Shown here: piece after piece, positions 1-64,000 of the stretch
Layout: the number at the start of each line of letters is the position of its first letter
Numbering within the stretch: the stretch's first letter is position 1
Source: Dichotomocladium elegans
Lineage: Eukaryota; Mucoromycota; Mucoromycetes; Mucorales; Lichtheimiaceae
Direction: 5' to 3'
Length of the DNA stretch: 64,000 nt
Assembly (NCBI GenBank): GCA_025716815.1
Contig: JAIXMN010000029.1
Coordinates: 369,982-433,981 of the forward strand
Position numbers and translations under genes: made by a program
The notes under the pieces: model-generated
What the model was told of the DNA's origin: nothing
What the model saw: only the letters and a program-made list of their open reading frames with translations
The model's database searches: none

Positions 1-10
1 CTTCCGATCT
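1..10. other. Probable sequencing-adapter remnant at contig start
   Basis: The window opens with CTTCCGATCT, identical to the last ten bases of the common Illumina adapter (which ends GCTCTTCCGATCT). Its position at base 1, directly before coding sequence, makes chance unlikely. Genomic sequence probably starts at base 11. Confidence 0.6.
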
Positions 11-714
11 GTAGCTCAATCCCTCACCGATCTAGATTTGATCCTCGTTGAGGAGGCCTTTGAACGATTATTGCTGGTAAACAATGGATATGTCTGTGGA
101 AGGAATCTTTTATTACATATCCCAGACACGTCCACTCACTTCCAGTCTTTCTCCTCAGGACTATGATCGAGTATTCAGCTCCATGGGGATTCCCGCGTGC
201 CTTTGGCGCCGCACAGGTGAGATATACAAGGGGAACAAGGAGTTTGCCTCGTTAGTCAATATCCCTATCGAGACGCTTCGTGAAGGCGCGCTCTGCATCT
301 ATGAGTTGATGGCAGAGGATGCGGTGGTCAATTATTGGGAGGTAAAGCATGTCATGTATGAAGTAGTGTGTGCGAGAGAAAGAAGAAAGGTAAACTCATA
401 TACATATACATATATATATATATATATCTATTATATGTATGAACAAATGCACAGAAATATGGCAACATTGCATTCGATTCTGGACAAAAGGCCGTGCTTA
501 CATCGTGTCTATTAAAAATCCAAGATCCTATAAAAACATCATTCGTCTCTTGCTGCTTCTCGTTTACAATCAGACGAGACAAGTACAATATACCGGTAAG
601 AAGAGAGACACGAATGAGGGGCGGGGAAGAAGAAAAAATGTAAAGTTTCATGTGTCAAACGTGTCGATTTAGACAGTCATTGTGGGAAACTTTTTGCCCA
701 TCCAACTTCAATAA
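11..714 (+). CDS. ERT1: ERT1/AcuK-type PAS-domain transcriptional regulator, C-terminal part (5' end outside window)
   Basis: Zn2Cys6 regulators of this family control gluconeogenesis and carbon-source genes in the nucleus; only the C-terminal PAS-like region is present here. Readable exons are about 11-76, 159-341, 455-595 and 673-714 (TAA). Introns at 77-158, 342-454 and 596-672 are GT-AG and all phases close. Family hallmarks are MGIPACLWRRTGEIYKGNKE, CIYELMAEDAVVNYWEKYG and FTIRRDKYNIP, ending in TVIVGNFLPIQLQ. The Zn2Cys6 DNA-binding domain must lie upstream, so DNA binding cannot be assessed. The first intron-bounded segment reads AQSLTDLDLILVEEAFERLL. Convergent with the forkhead gene; the 411 bp between holds only simple repeats. 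Family assignment rests on remembered motif resemblance. Confidence 0.8.
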
Positions 715-1125
715 GATGGGTTGTCTGTATCAAATAATTATATATACAATTTCTTTTCTTTTTTTTTTCTTAAATGGTGGGGCCAAAAGAGAATTGTAGA
801 GTGGTATGGACAAAGAAAAAGAAAGCATTTATGCAGTAGATATCGAATAGGAATGAATAAATCGGAAGCAATAACTAGAAAAAAAAAGAAAGAAAGCGAT
901 GTACTTATAGAATGGGTATTTGTATATACGAAAGGTGCCATACAGCAAAAAAAAAGCAAAGCGAAAGATGGAAACGTATCTTCCCTTCCCCCAATCGAAA
1001 ATGTGGCGAAGCAATGCAAACCCGAAATCATACAAATTGGTTGTGTGTGTGTGTGTGTATGTGTACAGTCAATGGATGCCATCGAAAAAAGTCAAGTGAT
1101 CCATCTCTCCTTCTTTCTTGTTCAT
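715..1125. other. Convergent intergenic spacer with simple repeats
   Basis: Between the ERT1-like stop and the forkhead stop. It holds A- and T-rich runs and a (TG)9 microsatellite at about 1042-1059. No coding sequence or RNA gene was recognised. Confidence 0.6.
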
Positions 1126-3524
<2,399 letters not shown>

Positions 3525-6039
3525 TTTTGTGGGTAGGAAGGAAAAGGAAAAGGGAACTTTCTTGAGCAAAAGAAAAAAGGGTAGCAATAAGGAAGAAAGA
3601 GCAAGAGAATATACACGAAAGAAAAAGTGTTTTTAACCGCGAGTCGTTCGCATGGAACTGGGTTACATGCAGAGGTGGGGGACGGGTGTTGGGGGAACGG
3701 CGAGAAGGCTTGTCATGTGCCAGATATTGTGTTCGCAGTGGCTGGGACGAAACCTCCTTTGCTGTTTGAAGTCTTTTTTTATTTGGGACAAGCGCGCCCC
3801 GCCTCCGGAGACAAGCCCACTTTCAGAATCAACCAACCCCCGATACCCATCCTCTCCATCAAACTGCCGAGGATATCAACGTATCCGAGAGATTTCCCCA
3901 TGTGACCAAAAACTTTATTTCGGCGCGGACTAGTTTGCCACTTGTTTCTAAGCGCATCGGAACCCCGTTCCGGTAAATTGGGATCCTTGTATAACCTCCT
4001 CCCCCGATTCTTACAGAGAGTATCTCCCTTTTCAAGAGGGCCTTTTCGCTCTCTTTCTCATATAGAACACCTTGTTGGCTATGGTGCTATTATATATACA
4101 TACATACATATATATATATATATATGCGACGTAATCTGTTAGAGGAAAAGAGCAATGGCTACTTGTCTGGATTGGTTAATCAGCTGACAAATCCAGATAT
4201 GGAGAGAGAGGTAAAAAATAAGAAAAAAAAAGCAGGTCAACTACGAGGCCCACTTGACAAGATCGACTCTCAGTCACAGGTGCCTGATTCTTTTCTTTGG
4301 TTTCCGCTCCCAGCCTTATGGAACAACAATGATGAGATCAATTGAAGTCTCTACATAAATAGCTACTTGCGAGCCATCTTTTTTGACATACACGGCTTTG
4401 ACAGAGCGACCCCGTGCAAGTTGTCCCTGGACCACCAGATACTCAATCATCCTGATATGGGCAAGGTCATATAACCGCCCTCGTCTTTAAGCGTGGCAGC
4501 TTCGAAAGCAGTTTTTACTTCGCATCTCATTTTAGAAAGCAATTATCATTTAACAGCGGAATTGCTTTCACGTGATGGAAAACGACTTTTTATTCGTTAC
4601 TGCTCTATACATCGATCAACATCCCAGACGCTTCGTTCTCGTCCTGCAAGCATGTAGGGACTAGTGCATGCACGCACATATGTACACAAAATACATACAT
4701 ATACATGCATACATAGGTATGTGGATGTAGATGTTCATTACGCTCTGTCCCTATGATTTCCCGTTTCCCTTTATAGATTCTGCAAGTAGAACGGGTTCCG
4801 GTTCGTCCTACATACTTCGGGTGCCATTGATGACAACGCCGATGCACTGAGCATTGCGACGTTCCCGTATGGGAGAAAGGAGGAGGAAAAAGTGAGGCAA
4901 GTACTTTCATGTGGAAAGATTCACACACATGCGCATACTGTTGGCCAATGCGTGGCAATGTTATGGATACAAAAGGATTTTCCCTTCCCACTGCCCCCCT
5001 TTTTTTGCCTACGTATGTGCATCATCGATGATTCAAATACACCAATATGCCACTTTCTTTGTATGGTGCAGTACATGACAGGGGAAAATGGTGGCCTGCG
5101 GCGCTCGCCTTTTATAGTCTAGCGTATCTTGGTTTTTGGGGAGGTGAGGAAGTTGGCGATACCTGTCTGCTCAATACAGCCCTAGGCCTGTTGCCCAATC
5201 AGCAACCGCCGCTCTGCGGAACACAAGAACATCGATTTCGAGCGTACCCACAAACGCGCAATTCTGTAAAGAGAGTGTCATTCGACAATCACATGTGTTG
5301 TATGCACGCTTCCAAAGTATTGGTATCGGCACTTCTCAACTCGAAAAGCAAGCATGATCTAATTCCCTTCATCGAGCTTGCGAGTTGAAGTTAGTGCCTC
5401 GGGTATAAATTTAGCTCCTCAGTTACTAACATACCTGCTTAGCAAAGCAGACCCTGCCATTGAATTTGATCACATTCGTACACACTCACTCTCACTCACT
5501 CTCTATTTTCTCTCAGATACGGATTTCAAAAGGATAGTGTATATCGAAAAGCCGAAAAACTTCGTATTTATGGGAAGGGATACATAAACACTAGCATAAA
5601 GGGATCGCCAGAAAACAAAATGATTGATGCAGGGACGTTTATATTGTTGAGACCTCTGATAACGATGAAGGAAAGAGTAGTCTTGAATAACATCTGCATG
5701 GTGATATTGACAATCATAATCGATCGAACGAAATGCACTGACGTCTTTTGTATACGTTCTTTTTCAATAGACCATGCATAGTCGTCGCATCAGCAAATAA
5801 AAAGTAAGCTCACTAGCTATTCGCCCCATATCGTTTAATTAATCACCTAGCATATCCTCATGGCGCATCTAGCTATGAAATGTGGTAACAACCAAAGTGA
5901 GCTAATGGTATTACTTTGACACACGTATTTAGAGATGTCCTCGGCCCTGTATATCGAATATTCACTACAAAAAAAAAGGTCTTTCCATGTGTTCATATTT
6001 ATTCGTCTCATTCATTATAATCGTAAAGGAAGCTTAGGT
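3525..6039. other. Gene-poor region with one orphan exon-like frame
   Basis: No complete gene could be assembled. A TA/CA microsatellite lies at about 4091-4126 and a CATACAT-rich stretch at about 4680-4725. On the minus strand 4484-4316 is a coding-looking frame (separate entry). Another minus-strand stretch, about 4900-4595, contains intron-like GTATGT and CTTGCAG signals, but no recognisable protein results. TATA-like boxes occur at about 5108 (-) and 5402 (+) without a clear gene. Confidence 0.5.
4316..4484 (-). pseudogene. Orphan 3'-terminal exon-like frame, unidentified
   Basis: Reading 4483 to 4316 on the minus strand gives about 55 residues, starting RGRLYDLAHIRMIEYLVV, containing RSVKAVYVKKDGSQVAIYVE and ending in a TAA at 4318-4316. 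An AG acceptor-like site lies just upstream, and an in-frame stop upstream of that means it would need splicing. Composition looks protein-like, but no partner exon or family was recognised. It may be the end of a decayed gene or transposon. Confidence 0.3.
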
Positions 6040-6727
6040 AATGTCCAGTGTCAGCTCCCTTACTCTTTTCCTTCCTTGACAGGTCGCTGTGGATGTCCCA
6101 AGCTACATCGAATGATGATTGCAGCCAAGATTGCTCCCTAGGTTATCGTTATCTTTGTTGGTATCTCTTTGAACTGCAATCACTGTAAAGATCCCTTTCC
6201 TTGGACCATGTTGTGTTTCATGTTAACATGGTACGCGGAGCCAAAGACACTCTTGGTTTTTGCATTACTCTTCCTGTAGAACAGACTGAGATCGAACTTT
6301 TTGTAATGAAAAGCTGCTTCCATTTTCCATATATCGAGGAAGCCTCATTCTCTATATTTTGAGACCTTCAAATCCATCGAGCAACTGTTTTGTAAGGTGG
6401 TCTAGGACACCTGGATGGGTTCTCATCTAAACAGTCTAGAATAACACTCTTGTGCTCTTCCATGAGAAACACTAACGACGCTCTAGTGATACCGTGGTTT
6501 TTTAAGAATTCTGATAAGCTCATTTGTGTATTGTGCTTCCTAGTTGCGTTTCTACGACGGATGGATGTATTTAAACGCCACTTTCCAAAAAAAAAATATG
6601 ACCTTGGCTTGGTCAGTGTACGCTGCGCATCTGCGACTGAACCCTGGGGTTCTTCCACTTCAGACGTCTCTGCGGCTTTGCAATGATATGCGTGCCAACC
6701 ATCCTTACAAGACAAGCCCTTATGCAT
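6040..6727 (-). mobile_element. Tc1/mariner-type transposase relic, copy A (5' and middle part only)
   Basis: Minus-strand frames 6727-6368 contain a helix-turn-helix-like region (EFLKNHGITRASLVFLMEEH, then VILDCLDENPS), followed by frame-shifted remains of the segment leading to the DDE domain (FEGLK, then SNLGCNHHSM at about 6120). It is co-linear with copy B immediately upstream on the same strand but lacks the C-terminal DDE half. Several stops and shifts make it non-functional. Confidence 0.65.
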
Positions 6728-6955
6728 ACGCTTACGTATGCTGTATGCGAACAGGCAAATTCAATAAAGTATTTTACCCGACCATCGCCGTAGTCAATAG
6801 CCCTGACAGCGACATGATCATATCCATCTTCGTAAAGAAATGGATTTATCTTACCAGTCTGTTCAATGCAATAAAAGGAAAAGGATCAACAGACCCGAAT
6901 AAAGCTCGACATGCCTTTTCATAAACGCGATTTTGCCTGGCTCCTTGTGTGTAAC

Positions 6956-8230
6956 TTATGAATTGTGTAGCATGGGACGTTTTGATCGAAGCAGAAAAGA
7001 TGTGCGCATCAGCGTGATGCTCTGAGAAAGCGGATGGGTACATATGCTAGTTAAAAGTATTTTTGATGGTGTGGAGCTAATACGACCCATCAAGTCTAAA
7101 GGGGAATGGTTATCATAGTTTATTTCAAAAATAAGTGTCGTGCAAAATACACATAGAATTGTCGGGTCACAGTTATTCGCAGTACGGCAGTTAACTAAGC
7201 ACATATGGGAATGAGAAACAAAACCTTCGAAATCGCTCGGCTTTAAGCTATTGGATGCCTCGCTGATCTGTGTTATCAACGTCTCGCTTTCCAAGAATCT
7301 ATTGCATTTAACTTTGCTCTTGACCACTGACCAAAACTGCTCAATGGGATTGAGTTCAGGCGAGTATGGTGGAAGATAAGCATATCGATATCCTTGAGAC
7401 TCGATGTATTCAGAGATATCCTGAGCCGTATGGATAGGTGCATTATCCATTACCAAATAATGGGCCTTCATATGTTCATACATATCCATCTCGTCTATTG
7501 TTGCCGTAAGGAAACTGAGATGATGTCGACTTCAGATTGACCTGCCCTCTTCTTTTCTTGATTGGTGGCTGCGGGAGTCTCGAGCTACATTGAATGATGC
7601 CTGATGCTGAGATTACTCCCACGATTATGGTTGTCTTTGGTACTGTAACCACTGCATTTCATGTTTATATGGAATCCAGACTCATCAAAGAAAACGCAGC
7701 TTTTTGAAGTCGATGTCAGTCCTATCCCATCTGCGTACTCAGTCAAGGCGCTCTTGGATCTTCGCAGCACTGTTCCTGTCTATAGGCTAAAACCGAACCA
7801 TTTTTAATGACAAGTTGCATGCATTTTCATAAATCGATGGAGCGTCGTTTTAGATGCTTTGAGACCCTCGAATCGCTGGAGCAGCTACTCTAAGACAATG
7901 GATGGGTCTTCATCAACGCATTCTAAAATAATACGCTTATGCTCTTCATTGAGAATACGCGAACGTTCCCCCCCCGCGTTAGATTTCTTAAAGATGCTGT
8001 CAGGGTCCTTCTCGTACTGCAATGCCCGTCGCTAGGCTGAACGAATATGGAGTCCTAGCAGCTGATGCACTCAAGATCTTCTCAAACATCCGTTTGAAAA
8101 ATCTGACTTTGTCTTGGTCAGGGTATGCTGTATAACTGCGCTCGATCCCGGCTTCTTCCATCCGAATGTCTGCATCCTTTCGCTGGGGATTGTGTGTGGG
8201 AGTAAGCTCAGGGTTATCTTTGCACAATAT
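6956..8230 (-). mobile_element. Tc1/mariner-type DDE transposase relic, copy B
   Basis: Pieces in order on the minus strand: 8227-8000 (N-terminal DNA-binding part, RMEEAGIERSYTAYPDQDKV); about 7960-7800 (EEHKRIILECVDEDPS, then LLQRFEGLKASKTTLHRF); 7770-7585 (first catalytic Asp region, SCVFFDESGFHINMKCSG); 7489-6956 (DDE core, HYLVMDNAPIHTA and AYLPPYSPELNPIEQFWSVV). Frames are interrupted by stops and shifts, so the gene is dead. DNAPIH and PPYSPELNPIE are hallmark Tc1/mariner motifs. The relationship to copy A suggests two insertions or a partial duplication. Confidence 0.85.
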
Positions 8231-8504
8231 GCTACGCAGATATTCAGTTGCTCATTTCAGAATGGAAAATGTATAAAAGAGCAAGCTTTTTCTTGTGCGA
8301 TGTCTTTCCGTGTATGTATGTGACATTTCGATTTTGTCATCACGCGTAAAGATTTCTGGGTGATCCTGCGACTTCAGAACTGGCAGAGTGCGACTTTTTG
8401 ATTTTGAAAAATAGTGTATAATGCTGGCCCTGAGAGCGGGGTTTAGGTTTATGGGGAATGCGAGAAGAATCGAACCCTTCACTCTTTCTGGTATTGCAAC
8501 TCCC

Positions 8505-9894
8505 ATGGCTTCTACATCAGCAGATTGGAGTGATGTCACTCCCATCCCTCAGGACGATGGACCCAATCCACTTGTTCCCATCGCCTACTCGTCTGACTGT
8601 AAATACCAAAGAATTAGTATCACCTCTCATTGAAGACGATCTAGTCCAGTGCCCACACAATGACATTTTTCAATCTCCTAGATAAGCAAGCCATGGACCT
8701 CTTTCGCGCTATCAGCTTAACAGAAGAAAAATCACCACGTGTGTTGGAACTTTTGGGAAATATAATCGAGATGAATCCTGCGCATTACACCGTGTGGTAA
8801 AAAAAAAAGAGAGAGTGGGGTTGGAAGCGACGCGTGTTTGTCCGTTGTGGACGGAAAGCATTAAATCCTGTCTGCAGGAAATACCGCCAAGACGTCATTT
8901 TCGGTACGAACGCTAACTTGGAGAAGGAGCTTGACTTCGTGGACGAAGTTGCGGAAGGCCAAGCCAAGAACTATCAAATCTGGCAAGTAGAAAAAGTGCC
9001 TCATTTTCCTAAAAGGCTAAAACAATCCCATAGGCATTATCGACAAGTGATTGTAGATAAACTCGGCGATGGGAGCCGAGAACTGAACTTTATCAATCGT
9101 ATAGTGGATGAGGATTCCAAAAATTACCACGCATGGTCATATCGGTTAGTGATTAGGATGGGATGGGGTGATTACTTGGACAAGCATGAGACTTTATATA
9201 GCCATATGGACTCATATCAATGCATTGCTTTATATTAGACAGTGGGTAGTAAACCGGTTTAATTTGTGGGATGGCGAAATGCAATACACAGACGATCTCC
9301 TGGTATATGATGTACGCAATAATTCAGCATGGAATCACCGCTATTATGTTCTATTTTCTCGGCCAGGCGGCGTGACGGAAGAGGATCTTGAGAATGAGAT
9401 TGATTTTGTAAAGCACAAGATCCGTCAGGCACCGAACAACCCCAGTCCATGGTCCTACTTGTCAGGGTAATGTAGAAAGTGATGTTGGATTCTTCCTCTT
9501 CCTCCTCTTCCCAAGACGGGCACAAATTGTAACGTCCAATGGGAAATATGCATAGATTGCTCGAAGCATCCAGCAAGCCATTCAGCCGAATCAGTGAATT
9601 TCTTTTCGAACTCAGGGATAAAGAAATCAAATCCCCTCACCTACTGTCGATGCTTATCGACATGTACGAAGCACAAGCAAAGGAGAATCCTGGTAGTCAA
9701 GTGAATCCGGATGCAATCCAGGTGAGTGATGATCTAGAGCTGCCTGATGCACTTATCATCACAAAGTCTATCGTATTTAATACCCTGTTTAGATTTGCGA
9801 CGACCTTGCAACTCGGTTTGATGTGATCCGACGCAATTATTGGCAGTACAGAAAAAAACAGCTTGCGGCACATATTCATGCCGACACATCCTGA
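8505..9894 (+). CDS. RAM2: Protein farnesyltransferase / geranylgeranyltransferase I alpha subunit
   Basis: Shared alpha subunit of the cytosolic CaaX prenyltransferases that lipidate Ras and Rho proteins. Exons 8505-8598, 8682-8796, 8878-8982, 9034-9144, 9239-9466, 9556-9721 and 9793-9894 give 306 aa. The start at 8505 opens [14 protein letters not shown] with the family opening [18 protein letters not shown] repeats follow: [64 protein letters not shown] and [11 protein letters not shown]. The third intron (8983-9033) starts GCAAGT and ends TAG; only this GC-AG choice keeps the third repeat in frame. Length is close to family members. Convergent with the UBX gene. Confidence 0.93.
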
Positions 9895-10319
9895 TAATAA
9901 TGGCGTTATGCTCTCAATATTAAAATCCATTCGAACCTTTTTCAGCCTATTGGTGCCAATGCCGACTGCACTTAAAGAATCTTGGGAGTGCAAGGCAAGA
10001 TGGGCTCTGCACGGCCTGTTCTGCTTTTCCTGTCTTATTAATTCCCGAGAATCCAAGGCAAACATCTTCATACCATTGCGCTCGTTATTATTTATGGGAA
10101 ATTCCACTTCCCCACAGTGTATAGCATGTCATCGAAGTTTTTTCGGAACTTCTCGAAATGTAAGGCATCTTGCGCAAATAGGCATGATACCTATATTCCC
10201 AATCTCTTCAATGAGACGGCTGAGAAAGAAGCTCTGTGGTATGCACATACTGACGTCACAGGCGATATGAGAGAACTTTATTCACAATTCAGTTTATTTT
10301 TTTTATCCAACTTGTATTA
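9895..10319. other. Convergent intergenic spacer
   Basis: AT-rich 3' flanks of the RAM2-like and UBX genes. No gene or RNA recognised. Confidence 0.6.
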
Positions 10320-12321
10320 TTATGGGAAGACACAATTCACAGCTGCGTTTGCTAGCCCTGCATCCTGGATTGACTGGTCCAATATTTGAATCAGCTGCTG
10401 GCGGTTGAAGACCAACTGTATTGAACATTATTAGGATCGAAATGATGAAAGCCCCTTCTTTCGGATTCTATTTCGCTTACTTCAAAGGGACGGTCTTCTG
10501 CATCAGCATTAGCCACCTCCGCCTTGACATACTCGAAGAGATATCGTACAGGATCTGTCTTCATAAACCGTCTAATAACACGCTTTCCATCTGGCAGTCG
10601 GAACTGTATGCGTGTAGAGTTTGCAAGATCTGTCGGTTCATCCCGTTTGATGGCATGTATCTTATCAAAGGCCGAATCCTTCTTCTCCTCCCTCTTCTCA
10701 GACTCGACCCCAGGTTGCTCATCTTCTTTCTGTAATTCCTCTTCTTCCTCAGCTTCTTCTTCCAATGATGCAGCAATAGCAGCATTAAGCTGCTCCTCCT
10801 CACTCATATCCGAAAAATCCTACACATAAGTGTTTGTCAACGTGAACAACATTCTATATCACTTCCTCTTTGCCATATATTAAGATACCTTCATCATCCG
10901 CTGCTTCTTAATAATAGAAGATTGTGCAGCACTTTCTGGTGAATGCTGCTCCAGGAATTCAGTGACTAATCAATGATTTAACGCCCCTTTAGTTCATTGA
11001 TACTTCCGTAATACATTGTTGTTGTCATGGCCACATCCATACTTGCCTTTCATCATAAAATCCGATGGAGTTAATACGCTCTCCCATGTGTGCACTCGTT
11101 CACCTACAGTGGGGTTATTTGCAACGCATATAAATCGCCATGCACATATTTTGATTGGGAAAATGAGTTCATCATGTACCGGTGCGCGCGTCAATAGCGG
11201 CAATATGTGGATATTTTTGGATGGGGTAATATGTCAGATATCGTTTGCCTTCTGCACTTTCTTTTGCATACTATACACAGCCGGATATGTGATGAGGTGT
11301 CATGCAATCGAACGAGATGACGCTTGGATGTTCGCTCTTTACCTGCAAAAATATGAAGGATTCGCGGATTATCTCTTTGATGGTAGTATCGCTCCACAAA
11401 TCCCTGTTCAGGATTTGACACGTGAATTCCCCGGGATCCTGTATATTTATCAATAGCCATTTGCTTTGTTCTCGCGCTGTCGTACGTGCCTAAAATGGAG
11501 GTTAATCCAATGGTCTCAACGTGCGCTCATTTAATAAACACTACATCTTCAAATCCACCCTTGTACATAATGTCGAATGGAGGCCGGAACAAATCAGCGA
11601 GACGTTTTATCTTGGCATCAACCGTCATCGCATAGTCAGTTGTTGATCCACTCCCACTCGCAATACGCTGCAAAAAAGCCGGGTCCGGACCACCACTGGA
11701 TGAATCGCCCTGGTTGAAAACCGAGAGTTGACTTTGGCGTGTACCCTCTCCTACAGGCATCAAAAGAGTATAAACAAGATATTTCCTCTGATTACTGTTT
11801 TCTTTCTGTGTCCCTACCCCAGATCGAACTGCCTTCGCCAGGGCCAAACAGAGAACCACGTCCGCCACCTGCGAGAATATCACGTTTTGGAGCAATAGGT
11901 GCCCGAACTCGATTGCTATGTTGACGTGCACGTTGCTCATGTTCTAATTGTCGGGCAAGTTCCTCATCAGAAATAAGCGGGCCAGCGGCATCGTCGATGT
12001 CTGTTACGTTGGCCGTCGATGCTGACCTTGGCGCCGAGGGAGTAGCGCTCCGATCGATACCACCAGTACCACCGGAATTGCCGCCACTTTCCATAAAGAG
12101 CGTCACCGCAGTTTCAACATTACCGTCCGTGGCCTATATCAGTCATGCATATACCAATGACCGGAGGAACCAAAACCGATCAGCCCCTAAGCTATCGGAT
12201 GGGCGATTGACAGGTTACAAGAGGTCATCTATTTCTTTACCTGAAGGTATTGATTAGCCACCTCGGTGGATGCACCTGTAAATGCGCAGAAATCGGCAAT
12301 AGCTTGGTTGTCAATGTCCAT
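10320..12321 (-). CDS. UBX5: UBA-UAS-UIM-UBX domain protein (Ubx5/UBXN7 type), Cdc48 adaptor
   Basis: Family members recruit Cdc48/p97 to ubiquitinated substrates. Nine exons on the minus strand: 12321-12241, 12133-11818, 11750-11545, 11489-11343, 11270-11180, 11103-11047, 10965-10889, 10819-10481 and 10415-10320, giving 469 aa. An N-terminal UBA (DNQAIADFCAFTGASTEVAN, then ATDGNVETAVTLFME) is followed by an acidic Gly/Ser linker. The UAS thioredoxin-like domain carries PPFDIMYKGGFED, WLLINIQDPGEFTCQILNRD, YYPIQKYPHIAAIDARTGE and LTPSDFMM. A UIM-like EEEQLNAAIAASLEEE follows, then the UBX domain (IQFRLPDGKRVIRRF, DRPFELVFNRQQLIQILDQS). Intron 10966-11046 begins GCAAGT; the GT alternative would give an early stop, so a GC-AG intron is required. 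Every phase closes. Divergent neighbour lacking; 3' ends face RAM2. Confidence 0.92.
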
Positions 12322-14213
12322 GGTGCTGAGTGGATGTGAAGAGAAAAAAGTCACCTCTATGCAATACACGCGTCACTGATTTTCAAATCACTTTTTCCGC
12401 GGCATAGACAGTTGTCTTCTATTTATGGGTTGAGTCAATCCATTGCTCGGCTCACAATGAGTTATGTGACGGAAGGAAACAAAGTACTGTTTACTCATTG
12501 TTGTGTACTGTATGATCCAATTCATCTATCCATGGACGGTCTGATGAACAGGGCCTAGAGGAACGGACGGATGTGATATCATACACCCCCGGGGAATATC
12601 TTTTTTTTTCTGCGGTCCCCCTCAATGTCTCGAAATGAGACGCCCTAACAAATCAGATATCGCCTTTATGGAACAAGATGTCACTGAAAGGCTCAGAAAA
12701 CATATTCTATAATATTAAGTGTATACACATTCGTCATTCCGAAACGCCTGATCAGTTTTCTTTACGATAGCAGGGACTTGTCAATGAGCCTGGATGTCCT
12801 GAGGCCATTGGTAAGAAGACGTACTTTCTTCATTCTCGTTGCTCCTACACACAATACATGCCTACTTTGCTTTGGTAAAGTGACTCTGGGATTGTTGCTA
12901 CGCATATCCCTGAGCCAAAGAATGCAGATATTCTGATGAGAGCAGCTTGTATTAGCCAAGGTAAAGTCGGATTTTCCAAGCTGACATTTCAGAAAGTGAT
13001 AGGTGTATCAAGAGTAAAAGTAAAACTCAACTGATTCTTCCGAAGAGAGTTATTGATGGCATAAATAACCTAATGGAGGAAATCAAACACTCAGGCTAAG
13101 CAAGGTACGACTTCCCTCCTGACACGTTGACAGGTAATGGTCAGCTTGAATCCTGCTATAATATGGACTGAGTGAAGTTCCATTAAGATCTTGGCGTATT
13201 TGATCGAGCTTTCGTTATTGCGCGATTAGCCCCAAAGACGCTCATCCATGTAGCGATTGATAAGCTCTCTGACACAAGCATTTTCTCCGTGCGTGTGATA
13301 GTGGGTATTAAGCCTCGTCGCTGCTGCTGCTGCTATAACCCAACTCGGATTCGTCTGCTTAATACGATAGTGGAATAAATTTGATTTAATCTTCGTTTTC
13401 AAACATAGTGTCGTTCTCTCTATGGATCCAGTGGATATGCCTGGATATGAGGAAAATGAATAACAAATTATGCTCATCAGCTGTACTCTCATTCAGCTCT
13501 TCGTGGTTACCGACTTGTTGAAATCCAAGATTTCAAATTACTGTCTGCAGTGCGCAAAGGATAACAGTCCGCCCATTGAGTCTCAGGAAAGAGCCCGTAA
13601 CAGGGATAGCCACATGAAGCCCGGATTCTGCGTATTTGCTGCCCTCTTCTGGGGTACCCAGACGTGCCTCATTAGAGAGACACATCAGAGTATTCACCTT
13701 CCGCTAGTAGTACCTCTGTTTATAAAGACCTCCCGACTGCTAACCTACTGAGGAAGCCCGTAGACAACGCCTGCAAGTAGCTTCAAGGAAGCTAACGGAC
13801 GGGCACCCCACGCACTTGATCTAAAGGACCGAGGAGACCATATTTGCAAGGTGACCCCGTTGTTTTATCCTCCCCATTCTCCATCTCTGCAATCTTTCTC
13901 TTCCCCCACCAACCATATCGGACGTGTTACGACGATTCATATTTTGGCATGTCCCAGACGTTTTTACAGAACGGTAGTACTTTTGTTTGGCCATCTTGCG
14001 TTAACTTTTTCACGTTTGTGTCTGTAAGAGGATGGTGATGCGGAGACATCAGGCAGCTTGGCTTCCCACCCATCACTGCCGTAATATTATTTATTTCCGG
14101 TTATAGATAAAGTCATTCAACCCAAACATACAAAAAAAGAAGGGGAAAGCAACAGGTAAAAGTCCGTATTTTAGCCGGTCATAGGAAATACTGCGCCAGT
14201 TGGATGCGGTATA
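12322..14213. other. Intergenic region, nothing recognised
   Basis: Short open stretches exist on both strands (for example 12762-12959 minus and 13470-13751 plus), but none shows a recognisable motif or plausible splicing. It may contain old transposon debris. Confidence 0.5.
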
Positions 14214-14480
14214 GTGCTTGGGATGGGCCATGGTCAAACATCGTATAGTCCGTGCTCTGAAGCTCAAACGTGGAGCAAGATTCGCAAAGAGGAAGCCTCA
14301 ATCCCAAAGAAAACAGGCCCACGTCCGCGGGTTAATAAAGATGAAAGAGTAGATGATGATCGTGAAGATGTGCGCTGGAGGGCAATATCTCAAAGATCGT
14401 TTATGGAATGCATTACCCAAAAATCCGACATGCACAGAAGAAAAGTCCAAGTCATCACGTGCATTCGATGAAGCTTAGTT
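14214..14480 (+). pseudogene. Possible transposase helix-turn-helix remnant
   Basis: The plus frame reads TWSKIRKEEASIPKKTGPRP then RVNKDERV, resembling the linker between the two helix-turn-helix parts of Tc1-type transposases. A frame shift then leads to IVKMCAGGQYLKDRLW. No DDE domain follows. Similarity is weak and judged by eye. Confidence 0.35.
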
Positions 14481-14893
14481 ATGGCATCTACCGAAGCCGG
14501 ACGACGACAGCCATGGTAGCTGGGTCCTAACGCATTGACCGAGATAGAAGCAAAACGCCAAATGGTATGAGGTACCTAGGGAAATATTAGGAAACTACCC
14601 ATCAGCATCATGACCCCTGGGGCGAAAATAAAGGACTTTGTTGCGCCAAGTTTCTAATAAATGTATCATGTTGTGGGAGCAAGCAATTCGAAGAGAGTAT
14701 GCTTTTTTATTGATGAAATGGTCCTGTTGGTGCTTCATAAAGAAATTGACTATTCATTCCAGGATTTTAGATGTGTATAGTTGCTGAGGAGCGACATTGT
14801 CATCCCGCAGCTTCCATTCTTGTCATGCAACTTTATGAATTGGATGACAGATGACTTTCTGCTTTCGCGAAATTGTGTATTATAAGATAATTA
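14481..14893. other. 3' flank of the MDE1-like gene
   Basis: AT-rich sequence with no coding or RNA feature recognised. Confidence 0.5.
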
Positions 14894-15850
14894 TTAGCAA
14901 TAATCAGGTTCACTGGGTGGTTTGGCAGCAGGATCCAATCCAATAGACTTCATCTTGACGGCAATCTCAAAGAGATAGTCGTAGCACTCGCTCATTGTCT
15001 TGGCCTTTTCCCAGTTTTCTGATCATCATCGTCATCACATTCAATAAGAGAACGTCAGTTTTCTTTCTTTCCACATACGCTGCTTCGTTCTCTTTCTATG
15101 CCATCCAATTTACCTCCCCAGACATAGACACCATGCCGACGAACAAGAACAGCGTTTGTCTCTGGGTACTTCTTCATTGCCTAATCGGGTTTCTTAGCCC
15201 TTTTCTCCAAAGCAACGTACCCAACATAAGTGCAGTATTATTACCTCGGCCATTCGGTCCGTAAGATCCTCCTCCTCAGGGGTATTTTCGACGATGGGCA
15301 CAACAAGCTTGTCAAAGTAACGGAGGTTCGTGCGAGTGGAGCCACGACGGATGCCCTTGATCATTTCTTGGTGCGAAATTTCAAATGTCTCGCCGGGATA
15401 TAGCAGTGTGGCCATCACTGCATTCTGCGAGTGGGTGTGAATACAAGCCCCTGCGTCGCGCATGGTATAGGCGTTATAAAAGAGAGGTGTGCAAGCCGAC
15501 GGCTTAAGCACTGCAGGTTTTCGCAGAGGGCTGCGGTCTGCAAGCTTCAAGACAAAAAGATCTTCTGGCTTAATGCGCTCCTTCTGGACACCTGATGGGG
15601 CAATGTAAATCTTGTCTCTATGTATGCGGCGGATGAGACAATCATAAGTTCAATGGAAAAGAACGACGATGAAGACTGTCAAAATAACATACTCATTTCG
15701 AATACTGATGCCTCCGCCTGTACCGGTCACCCACCCAAGCGTATAAAAAAGTCGGCAAAGCTCGGGAATTAGATTAGATGGGTGACAGGGATCGTCTGAT
15801 CTGCACAGTGCCTCGGCTTCCTCCTTGGTGATTACAGCGCGGGCATCCAT
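14894..15850 (-). CDS. MDE1: Methylthioribulose-1-phosphate dehydratase
   Basis: Class II aldolase-fold enzyme of the methionine salvage pathway; dehydrates 5-methylthioribulose-1-phosphate in the cytosol using zinc. Exons 15850-15693, 15617-15245, 15180-15114 and 15018-14894 give 240 aa, all introns GT-AG. Opens [16 protein letters not shown] with [15 protein letters not shown], then [52 protein letters not shown], the zinc-binding [14 protein letters not shown], a region ending [12 protein letters not shown], and [12 protein letters not shown] with the third zinc-ligand His. Length matches the family. The ATG at 15850 is the first in frame; upstream sequence continues open only through a GTG. 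It stands alone, with 1.75 kb of gene-free sequence upstream. Confidence 0.94.
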
Positions 15851-17600
15851 ATTTTTTTTTATTGGATTCTTGGACACAAGTATCCGTGCCTAGGGAACTC
15901 TGTATTGTTATTTTTTTCGGAGTGGCGCAACAGTTCTGCTTGTTCGTCCAATGAGATCCCGGCCATTGGATGACACATATGCTATATGCTATACAGATAT
16001 TGGAAAAGAAGTATTAACCAATTCTTTGCATTGGATTCTCCATTAACGGTGGTCTTATAGTGTACCCTCAGAAGGATGATAGACTGCAGTATAACCATGC
16101 TGATACTGCGCAAGCACTGTATTTACCACACCCTTGAATAATGGGAGTATCTACTATGTCAATGCAATCGCATTGCACCTTCCCGCGGGCTCGCGTTGTT
16201 ACAGGACGTATCTTTCATGATTTATGGACTTTATCAATGGTGGCACATGCCTTTGTGGAGCCGTAAAACTTTACGTGGAATATGCTTGGGGCAAATATGA
16301 AACTAATGCTCCCCATCCTTCGAAACTAAAAGATGCGGACCATGTTTGCCCCACTACATGCCATCAACTTTAAGGCAAACTGGCGAGACGGTTTGCAGGA
16401 AGCGTGCAATATGGAACTGAACTTACAGGGCGTTCAAAGCAATATCTTTTCGGGCAACGGTAGGTTCGCATGGGGAGAGGTTTGAAAGGGGATCGCAAAC
16501 TCCAGGTTTGCGATCATGGGGACGTCTAGAAAGGGGAAAACATCTTGACGTAGTCCCCATTTCTTTCGCTATCTCTTAACGTCTGAACGATGGACTGGGT
16601 CATCTCGCCATTTCCTTCGAAAAATTGGTATAGCACGCAAAATGATTAGGCGAGCCATTTTTCGGTAATTAAAAATGGAAGGAGTAGTTGCTACACCCAA
16701 ATCCAACTTGTGAGGAGATACATGAGCCCCTGAACAGATTCCCCATCTATGCAGATCCAGAAACTTTATTGGTTTCGCACCAGGAACCAACCCGCTTTAT
16801 TTCCACATATGCGACCGAAACCTGTTAACCTCCTAGGAAACAATACTCGTGTCCGGCTTGTCTGTCTGGCTTTGCTGAAGACCACATCGACCTATCCTAG
16901 ATTAATGCAGTAAAAGCCTCAGGTTTTGTCAGCTCATGAAATGGTACAACAATGGAGCCTGTGTCACCTCCTTTTAATGCACATACGTTATTTCTGTGCT
17001 ACGCGAGATTATAATAATAGCATGGTTGCCCACTCGTTGCCACGAGCATTATGGATAACCGATAGATGTAACCCCATTCATTATGCGTTGCCAGGGGAGT
17101 AATACAATCCTTTAGCAATTTCACGGTCCGTGTATAGAAGTTAAGAACATTCTACAGAAAGGACAGACTGCATTTATATTTTCCTTGGAGAGTTACAGTA
17201 AATTGATTGCTCCTACGTTAAAGCAAACGTAGCAAGAGTCGGAATTATCATAAACGAATCCAGCTTTACGAGGGGTGCTCCTGTATATTTACGCAGGCAA
17301 GCGCTCAATTAATCCGTTAATGATGACAGCCGATGTGGACAATCGAACCACGTGCAGGAAATGTATTGTTGCGTTTTTGTCACGTTAGGGGTGAATTGAA
17401 AGCCACGCTTCGCCGTGCGCCCTTGTGGCTGATTGGCTTCTACAGAACATTCGACTGTGGCTCTCCGCCTCGAGTCAATTTAAGAGTATTCTTGGCACAG
17501 AATAATAAATAAATAAAGCTTGGTGCCGTGTTCCTGAACCGAAAAAATCGTTCTTTTCCTCCGCTCCTTTTCTTTTTCCTATTCCTCTCTACGGTCCAGC
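15851..17600. other. Intergenic region between MDE1-like and VCX1-like genes
   Basis: 1.75 kb separating two divergently transcribed genes, so it should hold both promoters. No tRNA, protein gene or transposon motif was recognised. An AATAAATAAA-rich stretch lies about 80 bp before the exchanger start codon. Confidence 0.5.
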
Positions 17601-19544
17601 ATGAACAATCATCAAGAACACTCGCCATTACTCGGCGGAAACCGTGCGCCATTCACGCCTCAGCCATCAATGCGCGAATCCTTCAAGGCCTTCATCACGT
17701 CTTCGCGTTTCAACCTACTTCTTGTCTTTGTCCCCATTGCCCTTATTATCTCTGCTCTCGGCGCTCCCTCGACTGTTGTCTTCTCTCTCAACTTCATGGC
17801 TATCATGCCCCTTGCGAAATTACTCGGCTTCGGTAATGCCCGATGCCTTGATGTCGGATCTCCCGTTTAGCATTTTCTAATCATATACCATTTGTCTACA
17901 CCGCTCATATTAGCAACGGAAGAGCTCGCGCTCATGTCAGGCCCAACCATCGGTGCACTATTAAATGCAACGTTTGGTAATGTAGTTGAGCTTATTCTCG
18001 GAGTGATTGCCCTCAAGGATGGATTGATTCGCGTTGTTCAAGGTTTGTATATTAGGTTCACTTTAAGTTTCACGCGCCGTACATATGCATATACCGTGTG
18101 TGTGTGTGTACCTTTGCTTGTAAAAGCTAACAATACTTATTTAGCATCTGTCATGGGCTCAATTTTGTCAAATATTCTCTTGGTAGGAAATGGGAGAGAT
18201 GCGATAAATACATACATACATGCATATATATATGTAGACGGGATGCTCACAGCAGATCTGGATGACAAAAAAACATTAACAGGTTCTTGGCTTTTGCTTC
18301 TTGTGTGGTGGTCTCAGCCGCAAGGAACAGCGCTTTAGCATGACGGGTAAAGAAGGGAACATCCGCAAGCCATTGTTTTTTCAACAAGCTAACGTCCATC
18401 TGTAGCTGCGCAGACATCTTCCTCCCTTTTGGCTCTAACGACCTTGTCTTTACTCGTTCCTGCGGCTTTTAGTAGCACCACTGCCGATGATAACGAATCA
18501 GAGATCGGCATCTTGAACCTGAGTCACGGCACTGCTATTGTCCTGCTCGTCGTCTACGGTCTTTCTCTCTATTTCCAGGTAAGCGTTAAGATATTTCTCG
18601 TTTCTTTTCTGTTGGGTTGATGTTGACCTATCTATCACTGCAGCTCAAGACCCATCGCGCCCTTGTAAGTATTTAAGCGTAAACAACGGCAACTCGCACA
18701 AGCAATATGAATACTCACGCCGATTCATTATTTCAGTATGATGATGATAACGCGTCCCTTGCAACTGAGGATGAAGAAGAGGAAGAGGAAGTTCCGCAAA
18801 CCAGTACCCTTTTCTCAATGTTGTCGTAAGTGTGGCTCATTTTCTGTTGTGTTATTGAACTCGGTCAAATGGTGGAGGCTGATTTGATTTGGGTGAGCGT
18901 TTAGACTAGTTGCTGTTGCTGGCCTTGTCTCCGTGCATGCTGACTTCCTCGTGGGAGCGTAAGTCATTTTCATGTGCCTCTGTTTCCTCTCCGGGCTAAC
19001 CTGATTATGTGTGTGTGTGGGGAAATCTGCAGTATCGAAGGCGTCGTGGACTCTTGGCACATCAACGAAACATTTGTGGGAATTATCCTATTGCCCATTG
19101 TCGGCAAGTAAGTAACATCCTCGAACAAAAGAACTGCATTTGCTCACTATTTCCCTCGCTCAGTGCTGCTGAACACGTGAGCGCAGTGACTTTTGCAATG
19201 AAAAACAAGATGAACCTGAGTATCAACATTGCCATCTCGTCCTCGCTCCAAATTGGCTTGTTCGTTACACCTGTCCTGGTGATCGCTGGATGGATCTTCG
19301 GACAGCCGATGACCCTCTTTTTCGAGAACTTTGAAACCGTCACCCTTTTCGCCAGTGTGCTGATCGTCAATTACTTGTTGCAAGATGGCCGCTCCAACTG
19401 GCTTGAGGGTGCCCTGCTTTTGGTAAGTAAACTTTCATCTTCCTCGTGTTACTTCGCGCATGGTTGCATAAAACCTAATTCGTCTACATTTAGGCCTCCT
19501 ATGCAATCATCGCACTAGCATTCTGGTTTCATCCCAGTGCGTAA
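17601..19544 (+). CDS. VCX1: Vacuolar-type Ca2+/H+ exchanger (CAX/Vcx1 family)
   Basis: Integral membrane antiporter that moves cytosolic Ca2+ into the vacuole in exchange for protons. Eleven exons: 17601-17832, 17914-18042, 18145-18182, 18283-18346, 18406-18578, 18644-18664, 18737-18825, 18905-18958, 19033-19107, 19164-19422 and 19494-19544, giving 394 aa. Exon 6 is a 21-nt microexon (LKTHRAL). The first cation-selectivity repeat is [19 protein letters not shown] with [17 protein letters not shown]; the second is [20 protein letters not shown] with [16 protein letters not shown]. An acidic cytosolic loop ([18 protein letters not shown]) separates the halves, as in CAX proteins. Length is close to yeast Vcx1. 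All introns are GT-AG and phases close. No long N-terminal autoinhibitory extension is seen. Confidence 0.95.
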
Positions 19545-20960
19545 TAACCACGCACATACACTGAAAAGTGTTCTCCGTTCTTTATCCACTTGTTGTTTTT
19601 TAAGTGCTGTTACTCTTTTTTTTATCTCTTTTCTAGATTGTATGAATAAAATGATAATTTTTTTTTTCAAAAAGTGTACGCAAGCTGTGTTACGTTGCAC
19701 AGATATGGGCTTCAGTAGAGTTTTCATAATTGGGGATCGAACGTTGTTATACACCGTTTTCCAAAATTGAAGACGTGTCCTAGCAGTTCTGAAGTCGCAA
19801 GATCACAATGTCGCTTTGCCTGCCATATTCTGATATTAGCTTAGTCCCGATGCAATGCTTTGCAGCTCAGTCATCGCCTGCGTGTATCTTGATCATCATG
19901 ATGGCAGTATGGAAAAATCAAAGGGCCTGTTTAGACTTGGCTGCAATAACACTGTGGATTGATAAACAAGAAGCATCTAAAATAGCAGCGATGAGGGCTG
20001 TAGATGTAAGTCTTCTGAAGAAAGGTATCATCTGATACTTCACGGTATTTGTTTCAGCATTGCGCATCACATGAATGACTGATTTCTCATAAATAATAGA
20101 GATCCTGAGCGAGCTATTTCCTCTTTATCAAATCCATCCTTGGCCTCGCTTCCATGGGTTATCCGGTATGAATTTTTATATCGACTTGCTTATTATTCGA
20201 ATCCAACGCTTTTTGTCCTTTGTAGATCGACCAATCGTACCCTTACTTGACGAGCCATGGAAGAGATGTCAAGGTGGCATTGCATCATCTGGTGGGGCCG
20301 GCGATTTGGCTGCCCCTGTGGTCGCTTCGGCGTTGCTTCCACCCCAGGTGCTCTCATTTTTTTTGCTGTCGTCTTTCTTGTCCCCCGGCGCGCTCGCCCG
20401 GTGTAAATTTGCCGGTGTCCCGTCTTTTGCAGGTTTCGTGCCCGCCATTATGGCGCCCCATCGTGCACCCCCCCTGCCGCTGGCCCGCCTTTCGCTAGCT
20501 CCGTGCCCGCCATTGTGTTCCCCAGTGTGCCCCTTGCCGTTGCTTCTGGCATTGCCTGTCCTGGCGCTGCTCCTGGCGCACCGCCAATCATCCGCCTGGG
20601 TACGCGTGGTGTGAGTGAACCGGGTTGGTAAGTCAAGATGTTTCTGCTGACAAACTAAATCCCCCTTTTTTTTTTTTTATCTGTGGATACGAACAATTTC
20701 ATATAATTTTATGCGACATTATTTTTGGGAAAATAAAGTATGCTCAAACACAAGCCAACCTTACTTTTAAACCCTTTTTCCGGGAAAAAGCGAAAAGCGA
20801 GCGAGCGAGCGAGCGAGCGGGCGGCAGAAAAAGAGTGCGACTCCCTTCTGTTTCTTTTTTTCCTTCTTTTTTTTTCCCTTTGCCCCAATTCCTCATTCCG
20901 GCATTCATCCTCTCCTTTCGCTCTTCTCCCCATTTCCAACCCCCAAACTCCCGTTGCTAC
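19545..20960. other. Intergenic region with a GC-rich repetitive patch
   Basis: Mostly AT-rich. About 20240-20640 is markedly GC-rich and contains a near-repeated phrase CGTGCCCGCCATT (about 20437 and 20501). Different frames stay open in different parts, with no recognisable protein. A (GCGA)n microsatellite lies at about 20796-20820, followed by T- and C-rich leader sequence before the next gene. Confidence 0.5.
20796..20820. repeat. (GCGA)n microsatellite
   Basis: Six tandem GCGA units upstream of the low-complexity gene that starts at 20961; probably 5' UTR or promoter. Confidence 0.8.
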
Positions 20961-21315
20961 ATGCCACAAGTTCCTCACAGCAACAACTATAGCAACAACC
21001 TCCGGGCCGACGAAGAAGACAGAGCGCAGCGCATGGAGTTCGATAGGCAAGACGCCGAGGTCGGATCAATTTTAATTGCTTTGGCAAACCACCCTACTAC
21101 CGCCGCCACTACTACTACAGCTGCTGCTGCTGCTGCTGCGCCAACAACAGCGACGCTGGCAGAGTCCCATGCGGTAATTAATTTCCTTTCTTTGTCACAC
21201 ACGCACGCACCCAAGAAATTCACTCTTATTATTATCTATAGCCCTCGCACGGTCAAGGGTCTATGTCCATCCAGAACCTACTTGGTATATCCAACCCCAC
21301 GCACCATTCCGTCTT

Positions 21316-21346
<31 letters not shown>

Positions 21347-22418
21347 TCCTTTTATATTAACAGTTCTTTAGGCCATAGCAACGATAGCAGTACGAGCACT
21401 GCTATTGTAAACAACGACATCCATGAGGTAAATAACAATGTGGACACTGGTATTCTCGTTCTAATGCTCACCACAAATGTCCCTCTCTTGGCGCTCGCTT
21501 TTCATCCACACTTATACATAATCCCACCTCCCCCCCCAAAAAAAAAAGAGGAGAAACAGCGTTGGAGTGCTGGGTCCTCGTCCAAGTGCGACGACGACGA
21601 CGACAACAACAACTTTCGCTCGTATGCAGCCTCCGCTTGTTTTAGAAAAGTATATATAAAAAGACCACATTATTATTAGAGGGACGGAGGCGAGATCCGA
21701 CCGAAACTGATGATATCTCCTCCAGGTCACCATTGCCATTTTCCGCAGCATCCCACCACTCTTATCCTGCTCGACATCAAATCCATTCTAGACACGCATC
21801 CTCGGGTGGTGGTGGTGGCGGCGGCGGCAGCAGCAGCAGCAACTCTAAAATCAAGCGTAATGCACTCCACGCCTATATCAGTTATATGATCTATACAGAC
21901 CTTGCCGCTACTGCTGCTGCTGCTACTACTACTAACGCCACGGGTACTGCTGCTGCTATTGTGAACAACACCAACCAACACCATGTAGGTTGCTGCTCCC
22001 CTTCCCCTTTCCCAGCCCGATCCCTTCCTTGCCTTCTCTAGATCCCTCAAACAAACATAGCCCTCCCCCCCCTCTCCTCTTAAGAAGGATTTCATCCGTA
22101 CTAAACCAAAATGGATGTGTTACCTGCAGAAAACATCCTTCGAAAGGCGTGATCTCACCCCGATCAGCACCAGCCGCAGAATGACGAATCCATTTGAACC
22201 TGTAAGTGTGTATACGCTCGAAATGGAAAATTGAATGTAAGAAAAAAAAAATATAGGCACTACTGCTTCATGAAGATCGAGATACCATCATCCATCGACC
22301 ATTGACCGCCTACCTAAGACAAGATACATCGTCTGAACATCCCACATTCGACTCTAGATCGTACAACTCTACTCCTCTCCTTCCTAGATACCTCCATCCG
22401 GAAAACAACAATATGTAA
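20961..22418 (+). CDS. Unrecognised low-complexity protein, possibly a nuclear regulator
   Basis: I do not recognise the family. A seven-exon model keeps phase throughout: 20961-21173, 21242-21284, 21372-21427, 21560-21649, 21682-21984, 22130-22201 and 22257-22418 (TAA), 312 aa. The N-terminus has a charged patch (RADEEDRAQRMEFDRQDAEV) then Thr/Ala runs. The middle is Ser/Gly/Asn-rich around a compact conserved-looking core, KIKRNALHAYISYMIYTDLA. The C-terminal part holds RKTSFERRD-like charge (KTSFERRDLTPISTSRRM) and LLHEDRDTIIHRPLTAYL. The intron at 21650-21681 would be only 32 nt, unusually short, so that junction is doubtful. A (TC)n run lies in intron 2. Poly-Ala and poly-Gly tracts are trinucleotide-repeat encoded. 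Convergent with POM152, 157 bp apart. Confidence 0.6.
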
Positions 22419-22575
22419 ATTCCTTTGGCTTTACTGTACATAACAAAAACATCTCAAAAATAAACATGTCGCACGAAAAGAATATTAAATATCCATCTCG
22501 GCCATTGCAGGCCTAAAGATGCTCCTTTCTTATAAAAAAAATTGATAAAGTTTATTATTTACATTGCTTTTCATT

Positions 22576-25500
22576 TTACAAATGCTGGCGTGGGTAATGG
22601 CAGTACGCATCTTTGATTCGCACGACCTAAAAGAGAGAACAAAGATTGAATATCCATGCACAGAAAAACCCAACTCCAGCCCCTTTGCGCTTTGTTTTTT
22701 CTTGGTTTACCTCAATAATACCCTCCACGGATGTGTTGATCGCATATCGATGGCCTTCTACGTTATGTACGGAATGACTCTCAAGCACTTCACCCTTGAA
22801 GAATCGCTTTTTGCTGCTATCCCATATAGCTTCGCTACGTTGCCACTCAAAGTCAAAGGGCGGTGTACCAATCAAATCAACAGTGGCTTGGACCATCTCG
22901 CCCTCACGGATATTCTCGATGATCTCACGGCCACCGCTGACAAGCGAAGATGGTACTTCGTGGATAATCTTCGTCATGTCCTTCGGGAATGAGCGACACT
23001 TGTTTCGCTGATCGCCAACTGAGATGATCGTCAGGTTGCCTGGCTTATCAGCAATCAATGACAGTCTTGAAGTCTGGGTCTTGACCTTTTCATTCCGTCC
23101 GTTGAATTGATAGGCTATATATACAGAAAGCATTCAATTTAGTATACTGCCTTTTAGGTCCCTCCCCTCCAGAATATGAACAAAACGCACAGATCGTAAA
23201 TGGCCCGATGCCTGAGAGACTGTAATCCAATGTGTCGCCGACACAGTGTTCAGCGCAGGTCTCGGCGGGAACAATAGTGGCAATATCCTGCGCATCTATC
23301 TCCAAGAGAGCATCGGAACCACTTGCCTCACCCATGCAGCCGTTCGCATCTTGGATGGTCAATAGCTGCAGGTCGTACTGCCCAGGGGATGTGACCTCCT
23401 CGCTGGTCAGGTCAAGTTTATATTTGGTTGACTGGATGTTCTCAATCAAAAGTGTCTTCCCAAATGGCTCCGAGTGATGTTTAAGGCCAAGCCGAACGGT
23501 AAACGGTGCCTTGCCAGTCAACTCAATCCAGATCGGTCCCACCTCGTCAGATGCAAACGTGTCTCCAACACACACCTTGCGCTCGTATTTAGACTTCGCT
23601 AGGAACTTGACGGTCGGAATCGCATGGACAGTCTGTTCCACGACAAGGGGTGGCTTCAAACTCAAGGGCCGTGTATACCGTGCATCTGCAACCTTGTTAA
23701 AAACATACTGATATCGACCGCTTTCCTGCGTTTGCAGACCGATCCATGTCTTGCTTGATCCAGAACGTATTTCTTCGGTGTGGAGGAATGTTCGGTCACG
23801 TCTGCCGCTGGTACCAACATACTGATCGTACGCGCAGTAAAAAGGTCCTTCGCCTTTTGAAAATGAAACACGATGAGTACGTTATTATGCACACGCATGT
23901 ACAAAAACGCGTTACCCTCAAATTCAATATCGACTGCGTCATGGACTCCCTTGCAGACAGATGGGCGCTCATAGATCCCATTAGCACCTAGAGTCACCAT
24001 CTCCTCAACAACTGAGATCTTTGGCTTGTCAATCCAATGGACAGTGTATCGCGGTGGAAGAGCATCGCCCTTGCAGATTGCATCTTCAACAGATAGAAGT
24101 TCGTAGGTACCCGTCTCCTTCACCTCCACTTCTGCATTCGGGTCACGGAGTACAAGACTACGGATGCCTTTACCATCCTTATCGATGTTTCGGTAAGTGA
24201 CCTTCCAGGGACCTTCTCCTGTCATACGCAGGGGAAGCTTGGCGCTTTCGCCTTCTGCAATAAACAATGTCGCATCAGACTTATCACCAGTGTGGAAGAA
24301 CACCTTAGGTCGGTCTCGGCGAACATCTATGATCACATCCCGCGCATCCAAGTCTTTGACACAATCGTTTGCGTCTTGAATCTTGAAGGAAAAAATAGGG
24401 TTGCCTATGAGCCTACAGAGAGCTAGTAGCAATATCATTTCAAGAAACTTACCTTCACTAGTGAAACAACATGATGGCCAGCGCTTTCCAGGCGGGGCAC
24501 CTTGATTGTGTGGCGGGAGCCCGTCACAACATCCGAGTACATTTGCTTGGCAAATGTCCATGTCAGGGTGTAGGGACCGGTACCACTCAGCTCAACATCA
24601 AGCTCAAGGTCTTCGCCAAGGCATGTGCGGTAGGGCCGTAGACTACCTGATCCGCTAAATTTCGCGTCCGGTTGAGGGTGGACAATCTGCTTGATGGGCA
24701 GAATGCCAGTATTACGATTCTTATAGTTACGATCGTCAAGAGAGGTGAACTCGTATGTGTATTCACTATAATCAATAAAGATGCTGTCAGTGAAGAATTC
24801 ACGTGCGATGGCTTGCAATGCTGCTTTACCCGCTTGAGCTCGGGAGGTAGGTGAAGAGATGGCGAGATCTATCGATTCTCTCACGCTTTTTATCAATCAT
24901 GACCTTGGACTTCCCGGATTGCTTCATGATACGATATTCTAGCGTATAAGGAGGGGTGCCTGAAGGAATAACGACATGTAAGTAAAAGAATCCAAAATGT
25001 TAAGGGTGCAATGAAAAGGCACATACCAACGAGTTCAACCGCAAACTTCATGCCAATCTCGCTGTCCCCGGCACATTCGGATGGAATTGGCGTCGCTTGA
25101 ACCTCGACAGACGGCAATGGAGGCTGTTTCACCTGGCACGTCGAGGGGAAAAGGACGTTGCCTTGGCAGAACCTGTCTGACACCCGTAAAAGCTTGTATT
25201 CTCCAGGAGCATGGGCCCACAAAGACGACACACCGGTAGCGATACGCGCCTGCCGTTGCTCAGTTTTACCGCCATCCAACTCGGGTGTAAATTCATATTC
25301 GAGTTCCCATGGACTGCTACCCTCTAGCGTCAACGGAAGTTTCGTTTTGTCGTCTCCGATGAGCAACTTAACAGGATCGGTTGCTTTGCATTCAAAATGG
25401 ACGGTTGGCTCGGGATGGACGTCGAATTTGGCCATGGTAATCGATGGCGAATCCGGGGACATTTCGACAGTATTGCCTACGCCATCAGTCACCTTTGTAA

Positions 25501-26884
25501 TCAGATACTTGTAATCGCCTGCTTCGTCGAATGCACCGCCGTCGGCGTCAACGGTCTGAATCACAGGGGCGCCCCAGCCAAATCCAGTTACTTGGTGGTA
25601 TTGAGGCGTGAAAAAGGTGGAATCAGCTTTGCTGAGACCACCGTTCATGCGAGTTAACGGTGAACTATAGTGCTCAGGCTGGATGCGATCCATTTTTTTG
25701 ACGACCCGTCGACCATTAATCTCACGTATGTACTCAACCCGTAGTGGCGGAACACCAGAAACGCGGAATTGGACGGTATCCTTCTCACCACTGCAGTAGT
25801 CTGGACGTCTGGCTGGGAGGAATGTAGCTGAGGGACACCTAAAGACATAAGCAAGCCGATTATAAAGCCTGACGTCGAGCCCGTCTTTGCTGGTGATACT
25901 CTCAAGCTTATAGACGCCCGTTTTCTGCATACGGATAAAATAGTATTCAAGGCCCTGTTTTCCCTGACTGACTTCTGTGGCACGCTGGATATCCCGACCC
26001 GAAAAATCGATAATCGAGTGTTCGTTGGTCTCAAAATCGTACCGCGAAACAGAAATCGAACGAGGAGTGGTGTTGTTCAAGACGATGGGAATAAAAACAT
26101 CCTTCGTGCTACCGTCGCCAGGGAGACAGTAATATTCATCGTTAGGATTTAGCTTCGCCGTGCTTTTTTGTATATACAAAGAATAGCTTGAGTCAGTACA
26201 ATATCCTCTTCTTCCTTGTTTCTTTTTTATATATCATTACCCATAAGGGAGGATGTGCACGGTATGTCGACCCAATATATGAGTAGAGTTTAGGAGGACG
26301 TCCTTGACATTGATCAACTGCCCACGAGAAGCACTGATTTGCTTGCCTAGAGCGTCACCTAAAAGATACCACGTGGTTTAGTTTTACTCGACGCTGCGCG
26401 GAAAAAAATTCAATCTGACAACGAACCCAAAAGGGCCTTGACGAAGGCTGCGCTGATCGTGGCCTGATTAGAAACCCATATTAAGTCAGTTAAACGCTAT
26501 AAGTCCAATTCGGTTTTTGCTTACAGATGGCAGCGAAAAGAGTAGTACATCAACGCCCATGAGGAATGCTATAAGCCATCCAGTTTTGAAGAAACTGAAT
26601 TGCAACCAAGGAATTTGCAAGATCCACAAGGCCAGCAGAAGCATCGCATCTACGAGCCACCATTTCAGCAGGATGCCATTGTATTCTTCAGGATAGTGCG
26701 CGTAATAAACAAGGAAAACGTCGTAAAGCTTAAAGGCTTGTAGTAGGACAAAGGCCGAGATCGCATAAAGACGTTGTGTCGGGAATTCTATAAATGAGGC
26801 AGGAATCAGGGCCCTTTGGTGGGTAAGTGGTATCGCCGTAGGAGCGTTCTGGCCTCTCCCTTGTGGTTGTTGGGCAGCCTGCAT
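22576..26884 (-). CDS. POM152: Nuclear pore membrane glycoprotein Pom152
   Basis: Transmembrane nucleoporin of the pore's lumenal ring. Ten exons on the minus strand: 26884-26525, 26463-26427, 26358-26241, 26162-25027, 24959-24830, 24765-24453, 24381-23916, 23853-23191, 23114-22711 and 22626-22576, giving 1225 aa, near family size. Exon 1 holds the N-terminal hydrophobic segments (LYAISAFVLLQAFKLYDVFL, WWLVDAMLLLALWILQIPWL, WLIAFLMGVDVLLFSLPS). GDALGKQISASRGQLINVKD is a family signature. The lumenal part is a series of Ig-like repeats with characteristic G-x-P-(F/Y) turns: SGVPPLRVEY, GTPPYTLEYR, GTGPYTLTW, GEGPWKVTY, GEGPFYCAY, GKAPFTVRL, GIGPFTISYQF and GTPPFDFEW, many preceded by C-x-GD (CVGD, CLGED). 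The C-terminus ends DAYCHYPRQHL. All splice phases close. Donor GTTCGT of intron 2 is weak. Confidence 0.94.
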
Positions 26885-27233
26885 CTGGCGCGTTTTCCGT
26901 CAATGCAAGCAGCAGAAAGCACGTAGTTGAGTTTTTTTTTATGTGTTGTTGGCTCTGCGTGTGCCCGTTCACGCGTTCCGCTGTTAGAAAAGAGAGGAGA
27001 GAGAGAGAAAGAGAGAAAAAATTTGACTTGGCTGCGTCACAGTCGGAACCCTTTTTCCCCCCAACCCAGCTGACTTACCTTAAGAAATGCTCAAACTGAC
27101 TGCATTCTCACTTGGCAATAGCACTCATTTCAGCAGGCACCAACTTTAGAAGAAGAAAAAAGGGAGATTTAGTGTGAGCTGGTGTAGTAAGGAAGCTTTT
27201 ATTATTAGAATAGCAATTAGATTAGCTGCGCCT
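26885..27233. other. Intergenic spacer upstream of POM152
   Basis: About 350 bp holding the POM152 promoter side and the 3' flank of the NCS2-like gene. An AG-rich stretch lies at about 26992-27020. No gene seen. Confidence 0.6.
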
Positions 27234-29022
27234 CTACTCTTCTTCATCAATTAAAAAATCCCTAATTTTTTCTCGCAGACGTTCTTGGCTTTCACTCGAC
27301 ACGATTGACTGAACAGCATAAGGTGGGAGGAGTTGGATGGTATCGTTTTTGTAATCTTTCAGGTCCACTTGACAGCTGTAACATAAGGCCTGATTGATAT
27401 CCACGATCGATGGGTCACTCTTGTCTGAACCAGCGTTTGGCGGTGAGTCAATTAATTCTGCGGGCTCCTTTGCATGTGCAACAGTGATTTGTCTCCTCCA
27501 GCTCTCAATATCGGGCTCATATGGCCTGTCCACGAGTTTAGTTCGCTTGCTGCTCTATATGCAAAACAAAGAAACGGTGGATTGCTCTTACATATAACAT
27601 ATAGCGCATTTTCTGTTCATATCCATGCTTTGCTGAAGAGTCAATTTCGAGGCAGTTCGGGAGATAGTGCTCACTGTAGAGGGAAATCCACGATCCAGCG
27701 TTGCAATGAAGTCTGCAAAACATATCATTTGAGCACCACTCTAAAAACCATGTTCCATATATCTCTTTGAATTACGTTCGGTCAGCTTTTCAATGGATGC
27801 CTTGTTAGGTAGCCTGGTTCCGAAATCAGTTGGCGGTATAACGTAGCTATCCAAACCGGAAAACCGATTATAAAGACCGATCTCCTTCGCGAGCATATCC
27901 TTCATGGGCCGTATAATGGCAACACCCTGAAAGCTCACATCGTTCTCCGCGCCCACATCCAACGGGATGCTGTAACCTCTGCCTTTACTGGTCATTGAGA
28001 TCATTTTGATGGCTTGTCGTGTGGCTGTATCGGCGAGAAAGATATAGGAACAACTGAAGTAATACATATATGTTAGGTTCATGCCCACCCTCCAAAAGGG
28101 ACGATGCAAATACAAGCAGGACATCGCCACTCACTTCTCTCGCTGAGCGACTTTCACCAGCATTGCCTGCTTGATATGCCAGTATAAATCTTCTTTAGAA
28201 GAGTTCTTGGAAATCCCATCAAAGAGTTGCTTAAGCAAAGTCACTCTCTCCTCACGGGTAGCTGGTACTGCTTTCTTTGAGATCTTCGCAATATGTGCTA
28301 TTTTGGTTGTTGGATGGATATAATTGATACACGAAAGGCCCTTGATGGAATACTTACCATAATCGCCGAGATCATCGTTGATAGGATTGAGAGCATATGC
28401 GAGTCCATTCTCATCGCCATTCTGCGTAAACTCAGAAGAAAACACCTCCTCCATCCCATGAGCTACAAAGGCCATATCGGGAAACAGTTGCTTTGCCATC
28501 GCTTCTAAACGTGCTGTGCTCCCTTCCTGTACCAAATGTAAGGTTTAGGTTGATGGTTTTATTTTCTTTTTCTTTCCTCGACTTGCCTGATTATCAAACA
28601 GACATGACTCATCAATATGGCAGATTATGGCCGATTCCAAGAGCTTGACCTTCTTCTTTTCGTTGGGCGCAACATGCATGAAATCCTTGGTCATATCCAG
28701 CATCGCTCTAGACAGAGAGAGCGAGTTATCAGTATGTGAGAAGACGATCAATCAGCCTTCCGGTTTCCCTTACAAGGAACTTGGTCCGCCAGACAGTGCA
28801 AGTAACACTTTTCCTTTCACCCGGGCTATGGCTCGCGATTTATTGAGAACAGTGCGGTACTTGCCGACAGCCGCATAAAGAAAGCAATCACTGTAGATCG
28901 GCTCTGTATGAGGCAGAGATCGCAACCGCAATAGAATCATTAGCTTACTGGCAGTAGCATGCGTGGCGGATTAAAATGGTCGAGTCGGCCGTTTTGCATT
29001 TACAGCAGGGCTTCTTTGGCAT
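27234..29022 (-). CDS. NCS2: Cytoplasmic tRNA 2-thiolation protein 2
   Basis: Partner of Ncs6/Ctu1 in 2-thiolation of wobble uridine (mcm5s2U34) of tRNA-Lys, -Glu and -Gln. Seven exons on the minus strand: 29022-28949, 28890-28774, 28707-28587, 28526-28135, 28053-27776, 27712-27592 and 27552-27234, giving 473 aa. The N-terminus has Cys motifs (MPKKPCCKCK, RHACYCHDCF). The degenerate PP-loop reads KGKVLLALSGGPSSLAMLDM; catalytic partners have SGGxDS, so SGGPSS fits the non-catalytic subunit. Further family blocks are CSYIFLADTATRQAIKMIS, SKGRGYSIPLDVG, RPMKDMLAKEIGLYN, RGFPSTVSTISRTASKL and a C-terminal CYSCQVDL. The intron after exon 3 (28586-28527) begins GCAAGT; only GC-AG splicing preserves the frame. 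The last junction uses acceptor ATAGAG and is the least certain. Confidence 0.92.
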
Positions 29023-30058
29023 GTGCGGAACTGCCTACTGAGACGAGAGGCTAAAAGAAAAGTTTTCTTGTCTATGGATCCTGTTACTTTGCGGGTATAT
29101 CTGGGGAAGCATATCTGACCAATCAACATCCAGTCAACCCTTCGGACCCACCCACCCGCCCGCCAACCGGGACACACTAGCTACCTGGGTTCAACGAGTC
29201 GATCCAGGCAGGTTTCCTTCTCTTTTCTTCTCTTCGCTAGCATGGCAATGCAGTTGAGCGTTTTGGAATACCTCTAGGTTTTGATAAAATTGATTGAATG
29301 GCTTCTGCGGTCTAAAGAACATGCGTAACTGAAATTTATTGATAGTCAGTTAATAACAGATTCCATTTTCCCTATCCTTTAAGTGATGCCGTAGCTCATA
29401 TCTTGTCCTCATAATAAAGCCCTATTATATCTTCTATGAAGCATATCGTGATTGTAAATCGCACTCACTGCTGTGAATGCATTATACTGATACAAAATGT
29501 ACAAGTCATACGCATGGTACTCTAAAGAATGTATGTCAAGAAGTGAGCATTCCTAGCTGAGACTGAGACCATGCAGCTTTTGTGTATGGGAATAAAGTAT
29601 TCTAGAGCTTTAGCTTTCTCATAACGACATAAAATATAGGATGAGAGATGTCACGCTCAGCAACTGTACAGTCTCCTCCATCCCCGTAAGGACCATGAGA
29701 AAGGCTCGACAGACCCCCAAAAAAACTGGCGTCTGTTTATCAAGGTAGACTCGCCAGGCTCTCTCTGTGACACGTCCTCTGGCTGTATGCAATCTCTATT
29801 TTGACATCCCCGCGACTCTGATACTGCAGCCGGCGGACGGCCATGGATTTTGGCAATTGCTGTTTTGCAAGTTCATTTTGAAACCCTTAATCGCCAAACA
29901 AATCTCTGTGGAACATCATCCTGGATGTCTCCACTTTACATTCTCGAGTGCTCACGTTGATTTTGCATCTTGATGAGATCGGACTTGCTATTTTACGTTC
30001 ACCTAGCAGCAATCATTTGAGCATTGCGTGTTTCTTCTCTATTTCGTTACTCTGCATC
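29023..30058. other. Intergenic region between divergent NCS2- and DLH-like genes
   Basis: About 1 kb that should contain both promoters. AT-rich, with no recognisable gene, tRNA or transposon. Confidence 0.5.
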
Positions 30059-31184
30059 ATGTCATATTCGAAAGCCTGCTGCACAATACCTCCTGTCCAG
30101 GTGGACTACACCCCTATTGGCACAGTCGAATCAGTAAAGGGATTCGATGTATACGTTACAGGACCCAAGGTTACCTATCATATGCACTTCAGGTCCATAC
30201 GTTACAGCTAAAAGCTTTGGTACGATAGGATGCGAACAAGGCGATTCTCGTGATTTACGATATCTATGGCCTTCAGTAAAATCTGAGATTGAGGGATAAT
30301 TCTGGAGTTACATGTGCTTACTGCGCTATATCAGCAATAATACCAAGCAATTCTGCGATATCCTTGCTCAACAGGGCGGCTACAAGGTTGTTATGCCCGA
30401 CTTTTTCCGTGGCAAGCCTTGGACGTTTGAGAAGTCAGGTGACCGAGAAGCCATGTTGTCCTGGATCCACTCCGTAGGCACGATCGACAAGGTTAGCTTC
30501 CCCAAAACGATTAGGGTTAGTCATTGCTTACGATCCGATCCAAACCGTCTTTGCAGATAATTCCTGATGCGAGTCTAGTTTGCGAGTGGCTTCAAACTCA
30601 AGGGGTGGCGGGCGCAGGTCTCGTGGGATTTTGCTGGGGCGCCAAGGTGTGTGAGAGAAAGAGAAAATTCAATCTGGGGCAAAGGAACAATTCTTGTTCA
30701 TCGTGTGAGATAGATAGCCATCGAGCTTGCTGCTGTTAAGCCCTTCTTCAAGGGTGCGGCTACGATTCACCCTTCGTTTGTGGACGTCGCTGATGCGAGA
30801 GCAGCTGCCTCACCTGTCCTCGTCATTGCCACTCGCAGCGAACCTGACATGGTATGTCTTTATCTTGATGAATGTATACGGTCTCAGCATCAAATTGACC
30901 CATTTCGCGTCGAAGACGGATTATATGGAGCTGCTATACAAGAAACCTTTTGGTGCAAACTGCCAGATTCACCGATTCGACGGTATGTCGATGTTGAATT
31001 GGACAAGACGCGTGAAATATTTACGATTCTGCGGGGTGTGGGGGGGGGGTTCATTGTCATAGATGTGGAACATGGCTTCTGTGCCGCGCGTGGTGACTGG
31101 ACGAATGAGACGGTCAAAAAGAGAGTGAACGAGACATTCCAACTGGTTATCACCTTCTTTGCTGGCCTCCTCGATACACAATAA
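30059..31184 (+). CDS. Dienelactone hydrolase family protein (alpha/beta hydrolase)
   Basis: Small cytosolic alpha/beta hydrolase related to carboxymethylenebutenolidase; the physiological substrate in fungi is usually unknown. Exons 30059-30169, 30229-30275, 30335-30491, 30557-30646, 30714-30851, 30916-30982 and 31063-31184 give 243 aa, all GT-AG in phase. Family features: KAILVIYDIYGL; GGYKVVMPDFFRGKPW; the nucleophile elbow GLVGFCWGAK with the catalytic Cys; AATIHPSFVDVADARAAASP with VLVIATRSEPD (acid region); and VEHGFCAARGDW with the catalytic His. Start ATG at 30059 follows AT-rich leader. Upstream it is divergent from the NCS2-like gene. Confidence 0.92.
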
Positions 31185-31199
31185 ACCGCCTCTTTCGTT

Positions 31200-31221
31200 T
31201 TCTCTCTCTCTCTCTCTCTCT
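31200..31221. repeat. (TC)n microsatellite
   Basis: About eleven TC units in the short spacer between the DLH-like and Sdh8-like genes. Confidence 0.85.
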
Positions 31222-31380
31222 GTGCAGCTTTTACCATATCCCTTCTTGCCTTTTATCGTTTCTCAAGTCATACTCGGGTTGCTTAGCATTTTGCAAAAGT
31301 TTACTGTACAATTTTTTTGTTTTCATATATATCTACAGGGTACAACGGAGGCAGAGATTCAGTGTACGCATTCCACGGGT

Positions 31381-31665
31381 TTAAAAATCAGTGACACGAC
31401 CGCCAAAACTCCAATCTCCGTGACGCAAAGGCTCGTTCTTAGGGCCATTCACCTCGCCCGTCTTGGGGTTAACATTGCCCTCGAACTCAGGTTCGAGTGG
31501 TACCTTAGCATCATCGTGAAGAGTACCATCGGCGGCTGCGGCATCTGTTTCTTGCTTCTTGCGAATCATATCCAGCATTTCTTGATTCTGCTTCTTATTT
31601 CCCAGTGGAAGAGGTGCTGGTCTGTTAAATGACGTGTAAGATCGCTGGAGCGCTCTGGAGAGCAT
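31381..31665 (-). CDS. SDH8: Succinate dehydrogenase assembly factor 4 (Sdh8/SDHAF4 type)
   Basis: Mitochondrial matrix chaperone that binds flavinated Sdh1 before complex II assembly. Single exon of 94 aa. The N-terminus (MLSRALQRSYTSFNRP) is basic and Ser/Thr-rich like a mitochondrial presequence. The C-terminal block is the family signature: PEFEGNVNPKTGEVNGPKNE, then PLRHGDWSFGGRVTDF ending the protein. Convergent with the DLH-like gene, 196 bp apart including a (TC)n run at 31200-31221. Confidence 0.93.
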   Translation of the reverse strand: MLSRALQRSYTSFNRPAPLPLGNKKQNQEMLDMIRKKQETDAAAADGTLHDDAKVPLEPEFEGNVNPKTGEVNGPKNEPLRHGDWSFGGRVTDF

Positions 31666-32295
31666 TGTGATTAATAAATGTCAGTGAAGAATTAAACAAA
31701 GTTGTGGTGAGGTTCGCGCCCCTCCCCCACAGATATGGGGAACCTGAGCTGACTTCTTTGGACAAAACCCAGATTTCGCTGCTGCGGAAACTAATGGACA
31801 CAGCGCCACTGGTCACCAAAAGACTGTCTGAGAAGGGAAATCTAATTTGAGTGTTTCAACATCGAAAAAGCTGGTGGCGATGTGTCTTCTTGCAGCCGCT
31901 GACCGTGTTTGGCTCTCTCAGATGAAAAGTTTCTTTTGTAGAGCATGTGACCTTCTTCTGAAACCATGAAACAGAAGGTTGCAGAGGGTATTATTATTAA
32001 TCACCATCTTCATCCAGCGTTACTGCGCGTGTTTGTTGCTACATCACAGGCGTCAGAGAGCGCATTCCTGAATACGGAAACATGTTTATTGTCCAATGTT
32101 ACATTATATTTTCAACCCTTCAACAAGCGCTGCAGATTCCACGACGCACACCAATGCATGTGAGATTTAGTAGTAAAAGCTTTTAATTACCAGCCACTTA
32201 CGACATGTGATCTTCTGATGAAAATCAACACCAATGACAACAAGAATTTATCCCAATAAGCAGGGGTAAAGAAGTGAATTGGTATGTTGGCTGTT
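31666..32295. other. Intergenic, nothing recognised
   Basis: Contains the promoter side of the Sdh8-like gene. Short frames here carry no recognisable motif. Confidence 0.5.
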
Positions 32296-32603
32296 TCATT
32301 AAACTGGATCAACACCTGTTCTTTCATCCCAAGTCAATAAATGTTTGTAGTATCCAAAACGGGGAGTGTCAAGTGTGTGATGAGTGGTCATTCTGACACG
32401 GCGATAGTTGTCACTGTATCGCTGCACCTTCAGACACCATAGAAACTGCTCCGCAGAACTCATTTGCTGCAGACACTGATCCGTGCTGGGGCACCCAGCG
32501 ATTTCGATGCCGCGTTCGAAGGAGCTGGTTTGATGTGAGAGTAGGGATGGGTATCGTGGTCGGAAGCAGCAGGCAGCAAGGGGCAGTAGAATGAGCACTA
32601 CAT
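32296..32603 (-). CDS. Candidate small protein exon, unidentified
   Basis: A minus-strand frame of about 100 codons ends in TAA at about 32299. It reads FERGIEIAGCPSTDQCLQQM, SSAEQFLWCLKVQRYSDNY, then YYKHLLTWDERTGVDPV. The composition looks protein-like, with several Cys. No ATG opens the full frame (it begins with TTG); the first internal ATG, at MSSAEQFLW, would give about 54 aa. An acceptor-like CTGACTCAG upstream suggests a spliced 5' exon. Function unknown. Confidence 0.35.
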
Positions 32604-32910
32604 GCAATTCAATTGGATGACTGAGTCAGCCAAAAAGCAAAAATCAGATATTTGGTTGTCGTGCAATGTTCATAAACTACTTCACCGCTAAGCTATTTTT
32701 CATATCCCGTGAACAACGTGCCAAGTTGTTCTTAGAAAAAATAATAAATAGAAGGAGAATGGACGCTTGCCGTTTTCAGTTACTTTCGCCTCCGCCTTTC
32801 CCGGATTCCGCCCAGAAACACAATACGCGCGTGTAAAGCTCGGCAGCTCACGGATACACATTCTCTCTCTTATCACCCGCAGTCCGCTTTTTCCCTTTTT
32901 CACTTCCATA
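32604..32910. other. Promoter region of the DGAT1-like gene
   Basis: About 300 bp upstream of the acyltransferase start. No distinct element recognised beyond pyrimidine-rich leader just before the ATG. Confidence 0.45.
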
Positions 32911-34617
32911 ATGACTAGCGCTCGCCGTAGACCCAACAGGGTTGTTACCGATAGCGAGGATGATCAATCCGACATTCGACAACGCTCTGATTTCAAAATA
33001 ACCAGCAAGCGAGTTTCGACTGTCCTGGAAGAGAAGCACGAAGAAAAGAAGAGGCGCCCAACATATGAGGGGTTAACACACACGATACCTATTCACACGC
33101 TCAGCAAAGCCTCTGTACTCTCGAAGGAAGCACCACCTGAAAACTACAGTGGCTTTATCCGTCTTGGAAGTAAGGGACTATTATTGCGGGAGGTGAAGAA
33201 AGTCTTTGGAGGAAGTACTTAAGCGCTAGTATATTTCCTTAGTGCTCGTTCTGGGAGCGAGCAACATTCGGCTGGTCATTGAGAATTGGATGAAGTACGG
33301 TCTGTTGATCCAGCTACCACACAGCTACATTCCGTATCAGGACTATGGACTCTTTGTCCTCGCTTGGTTGAGCGTACCGCTGAGCCTTGCAATAAGCTTA
33401 GCTCTTGAGTATGGCATGGCACGCTTAGCGATATGGGCAAAGAACTCCAAACCAGATGTCCACAACAAAGTAGCTGTCGTCGAGCGTGTGGCGATGACAT
33501 TGCATGTTCTTCATTTGACCTTTTTGCTATCATACCCATCCTACATTGTATACACCAAAATCTATCATCCTTTTGGTAAGCACGGGCTTGCATGACATGC
33601 TTGGAGAGGAAGGGATCAAGCGAGACAGAAGTGTGTGAGCTGATGATCTGCTCCTTTATCTAGTCGGTTCTGCGGTGGTGATGACTTGCCTTATCGCCTT
33701 TTTGAAACTTACGTCTTACGCACTTGTCAATATGGAAGTCCGTCAGCACTACATTGAAGGAAAGGCGAGCGAGGATGATGAACTGGATGAAGTCAGTCGC
33801 TATCCAAAGAACATCAATTTTGGGAATTTGCTCTATTTCTTTTTTGCGCCGACCCTCTGCTATCAACTCTCCTATCCACGTTCCCCCGAGTTCCGAACTA
33901 CCTTTTTCCTGAAACGCGTCGGCGAGCTCATCGTTTGCCTAGTGATGATGTACGTCTTGGCCGAGCAGTACGCCAAACCTACGTTGGCCAACTCACTGCG
34001 CGCACTGGAGGATCGAAACCTTGTAGTGATCATCGAGCGCGTTCTTAAGTTATCCACGACGGCTGTTGTCATCTGGCTTCTCATGTTCTATGCTGTTTTC
34101 CATGCCTTTTTGAATGCGCTTAGCGAAGTTTTGCGCTTTGGCGACCGGACATTCTATCTTGCGTGGTGGAATTCTGGAAATCTGGCAACGTACTGGCGCT
34201 TATGGAATCGGCCGGTATACCTGTTCTTCAAGCGACATGTGTATATTCCCAGCGTGCAAAGGGGTATGTCACCCGCAGTATGCCAGCTTCTTGTCTTCCT
34301 CCTGTCGGCCGTCTTACATGAGGTGCTAGTTGGTGTTCCTACGCACGCTATCACCGGCTTTGCATTCTGGGGTATGTTTGGGCAAATCCCCCTCATTGCG
34401 CTGACGCGTGCACTTGAAAAATGGCGCGGTAAGGATAGCGCATTGGGCAATACGATCTTTTGGTAAGACAAGAAAAGAAATAAGCATTCGGCGAGAGAGC
34501 GCGTGACCTAAAAGTTTGTCTACCTTTAGGATTTCATTCTGCGTGGTCGGCCAACCCACCATTGCCCTCCTCTATTACTACCAGTGGGCAGCTGCACATA
34601 AAGATCTTTCTGCATGA
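32911..34617 (+). CDS. DGA1-like (DGAT1): Diacylglycerol O-acyltransferase 1-like MBOAT enzyme
   Basis: ER membrane-bound O-acyltransferase expected to esterify diacylglycerol (or sterol) with acyl-CoA to make storage lipid. Exons 32911-33169, 33243-33575, 33664-34462 and 34530-34617 give 492 aa, introns GT-AG in phase. A charged cytosolic N-terminus (MTSARRRPNRVVTDSEDD) is followed by many hydrophobic segments. DGAT1-like blocks: LGASNIRLVIENWMKYGLLI, FFFAPTLCYQLSYPRSPEFR, and the catalytic-His region LHEVLVGVPTHAITGFAFWG. The usual FYxDWWN motif reads FYLAWWNSGNLATYWRLWN here: the Asp is Ala. NRPVYLFFKRHVYIP follows as in the family. Sterol acyltransferase (ARE) identity is possible, but the PTLCYQLSYPRSP block favours DGAT1. 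Followed in the same orientation by acyl-CoA oxidase. Confidence 0.88.
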
Positions 34618-34845
34618 GGAAGATTACATTCTGTTTTTCCCGCCGGTCAAATAAATCGCATTTGTATGCATATTACTCGCTCGTCCCATGATGCAAAATT
34701 CAATTTGTATTCGCACGGGCGTGTGAGTTTACCTTACTCATATGAAATGACATTCCGTTCCTGAACTTTTGTTTAAGGCTCCGTATTGCTCCCCTGCTTC
34801 TAACCAATTTTGTTTCTCCTCCTTTGCTTCCATCACAATCTTACC

Positions 34846-37585
34846 ATGGAGAATACTAAGCAATTACTACAGTCATCGCTCGACATCAATGCCGCCCGCG
34901 AAAAAACGACTTTCTCCATCGATGCGCTCTCCACCTTTATTCGGGGTGGACCTGAAGTTGTGGAGAGGCAACAAAAGCTCCGGGCATTGATTGAAAACGA
35001 CCCGGCCTTTGACCGAACGCGTGCTCCCTTCCAAAGCCGCCAAGAAGTAAAAAGAATAATAGACGAGGATCTCGAAACTTTTTGAAAGGAAAACTGAATT
35101 TTTTTTTTCCTTGTCCCCAACCTCTCCGGATATATACGTAACAGCAACTGGCTGATTCTATCCATACTGCTCGACGGCTAATCGAGATTGCCGAGGAACA
35201 GGGCATGTCTTTTAAAGAGTTTGGCGAGTTTTTGTATATCACCGGATGTTCCACTCCTGTATGACCAAAGTGTAAACCCCGTCCCATCAATGACGGGAAA
35301 CGTTGATAGAGAACGTACATTTTTACTGACTTTTCTATGCATCCCATTTCTTCCAGCTTACTCTCAATTATGGAGGTAGGTTCCGGCTGGGGAGGGGCCA
35401 GCCACGTGGAAATAAGAGCGGGTCTTCAATTGAAATTGTTTTAGCCTTCATACCTGTGATTGCAAATCAAGGTGACGACGCCCAGGTTGCAAAATGGTTG
35501 ACGGCTGCTAAACGACATGCGATTATTGGCTGCTATGCCCAGACTGAATTGAGGTAGATCGTGTATGCATGTTTTTCGCGGTTCAATCGTTAATCCTTAT
35601 TAGCCACGGATCCAATGTCGTCGGTCTGCAAACGACGGCTACGTTTGATGAAGCCACCGACGAATTTATAATCAACAGCCCCGATATCACGGTATCCCGT
35701 CCTCTTCTTCTTTTTTTCTGATTCCCGTAAAGAGATCCGAACACTGCAGCTCATCTTCTCCTCTGCCAGGCCGCAAAATGGTGGATCGGTAGTCTGGGTA
35801 TCGCTGCCACCCATGCTGTGGTCCAGGTATATGTCCTTATGTTCTGTTGAAATGTGCGCACCAGGAGATCTGATCCATAATGTGCTTTCTGGCAATTAAT
35901 AGGCCCAGTTGATCATCAAGGGGAAGAACTTCGGGCCACACATCTTCATCACACCAATCCGTTCTCCTGGTAAACTTGGCTGCGTTATCCAAATGGGAGG
36001 AAAAAGCTGAATATTATCTATGGCTAGTCGACTTCAAACCAGTGAAAGGAGTGACGGTGGGTGACATTGGCCCCAAGGCCTATGGTGGTTTCAGCACGAC
36101 AGATAATGGCTGTGAGTTGTATATGCCCAGATTCATGGAATGGACAGCGTGCTAAAGAAGTACAGATGTCCTATTTGATCATGTCCGCATCCCGCGCGAC
36201 CACATGTTGATGCGGTTCGCCAAGGTGTCCCGCAGTGGCGAATACACAGCCCCCATTCACTCAAAGCTTTCGTATGGAAGTATGGTCAATCTCCGTGTCA
36301 GTATTGGATTGGATGCCGGCTGGCGTTTGGCCAAGGCCACCACAATTGCCGTCCGCTACTGCACAGCCCGCCGTCAGTTCAATCCGTCAGGTCCTGACAA
36401 CCTAGAATCCCAGGTGATCAGCTACTCGTCGGTGAAGCACCGACTGATGCCTTTGATTTCCTTTTCCTATGCCTTGATTGTGGGTAGCCAGAGCCTCAGT
36501 GCCGAATATAAATTGATGACGGAGCAACTTTCCCGGCGGGACGCAAGCATGTTACCCGAGATGCATGTGACGAGCTGTGCGCTCAAGGTGTGGGCTTCTC
36601 GTCGCGGCTCGGAAGGCATTGAAGAGTGTCGCAAGGCTATGGGCGGCCATGGCTATTCGGTGTTCAGCGGCATCTCGGAGGACTTTGCGAATTTTGTGCC
36701 AGCCAATACGTACGAGGGCGACAACTATGTCCTTTGCCAGCAGGTTGGTCGTGCGCTTTTAAAGGAACTCGGCCGCCTAGCTGCGGAAGAGCCTATCACC
36801 CTCAAGTCAGGCGAGTACTTGGCTTTCCTTCGCAAGGACGTCTCCAGTACCATCCCACTGGACACTCCCAATGCGCTCCTGGATCCCACCATCCAGCTTA
36901 AGATCCTTGGCACACGGGCCGCCCGTTTAGTTGCCGCACTCGGTAAGAAGATCCAGGCAGGCCGTGCCTGGCAAGATGTCAACATGGATTCTTGGGAAAT
37001 CTGTTTTGCGCATGCAGAATACCACTTGCTTCACCAGCTGGTCAACAAAACCCGCGAGACCCAATGTTCTCGACAGCACGCACAACTCGCGCCTGTCTTC
37101 AAGTCGCTGACTGATTTAGTAAGTAAGCTTCTACTTCATACACCTATCCACACACTCAGACATCGTTCGTGTCTTGCAGTTCTTCCTTTCTTTGGCATCA
37201 ACGTCTGCCCTCCAGACGCTACTCACTACCCGCACCATCGACGCCACGGACTCCGAAGTGATCGAGGAACATTACAGGAGTGCCTTGGACCGATTCGCTG
37301 GAGACGCCATTGGCTTGACCGACGCTTTTGGTTTCACCGACACTGAACTCAACACTGCGCTCGGGAAAAAGGATGGAAATCCCTACGGCGCCCTCTGGGA
37401 GGCCGTCCAAAAGAATCCTCTCAACTCGGCTGACGGTCGCGAATACTTTGGCGTATGCTTCCAATGACTGCCCACCCTGGTTTCCGTAAGCTAACTTTTT
37501 CCTTTTCTTTTCTCTGTAGGATCTCATGAAAACCATCCTCCACCGAAAGGATAACCTTGCCTATATTAAAGCCGCTAAACTCTAA
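34846..37585 (+). CDS. POX1: Peroxisomal acyl-CoA oxidase
   Basis: FAD enzyme for the first step of peroxisomal beta-oxidation (acyl-CoA to trans-2-enoyl-CoA plus H2O2). Eleven exons: 34846-35046, 35145-35258, 35357-35375, 35445-35553, 35604-35691, 35770-35826, 35903-35969, 36028-36111, 36166-37118, 37180-37452 and 37520-37585, giving 676 aa. Exon 3 is only 19 nt. Domain blocks: [20 protein letters not shown] (FAD contact), [87 protein letters not shown] and the catalytic-Glu motif [11 protein letters not shown]. The C-terminus KAAKL ends in AKL, a PTS1-type peroxisomal signal. The exon 1 end at CAAGAA is the only donor that joins sensibly to [15 protein letters not shown]. Confidence 0.95.
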
Positions 37586-37695
37586 GTCGTGTATCTGATT
37601 ACTGAATTGCAAATGAAACACATGTGGAGCATTAAACGCATTAAATAAAACTTCCGACGCTATGTAACACATGGCAACGACCCTTCGATCGCTCG

Positions 37696-38476
37696 TCAAC
37701 TCGCTTTTTGTTTTGACAGTCGGAGGCGCTGGCGTGCCTGATATTGTCTCCGATATGCATCGAAACCTTGCTGTAGTTCACGGGGTATTCTGCGATAAAA
37801 GCTCAACACGCCGCCATTTCCTCGGCGGTTGAACTGGAGATTGAAAGGTCGAAGCGCCCGATTTGAATGCGTGACAAATCTATAGCATCATGCAGCTGTG
37901 AGTAGAGTTTTGTTTGATGGGCGGGTGGGGCGAAAAGATAGAAGAGTGCTTTACTCGGACGCGAAGACAATCTTTTCGAAATAGATGCCAGAACGGTATA
38001 TGAAGACGAGTGACCCTGCGGTAACCAGAAGAGCGGATGTATTCATGAGATGAATTGAGAAGTCCTACCGTTAACTGCACATTAAGTATACTCATATGCA
38101 TGTATGTGGGGTCTTATGTCTGGGGAGCAATAGGGAGAGCGACGTGGTTAATCGCCCACAAACCGCTGGTTTTATCTTACCTTGCTCGGTACAAGGAAAA
38201 CGACGTAGAAGAAATAGAACAGGAGGATGAATATGCCTAGCAGAAAGGCTTCAATGCAAAAGGTCAGCATCGTATGCTGGCATGGACTTTTTTCACCCTC
38301 GCCCTCGCCTTCACCACACAAACGAATGGGTCATTCGGCAAGTCACCTTCGTACTTTCGCCTCCGACGCTGGAGACGGGTCATATTGCCTCGCAGACGTT
38401 CCTCGAAGATTACGAGATCTCGGTAGGTAACCTGGTCTGTTCGTCTCTTTGAATCGTTAGTTGATTCAGCATTCAT
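37696..38476 (-). CDS. SPO7: Spo7/NEP1R1-like regulatory subunit of the Nem1 phosphatase
   Basis: Nuclear-envelope/ER membrane subunit that with Nem1 dephosphorylates the lipin Pah1, raising diacylglycerol for storage-lipid synthesis. Exons on the minus strand 38476-38347, 38248-38181, 38064-37955 and 37879-37696 give 163 aa, phases closing. Family blocks: YRDLVIFEERLRGNMTRLQR with RRRKYE, first membrane segment AFLLGIFILLFYFFYVVFLV ending PSK, second membrane segment MNTSALLVTAGSLVFIYRSG, then IYFEKIVFASEFVTHSNRAL with RPFNLQF. The basic C-terminal tail (YRRQYQARQRLRLSKQKAS) is cytosolic by analogy. Convergent with acyl-CoA oxidase, 110 bp between stops. Assignment rests on the two-hairpin topology and the VPS and HSNRALRPFN blocks. 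Confidence 0.88.
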
Positions 38477-40514
38477 TGTCCTGTGTGGATGTGCTGGAAT
38501 AGTGGTTGGTTGTATTTGGCAAAAGGGTAAAATGAGCTGAGTTGCCCAGAATTTGCTACCTGGCTGAAATGAATTTCTGTGGCCTACCGTCGGCCTAAGA
38601 ATGTCTTGCGATTAGAGAGCGAAAGAATTCTCTCTATATGTAGCTCAGGACCAGATGAACGAACAACGTCTTCCGTACGCAACATATCCTCTCCATCTAC
38701 GTACCTTTTGATAGAGGGGTTACTACCCTCTTCGAAGCATCCCTGTGGGATATTGTGGATGCCAAAGCACGCCGCCAAAAACCTCTTGGTCCACAACATC
38801 GATTGAAATTGTCCGGTTTACCATACCTACTCCTCCAGTTTTTGTTGGCAGTTTATTTAGCAGCAGATCAAAACCATTAGATTGCGTTTAGTGTGAGAAA
38901 GTACGCTGTAGGAGAACTTCATATAATAATACGGCTACATGATGAAAACGGAACCGTCGACCAGACCATGTTGAAAATACAGCAGTAAACCCGATCCGAC
39001 CTGCTCACGTAAGGTAACGGTTGCTGTTTTCCCCCACATCGATCACCTATATGCTGCATCCATTCTTCTTCAACAGACATCAAACCGCGGAGAATGCACG
39101 GCGTTGAGCCATTCGGGTTGAACAGATCTTACCATTTTGTAAACTGCACACTTAATGATCAATTTGACGCCTAGCTCCATCTGTTATTATCGAATACGGT
39201 TCCTGGAATTGAAATGGCTGCCACTCCAATTAAAAACACTCCCGCTTGGTTTATTTACCTCGTTGTTTTTGGGGAACCAGAAATACCTGTCCAGATGTCA
39301 AGTTCAGTGCTCTCGTGAGCACAACAGGACTAATGTGTTCTGTTTTCGTTAATGATATTCAATCTGGATACCCCTATATTCGGTGACTGTTCGTCTTCTT
39401 GAAGAATGTAGCATTGACGAGGACCCTGTAGATAGTTCTGCGAATTTTAGGTCCACGGCCCGTCTGCAATATACCATGTTGCCGAATGCAGTCTAATCGG
39501 ATATCAATTTCCATGCAACCTGTGATCGACGGAATGAGGAGGCATACCAGACAGTGGAAAAGCCACGAGCAGGCGAGGAAATACCTATCTGGCTGAGCCT
39601 TGATATTAAAGTAGATGCCTCAATCTTGGTATTGATAGTTTTAGTCGGTATCAGCACTTTGCAGAATAACATGTGTGTCCTCTAGAATCTATTAGCTGTG
39701 TAGAGATCCAATCCATCCCTGGGATGGTCAACTTTATATTTTGCTCCACAAAGCCGTGCTTCCATGAAGCTTCCCTACAATTTGTGAAGATTTTAGGACT
39801 TGCTTTTCGGCTGGTAATGTTACTCTAAAGAGCTCGGGCGGCACATTGATGATATCATATCAGCCGCATTCATTTTGTATCCGCGCATTCAAAGGTAATC
39901 AGTCTCGTGGCCATTGAACAGTGCTCCGATACTGGAAATTTCAAGATGGTACGATGTTACTCCTGGATAATCATGGACATACAACGTTCATAGATGAACT
40001 TTTCAAGGTTTGATTTCATAATTCATTTTCTACTCGATCTCTAGCCACTTCGATGTAACGCATGTACTCAGTTTTCTAGCCTAAAAATAAACATTGCTGG
40101 GGAATAATGGCTTTAGCATACTCAACGATTTCCTCGCTCATGCATATATTTGGTGTTTTTCTCGCCTATTGACATTAATTAGTGCATCCCACCGTCACTC
40201 TTGCAAGATATGCTACACTGATATCTGTTGAAGGCTCTACGCTCCAATCGATCACGTAGTCATAGGTTCTCTGCACACCTGCTCACCGATAGATTGGGTC
40301 TACCCATTGTAACACAACAGAAATCAATCTGTGTTAAGCTGGAAAAAAAAATTAAGATGGAATGGCCTATGCAAAATATACGGGCCAAGTCACGGAAGAT
40401 CGGATTGTCTATCCCGGACCTCTCCCCAAATTAGGACCCGAAAATCTTTTACTTGTGTTTCTCTCTCTCCCTCTCTCTCGCACAGACAGCTATTCCCTAA
40501 CTTAGCATCCCACC
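38477..40514. other. Intergenic region, 2 kb, nothing firmly recognised
   Basis: Open on both strands at about 38580-38806 but without a recognisable family. The rest is AT-rich and without motifs. It should contain the SPO7-like and DIM1 promoters. Old transposon debris is possible. Confidence 0.45.
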
Positions 40515-41755
<1,241 letters not shown>

Positions 41756-42003
41756 TTATTGCTACGCTTTACTTCATGTTCTCTTGCATATATACACATA
41801 TATAATCACTCTCTTATCACCCATGATTTCGTTTTCCGAGGGATGCATCACAATCGACCGGTATTGCTGTTCATATAGACATAGGAGGAGTGATTGACTG
41901 TAGTCTATACAATGTATGTACATAGGACAGAGAGTACACTATTGGTATCATAATTCATGGCAAGCTTGTATTGCCGTACAAATTTGAGGTTTATCGAATC
42001 TAA

Positions 42004-42792
42004 TCAGTCCATCTTTAATGCTTTTGGGTTTGCGTACTCGTACATAAGCTCTGGATGGTGGATATGGTTAATACAAATCGCAATGGGTGGGAACAATGAT
42101 GCATGATACCCTACATTACCTTGAAAGGATTTTTCCAGTGTCATTCCTATCTCATGGTACCCCATCAGTGCGCAATGTCTGGCTAGGGCTCTTAAGAATA
42201 TTTCGTCGCTGCGATAGTGAGGTACAAGGTCTAGTAGGCGCCGGATATCTCCTTCTTGGCATAGTTCTGGCATATGGAACAAAAGAAGCGTTCCTGGGCC
42301 TTTGTATAGACCATGGACATCGGTTGGCTCAAAACCCACTGTAATATGAAAGAATGATGGTCCTAAGCCAAGTCGTTTGCGTATGCGATCTCCAAAAGGC
42401 CAATGAAGAACATGGTAAAATGCGCGAGCATGGTCTTGCTTCACTTCAGCAACCCCGAGGCCGACAGGCGGTTCCCAACAACCGGCATCTCCGAACTCCT
42501 TTACTAAAAAGCGAACAAGTTCGCGCACTAGCTTCACCTTTTTCTTTCCGGAGGGATCGATTCCGGCTGCTTCAACGGCTGCTTTTATCTCCCTTGAATT
42601 TATAACCGTAACATGATGATGTGCATGCCCGTCTCGCTTGATCCGATTCTCAATGAAGTGACTCGGGATATACTTTGCACTATCAATCATTTGATTCGCA
42701 ATCGCCTCAATGATGTTTCCTTCGAGTGATACAAAAGCAAACGAGGGTTTTACAACGAGATCGGCCGTATCATGAGCGTTAGGGTCGTCCAT
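42004..42792 (-). CDS. 2H-phosphoesterase-like protein (possible RNA-repair type)
   Basis: Intronless, 262 aa from the ATG at 42792 (MDDPNAHDTADLVV). Two H-x-T motifs about 100 residues apart, HAHHHVTVINSREI and GPSFFHITVGFEP, are the hallmark of 2H phosphoesterases, which act on 2',3'-cyclic phosphates and related RNA ends. FVKPSFAF-like openings and SHFIENRIKRDGHAHHH precede the first motif. The frame is open further upstream to an ATG at 42990; that longer form would add 66 residues containing one hydrophobic segment (VFWLCLICISAFAGLL), which would make it membrane-anchored. The downstream ATG is preferred because the extension is otherwise Arg/Pro-rich and leader-like. It resembles fungal proteins annotated as Swiss Army Knife RNA repair-like; substrate unknown. 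Convergent with DIM1. Confidence 0.75.
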   Translation of the reverse strand: MDDPNAHDTADLVVKPSFAFVSLEGNIIEAIANQMIDSAKYIPSHFIENRIKRDGHAHHHVTVINSREIKAAVEAAGIDPSGKKKVKLVRELVRFLVKEFGDAGCWEPPVGLGVAEVKQDHARAFYHVLHWPFGDRIRKRLGLGPSFFHITVGFEPTDVHGLYKGPGTLLLFHMPELCQEGDIRRLLDLVPHYRSDEIFLRALARHCALMGYHEIGMTLEKSFQGNVGYHASLFPPIAICINHIHHPELMYEYANPKALKMD

Positions 42793-42990
42793 GCTGTGCG
42801 AGAAAGGGAAGAGACGGAGAAGAGGGAGGAGCGGACTCGACTCCACCCGTCCTCTCCACCGCCTAAGCAGTCCAGCAAAAGCTGAGATACAAATTAGACA
42901 CAGCCAGAACACCCCACTCAATTTCTGCGTTTTCCCAAAGGACTTCAAAGATGGCTTTTTGATGACCAAGTGTCCCTGCAACGGCCACAT

Positions 42991-45900
42991 TGTTTAAACC
43001 CATCGCATGCCCGCCTGTCTGCCCGACTGCTCATACTACTGCCGACAGAACCGTTGGTTAGATATTGACAAATTTCCTTTTCAAGGATGAGTGAAATGTT
43101 CATGGCGTTGTTCTGTTTTCCTGTGCACCACCCCCTGATGACGTCTGGTACTGTGTGTTCCTGCATATCCCACAATAAATAGTTTTCACGGAAAGTCAGG
43201 TCAGACAAAATATGCGGAACTTCTTTCCCCGCCCTACAGGGAAGAAAATGCAATCCATTTCCATGACTATTGCTCATCTTTCGGTCATAGCAACACATGT
43301 ATCGCTTGCTTGTCAGGCTGAATTAGCGACGACCCCGAATATGTAAGCTGCCATTCTTTTGTTCAGATTATGGCAAACACATGGGAACAGGTAAATAGGT
43401 CCTGTCGAGTTTTTTCATAAGTCGATTTTCATCCATATTAGTCCCAGTTCCTACAAGTTCATTTGTCCTTGGTTTATCTTATTCTCATCAGTTTTCCACT
43501 TTTATCCGAAATGTATTAGCAAGCGCATCCTTCACTTTCCCAAATCCAAGCTGGTCTTATGGTATGCACAGCGATTCAAGTGGCGCGGCCCTCAGAGTCA
43601 TTTTATGCCAATTGGATGTCCAGTGCCTTACACAATCAAACGACTTTCCTCAACAGGAAGAAACCACGGAACCCGAATGCATGGCATTAGTACGGAGCCT
43701 TCCCATTGCTCCACTTGTTTGTCCCCAGGAGCACACCCGCCATGCACACAAACCACTTCGCCTAAAAAGCCATTTTATTATTAACGAATACTACGAGGTC
43801 ACATCGCACGATAGATTCTGACGGCCCAAAGCTACAACTACACCGTAGTACAAAGGAAAGGCGTTGAAAATTAGGATATCGCCGCCCTGAGCCATTAAAT
43901 TCCCAGGAAGTAAACCCACTTGGCTTTGGCATACTCCTAAGAGTCCAACGAAATGGCAACGACATTGACTAGTAGTACAAGATAAAAAATCAACATTTCA
44001 CATGAAAAGGGAGAATTATCTGCGGTTCAGGCGAACGCCTCATGGTAGTCATCCCAAAATATTTTCGTCGTCCTTTCTATCTCACATTCATCGCACGACA
44101 GGTGTTATCAACGTGTGTCTCCAATGCCAGTGATGCAAATCTACAGCCAAGGAATACGGAGAACTCCATGCGATAAACATCGAACATCCAGATGATGTAT
44201 GGACAACAGACATATCTGCTTTACTAATATCCGAAACAGGTAACCGAAAGCTTTTGATCTCACTGAGTTCGTTACACAATGGGTAGTAACCGCTGCTTTG
44301 TCATATTTCGACTCGGAAACATCGCTCAAGTCCTTTTATAAGATAGGGCACTTAGGCACAGAGTCTCCAGAGAGCTTATCAGCGGCAACAGACCAAATTG
44401 CAAATCTCAAGCCATGAACGCTATATGTCAACGTCTAGGGATATAGCTGTCGACCACTAGCGTCGAGTACCCACAATCCAAAGGACTAGTCTAGTCATAA
44501 GACAACATAGAACCATCAAAAGGGCAGTGATGATCTATGCTGGGCTTACATAAGCCCATTGGGATCAATTTCTTCTCCTCGTTGCGTTGGCGTAGATACC
44601 ATAAGTAAACATCGACGGACAAACTACCCTTTGAGATCATGCTTGGCCGTATGCCCCTGTTACGCACATGGCAGCTCCCTGAGAGCTTTCCATAGCAGGT
44701 TTACATAACACATTAGGCTGGATCGCATACTTAAACCATCGCTTGCTATCTGATAGACGCAAAGTCCACGTTAAGGTACAACAGACATATCAGCGACAGA
44801 AGAAAAACTACGGTCCAGGCAAACGGCCACAACCAAATTCCAAATTGTTGGTCTAGTCTTACACATCAAAGTTACTGGTACACAGCATTTCCCAAATCTA
44901 CGTTCTCAGGACTTTGGAGAATCGCCATAATAAATAACAATAACACGAGTTCAAAAACACAGTCATCAAACAACAATCCTACGCGGACGTAACAACAAAC
45001 GGCAACCAACTCTACAAGTACACATCCAATGTTCCTTTTTATGAGGGAGATAAGTAGTAATCCGAACTTCTTATCCTCTTATTCGGAAAACAGACTGAAA
45101 TATGGTGATCTTTTTTGGTGGCTCAGAATGGGACTTAGCTTACAGACCCCATGACCTATCCAATATAAGCTTTTTTCATCCCCACCCCTCCGTATTGACA
45201 TTATTTCCACTTACACCACATAACATACGCGCTGTGCGATGAACCTTACTACATCCCTCTCACTTTTCATTAAGTTTCTACTACCGATCGTCAACGAAAT
45301 CCTTATCTGAATCTTTTTCCTCTGTTCTACTGATTATCCTTAATACTTTTCTCACCGTACCCTTTCAGGCATACATATAATATATTGCTTTGTTTTTCCA
45401 CATGATTTCTTTTGGTTTACCTCTTCTTGACCTTTGAGCTTCTTGTCTTGTGTTATTCGATCTTTCTTTTCTCTTCCATATTTCTCCTCTTCCTCTCCAA
45501 CCACCATTTCAACTTTTATACATTCCACAACGGAAGCATAAAATATATATATGTATATTACGAATCATTGACAGCAACGGTATCTATCAATAAATAACCA
45601 AAACACTATAAATCCGAGAGTCGCCTGCTCCAAACCCTTTTTACAAATGCTTCTATTTGGCATAATCAACTACTTCGAGGAGCAACTATTTATCGTTCCA
45701 TTTCTTATCTACTTTATACAGATACCCAAATATTATACGCAATAATTGATGGGCTATCTTATTACGAAAATGCTACACAATCGTATTTTGCTGCGACAAC
45801 ATTTGTGCCATTCGCCATGGCTATCGTTAACCGCCTAAATACATGCGAGGCATCTATCGCATTAGAGCTCACTTACCACTTGAAATGCTGGCAGTAGCTG

Positions 45901-47150
45901 CTATCCTTACCGCCAGAGGTCGCAAACACCACCTCCTTCCATCGTGCGAATTATGTGTACCCCTCTCTGCCAGTTTTTACCATCTGTTCTTTACATATGT
46001 ACTATTTTTCACAATTGTATTCACATGGTTATATTATTTACTATTATTATCATCCAATGCCTGGCTTTAGTAAACCTCAATAGCAGTAGTATATATAGGC
46101 TGATCAATTCATAAAATTAAGAGGACATCTCTTCTATTCGGCTTTATATCTGGCCAAGGTCTACCCGCCAAAAATAAACAGCGCGTCCGATTGGCTGGCT
46201 AGTACTTCCCGGAAACAAAATCGAATGTCTTAGCTGTCACGAAGCGTCAAAAGGAAGCTGCCGCCCTTGCCAATCCCGACATGACCATAATCGACGTCAA
46301 AATTATGGAACTTTGACGATGGCTACGGATACATCGCAGAGAAACCCTGGTCTCGAGGCGAACAACCAAAGGCTTCTGGAGAAACGAGTCTCCCTGCCCT
46401 TGTCCGTGCTTACCTTGGGAGGAAGGGTGCTGCCTTCGCCCCAACCACGCAGCACAGCGAACACCCGGGGCAAGCGAAGGATATTACCTGCATCTCATAT
46501 GATAGTTAGCGATATCGCAGATGGCAGCATCAGGAAAGGTAAATTTAACAGTTGTAATATTTAAGCGGTAGAAACAGTGCACATTCATTACTGAAAGGAA
46601 TACAACGTGCGCCTGCCCATTGCCATGATATAACAGGGCTTGTAAGCTAACTTCCAAAATAAAAATATCAGATTGAAAAGCTCAATAAGATCAGTTTGCA
46701 GCTCCAAAACGTCTTGGCCCTTACTTTTGTACCAAATTATATCTGTTTACCACAGTTATCACTATTATGACTTCACCTATCTGACCCATCTGCGGCATCC
46801 ACAATCATCAGCGTACCAGCCATCGCGATTGTCTGGTGAATCCTGCACCATTGACTGCTCGCACTCAAAACGAGGATATTCTCAGCCAGGAACAGGACGA
46901 AGATCCGAATTACAAGATGCGAGCTGCTATCAGTTTGATCATTCACGGCGCCCGCATGGTGATTGTCTAATGAATCCTACCAACATTGGCCAGGGTGCTG
47001 CAATAAAACCACCGGTTAATTTAAAGCTTACCCTTTGATCAATTATACAGGCAAGTAACCTCCTACATATAAGCTGTAGGTCACGCATCACAATATTACT
47101 CGCGGTACAAGCGGTATAGAGCCGGAAAACATTACTATGGACTGATAGGT
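42991..47150. other. Gene-poor AT-rich region, probable transposon debris
   Basis: About 4 kb without any gene I can support. Short frames (for example 43564-43821, 45843-46070 and 46313-46564 plus) lack motifs and splicing logic. The right end grades into the Helitron relic. Confidence 0.45.
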
Positions 47151-49420
47151 GCAGAATGTGGCCATTGACATGCGCGCATGTGATTGAGGAGCAGGTCTCA
47201 ACATCCTCTATGACCTCACCACGGTCTTCACTCTGTTGTTCTCAAGATACAGTGAGTCTTCTTGGATTGAATCCCACATTCCACAAAGTCAGGCGTTTGC
47301 TACATGGAATTGATGCGCGCCCCAAGGCTTCCGCAAGCACATTCACGCATACAATAACGCTTTAAGCTTCACTTCAATGGATGTCAATATGGACCATTCT
47401 GTCGCGAACTTACATGGAGGTACTTACAACTTCCGAATTCATGGAAGCATTTACCACCAAATTGGTTCGCTATTTCCCGCGAATGAGAAGAATCAACCAG
47501 CGTTTGCACAAATCTATGTGCATGATCCAGGGACAGAGCTTCAGGTACATGAAAATGTCAATAACGTGCCCTGCACCGTGAGAATCTCGAAGAACTGGAG
47601 GATATGATGCATCTTATAAACCTTTGCTGAATCCTTTAAAAGATGGCTGAGATTTTACGTAGTGATACTGACTTTTGAGATGCCATGATTGTTAGGGTTG
47701 GAAGCCTCCCAGATCCGTGCCAGTACAATCGACAAATGATGCTGAAATCGGCATTTTTAAGGTTGATAATCCTGATCAAGAAAGACATTGGAATCCGGGA
47801 TAGTATTATAAGATCACGGAACAATGAGCTGCAGCAAATTCAGAGATGCCTCGCCTCTATGATACACTTCATTATGTGCTAATATTTCCTGAACGTCCGT
47901 TGACACCGAATTTTGGTAACTATTGGTGTTTCTCATATGCTTTGAAACCTGTATTAAAGATAGCAAAGGGTGGACTATTGAAGCGCGAAGTCCAGAAGGT
48001 ACCAAAACCATAGTCATGGATTTGTATAGGTACCGTCCCATGGTTTGCGGCGATGACGATGACGCTGAGAGACATGATCTTCATCGTTTCGGAAAGATGT
48101 TTCAGCAATCCATTGTGATAACCATGCAAAGATGGATTGGGGTTGTTTTAGTTATATCCGCCATAACAAAACAGATTATGCGCGGATCTTTATAGTGGTG
48201 TGGTAGATGACATGCATCTCCGTGATAACGACATGAGTAATGTTGGAAAGAGGGCGGTTTTGCCTTCGCCATTCTACTACGGTCCTCGACACATGCAGCA
48301 GCAGCTATAACAAGATGCAATGGGCGTCGTACGCCGCTTTAGTAAATGCGACCTCTTTGGCACATTCACCTGTAACCCATGTTGGCCGGAAATTCAGAAT
48401 GCATTTCTTTTCGGACGATCGGCGTTAGATCTGCCTGGTATTACTGCGTGCGTGTTCCGCTTGGAATTGAAAGAACTTGTAAATGGCCTTACCAAAGAGC
48501 GATCCTTGAGTCATTGCACATCTACAGACTGTAAAAGGAGTCCAAAAGAGGGGTTTGGCACACGCGCATACCCGGCTGATCCTTCCACGATAAGCCCTTG
48601 ACAACGACAGTCGTCGACAACGTTGTTTCTGTAGAGTTGCCAGATAGGGAAAAGTTATTGGACGCGCTACTATTGAGAGGCGCATGATACATGGGCAGTG
48701 TGATGTGCTGAACCCGAATCCCCGTGCATGAATAATGATATATGCACCAATCGATTTCCAAAGGATTTCTCTGATGAAATACAATTGAAACGAGGATGGC
48801 GGCTATCCAATCTACCGTAGAAGACGTTATCCACAAGGTGACACTGTGGAAAGGCGGGGATATGGGCTTGACAATAATTGGGCTGTTCCCCACAACCTTT
48901 TCGTATGCAAAAAGTACGATGTTCATATCAACATTGAGACTTGCACATAGATTACATCATCGAATAGTGCAAGTAATTGTATAAAGTCCATGACTGCGCA
49001 TCGGTGGTGGTCACACATCAGCAGCCTGGCACAAATGCAACAAGTAACGATGATCCTCATATGGGCAAATTCAACAGTACCTTGACATCCGTTGGTTCTC
49101 TGCACCAGAGACGTGTTGGCGTATTTTTGGCATTTCGCTGTATTAGGGATTTTTCGGCATACCAGAGCTTGGGTGCGCGCTTGCATGACGAACAACTGGT
49201 GTATGATGACAATTAACAAAGCCCAACGACAAATATTTGAGACAGTGGGCCTATACCTGCCTGAGACCAGTATTTACCGATGGTCTTCTATATGTGGTTA
49301 TATCTCGAGTTCGCATACCGTCACATATACCAATCCAATGGATCGAGAAAATTCAATACTCCCGAAAGGCGAGATCATTACGCACGAAATATTTTATACA
49401 ACGAAGTGCTTATTAGCTAT
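47151..49420 (+). mobile_element. Decayed Helitron (Rep/helicase-like polyprotein relic)
   Basis: Plus-strand fragments in order. About 47325-47607 reads HIHAYNNALSFTSMDVNMDH, GGTYNFRIHGSIYHQIGSLF and NQPAFAQIYVHDPGTELQVH, matching the Helitron-like N domain. About 47800-47882 carries RDSIIRSRNNELQQIQ. About 48230-48500 reads NVGKRAVLPSPFYYGPRHMQ, QLQDAMGVVRRFSKCDLFGT, FTCNPCWPEIQNAF and LPGITACVFRLELKELV. Further remnants extend to about 49400. Several frame shifts and stops separate the parts, so it is inactive. No SF1 helicase motifs and no clear Helitron termini (TC start, hairpin-CTRR end) were located. Confidence 0.8.
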
Positions 49421-51600
49421 ATTATCCTTAAAAATACATTTTTCACATATCTTCCTGTGCCTATATATATATCACACGTATAGATTTTTATTATTATTAT
49501 TATTACATACAGCTATTTGATGCATCGTGTTCATAGATGAAATTCCATGCCTTTCATTATTCTAAATATTCTACAACTCATTGCGATAATTCTTGTGGGT
49601 GCGGGGGCTTCGACTCCGCTGTTGCAACAGTCGAGCGAAGCAAGATGTGTTGCTAGTAATCTTCTAAATGATTATATTAGATAAGCCTCTGTTTGTTGAT
49701 CGACGGTCGTATGTAGTCCATTCACAGATCAATGTCCCTTGCAATTTGGGAAGTTTGGTACCTACAGATGAAATGACTGAAATTCATGCAATGGCCAGCA
49801 TTGTCATTCCTGAAGTCAGCAATTATCTGTCTAACGTGCCATTGTCAGCCCCTCCGGGTGGTCGAATACTCTGAAATGTAGAGCGTGGGCTGGCAGAGGT
49901 GGTCAGTCATTGGAGGGGTGAAAAGGGCTAGGATAAAAACTGGGTCACCTGAATTTCGTAGCCCGCGGATTATGCAAAGACGCACCCAGCAGTGGCCCGT
50001 GTGGGTGGGGTGGGAAAGGGAGTAAATTCTACCACAACTCCCCCTTTGAAAAAAGGGGGTATAAAAAGGGGCCCTTTTCCCCAACTTTTCGTCTCTCTTT
50101 ATCCTTTGGGCCCGTTTGGGTACGTTCTCTCCCGCCGAGAGTCCCCTTCCCCACCCCTCTCTCTACCCCCTCCCCTTCCCTCTACCCCCTCCCCTTCCCC
50201 TATCTCCCTCTCGGCCTTTCCCATCGTACCTTGATGAGTCTGGAGGATCTCTCCGAGGACGCATGATTGGCGCCAGTCATGCAGAGGAGAGGGGATACAC
50301 AGCAGCCGGCCTTCACGTGGCTATCCCTGTTACGGGGCTCTCTTTTGAGGACCTCAACCGACGGGCTGCTCAGTTAATGAAAATGAAATCCCCAAAATAT
50401 TTAAACGAAAACAAAAGAAGTAAACGAAAATCTTTTTTAATTTAAAAATGAAAACGAAAAATACTCGAGTGTGTGTATGTGAGCGTTGTGAAGCGGCATG
50501 AATAAGATCAAGCTGATGGTGCAATGACGGGAGGCGTTGCCCTACTATGGGCCATCATGTGTAAATCCTTTCGGCCACCATAGTTCCCCTAAGTTGTGAA
50601 ATATAGAGTTGCTGCTCATCTGGAAATTGTCATGGGAATGTTAGAGTGCGCTTCTCGGTGATTATATCTAATATGACATGATGGTCCGATGTATAAAAGG
50701 AATCTGGCTGCCAGCAGGACTTTTGGCGTAAAAACCTGCTACCATGTCAAGCGTCTAATCCAGTATAAATCTTCATATTTTTTATAAAAGATGGAAGAAC
50801 CTGCTACCCGCCTTCTTTTACTGTTACTCTTTGATCGTCGTTATCGACTATTTGTGGCGGAATAACTTTGGCCAGCATAAGGACGAGTTGAGCGGCGATG
50901 CCCTTTATTGCAATTAGATATAAGAATATTTTTACTGGAGCTGAGAATGAACCGATGGGGATCTTGAAGTTTGCCGTAATGACTTAGGTAATTAGTGAAC
51001 GGAGCCGTAGAAATAAATGCAGTCGAACTAATCAATGCAACAGGAGTAATAAATGCAATCCAAAGAAAGGGGGTCTTGTGGGGGTCAGAATCGGACGCTC
51101 TCGAATAATCCTTTTTTGGTTACGCCAATGGAGCTTCCTGATTGGTTGAAGGACTTATTTGCGGCACAGTAGCCTATAGCATCGACTCAAGCGTAACAAT
51201 AGAAATAGATAATGACGGATAGATGCTGTTTACAGTATAGGATGACTTGAATTCCCGAGGGAAAGTAATACATTGGGATTGGTGATGTGCTGGAGATGTT
51301 GACAGAAAAGGATACTTTTGGGCAAACGACTGGGATTGGTCGGCGAGTTTTGTTACGATGTCCTTATCGTATGACTGATAGATCAGTTGCTAATGATAAT
51401 ACTTTTGATATTGCTGTTGTAAGTGGTTGTTTTTTGCTATGGATATTCATATATATATGCTCAATATAAATAGCTCTATGAATGATGTGGAAGATATTAT
51501 CAAGAGAACTTCTAGTAATTGCCAGTGTCAAAAGGAAAAGCTTCTAGGAAGAACCAGCTGAGTCTAAGTCAAAAAGGTCACTTGACCTATGTCGACTTTT
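49421..51600. other. Repeat-rich intergenic region with a promoter-like GC/TATA cluster
   Basis: A TATTAT-type run lies at about 49484-49503. At about 50038-50075 a purine/pyrimidine-symmetric segment contains GGGTATAAAAAGGGG, followed by a long CT-rich tract to about 50225, looking like a strong core promoter without a recognisable gene. A frame at 50228-50445 (G-R-M-I-G-A-S-H then TAAGLHVAIPV) is unidentified. About 50826-51150 resembles 56376-56700 in short blocks (see findings). Confidence 0.45.
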
Positions 51601-51738
51601 TATCAAACCTTGATAAAAGACGACATTTGGTAGATGATGTCCAGGGGTTCATCGCAAGAAAATTTTCAAAAAACAACATTCTAACGGCACCGTCTTCAAG
51701 ACAATAACATTTCCGATTCAAACGAAGAGCAAAACACG

Positions 51739-52614
51739 ATGACCAACTCCAAGGCGATTCTCGAGGCGATGCAACAAATGCAAGCATGGCAAAGAAACCA
51801 ATGCCCGGCGCGAGGAATCCAAGCGCCGTTCGACCCCCAGCATGAAGGCCAAACTAGTTCAGCCTGACCTCTTTCGCGGTGATCGCTCGTCTTCAGCCGT
51901 GGAAGCTTGGTTACATACCGTCGATAAGTACGTCGATCATGCCGAACTCAGCGACCATGAAAGCTTGGTCTACGCTTCGACGCTGACTACGTGACGATGC
52001 TGCAACATGGCGGCGACACCTGGAAATGTCATTCAGTCTAGATGCCGACACCAGCCAGACGTCCATGGCGTGGGAAGACTCTTGTGCGGCCATTCGTGGC
52101 GAGTTCAAGCCACGCATCTACGCCCAGGTAGCCCGCAGTGATTGCATTCCGGGTATTACGCTGGACCTGCCAGGAATGGATCAGGGGGCTGCAACCGATG
52201 CGTTTATTCACAGACTCGAGTTGGGTCGCTCGCCTCCCTGTCCTGATGAAGGAGCCATCCACTCTGCTTGCCCCGTATAATGATGCCGAGTCATACGAAG
52301 CGGTGAAAGAGTATGTCGCCGGAAACGATGATCCTACGGGGCGCCACTACTCGGATATCCACTGCCCAGCATTACGTCCTGCTCCGATCAACGGCCAACA
52401 GGCTGAGGGTCCCACGCCAATGGATTCAGATGCGATCAACCGCCGTTCTCAAGGCACAACCAGATCGCACCAGCAAAGTTGCCCTCACCGCTGTTACAAC
52501 TCTGATAGTCGTGGCCATTTTGCTTGTACTTGTCCGCCGCCGCGCTATTCTCGATCTTGTTCGTCTGATAAGTTTCTGCATGGCGATTTAAAAGCCAACG
52601 CGCGTCAGGAGTAG
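51739..52614 (+). pseudogene. gag: Ty3/gypsy gag, broken
   Basis: Capsid-like pieces in shifting frames: PDLFRGDRSSSAVEAWLHTV then DKYVDHAELSDHESLVYAST, TWKCHSV and related segments, and EFKPRIYAQVARSDCIPGIT. A zinc knuckle near 52480-52535 reads CYNSDSRGHFACTC; the second Cys of the expected C-x2-C is Ser. Stops at about 51990 and elsewhere prevent translation as one protein. Confidence 0.7.
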
Positions 52615-52799
52615 AGGAAGTCCTTCCGCGCACACATCCATCCCTCAACCTGGTCACCCAAAACTCAACGCCCTGCCCCAGATTGTCTGCTGGTCTGATT
52701 GTCCCTGCAGAGGAACCGCACCCACCGGAGAGACCATTGATCCATTTGTCTGATGATTCCTCGGTCGACCAAGACGAGGATGATCGAAAAGCACTTGCC

Positions 52800-53236
52800 G
52801 CTGACGTTAGACATATTGAATCATTATTGACCATAAAGAATACCGAGTTACCCCTGTACAACATGTCCTGCAATGGGAAACCGATTGAAGTATTATTGGA
52901 TAGTGGTGCTACCTCGTCATATGTTTCACCTCAGTTGGCTGTGGGTTGCCTGGTGCGTTATGTCGCGGACCAGCAGGTGGAACCGCCGGTGGCCATAAGT
53001 TCTCAATCAAGCGCTCGGTCATCCTATCACTAGATGCCGCTGTATTTACCCATAGAATTTCTGCGTTCGTCCTCGATACCAAATTCGACTTGATCCTGTG
53101 TCGCGATTGGATCAAGAAAATCAAACCTGTACCGGATTGGGATCAAGATACATGGACGTTCTCAGTAAATGGGATTCAGTACACTCTTCGTCCAAAGTAC
53201 GACCGCCCTGCTCTGGAACTGGCCTACCTGATCTAA
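52800..53236 (+). pseudogene. Ty3/gypsy aspartic protease region
   Basis: The plus frame 52683-53033 includes IEVLLDSGATSSYVSPQLAV with the DSGA active-site motif; after a shift, 52946-53236 continues with FVLDTKFDLILCRDWI and VNGIQYTLRPKYD. It precedes the left breakpoint of the inverted segment. Confidence 0.75.
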
Positions 53237-53249
53237 TACCGCCAAGCTG

Positions 53250-54275
53250 CAGGGGCTTGGCATTCTGGCGTCCAAATAATCGACCGCTTTTTCGCACCCA
53301 CGCCCTTCGTCAGATCGGTTAACGGTGCAGCTATTGTCAAGAAGCCATGAATAAACGCCGGTAATGCGATGCCAAACCTACAAATTGCCGTACTTGTCGG
53401 GCGTTGGTTGGCTGCGGCCAATCGTGAATTGCTTTTACCTTGGTTTTGGACGGTAGAACTCCTGTCGCAGAGACCTGGAACCCAACGAATTCCAGCTCAG
53501 TCTTGAAGAATTCGCATTTCTTCAGGTTGGTCACTAGCTTAGCATCCCGTAAACAATCAAGAACCTGGCGCGCGTGTTGGTAATGCTCCTCTTCAGACTT
53601 GCTAAAGATCGGAATGTTGTCGAGATAAACCAATGCAAAAACATCCAAGCACTCGCCCAAGACGGAATTCATTAGCCGTTGAAACGTGAGAGGGACATTC
53701 GTGAACCCAAACGGAAGCACCTGGAGCTCGTATGATCCGTAGCGTGTGTTGAACACAGTTTTGAGAATATCTTCCTCTCGAATCCGTACCTGATGATAGC
53801 CGCTGTTCAAATCAATACTTGAGAAATAGTTGGCACCCCCAATTCTTTCCAAGCATTCGTCGATTCGAGGAAGCAGATGCGAGTTGCATTTAGTCACCTG
53901 GTTGATTGCACGGTAATACACGCAGAGGCGCATTGAACCGCCCTTTTTGAGTACGAACAACACCGGAGCGCCCCATGGGGACGCGGTAGGGCGGATCAAC
54001 CGTAGATCTAAGAGCTCTTTGAGCTGCTCGCGTAATTCTTCCAGCTCGAGTGGGCACATCTTGTATGGTGCTCGATTGGTGGGTGTTGCAGCATCCATGT
54101 CGATTATATGGCTCACCTCACGCACAGGTAGTAGTCTCGGTAGTTTATCCTGGAAAACTTCTGGGGTATTCCTTGCACAGTGCGTAGAGTCTGTTTTGCT
54201 GGGGCTTCTTCTCCTCTCGGTGCTTGGTACACACATAGCACAAGAACAGCTCATCTGCTTGACCCCGTATGACCA
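53250..54275 (-). pseudogene. Ty3/gypsy reverse transcriptase on the opposite strand to the rest of the element
   Basis: Reading from about 54275 down: GQADELFLCYVCTKHREEKK, then 54254-53337 with EELREQLKELLDLRLIRPTA, SPWGAPVLFVLKKGGSMRLC, YFSSIDLNSGYHQVRI, LPFGFTNVPLTFQRLMN and KKCEFFKTELEFVGFQV, and after a shift IAAPLTDLTKGVGAKKRSII to about 53250. The catalytic YxDD reads YLDN, so the enzyme would be dead. The flanking joins recombine protease to RT C-terminus and RT N-terminus to RNase H, exactly as expected for an inversion. Confidence 0.85.
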
Positions 54276-54282
54276 TACCTTT

Positions 54283-54716
54283 TGATCTTATCAAGTCCCG
54301 AATGTCCCAGGTCCCGATACTGCTACCGCCGAGTCCCGACCTATCGTATGTCATCGAGACGGATACCTCTAACTTTGGTATAGGCGCGGTACTGTTGCAG
54401 GAGGGAGAGGGTGGCGAGCTAAAGCCGCTCGCCTTTGAATCCAAGAACCTGTTCTCGACCGAACACAATTATCCAGCCCAAGAGAGGCAGCTACTAGGTA
54501 TCCTACATGGACTGTGCACATGGCGTTGTTTGTTGAAAGTCGACCTTATGTTGTACGTACTGATCACCACCCTTTGCTGTACTTCCGGAGCCGTACAAAA
54601 CCACCGCCACCGCGCCTGATCCGTTGGATAGCTAAGCTAGAACTGTACGACCCCGGGGTTTCAGTACAAGAGTGGAAAGGACAACCATGTACCTGACCTA
54701 TTGTCTCGGCGATATA
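54283..54716 (+). pseudogene. Ty3/gypsy RNase H region
   Basis: Plus strand: FDLIKSRMSQVPILLPPSPD, YVIETDTSNFGIGAVLLQEG, LAFESKNLFSTEHNYPAQER (catalytic Glu region), then after a shift VVRTDHHPLLYF with the second catalytic Asp. One frame shift around 54535. Confidence 0.8.
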
Positions 54717-54839
54717 GCCCACACTGCGCCCCGCACGTGAAATCCCTAGAACCTAATTACCTCTACTCCATAAAGTCAATCGAAGAATCCAACTGGGCAA
54801 ATCCTATAACTTTGCCGAGGCGAGCAGCCGACAATATTC

Positions 54840-55989
54840 AAGGACTTCTTGTTGAAGCATCGGGACAAAGTTACAGTTAAAGACAACCGGGTTTATCGCA
54901 AAGTCAAAATCGGATCCGAGGTACAAGGAATCCGCTTCGCTCTGTTCGCCCGCCGCGCTGATCTCGTACACCACTTTCATCCAGTTTGGGCATGCTGTGA
55001 TGGAAACATTGTACGATATTATCAAGTAACGTTGGTGGTGCCCAAACATGAAGGAAAGCATCCAGGAATGGCTCCATGACTGCCCTCAGTACCAATTGGC
55101 AGCTAACCCCGATCGAAGGCACACACCACGCTCCCATGCGACCTCTGGATGTCCCACTACCTTTCTCATATTGGCATCTTGATTTTATTGGCGAACTACC
55201 AACCACCATGCGCCACAGCCGACGAATCTTGGTCGCCGTTAGGCTACACCACCAATTGGACCATCGCGCGAGCCGTCCCTGATGCCACCGGCCAGGCCAT
55301 CGCCGATTTCATATTCGAGCAGATCGCTGTGCAGTTCGGTTGCCCTAACGAAATATTGACGGATGGTAGTGCCAACTTTATGTCCAAAACACGGAACCTG
55401 TATCTGGACCTCACCGGATTCATCCCAAGTTATGGATCACCCCCGTTGACACCGGCTTTCCACCCACGTACGAATGGCAAGGTTGAGCGCACCAACGGCA
55501 TTCTCAAGTCTATGCTTCGGGAATATACCAACGGAGCCATCTATCGCTGGGATGACTTTTTGTAACCGTCTATCTTTGCGTGTTGTGTGCGCAAGCATCG
55601 CACAACAGAGCCGAGTCCCTTCTACGTGGTGTATGGAATAGAACCGGATCCCAAGACCAGTAGATGCGTGCAGGCCAGCATCGTTGCGCCTGCATGAAGA
55701 TCGCGCGTGTGCAGCAGAACACCTTCGTGCCAAACGCCCAACGGGACAAAGCTATTTGGGATGCTACGCTAAAACCACAGGTTTCACTATTAGTGATCAT
55801 GTTTTACTGCGCAACGAGCAAATGTTAAGCCTGGAATACAACTGGAAAGGTCCCTACTCGGTAATCATTCGTAACTTGGACTCGGATACTTGCAAATTGA
55901 AGGATATGAATAGCAGCGAGTACAGTTCCTGGGTCCATACCGACCGTCTACGCCCCGTCCATCTCAAGTTCGCGCCCACTTCCCCTTGA
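54840..55989 (+). pseudogene. Ty3/gypsy integrase, frame-shifted
   Basis: Pieces: an HHCC-like remnant around 54960-55010; the core with YTTNWTIARAVPDATGQAIA, EILTDGSANFMSK (second Asp) and HPRTNGKVERTNGILKSMLR (catalytic Glu at KVERTN); and the C-terminal SH3-like part FTISDHVLLRNEQMLSLEYN, WKGPYSVIIRNLDSDTCKLK, ending at the stop 55989. Shifts lie near 55080 and 55565. Confidence 0.8.
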
Positions 55990-56089
55990 TACGATCCTGT
56001 CTCTTCCCGCGCCACCAACTGCTCAGATTTTTAAAATCATTCCCTGCTGTCGTTGCTCGAGGACGACCAACATTCTCGGAAGGGGGTAA

Positions 56090-56351
56090 TGTCGTAGTAC
56101 AGTTCGGTCGATTATTTGGATCACCGGCTACATGGCCATTACCGCGAAGCATAGCACTTTTTGACAAAGTCCGAATGACAATGTCACTAAACATGAATCG
56201 TGACAGCATTGTACTCATTTCTTAACAAATCAATACAGTATAAATAATGGGACATTCATCGTAATAAAACATCATCAGATATTTTCTCGACTATTACCTA
56301 TGTGGTTATCTCTTCGTGGTCATTCTCTCAGTGGATTTCATCTCTTCAACG
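56090..56351 (+). repeat. Probable 3' LTR of the Ty3/gypsy element
   Basis: Begins TGTCGTAGTAC immediately after a polypurine tract, includes a TATAAATAATGG promoter-like box at about 56240, and ends before TGGTATCAAAG (56352-56362), which resembles an initiator-Met-tRNA primer-binding site. Because a primer site follows it, the LTR is also positioned as the 5' LTR of a second, mostly missing element. Confidence 0.5.
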
Positions 56352-56764
56352 TGGTATCAAAGTCTGATAAAAGACGACATATTGTCGATTATTTTTGGCG
56401 GATAAACCTTAACCAGCGATAGTCATGGGCAGTGATAATGAATGTAGTAGTATTTCGTTGTTTCTCCTCATTTTATTTACGACAAACACCCGGGTATTTA
56501 TATTAGCTAAAGTGGAAGGGCGGGTCAGGTATCTTGATACTCATTGCCATGGCTTAACGAATTAATAATTGCAACCCAGACAATAAATGCAGTCGACAGG
56601 GACGTCGATGGAGTCAGGATAAATGTTCTCAAATAATCCCCTTTTTGGGTCCCTACAGCAAGTCGATCTGATTGGCTCCAGAATTCATATGCGACAATAT
56701 GATTGGTCGAGCAATCTGTGACACGCCAACAAAAAGATTATTCAATTTGCTTCAAGCATGTTAA
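56352..56764. other. LTR-element leader remnant and spacer before the tRNA
   Basis: Starts with a primer-binding-like TGGTATCAAAG and the 15-bp leader GATAAAAGACGACAT (56366-56380), identical to 51612-51626. Remaining sequence to the tRNA is AT-rich and non-coding. Confidence 0.5.
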
Positions 56765-56836
56765 TTCCCCCACCGGGAATTGAACCCGGGCCACCGGTGT
56801 GAGAGACCGGGATCCTAGCCACTAGACCATAGAGGA
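56765..56836 (-). tRNA. tRNA-Glu (anticodon CTC)
   Basis: On the minus strand the sequence starts TCCTCTATGGTCTAGTGGC and folds as a cloverleaf. The acceptor stem TCCTCTA pairs with TGGGGGA (two G-U pairs). The anticodon loop CTCTCAC sits on a CCGGT/ACCGG stem, giving anticodon CTC. The T arm contains GGTTCAATTCC. The A box (TGGTCTAGTGG) and B box (GGTTCAATTCC) are intact. It is about 72 nt with no intron. Its upstream flank is the 5' end of a LINE. Confidence 0.9.
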
Positions 56837-56849
56837 AGAGGAAGAGACC

Positions 56850-58496
56850 TTGTCGAGCATCGCGCGCGGCGAATTCAAGCTCTTTTTATATTTTCCAAAT
56901 TTGTCACGTGATTACCCCTATCTTATCAGATCGACAATTTCACCGTTAATTGCGAACACGTTGGAAAGCTCTAAAACAAATCAAGAACCACCTGCATCAC
57001 CCTCCGACGTCCCTTCTACATCGTTATCGAAGCGGAAAGGATCGGCAGACCTTCCTAAAGCATCAAAAATCCCGCAGATAAAGAAAATCAGGGGCACCCA
57101 AACACCTGGCCCCATGCCTAATCCGCCCACAAGCAGTGTGCGTAGCACTCGCCCCTCGCCGGCTGCTCCCGCAACCACCCGCCCCTCTCGCCAGGCGTCA
57201 CGTTCGCCTACCCGACGCGTAGCAACACCTGCTCGTGCAAATGCGCGAGCCCGAACACCAGAGGTTGTTGCAATCGGCAGCACCTCAGACACTGTTGACT
57301 CTGTCACTGGCCTGGAGATCTGCAGTCTCACCGACCTCGACCCGCAGCCCTTGCCTCTGAACCTCCCTGCATGGGCTAGCGCCATGGAACGCCGCTTGAA
57401 CGAACAGGAGCGCGCAATTGCTGAGCAAAAGGAGTTTTCAGCCGAACTTGCACGTGTGCTTGCACATAATAAGCAGCTCGAGGCGGAACTAAACGCCGCC
57501 AAAGTACTGATTGCCGATCTGCAAGGCCAACTTGCCGAAACCACCCGTGTGTCTCCCCCCAGCATGGGTAATGCTTCTCTTGTTGAAGAGGCAATGGAAG
57601 TCGACCCCCGTGGCACGGCCGCATCACGTTGGGCAATGGCAACCACGCCACCACCAGCCAATGCACAACCAAAAGCGCATACCACACCAACCGCAGCTAC
57701 AACTGGCGCTACACCCACAACCAAGCCAGCTAGCAATAGCCCTTCTTCTTGGGCAACCGTGGCTAAGAAAAATGCAGGCCGCCCCACCCGCCGCGCGGCG
57801 CCCAAACCTACCTCCACCCCCACCCGCGCCATGGTCGCCTGGGCTGGCCGTGGTTTCCAGCCACACGCAGAGGGCCAGAAGACCGGATATACTTTTGTGT
57901 ACCTGGCCAGTACATTCCGGATGGCCCATAGCGATGTGCGCAACCGCTTGCGCATTCTTGGTGTCAATCAGGCACGAGTGATTGACATTCATTTCCCCAC
58001 CAAAGGGATAGTCGGGCTGCTCGTCCACTGCTCTTATGAGGAGGAACTCCTAGAATGCCTGAAAAAGGGCGGCATCTCCCCCGTCCCCTTCGATCCCATC
58101 TCGGCCTCGAACCTCATGGATCCCCAGTGGGATACGCTCTCCTCCGCCGACAAGGCATCCAAGGCCGCCGACCTTCACCAACGTCGGATTCTGCGCACCT
58201 GTTTGGCCACCCACAAGGCGCATGTGGGCCGTGCCATTGCTTACTTTTTCGCCGACCCCGGCTATGTGGGACCGCATGCTCTGCCCGCCGCATTGCTTGC
58301 GGAATTCAACAAGGAACGGCCAGCACCAGTGCGCCGCCACAAGGTGCTTTCACAATCCGCTGCAGCTGCCGGCTTTCTCAGTACCAGCCCGCCCGCCAGG
58401 GAGGACGGCGACGACGACATGGGCGAGGCGATTGCGCAGGACGCCACTACCGACACCCCGAACAACAGCCCAGTTTCCGCTTCGACCAATAATTAA
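56850..58496 (+). CDS. LINE ORF1 protein (coiled coil and RNA-binding-like domain)
   Basis: Nucleic-acid-binding chaperone of the LINE RNP. The open frame runs 548 codons from a TTG at 56850; the first ATG is at 57114 (MPNPPTSS), which would give 460 aa. The frame is open from the tRNA boundary, so a non-AUG or internal start is possible. After a basic Pro/Ser/Arg-rich region comes a coiled coil (ERRLNEQERAIAEQKEFSAE, LARVLAHNKQLEAELNAAKV). The C-terminal part, YTFVYLASTFRMAHSDVRNR then RVIDIHFPTKGIVGLLVHCS, looks RRM-like. No CCHC zinc knuckles were seen. The stop TAA overlaps the ORF2 start in TAATG (58494-58498), typical of termination-reinitiation. Confidence 0.85.
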   Translation: MSSIARGEFKLFLYFPNLSRDYPYLIRSTISPLIANTLESSKTNQEPPASPSDVPSTSLSKRKGSADLPKASKIPQIKKIRGTQTPGPMPNPPTSSVRSTRPSPAAPATTRPSRQASRSPTRRVATPARANARARTPEVVAIGSTSDTVDSVTGLEICSLTDLDPQPLPLNLPAWASAMERRLNEQERAIAEQKEFSAELARVLAHNKQLEAELNAAKVLIADLQGQLAETTRVSPPSMGNASLVEEAMEVDPRGTAASRWAMATTPPPANAQPKAHTTPTAATTGATPTTKPASNSPSSWATVAKKNAGRPTRRAAPKPTSTPTRAMVAWAGRGFQPHAEGQKTGYTFVYLASTFRMAHSDVRNRLRILGVNQARVIDIHFPTKGIVGLLVHCSYEEELLECLKKGGISPVPFDPISASNLMDPQWDTLSSADKASKAADLHQRRILRTCLATHKAHVGRAIAYFFADPGYVGPHALPAALLAEFNKERPAPVRRHKVLSQSAAAAGFLSTSPPAREDGDDDMGEAIAQDATTDTPNNSPVSASTNN

Positions 58497-61400
58497 TGTG
58501 TGATCAGCTCACGATTGCACAACTCAATGCATCAGGCATCGATCGCTCGCCTGATGAGTTGATTAATTATTGTTTAGAAGAAAATGTAGATATATTATTA
58601 TTAACGGAAACTTACCTCACTCAAGGCACACTCACAACATCATGGGCGCAATTTCACAACTATGCGCGGATTCCAGGCAACGCGAGAAGGGGCTTTGGCG
58701 GGCTATCGCTCCTGATCCGTCCTGGCTTCCCTTTCCATGTTCATCTACATCAACACCCCAATGAGTACACCATATCATGCTCTATTGGGCCACTCACGCT
58801 CCACGGACTCTACCTCCCACCATCACTCGACCTCGCCACATACACGTCCATCATCAACCGCCTCCCGATCGACCGCAACACCATCGTATTCGGAGATCTC
58901 AACACTCGCCTCGGCAACCAGCTAGGCGATCACGACACCAACCCCCGCGCCCCGGCATTTCACGACTGGCTTATCAGTCATGGCCTCCACGTCTGGAACG
59001 AAACATTGGCGCATGGTAAGGCCACCTACTACCAGCCCAATGTTGGCCACAGCATCATCGATCTCTTTGTGTCGCAGACCGATGCCGTCGTCGCACCTTC
59101 GCTCACTGTGCGCGACGATCTGTCGCTGAGCTCCGACCACCATCTGTGCGTGTTCCGTTTCTTCACAGCAATGGCAGTGCCCAGACTGCCTGCTGCAAAC
59201 GCGCCTCGCCAACACTGGAAACTCCAGCGCTTGAAAGAACCCGATGTCCTGGAACTCTACGTGTCCAAATTCACCCAACACGTAGAGCCCCTCCAAGAAG
59301 ATATCCGCACGTGTGCCGAGCAAGAGTTTGTCGACGTCGATGGGATTGAGAGGATCGGCGAGCGGCTGACTAGCTGCATCTACGCGGCGCTGGATGAGAG
59401 TGTCACACGCGGCACAATCCGTCCCAAGCATTGGAAGTGGTTCTGGTCCGACGACCTGCAGAAGCTTGCTGATGTACGACAGCACAAATACCAGCAGTGG
59501 CTGCGTGCACCAAACACCATCGACCGGGCTCGTCATTGGGAGGCCTATACTGCGGCTCGAACCTCCCTCCGGGTAGCCATCCGCCGTGCTCGTTCGCAAC
59601 AGTGGAAACTGTTTTGCCAGCGGATGCAGCACCACAGTTCCAGCGAGGCAAACAGTGTCGTAAAGCGCATGCGGCGAAACCGCACACCGTCGACTGTCTT
59701 CTCCCACCCTGCTGGTCCTGATCATGCCGCCGAGACCATGATCACCCATCTCGCTGGCGTCTTTGGCGGTGATGATCCTCGTCCTCCCCCTCATCGTCAT
59801 GATCACCTCGACGATGTTGGTTCATCCCCCTTCCCTGTGAATCGACTTGTCCGTGTCATTCGCAAGGAAGTTCCCGCACGCAAGGCGCCTGGTTCCGACC
59901 ATATTACCGGCGCCATGCTTAAGCCCATTGCACGCCCCCTTGCTCTGGTGCTTTCCCCCTTCCTCGCACTCTGCTGGCGATGGTCGCACGTACCACGGCA
60001 ATGGCGTACAGCCCAGGTCGTCCCGATCCACAAGAAAGGCGACCCTACCCTTGCCGCAAATTACCGACCAATCAGTCTCACGAGCACATTCCGCAAGCTC
60101 ATTGAGCGATGCCTCTTGCCTGACATCCTGCAAGAAATGCCTCCCCTCGATGTCGCGCAAGGTGGATTCCGCTCTCGTCGCGGTGCTCTTGACCAGGCCT
60201 TCAACCTGCAAGTGTTGATGCGCCAATATCGCCGCGAATTCCGCAGCTCGCCGGTTGTCGCATTCCTCGACATCAAGTCGGCATATGACTCTGTTGATCG
60301 GCAGGTCATATGGGATGCACTATCCGATCACTTGCGCCCACCCCTCCTCGAGCTGGTTCGACACTTGTTCAACGACGTGCATGTGTCGGTCATCCTCCAG
60401 AACTTTGAATCACGTTCGATCCGTCCCAGGCGAGGCGTCCTACAAGGCTCGATCCTCAGCCCCATCCTATACGCCGTGTTCATCGACAGCCTGCCAAAGA
60501 CACTGCGTCTCGGCATCTCTCGTCCTTTGATGATCCGTGCTGTACCGTCTGCTGGTCAGACCGAGGCCTCCGTTCAGCTGTTGCCTCGTTTGCAGCTACG
60601 CGATCCTGAACGCTCCGACACCGAGATTGTTCCGATCAACTCGCTGCTTTACGCAGATGATGTCGCCATCTTTGGCTCATCCGACGAGGTCCGTTTGCTC
60701 TTGGCCATGTGCGAACTACACTCCTCCCGCCTTGGCTACCGCTGGCATCCTAACAAGTGTACGATTGTTAATGGCGATCCTCAAGTCCATTATCGCCTGT
60801 ACGGGGAGAACATCGAGCAAGTGCCTTGGTTTAAATACCTTGGCATCCCTTTCAACGCCAACGGTATTGACACCATCCGCATGGTGCAGACCAACGCCAC
60901 CAAGACCACTGCCGCCATGTCGCTCCTACATGCGCTGGGCGCTCATCAGTACGGCTTCGGCTTGGGTGTTTCCCTCCGGTTGTACCGTACCTTCATTCGG
61001 CCAATTCTTGAGTACGGGCTCGCCATCATCACGTTGACTGCCGCGAATCGTCACACGCTCGAAACGGCCCAGAAGCGCTGCATTCGCCTGGCGCTGAATG
61101 TCACTGACCCGCTCGCGACCACGCCCACGATAATGCCGCTGCACCTTGCTGCATTGCCGTCCATGGCATTCCGCGCTCGCATTCTGGTGTTCAAGTTCCT
61201 TTGCCGCGCATATTCTGTGCCTCCGTCGACATTGTTGGCCTGTCTCGTTACTTGTTTTCTGCGGCGTCACCACCCCGTGGAATTGTGGAATAACCTGACG
61301 AACAATGCGCTCTGGCGCGACCACAAAATTTTGACCCGCCAAGCCCCCCTTCCGCATGACCCGATGACGCATATCCTGGACCATCATTTTGACCTGGAGC

Positions 61401-61870
61401 TTACGTCACGTCGCACAAAGTTTTCCTCTGTGGCCCGTGCACTGGAGGAATGGCGCTTTGATCCGATCCTGCATCTGCCAGCCAGCAACCTCGCCCGGCA
61501 CCGTCTCGTCAAGTGGCGGATGCACTGGTTACCACCGCACCCCCTCAAGACCTGCCGTTGTGGGGTGACCGCCAGCCGACGGCACTTTATCACTTGCGAT
61601 CTCGTTGGCCCGATGATCCAGCTCCTGCAAGAGAGCTTTCCTGGCCCCGTTGGCGATGATCAGCATCCTCTTGATGCGATCATGAATGCGCTACCCAAGC
61701 GCGCTCATGGATTGAAGCAAGGCCATTGGCGACGTACGTGGCCTATGCTTCTTTCCGCGCTTCGGGATGTAGACACTTGCTGTCATCCTGACGCAGAATT
61801 TGACAGTGAACCTCCTCAAGGACTTGCCCTTGAAGAGTTCTTCACCCGCACTACTTCCGACGCCGATTAA
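58496..61870 (+). CDS. LINE ORF2 polyprotein (AP-type endonuclease and reverse transcriptase)
   Basis: 1124 aa, uninterrupted. The N-terminal EEP endonuclease shows TIAQLNASGI, LLLTETYLTQ, LTLHGLYLPP, NTIVFGDLNTRLGNQ and LSLSSDHHLCVF, the expected Asn, Glu, Asp and His active-site set. Reverse transcriptase follows: WRTAQVVPIHKKGDPTLAAN, YRPISLTSTFRKLIERCLL, QGGFRSRRGALDQAF, VVAFLDIKSAYDSVDRQ, RRGVLQGSILSPILYAVFID and LLYADDVAIFGS with intact YADD. The thumb and C-terminal region carry PWFKYLGIPFNANGI. A Cys/His motif near the end, CRCGVTASRRHFITC (C-x-C-x7-H-x3-C), resembles the C-terminal zinc motif of L1-type elements. No RNase H domain was seen. It appears capable of function. Confidence 0.93.
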   Translation: MCDQLTIAQLNASGIDRSPDELINYCLEENVDILLLTETYLTQGTLTTSWAQFHNYARIPGNARRGFGGLSLLIRPGFPFHVHLHQHPNEYTISCSIGPLTLHGLYLPPSLDLATYTSIINRLPIDRNTIVFGDLNTRLGNQLGDHDTNPRAPAFHDWLISHGLHVWNETLAHGKATYYQPNVGHSIIDLFVSQTDAVVAPSLTVRDDLSLSSDHHLCVFRFFTAMAVPRLPAANAPRQHWKLQRLKEPDVLELYVSKFTQHVEPLQEDIRTCAEQEFVDVDGIERIGERLTSCIYAALDESVTRGTIRPKHWKWFWSDDLQKLADVRQHKYQQWLRAPNTIDRARHWEAYTAARTSLRVAIRRARSQQWKLFCQRMQHHSSSEANSVVKRMRRNRTPSTVFSHPAGPDHAAETMITHLAGVFGGDDPRPPPHRHDHLDDVGSSPFPVNRLVRVIRKEVPARKAPGSDHITGAMLKPIARPLALVLSPFLALCWRWSHVPRQWRTAQVVPIHKKGDPTLAANYRPISLTSTFRKLIERCLLPDILQEMPPLDVAQGGFRSRRGALDQAFNLQVLMRQYRREFRSSPVVAFLDIKSAYDSVDRQVIWDALSDHLRPPLLELVRHLFNDVHVSVILQNFESRSIRPRRGVLQGSILSPILYAVFIDSLPKTLRLGISRPLMIRAVPSAGQTEASVQLLPRLQLRDPERSDTEIVPINSLLYADDVAIFGSSDEVRLLLAMCELHSSRLGYRWHPNKCTIVNGDPQVHYRLYGENIEQVPWFKYLGIPFNANGIDTIRMVQTNATKTTAAMSLLHALGAHQYGFGLGVSLRLYRTFIRPILEYGLAIITLTAANRHTLETAQKRCIRLALNVTDPLATTPTIMPLHLAALPSMAFRARILVFKFLCRAYSVPPSTLLACLVTCFLRRHHPVELWNNLTNNALWRDHKILTRQAPLPHDPMTHILDHHFDLELTSRRTKFSSVARALEEWRFDPILHLPASNLARHRLVKWRMHWLPPHPLKTCRCGVTASRRHFITCDLVGPMIQLLQESFPGPVGDDQHPLDAIMNALPKRAHGLKQGHWRRTWPMLLSALRDVDTCCHPDAEFDSEPPQGLALEEFFTRTTSDAD

Positions 61871-62111
61871 CGGCTGTCCTCTTTTCGCTTCTTTGTCCGT
61901 GTAGCTTAGCTCCCATTCTTACTTGTCCCCTCTTCCTCATCTCTTTCTCTCTTCCCTGCACGCAGGTTTTTTCGTCCCTGATGGGTTTTTCCTGTGATCA
62001 CTCCCTCACTTATATCTATTTAATACTCCCCCTCCACCCCCTTATCATTACTGGCCGGTAGATTGCCTAATGGATGCTACCTTTACGAGCCATAGAATAA
62101 ATAATCTTTGA

Positions 62112-62127
62112 ACTAGACCATAGAGGA
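62112..62127 (+). repeat. 16-bp tRNA-Glu-derived target-site duplication between LINE copies
   Basis: ACTAGACCATAGAGGA, identical to 56821-56836, which is the 5' end (antisense) of the tRNA-Glu gene. It separates LINE copy 1 from copy 2. Confidence 0.9.
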
Positions 62128-64000
62128 GAGACCTTGTCGAGCATCGCGCGCGGCGAATTCAAGCTCTTTTTATATTTTCCAAATTTGTCACGTGATTACC
62201 CCTATCTTATCGGATCGACAATTTCACCGTTAATTGCGAACACGTTGGAAAGCTCTAAAACAAATCAAGAACCACCTGCATCACCCCCCGACGCCCCCCT
62301 ACATCGTTATCGAAGCGGAAAGGATCGGCAGACCTTCCTAAAGCATCAAAAATCCCGCAGATAAAGAAAATCAGGGGCACCCAAACACCTGGCCCCATGC
62401 CTAATCCGCCCACAAGCAGTGTGCGTAGCACTCGCCCCTCGCCGGCTGCTCCCGCAACCACCCGCCCTCTCGCCAGGCGTCACGTTCGCCTACCCGACGC
62501 GTAGCAACACCTGCTCGTGCAAATGCGCGAGCCCGAACACCAGAGGTTGTTGCAATCGGCAGCACCTCAGACACTGTTGACTCTGTCACTGGCCTGGAGA
62601 TCTGCAGTCTCACCGACCTCGACCCGCAGCCCTTGCCTCTGAACCTCCCTGCATGGGCTAGCGCCATGGAACGCCGCTTGAACGAACAGGAGCGCGCAAT
62701 TGCTGAGCAAAAGGAGTTTTCAGCCGAACTTGCACGTGTGCTTGCACATAATAAGCAGCTCGAGGCGGAACTAAACGCCGCCAAAGTACTGATTGCCGAT
62801 CTGCAAGGCCAACTTGCCGAAACCACCCGTGTGTCTCCCCCAGCATGGGTAATGCTTCTTTGTTGAAGAGGCAATGGAAGTCGACCCCCGTGGCACGGCC
62901 GCATCACGTTGGGCAATGGCAACCACGCCACCACCAGCCAATGCACAACCAAAAGCGCATACCACACCAACCGCAGCTACAACTGGCGCTACACCCACAA
63001 CCAAGCCAGCTAGCAATAGCCCTTCTTCTTGGGCAACCGTGGCTAAGAAAAATGCAGGCCGCCCCACCCGCCGCGCGGCGCCCAAACCTACCTCCACCCC
63101 CACCCGCGCCATGGTCGCCTGGGCTGGCCGTGGTTTCCAGCCACACGCAGAGGGCCAGAAGACCGGATATACTTTTGTTACCTGGCCAGTACATTCCGGA
63201 TGGCCCATAGCGATGTGCGCAACCGCTTGCGCATTCTTGGTGTCAATCAGGCACGAGTGATTGACATTCATTTCCCCACCAAAGGGATAGTCGGGCTGCT
63301 CGTCCACTGCTCTTATGAGGAGGAACTCCTAGAATGCCTGAAAAAGGGCGGCATTTTCCCGTCCCTTCGATCCCATCTCGGCATCGAACCTATGGATCCC
63401 CATGGGATACGCTCTCCTCCGCGACAAGCATCCAAGGCGCCGACCTTCACCAACGTCGGATTCTGCGCACCTGTTGGCCACCCACAAGGCGCATGTGGGC
63501 CGTGCCATTGCTCACTTTTTCGCGACCCCAGCTATGTGGGACCGCATGCTCTGCCCGCCACATTGCTTGCGGAATTAACAAGAACGCCACCACCATGCGC
63601 CGCCACAAGCTTTCACAATCCGCTGCAGCTGCCGGCTTTCTCGGTACCAGCCCGCCCGCCAGGGAGGACGCGACGACGTCATGGGAGGCGATTGCGCAGG
63701 ACGCCACAACCGACACCGAACAACAGCCCAGTTTCCGCTTCGACAATAATTAATGTGTGATCAGCTCACGATTGCACAACTCAATGCATCAGGCATCGAT
63801 CGCTCGCCTGATGAGTTGATTAATTATTGTTTAGAAGAAAATGTAGATATATTATTATTAACGGAAACTTACCTCACTCAAGGCACACTCACAACATCAT
63901 GGGCGCAATTTCACAACTATGCGCGGATTCCAGGCAACGCGAGAAGGGGCTTTGGCGGGCTATCGCTCCTGATCCGTCCTGGCTTCCCTTTCCATGTTCA
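62128..64000 (+). mobile_element. LINE copy 2, head-to-tail, cut off by window end, ORF1 frame-shifted
   Basis: Nearly identical to copy 1 from GAGACCTTGTCG onward. Net length change relative to copy 1 is about -5 nt over the first 1.2 kb and about -22 nt over 63351-63753; the last 247 bp (ORF2 start) match copy 1 with no indel. The ORF1 frame is therefore broken repeatedly, while the TAATG ORF1/ORF2 junction (63751-63755) and ORF2 start are intact. Most losses are single bases from runs or doublets, so consensus error in a repeat is as likely as real decay. Confidence 0.88.

Follow-up and report, generated by a model that had tools for sequence, protein, structure and literature searches.

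The tRNA genes of Dichotomocladium elegans very probably serve as targets for a group of site-specific APE-type LINEs, which, judging from their junctions, insert at tRNA nucleotide 1 with a nick at A14 and duplicate approximately nucleotides 1–14. LINEs that target tRNA genes are already known (TRE, NLTR-A, and NeSL-type elements); therefore, the present group is a variant and not the first of its kind. The novelty is a fungal APE-type LINE that is predicted to nick inside the tRNA and that occurs at many isotypes.

The tRNA-Glu(CTC) locus and its LINE copies

The window, namely, the whole stretch of 64,000 nucleotides from contig JAIXMN010000029.1 that was analyzed, contains the following features.

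56765–56836, minus strand: complete tRNA-Glu(CTC), the target gene (Rfam RF00005, 57.5 bits; ARAGORN gives 56764–56837)
56823–56836, minus strand: tRNA nucleotides 1–14, first copy of the target-site duplication (sequence repeat)
56837–56843, no strand: seven extra bases separating the tRNA from the element
56844–62111, plus strand: LINE copy 1, approximately 5.27 kb, both ORFs open
56844–56876, plus strand: conserved 33-nt element 5' end, GAGACCTTGTCGAGC... (signature search)
56887–56891, plus strand: TATA-like stretch common to the families (family comparison)
57114–58496, plus strand: ORF1, 460 aa counted from the first ATG; the frame is open from 56826
58496–61870, plus strand: ORF2, 1124 aa, EEP and reverse transcriptase
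62057–62081, plus strand: candidate hairpin in the 3' UTR; the tails of other families have counterparts
62114–62127, minus strand: tRNA-Glu nucleotides 1–14, second copy of the duplication (sequence repeat)
62128–64000, plus strand: LINE copy 2, head-to-tail, ORF1 broken by indels, ending with the contig

The first-pass annotation had described a repeat of the tRNA 5' end behind the LINE and a second LINE copy after it. Both were recovered: the 16 bases at 56821–56836 recur exactly at 62112–62127, with the 14-mer core at 56823 and 62114, and copy 2 begins after the repeat and is 97.8% identical to copy 1 over 1906 query bases (1–1906; 28 gap columns). The AC at 62112–62113 may be tRNA nucleotides 16–15 or may be element-encoded. 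When 12 tRNA 14-mers were compared with both strands of the window, the single exact match besides those at 56823 and 62114 was at 28459. Since the 14-mers otherwise match the window only once and the same junction recurs genome-wide, the duplication at this tRNA-Glu is not due to chance. The LINE start had been placed at 56837; however, 56837–56843 precede the usual element end, and the 5' end of copy 1 is thus 56844. The other signature junctions with complete tRNA genes have at most one extra base, versus seven here.

The ATG of ORF2 overlaps the stop codon of ORF1 (TAATG). No Pfam domain passed its cut-off in ORF1. The endonuclease that had been noted in ORF2 was confirmed as an EEP domain above the Pfam cut-off (PF14529/PF03372, APE-type, at the N-terminus), together with PF00078. 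No RNase H family was found among Pfam hits with E ≤ 0.1, and no nuclease family besides the APE type among the Pfam hits. By fold, ORF2 matched L1 ORF2p and its endonuclease matched TRAS1, R1, and L1. With an EEP domain, a LINE reverse transcriptase, 5'-truncated copies, and target-site duplications, the element is an APE-type LINE. By sequence similarity, the relatives of ORF2 are Mucorales LINEs, from L. ramosa (48% over 97% of the query), Circinella minor (52% over 79%), Rhizopus delemar (38% over 92%), and Mucor (34–39% over 74–96%), and two families of the tRNA-associated LINEs bracket the Lichtheimia LINEs in a tree. A scan of viral contigs (viral_contigs) revealed no relatives.

Junctions at tRNA genes in the whole assembly

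The whole assembly was searched with a 28-nt signature core of the element 5' end (up to 3 mismatches), and the reversed sequence served as a control. The signature occurred 52 times, versus 0 in the control. Twenty-six of these 5' ends adjoin a complete tRNA gene (8 isotypes) and 22 come after a LINE tail plus a tRNA 14-mer. At the other end, 30 of 37 LINE 3' tails are followed by exact tRNA nucleotides 1–14, and 35 by a tRNA 14-mer with up to 3 mismatches (a 32-base match on C113 that lacks the 3' end was excluded from this set). The expectation in the first-pass annotation that most copies abut tRNA 5' ends with duplications of 14–20 bp was thus borne out when the flanks of the element ends were tabulated (48/52 5' ends and 35/37 3' ends). 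Counter to the insertion model, 4/52 5' ends were in neither context and 1/37 tails was in another context; the 5' end C116:15776, which shares the context of C21:9836, was counted among "other".

Seventeen elements have both a 5'-side tRNA and a tail at the expected spacing, and in 16 the 14-mer is that of the same tRNA. Outside the Glu family, these pairs were mostly matched by spacing with the interior unread, and C95, with 3 mismatches in its 14-mer, was scored as non-matching. All 4 tRNA-Asn genes found and 10 of the 11 tRNA-Glu genes carry an element; the latter count includes two near-duplicate pairs. The assembly sequence itself shows where and in which orientation the elements insert, the duplication, the intact tRNA, the arrays, the truncation of some copies at the 5' end, and the protein with EEP and reverse transcriptase domains.

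The window copy adjoins tRNA-Glu, as do 7 of the 26 signature junctions with complete tRNA genes, which is what a LINE specific for tRNA-Glu would give. However, this specificity, which the locus had first suggested, has practically no chance of being correct: the same LINE group occurs at at least 10 isotypes, eight at signature junctions plus Ser and Ala with copies of the V-family, and the window family itself is also found at a tRNA-Asp (C76, 92.7% identical over 2297 bp). Further LINE-like families were found at tRNA-Ser, -Ala, -Lys, and -Glu. A comparison of 15 tRNA starts showed invariant bases at positions 8, 10, 14, and 18 and purines at positions 9 and 15.

Insertion model, rival explanations, and known systems

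We propose that the ORF2 protein would nick the sense strand of the tRNA gene within the A box, at A14 (13/14 or 14/15). Through its 3' terminus (..ACU in the Glu/Asp family and ..AYUG in other families), the LINE RNA would pair with the tRNA sequence that immediately precedes the nick, from which point reverse transcription would begin. The other strand would be cut at tRNA nucleotide 1, so that approximately nucleotides 1–14 would be duplicated. The whole tRNA gene would be kept on one side, with the LINE 5' end as its new upstream sequence, and a tRNA stub would lie past the LINE 3' end. Since the tRNA is left intact, it could be hit again, giving head-to-tail arrays in which a single stub separates neighboring copies. 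The junctions of Glu/Asp tails allow a nick from 13/14 to 16/17 and those of the other tails from 12/13 to 14/15 (nucleotides 13–14 are the same in the element and targets); A14/R15 would be the simplest nick common to all tails, with others possible. We infer the order of the nicks, the annealing of the RNA, the activity of the elements, and the reading of the site, either as the A box or as a factor bound to it.

Tethering is a rival explanation: as has been suggested for TRE5-A, the proteins of the LINE would bind TFIIIB/TFIIIC or Pol III at tRNA genes, and its endonuclease would itself have little sequence preference. We regard this as a real possibility, although not the favored one. Apart from the A box and the fold, the targets have little in common (15 tRNA starts), and the available portion of a report on TRE5-A describes a requirement for the B box and an in vitro interaction between TBP and the ORF1 protein of this element (PMC5391098). 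However, the joins here are at one nucleotide (nucleotide 1, with the nick probably at A14) inside the gene, not in a window approximately 47 bp upstream. A mixture, in which the site is placed by a factor but read by sequence, fits the joins equally well. It is very improbable that the tRNA and LINE travel together, with the tRNA as a part of the element. Some loci share sequence past the tRNA 3' end (C74/C95, 99.2%, and C58/C61, 99.8% over 1.4 kb; C42 versus C74/C95 over 76 bp) and are therefore segmental duplicates or alleles. In contrast, elements that are 98.9% identical adjoin different tRNAs, truncated copies also adjoin intact tRNAs, the 3' flanks of 3 of the 4 tRNA-Asn loci, compared over 1.4 kb, revealed no match, and the stub past the 3' end copies the adjoining tRNA in all but one of the pairs described above.

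We consider it unlikely that unequal crossing-over or assembly joins, rather than serial insertion, were the main source of the arrays. Many contigs terminate within arrays, and the stubs switch from Glu-CTC to Glu-TTC at C58, from Glu to Asp at C21, from Asn to Met at C13, and from Ile to a Tyr-like 14-mer at C95. These changes are not predicted by simple repeated insertion; they require that arrays have recombined with each other or have been misassembled. However, C79 and C41 have a matched duplication without a recognized LINE start after the stub, and at C61, C58, and C55 one tRNA carries a truncated copy together with a full one, or members of different families (5'-truncated copies at C61 and C58). 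Arrays of near-identical 5-kb units, scattered over different tRNA loci, would be hot spots where rearrangements arise, and would also break contigs when such fungi are assembled.

If insertion at nucleotide 1 is correct, the LINE reads, with single-nucleotide precision, a feature that tRNA genes of many isotypes share and leaves the gene unbroken, a precise and harmless "parking". It would be a naturally occurring fungal example of safe-site insertion with high precision, in which the RNA ends and targets of the families are directly comparable, and it would make testable the long-standing question of whether the nuclease or Pol III factors of the host give a LINE its specificity.

R1 has a duplication of approximately 14 bp and forms tandem arrays, and the targets of R1 and TRAS are 28S rDNA and telomere repeats. 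The present LINEs similarly insert site-specifically, and their endonuclease fold is near TRAS1 and R1Bm, not separable from L1; however, their targets are tRNA genes. The endonuclease of the NeSL clade is restriction-like, not of the APE type found here. Ty3 of yeast, Tj1, and the Rhizopus Ty3/gypsy elements use an integrase; they are also fungal retrotransposons beside tRNA genes, but are LTR elements, not LINEs. To our knowledge, NLTR-A holds the nearest position to a tRNA start known for such an element. According to the available portions of the reports, NLTR-A lies 2–6 bp upstream of tRNA genes in Dictyostelium (D. purpureum) and has an RNase H domain (PMC5006619), which was not found in ORF2 here; duplication of tRNA nucleotides 1–14 is not mentioned in that portion. 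The same kind of source places TRE5 approximately 50 bp upstream and TRE3 approximately 100 bp downstream of tRNA genes (PMC5006619, PMC5391098). These elements resemble ours in having APE and reverse transcriptase in ORF2, two ORFs, many isotypes, and tandems; in contrast, the join here is at tRNA nucleotide 1, and the priming nick would lie inside the A box. TRE, named in the first-pass annotation, is a precedent for tRNA-targeting LINEs, but not the sole one, as NLTR-A (PMC5006619) and the NeSL-related LINEs (PMC4640811) also target tRNA genes in the text available. The latter comprise LIN15_SM (tRNA-Arg) and LIN25_SM (tRNA-Glu) of planaria and NeSL-1_TV (tRNA-Pro), as far as the excerpt of PMC4640811 extends; they are likewise specific for tRNA genes, but with one tRNA each rather than many isotypes, and that paper groups them with relatives of NeSL. 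From similar excerpts, 13/17 Tj1 inserts in S. japonicus are within 12 bp upstream of a tRNA (PMC4600332), Ty3/gypsy elements often co-localize with tRNA genes in R. oryzae (PMC2699053), Grem-LINE1 is located around centromeres (PMC7763443), and families of Dada DNA transposons in fish lie inside tRNA genes of many isotypes (PMC8869645), in contrast to a LINE in a fungus. A literature search by title and abstract opening, which mostly did not extend to subscription papers, found no fungal LINE at tRNA genes.

Element ends and the upstream sequence of the tRNA

The 3' UTR hairpin may be common to the families. In five tails, 80% of cells were paired and 3 pairs changed on both sides; these few compensatory changes provide modest support. 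Single-sequence z-scores were weak (-0.3 to -1.4), the outer stem was one column off the alignment in 2/5 tails and hence unscored there, and in a control, a -3 slide gave a covariation score of 0.300 versus 0.286 for the structure itself. An HDV-like self-cleaving ribozyme at the LINE 5' end was rejected: Rfam gave no match up to E 5 (56700–62300), and the 5' ends of three families had no common fold (one long stem with z -1.76, and z of approximately +0.3 in the other two). Since a common fold is lacking, the conservation of the 5' end looks like a constraint on sequence.

Read from the tRNA side, the element 5' end has CAA at -9. CAA occurs within -16 to -3 in 10/15 native tRNA flanks versus a control rate of 0.20, although selecting which flanks to drop may bias this rate. 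The 15 flanks comprised 10/20 of one set, L045, and 4/5 of a second set; L114, L117, L120, L121, L125, L126, L128, L129, L130, L131, and L136 were dropped as LINE-derived or suspected, and L129 was judged to be a divergent LINE start by eye and two short matches. A TATA occurs within -25 to -33 in 9/15 native flanks, whereas the TATA-like stretch of the LINE lies 45–47 nt from tRNA nucleotide 1 at junctions without extra bases. The LINE TATA was thus rejected as part of a Pol III leader, and only the CAA motif fits one.

We tentatively speculate, with some doubt, that the near-invariant LINE 5' end substitutes for the start region of the tRNA gene itself as a Pol III leader with its CAA start motif at -9, such that the tRNA stays functional and may be hit again, in a commensal arrangement across a radiation of LINE families that differ in the tRNAs hit. 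This raises the possibility that a cell depends on a parasite for the start regions of its tRNA genes. Since every tRNA-Asn gene and nearly every tRNA-Glu gene found has LINE DNA upstream, the host supply of these tRNAs would depend on retrotransposon start sequences if the leader reading is true.

The tRNA-Glu locus and its LINE copies

The LINE adjoining tRNA-Glu(CTC) runs in the opposite direction to the tRNA gene, and seven additional bases precede the usual 5' end of its first copy. The first-pass annotation had proposed that the start of the tRNA recurs past the LINE 3' end and that a second copy follows. Both features were confirmed: tRNA nt 1-16 are repeated exactly, and the second copy begins after this repeat.

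Features of the window locus
53337-54254, minus strand: reverse transcriptase ORF
56765-56836, minus strand: tRNA-Glu(CTC) gene
56844-62111, plus strand: LINE copy 1
62112-62127: exact repeat of tRNA nt 1-16
62128-64000, plus strand: LINE copy 2

ORF1 of the window LINE is 460 aa, counted from the first ATG, and contained no Pfam domain above the cut-off. Its stop is overlapped by the ATG of ORF2 (TAATG); the overlap is ATGA on contig C68 in a second family, located at tRNA-Asn and tRNA-Met. ORF2 (1124 aa) combines a reverse transcriptase with an APE-type endonuclease, in agreement with the endonuclease initially described.

The separate reverse transcriptase ORF (PF00078, E 3.9e-33) lies approximately 2.5 kb away, on the 3' side of tRNA-Glu. 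It looks like Ty3/gypsy, a label of our own, and no direct repeats of 60 bp or longer were detected around it within 51000-56765. PMC2699053 describes gypsy elements co-localising with tRNA genes in R. oryzae. An exact 14-mer of tRNA-Phe nt 1-14 at 28459 (plus strand), without an adjacent LINE start, was regarded as chance. A POM152-like nucleoporin gene was also found, consistent with a fungal host.

Junctions and occupancy across the assembly

The 242 bp at the 3' end of the LINE were searched against the whole assembly (39.4 Mb, 122 contigs, window included). Twelve of the 13 matches contained the 3' end, and tRNA nt 1-14 followed in all 12 (Glu-CTC, 7; Glu-TTC, 3; Asp, 2). The 28-nt 5' end pattern (signature) occurred at 52 places with three or fewer mismatches, and its reversed control at none; 26 of the 52 adjoin a complete ARAGORN-predicted tRNA gene, representing eight isotypes, and 22 come after a LINE tail and a tRNA 14-mer. 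The tRNA targeting suggested by a single locus was upheld at both element ends. Four signature places had neither context. At one of these, C55:19483, a tRNA-like sequence lies approximately 400 bp away and its 14-mer follows a tail 5.2 kb further on. Two copies, at C21:9836 (L053, 9837) and C116:15776 (L061, 1778), begin several bases inward of the usual 5' end; they share the upstream bases GTACCGAACGTGTCAT, with no tRNA there, which may reflect a different target or a variant of the 5' end.

When further tail types were searched for and read, the total reached 37 tails. The exact tRNA nt 1-14 followed 30; the others had one (2 tails), three (3), or four mismatches (1) or lacked a 14-mer (1). 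The tRNA start CCGAGCTTAGCTCAGTTGG, present at four places, matches three imperfect tails (two perfectly and the third with a single mismatch) and is probably that of tRNA-Tyr, a guess from its first bases. Where an element had both a complete 5'-side tRNA gene and a tail, the exact 14-mer of that tRNA was carried in 16 of 17 cases. At L102 (C28:146723-146819), no recognised tRNA 14-mer follows the LINE tail.

All four tRNA-Asn genes found bear such an element, as do 10 of the 11 tRNA-Glu genes found, the exception being on C1. Since C74/C95 and C58/C61 are not independent (99.2 and 99.8% identical, respectively, over 1.4 kb past the tRNA), tRNA-Glu occupancy is 8/9 with each pair counted once. 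Three tRNA-Asn loci differ in the same comparison. Rfam listed 59 tRNA genes (63 of 1319 candidates scored), at least 20 of which are occupied; locus L129 would raise the total to 21.

Elements at occupied Rfam-listed tRNA genes
Signature: 13
Family V or U: 4
Divergent 5' end: L114
V-like sequence: L117, L131

Target bases and element ends

The 5' join is at tRNA nt 1, including in 5'-truncated copies. At the junctions of the 25 tails outside the window's own family (Glu/Asp), nt 11-12 match the target, and in each of the 10 cases in which family and target differ at position 15, the base there is that of the family. In the Glu/Asp family, position 13 matches the target (Glu-CTC versus Glu-TTC). 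If there is one common nick, these bases place it at 13/14 or 14/15, namely, at A14. Among 15 tRNA starts, T8, G10, A14, and G18 are invariant, with purines at 9 and 15; these positions are those of the A box. Position 13 is T or C in Glu/Asp targets and C in those of the other signature families. An RNA ending in ..ACU (Glu/Asp) or ..AYUG (others) could pair with A14 or C13-A14.

The first 33 nt are almost invariant across families and carry CAA at -9 from the tRNA. Among 15 tRNA upstream regions without a LINE, CAA occurred inside -16..-3 in 10, versus 0.20 in control windows. TATA spacing is unlike: -45/-47 in the LINEs versus -25 to -33 in 9 of these 15 regions. A hairpin is common to the tails, with a few compensatory changes and modest support.

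Related families, arrays, and other repeats

The protein closest to the window ORF2 stands at 55%, and named relatives come from Lichtheimia, Circinella, Rhizopus, Mucor, and Umbelopsis, which suggests a Mucorales-like fungus as the host. The predicted ORF2 model (mean pLDDT 88.5) resembles L1 ORF2p overall, and the predicted N-terminal fold matches the TRAS1, L1, and R1 endonucleases. The second family, whose copies are 98.9% identical, has a reverse transcriptase sharing 50.6% identity with that of the window LINE over 698 aligned residues. In a tree built from 24 homologs, support is 100/99 both for the grouping of the window family with the entry P0001 and for the clade that holds the second family and two Lichtheimia proteins. 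Provided that this tree is correct, the two tRNA-targeting families separated earlier than the second family and the Lichtheimia elements did.

Family V had 40 matches, with eight tandem pairs spaced 5.16-5.23 kb, and family U had 14; both are inferred to be LINEs from position, spacing, and a common start. Five of their matches at tRNA genes coincide with tRNAs already listed; one of these five, C68:1792569, matches at only 76% identity. Five V places were read: one at tRNA-Ser, one at tRNA-Ala, one following tail-like sequence and an exact tRNA-Ser 14-mer, and two without a tRNA. In the V copies at L136, L140, L142, and L044, the first ~10 bases vary between loci; beyond them, identity within the matched stretch is 87-100%.

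The tRNA type of the 14-mer past the tail changes at C58, C21, C13, and C95, suggesting that arrays have exchanged sequence or were misassembled. The LINE arrays look like a main cause of assembly breaks because contigs begin or end inside copies (C45, C95, C74, C69, C79, C81, C35, C78, C21, and C116). In L059 (1-384; C56:138000-138383), a short LINE 5' end and then an inverted segment of that element follow the tRNA 14-mer, an inversion-type rearrangement.

The 3' flanks of tRNA genes of different isotypes (L009, L013, L018, L022, L033, L038, and L044) have common 0.5-1 kb stretches (65-76% identity) about 0.3-1.4 kb from the tRNA, perhaps another mobile element settling downstream of tRNA genes. 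Upstream of tRNA-Thr (L120, C24) and tRNA-Gly (L121, C2), sequences starting ~12 nt before the tRNA are 95% identical and form another repeat located at the 5' end of tRNA genes.
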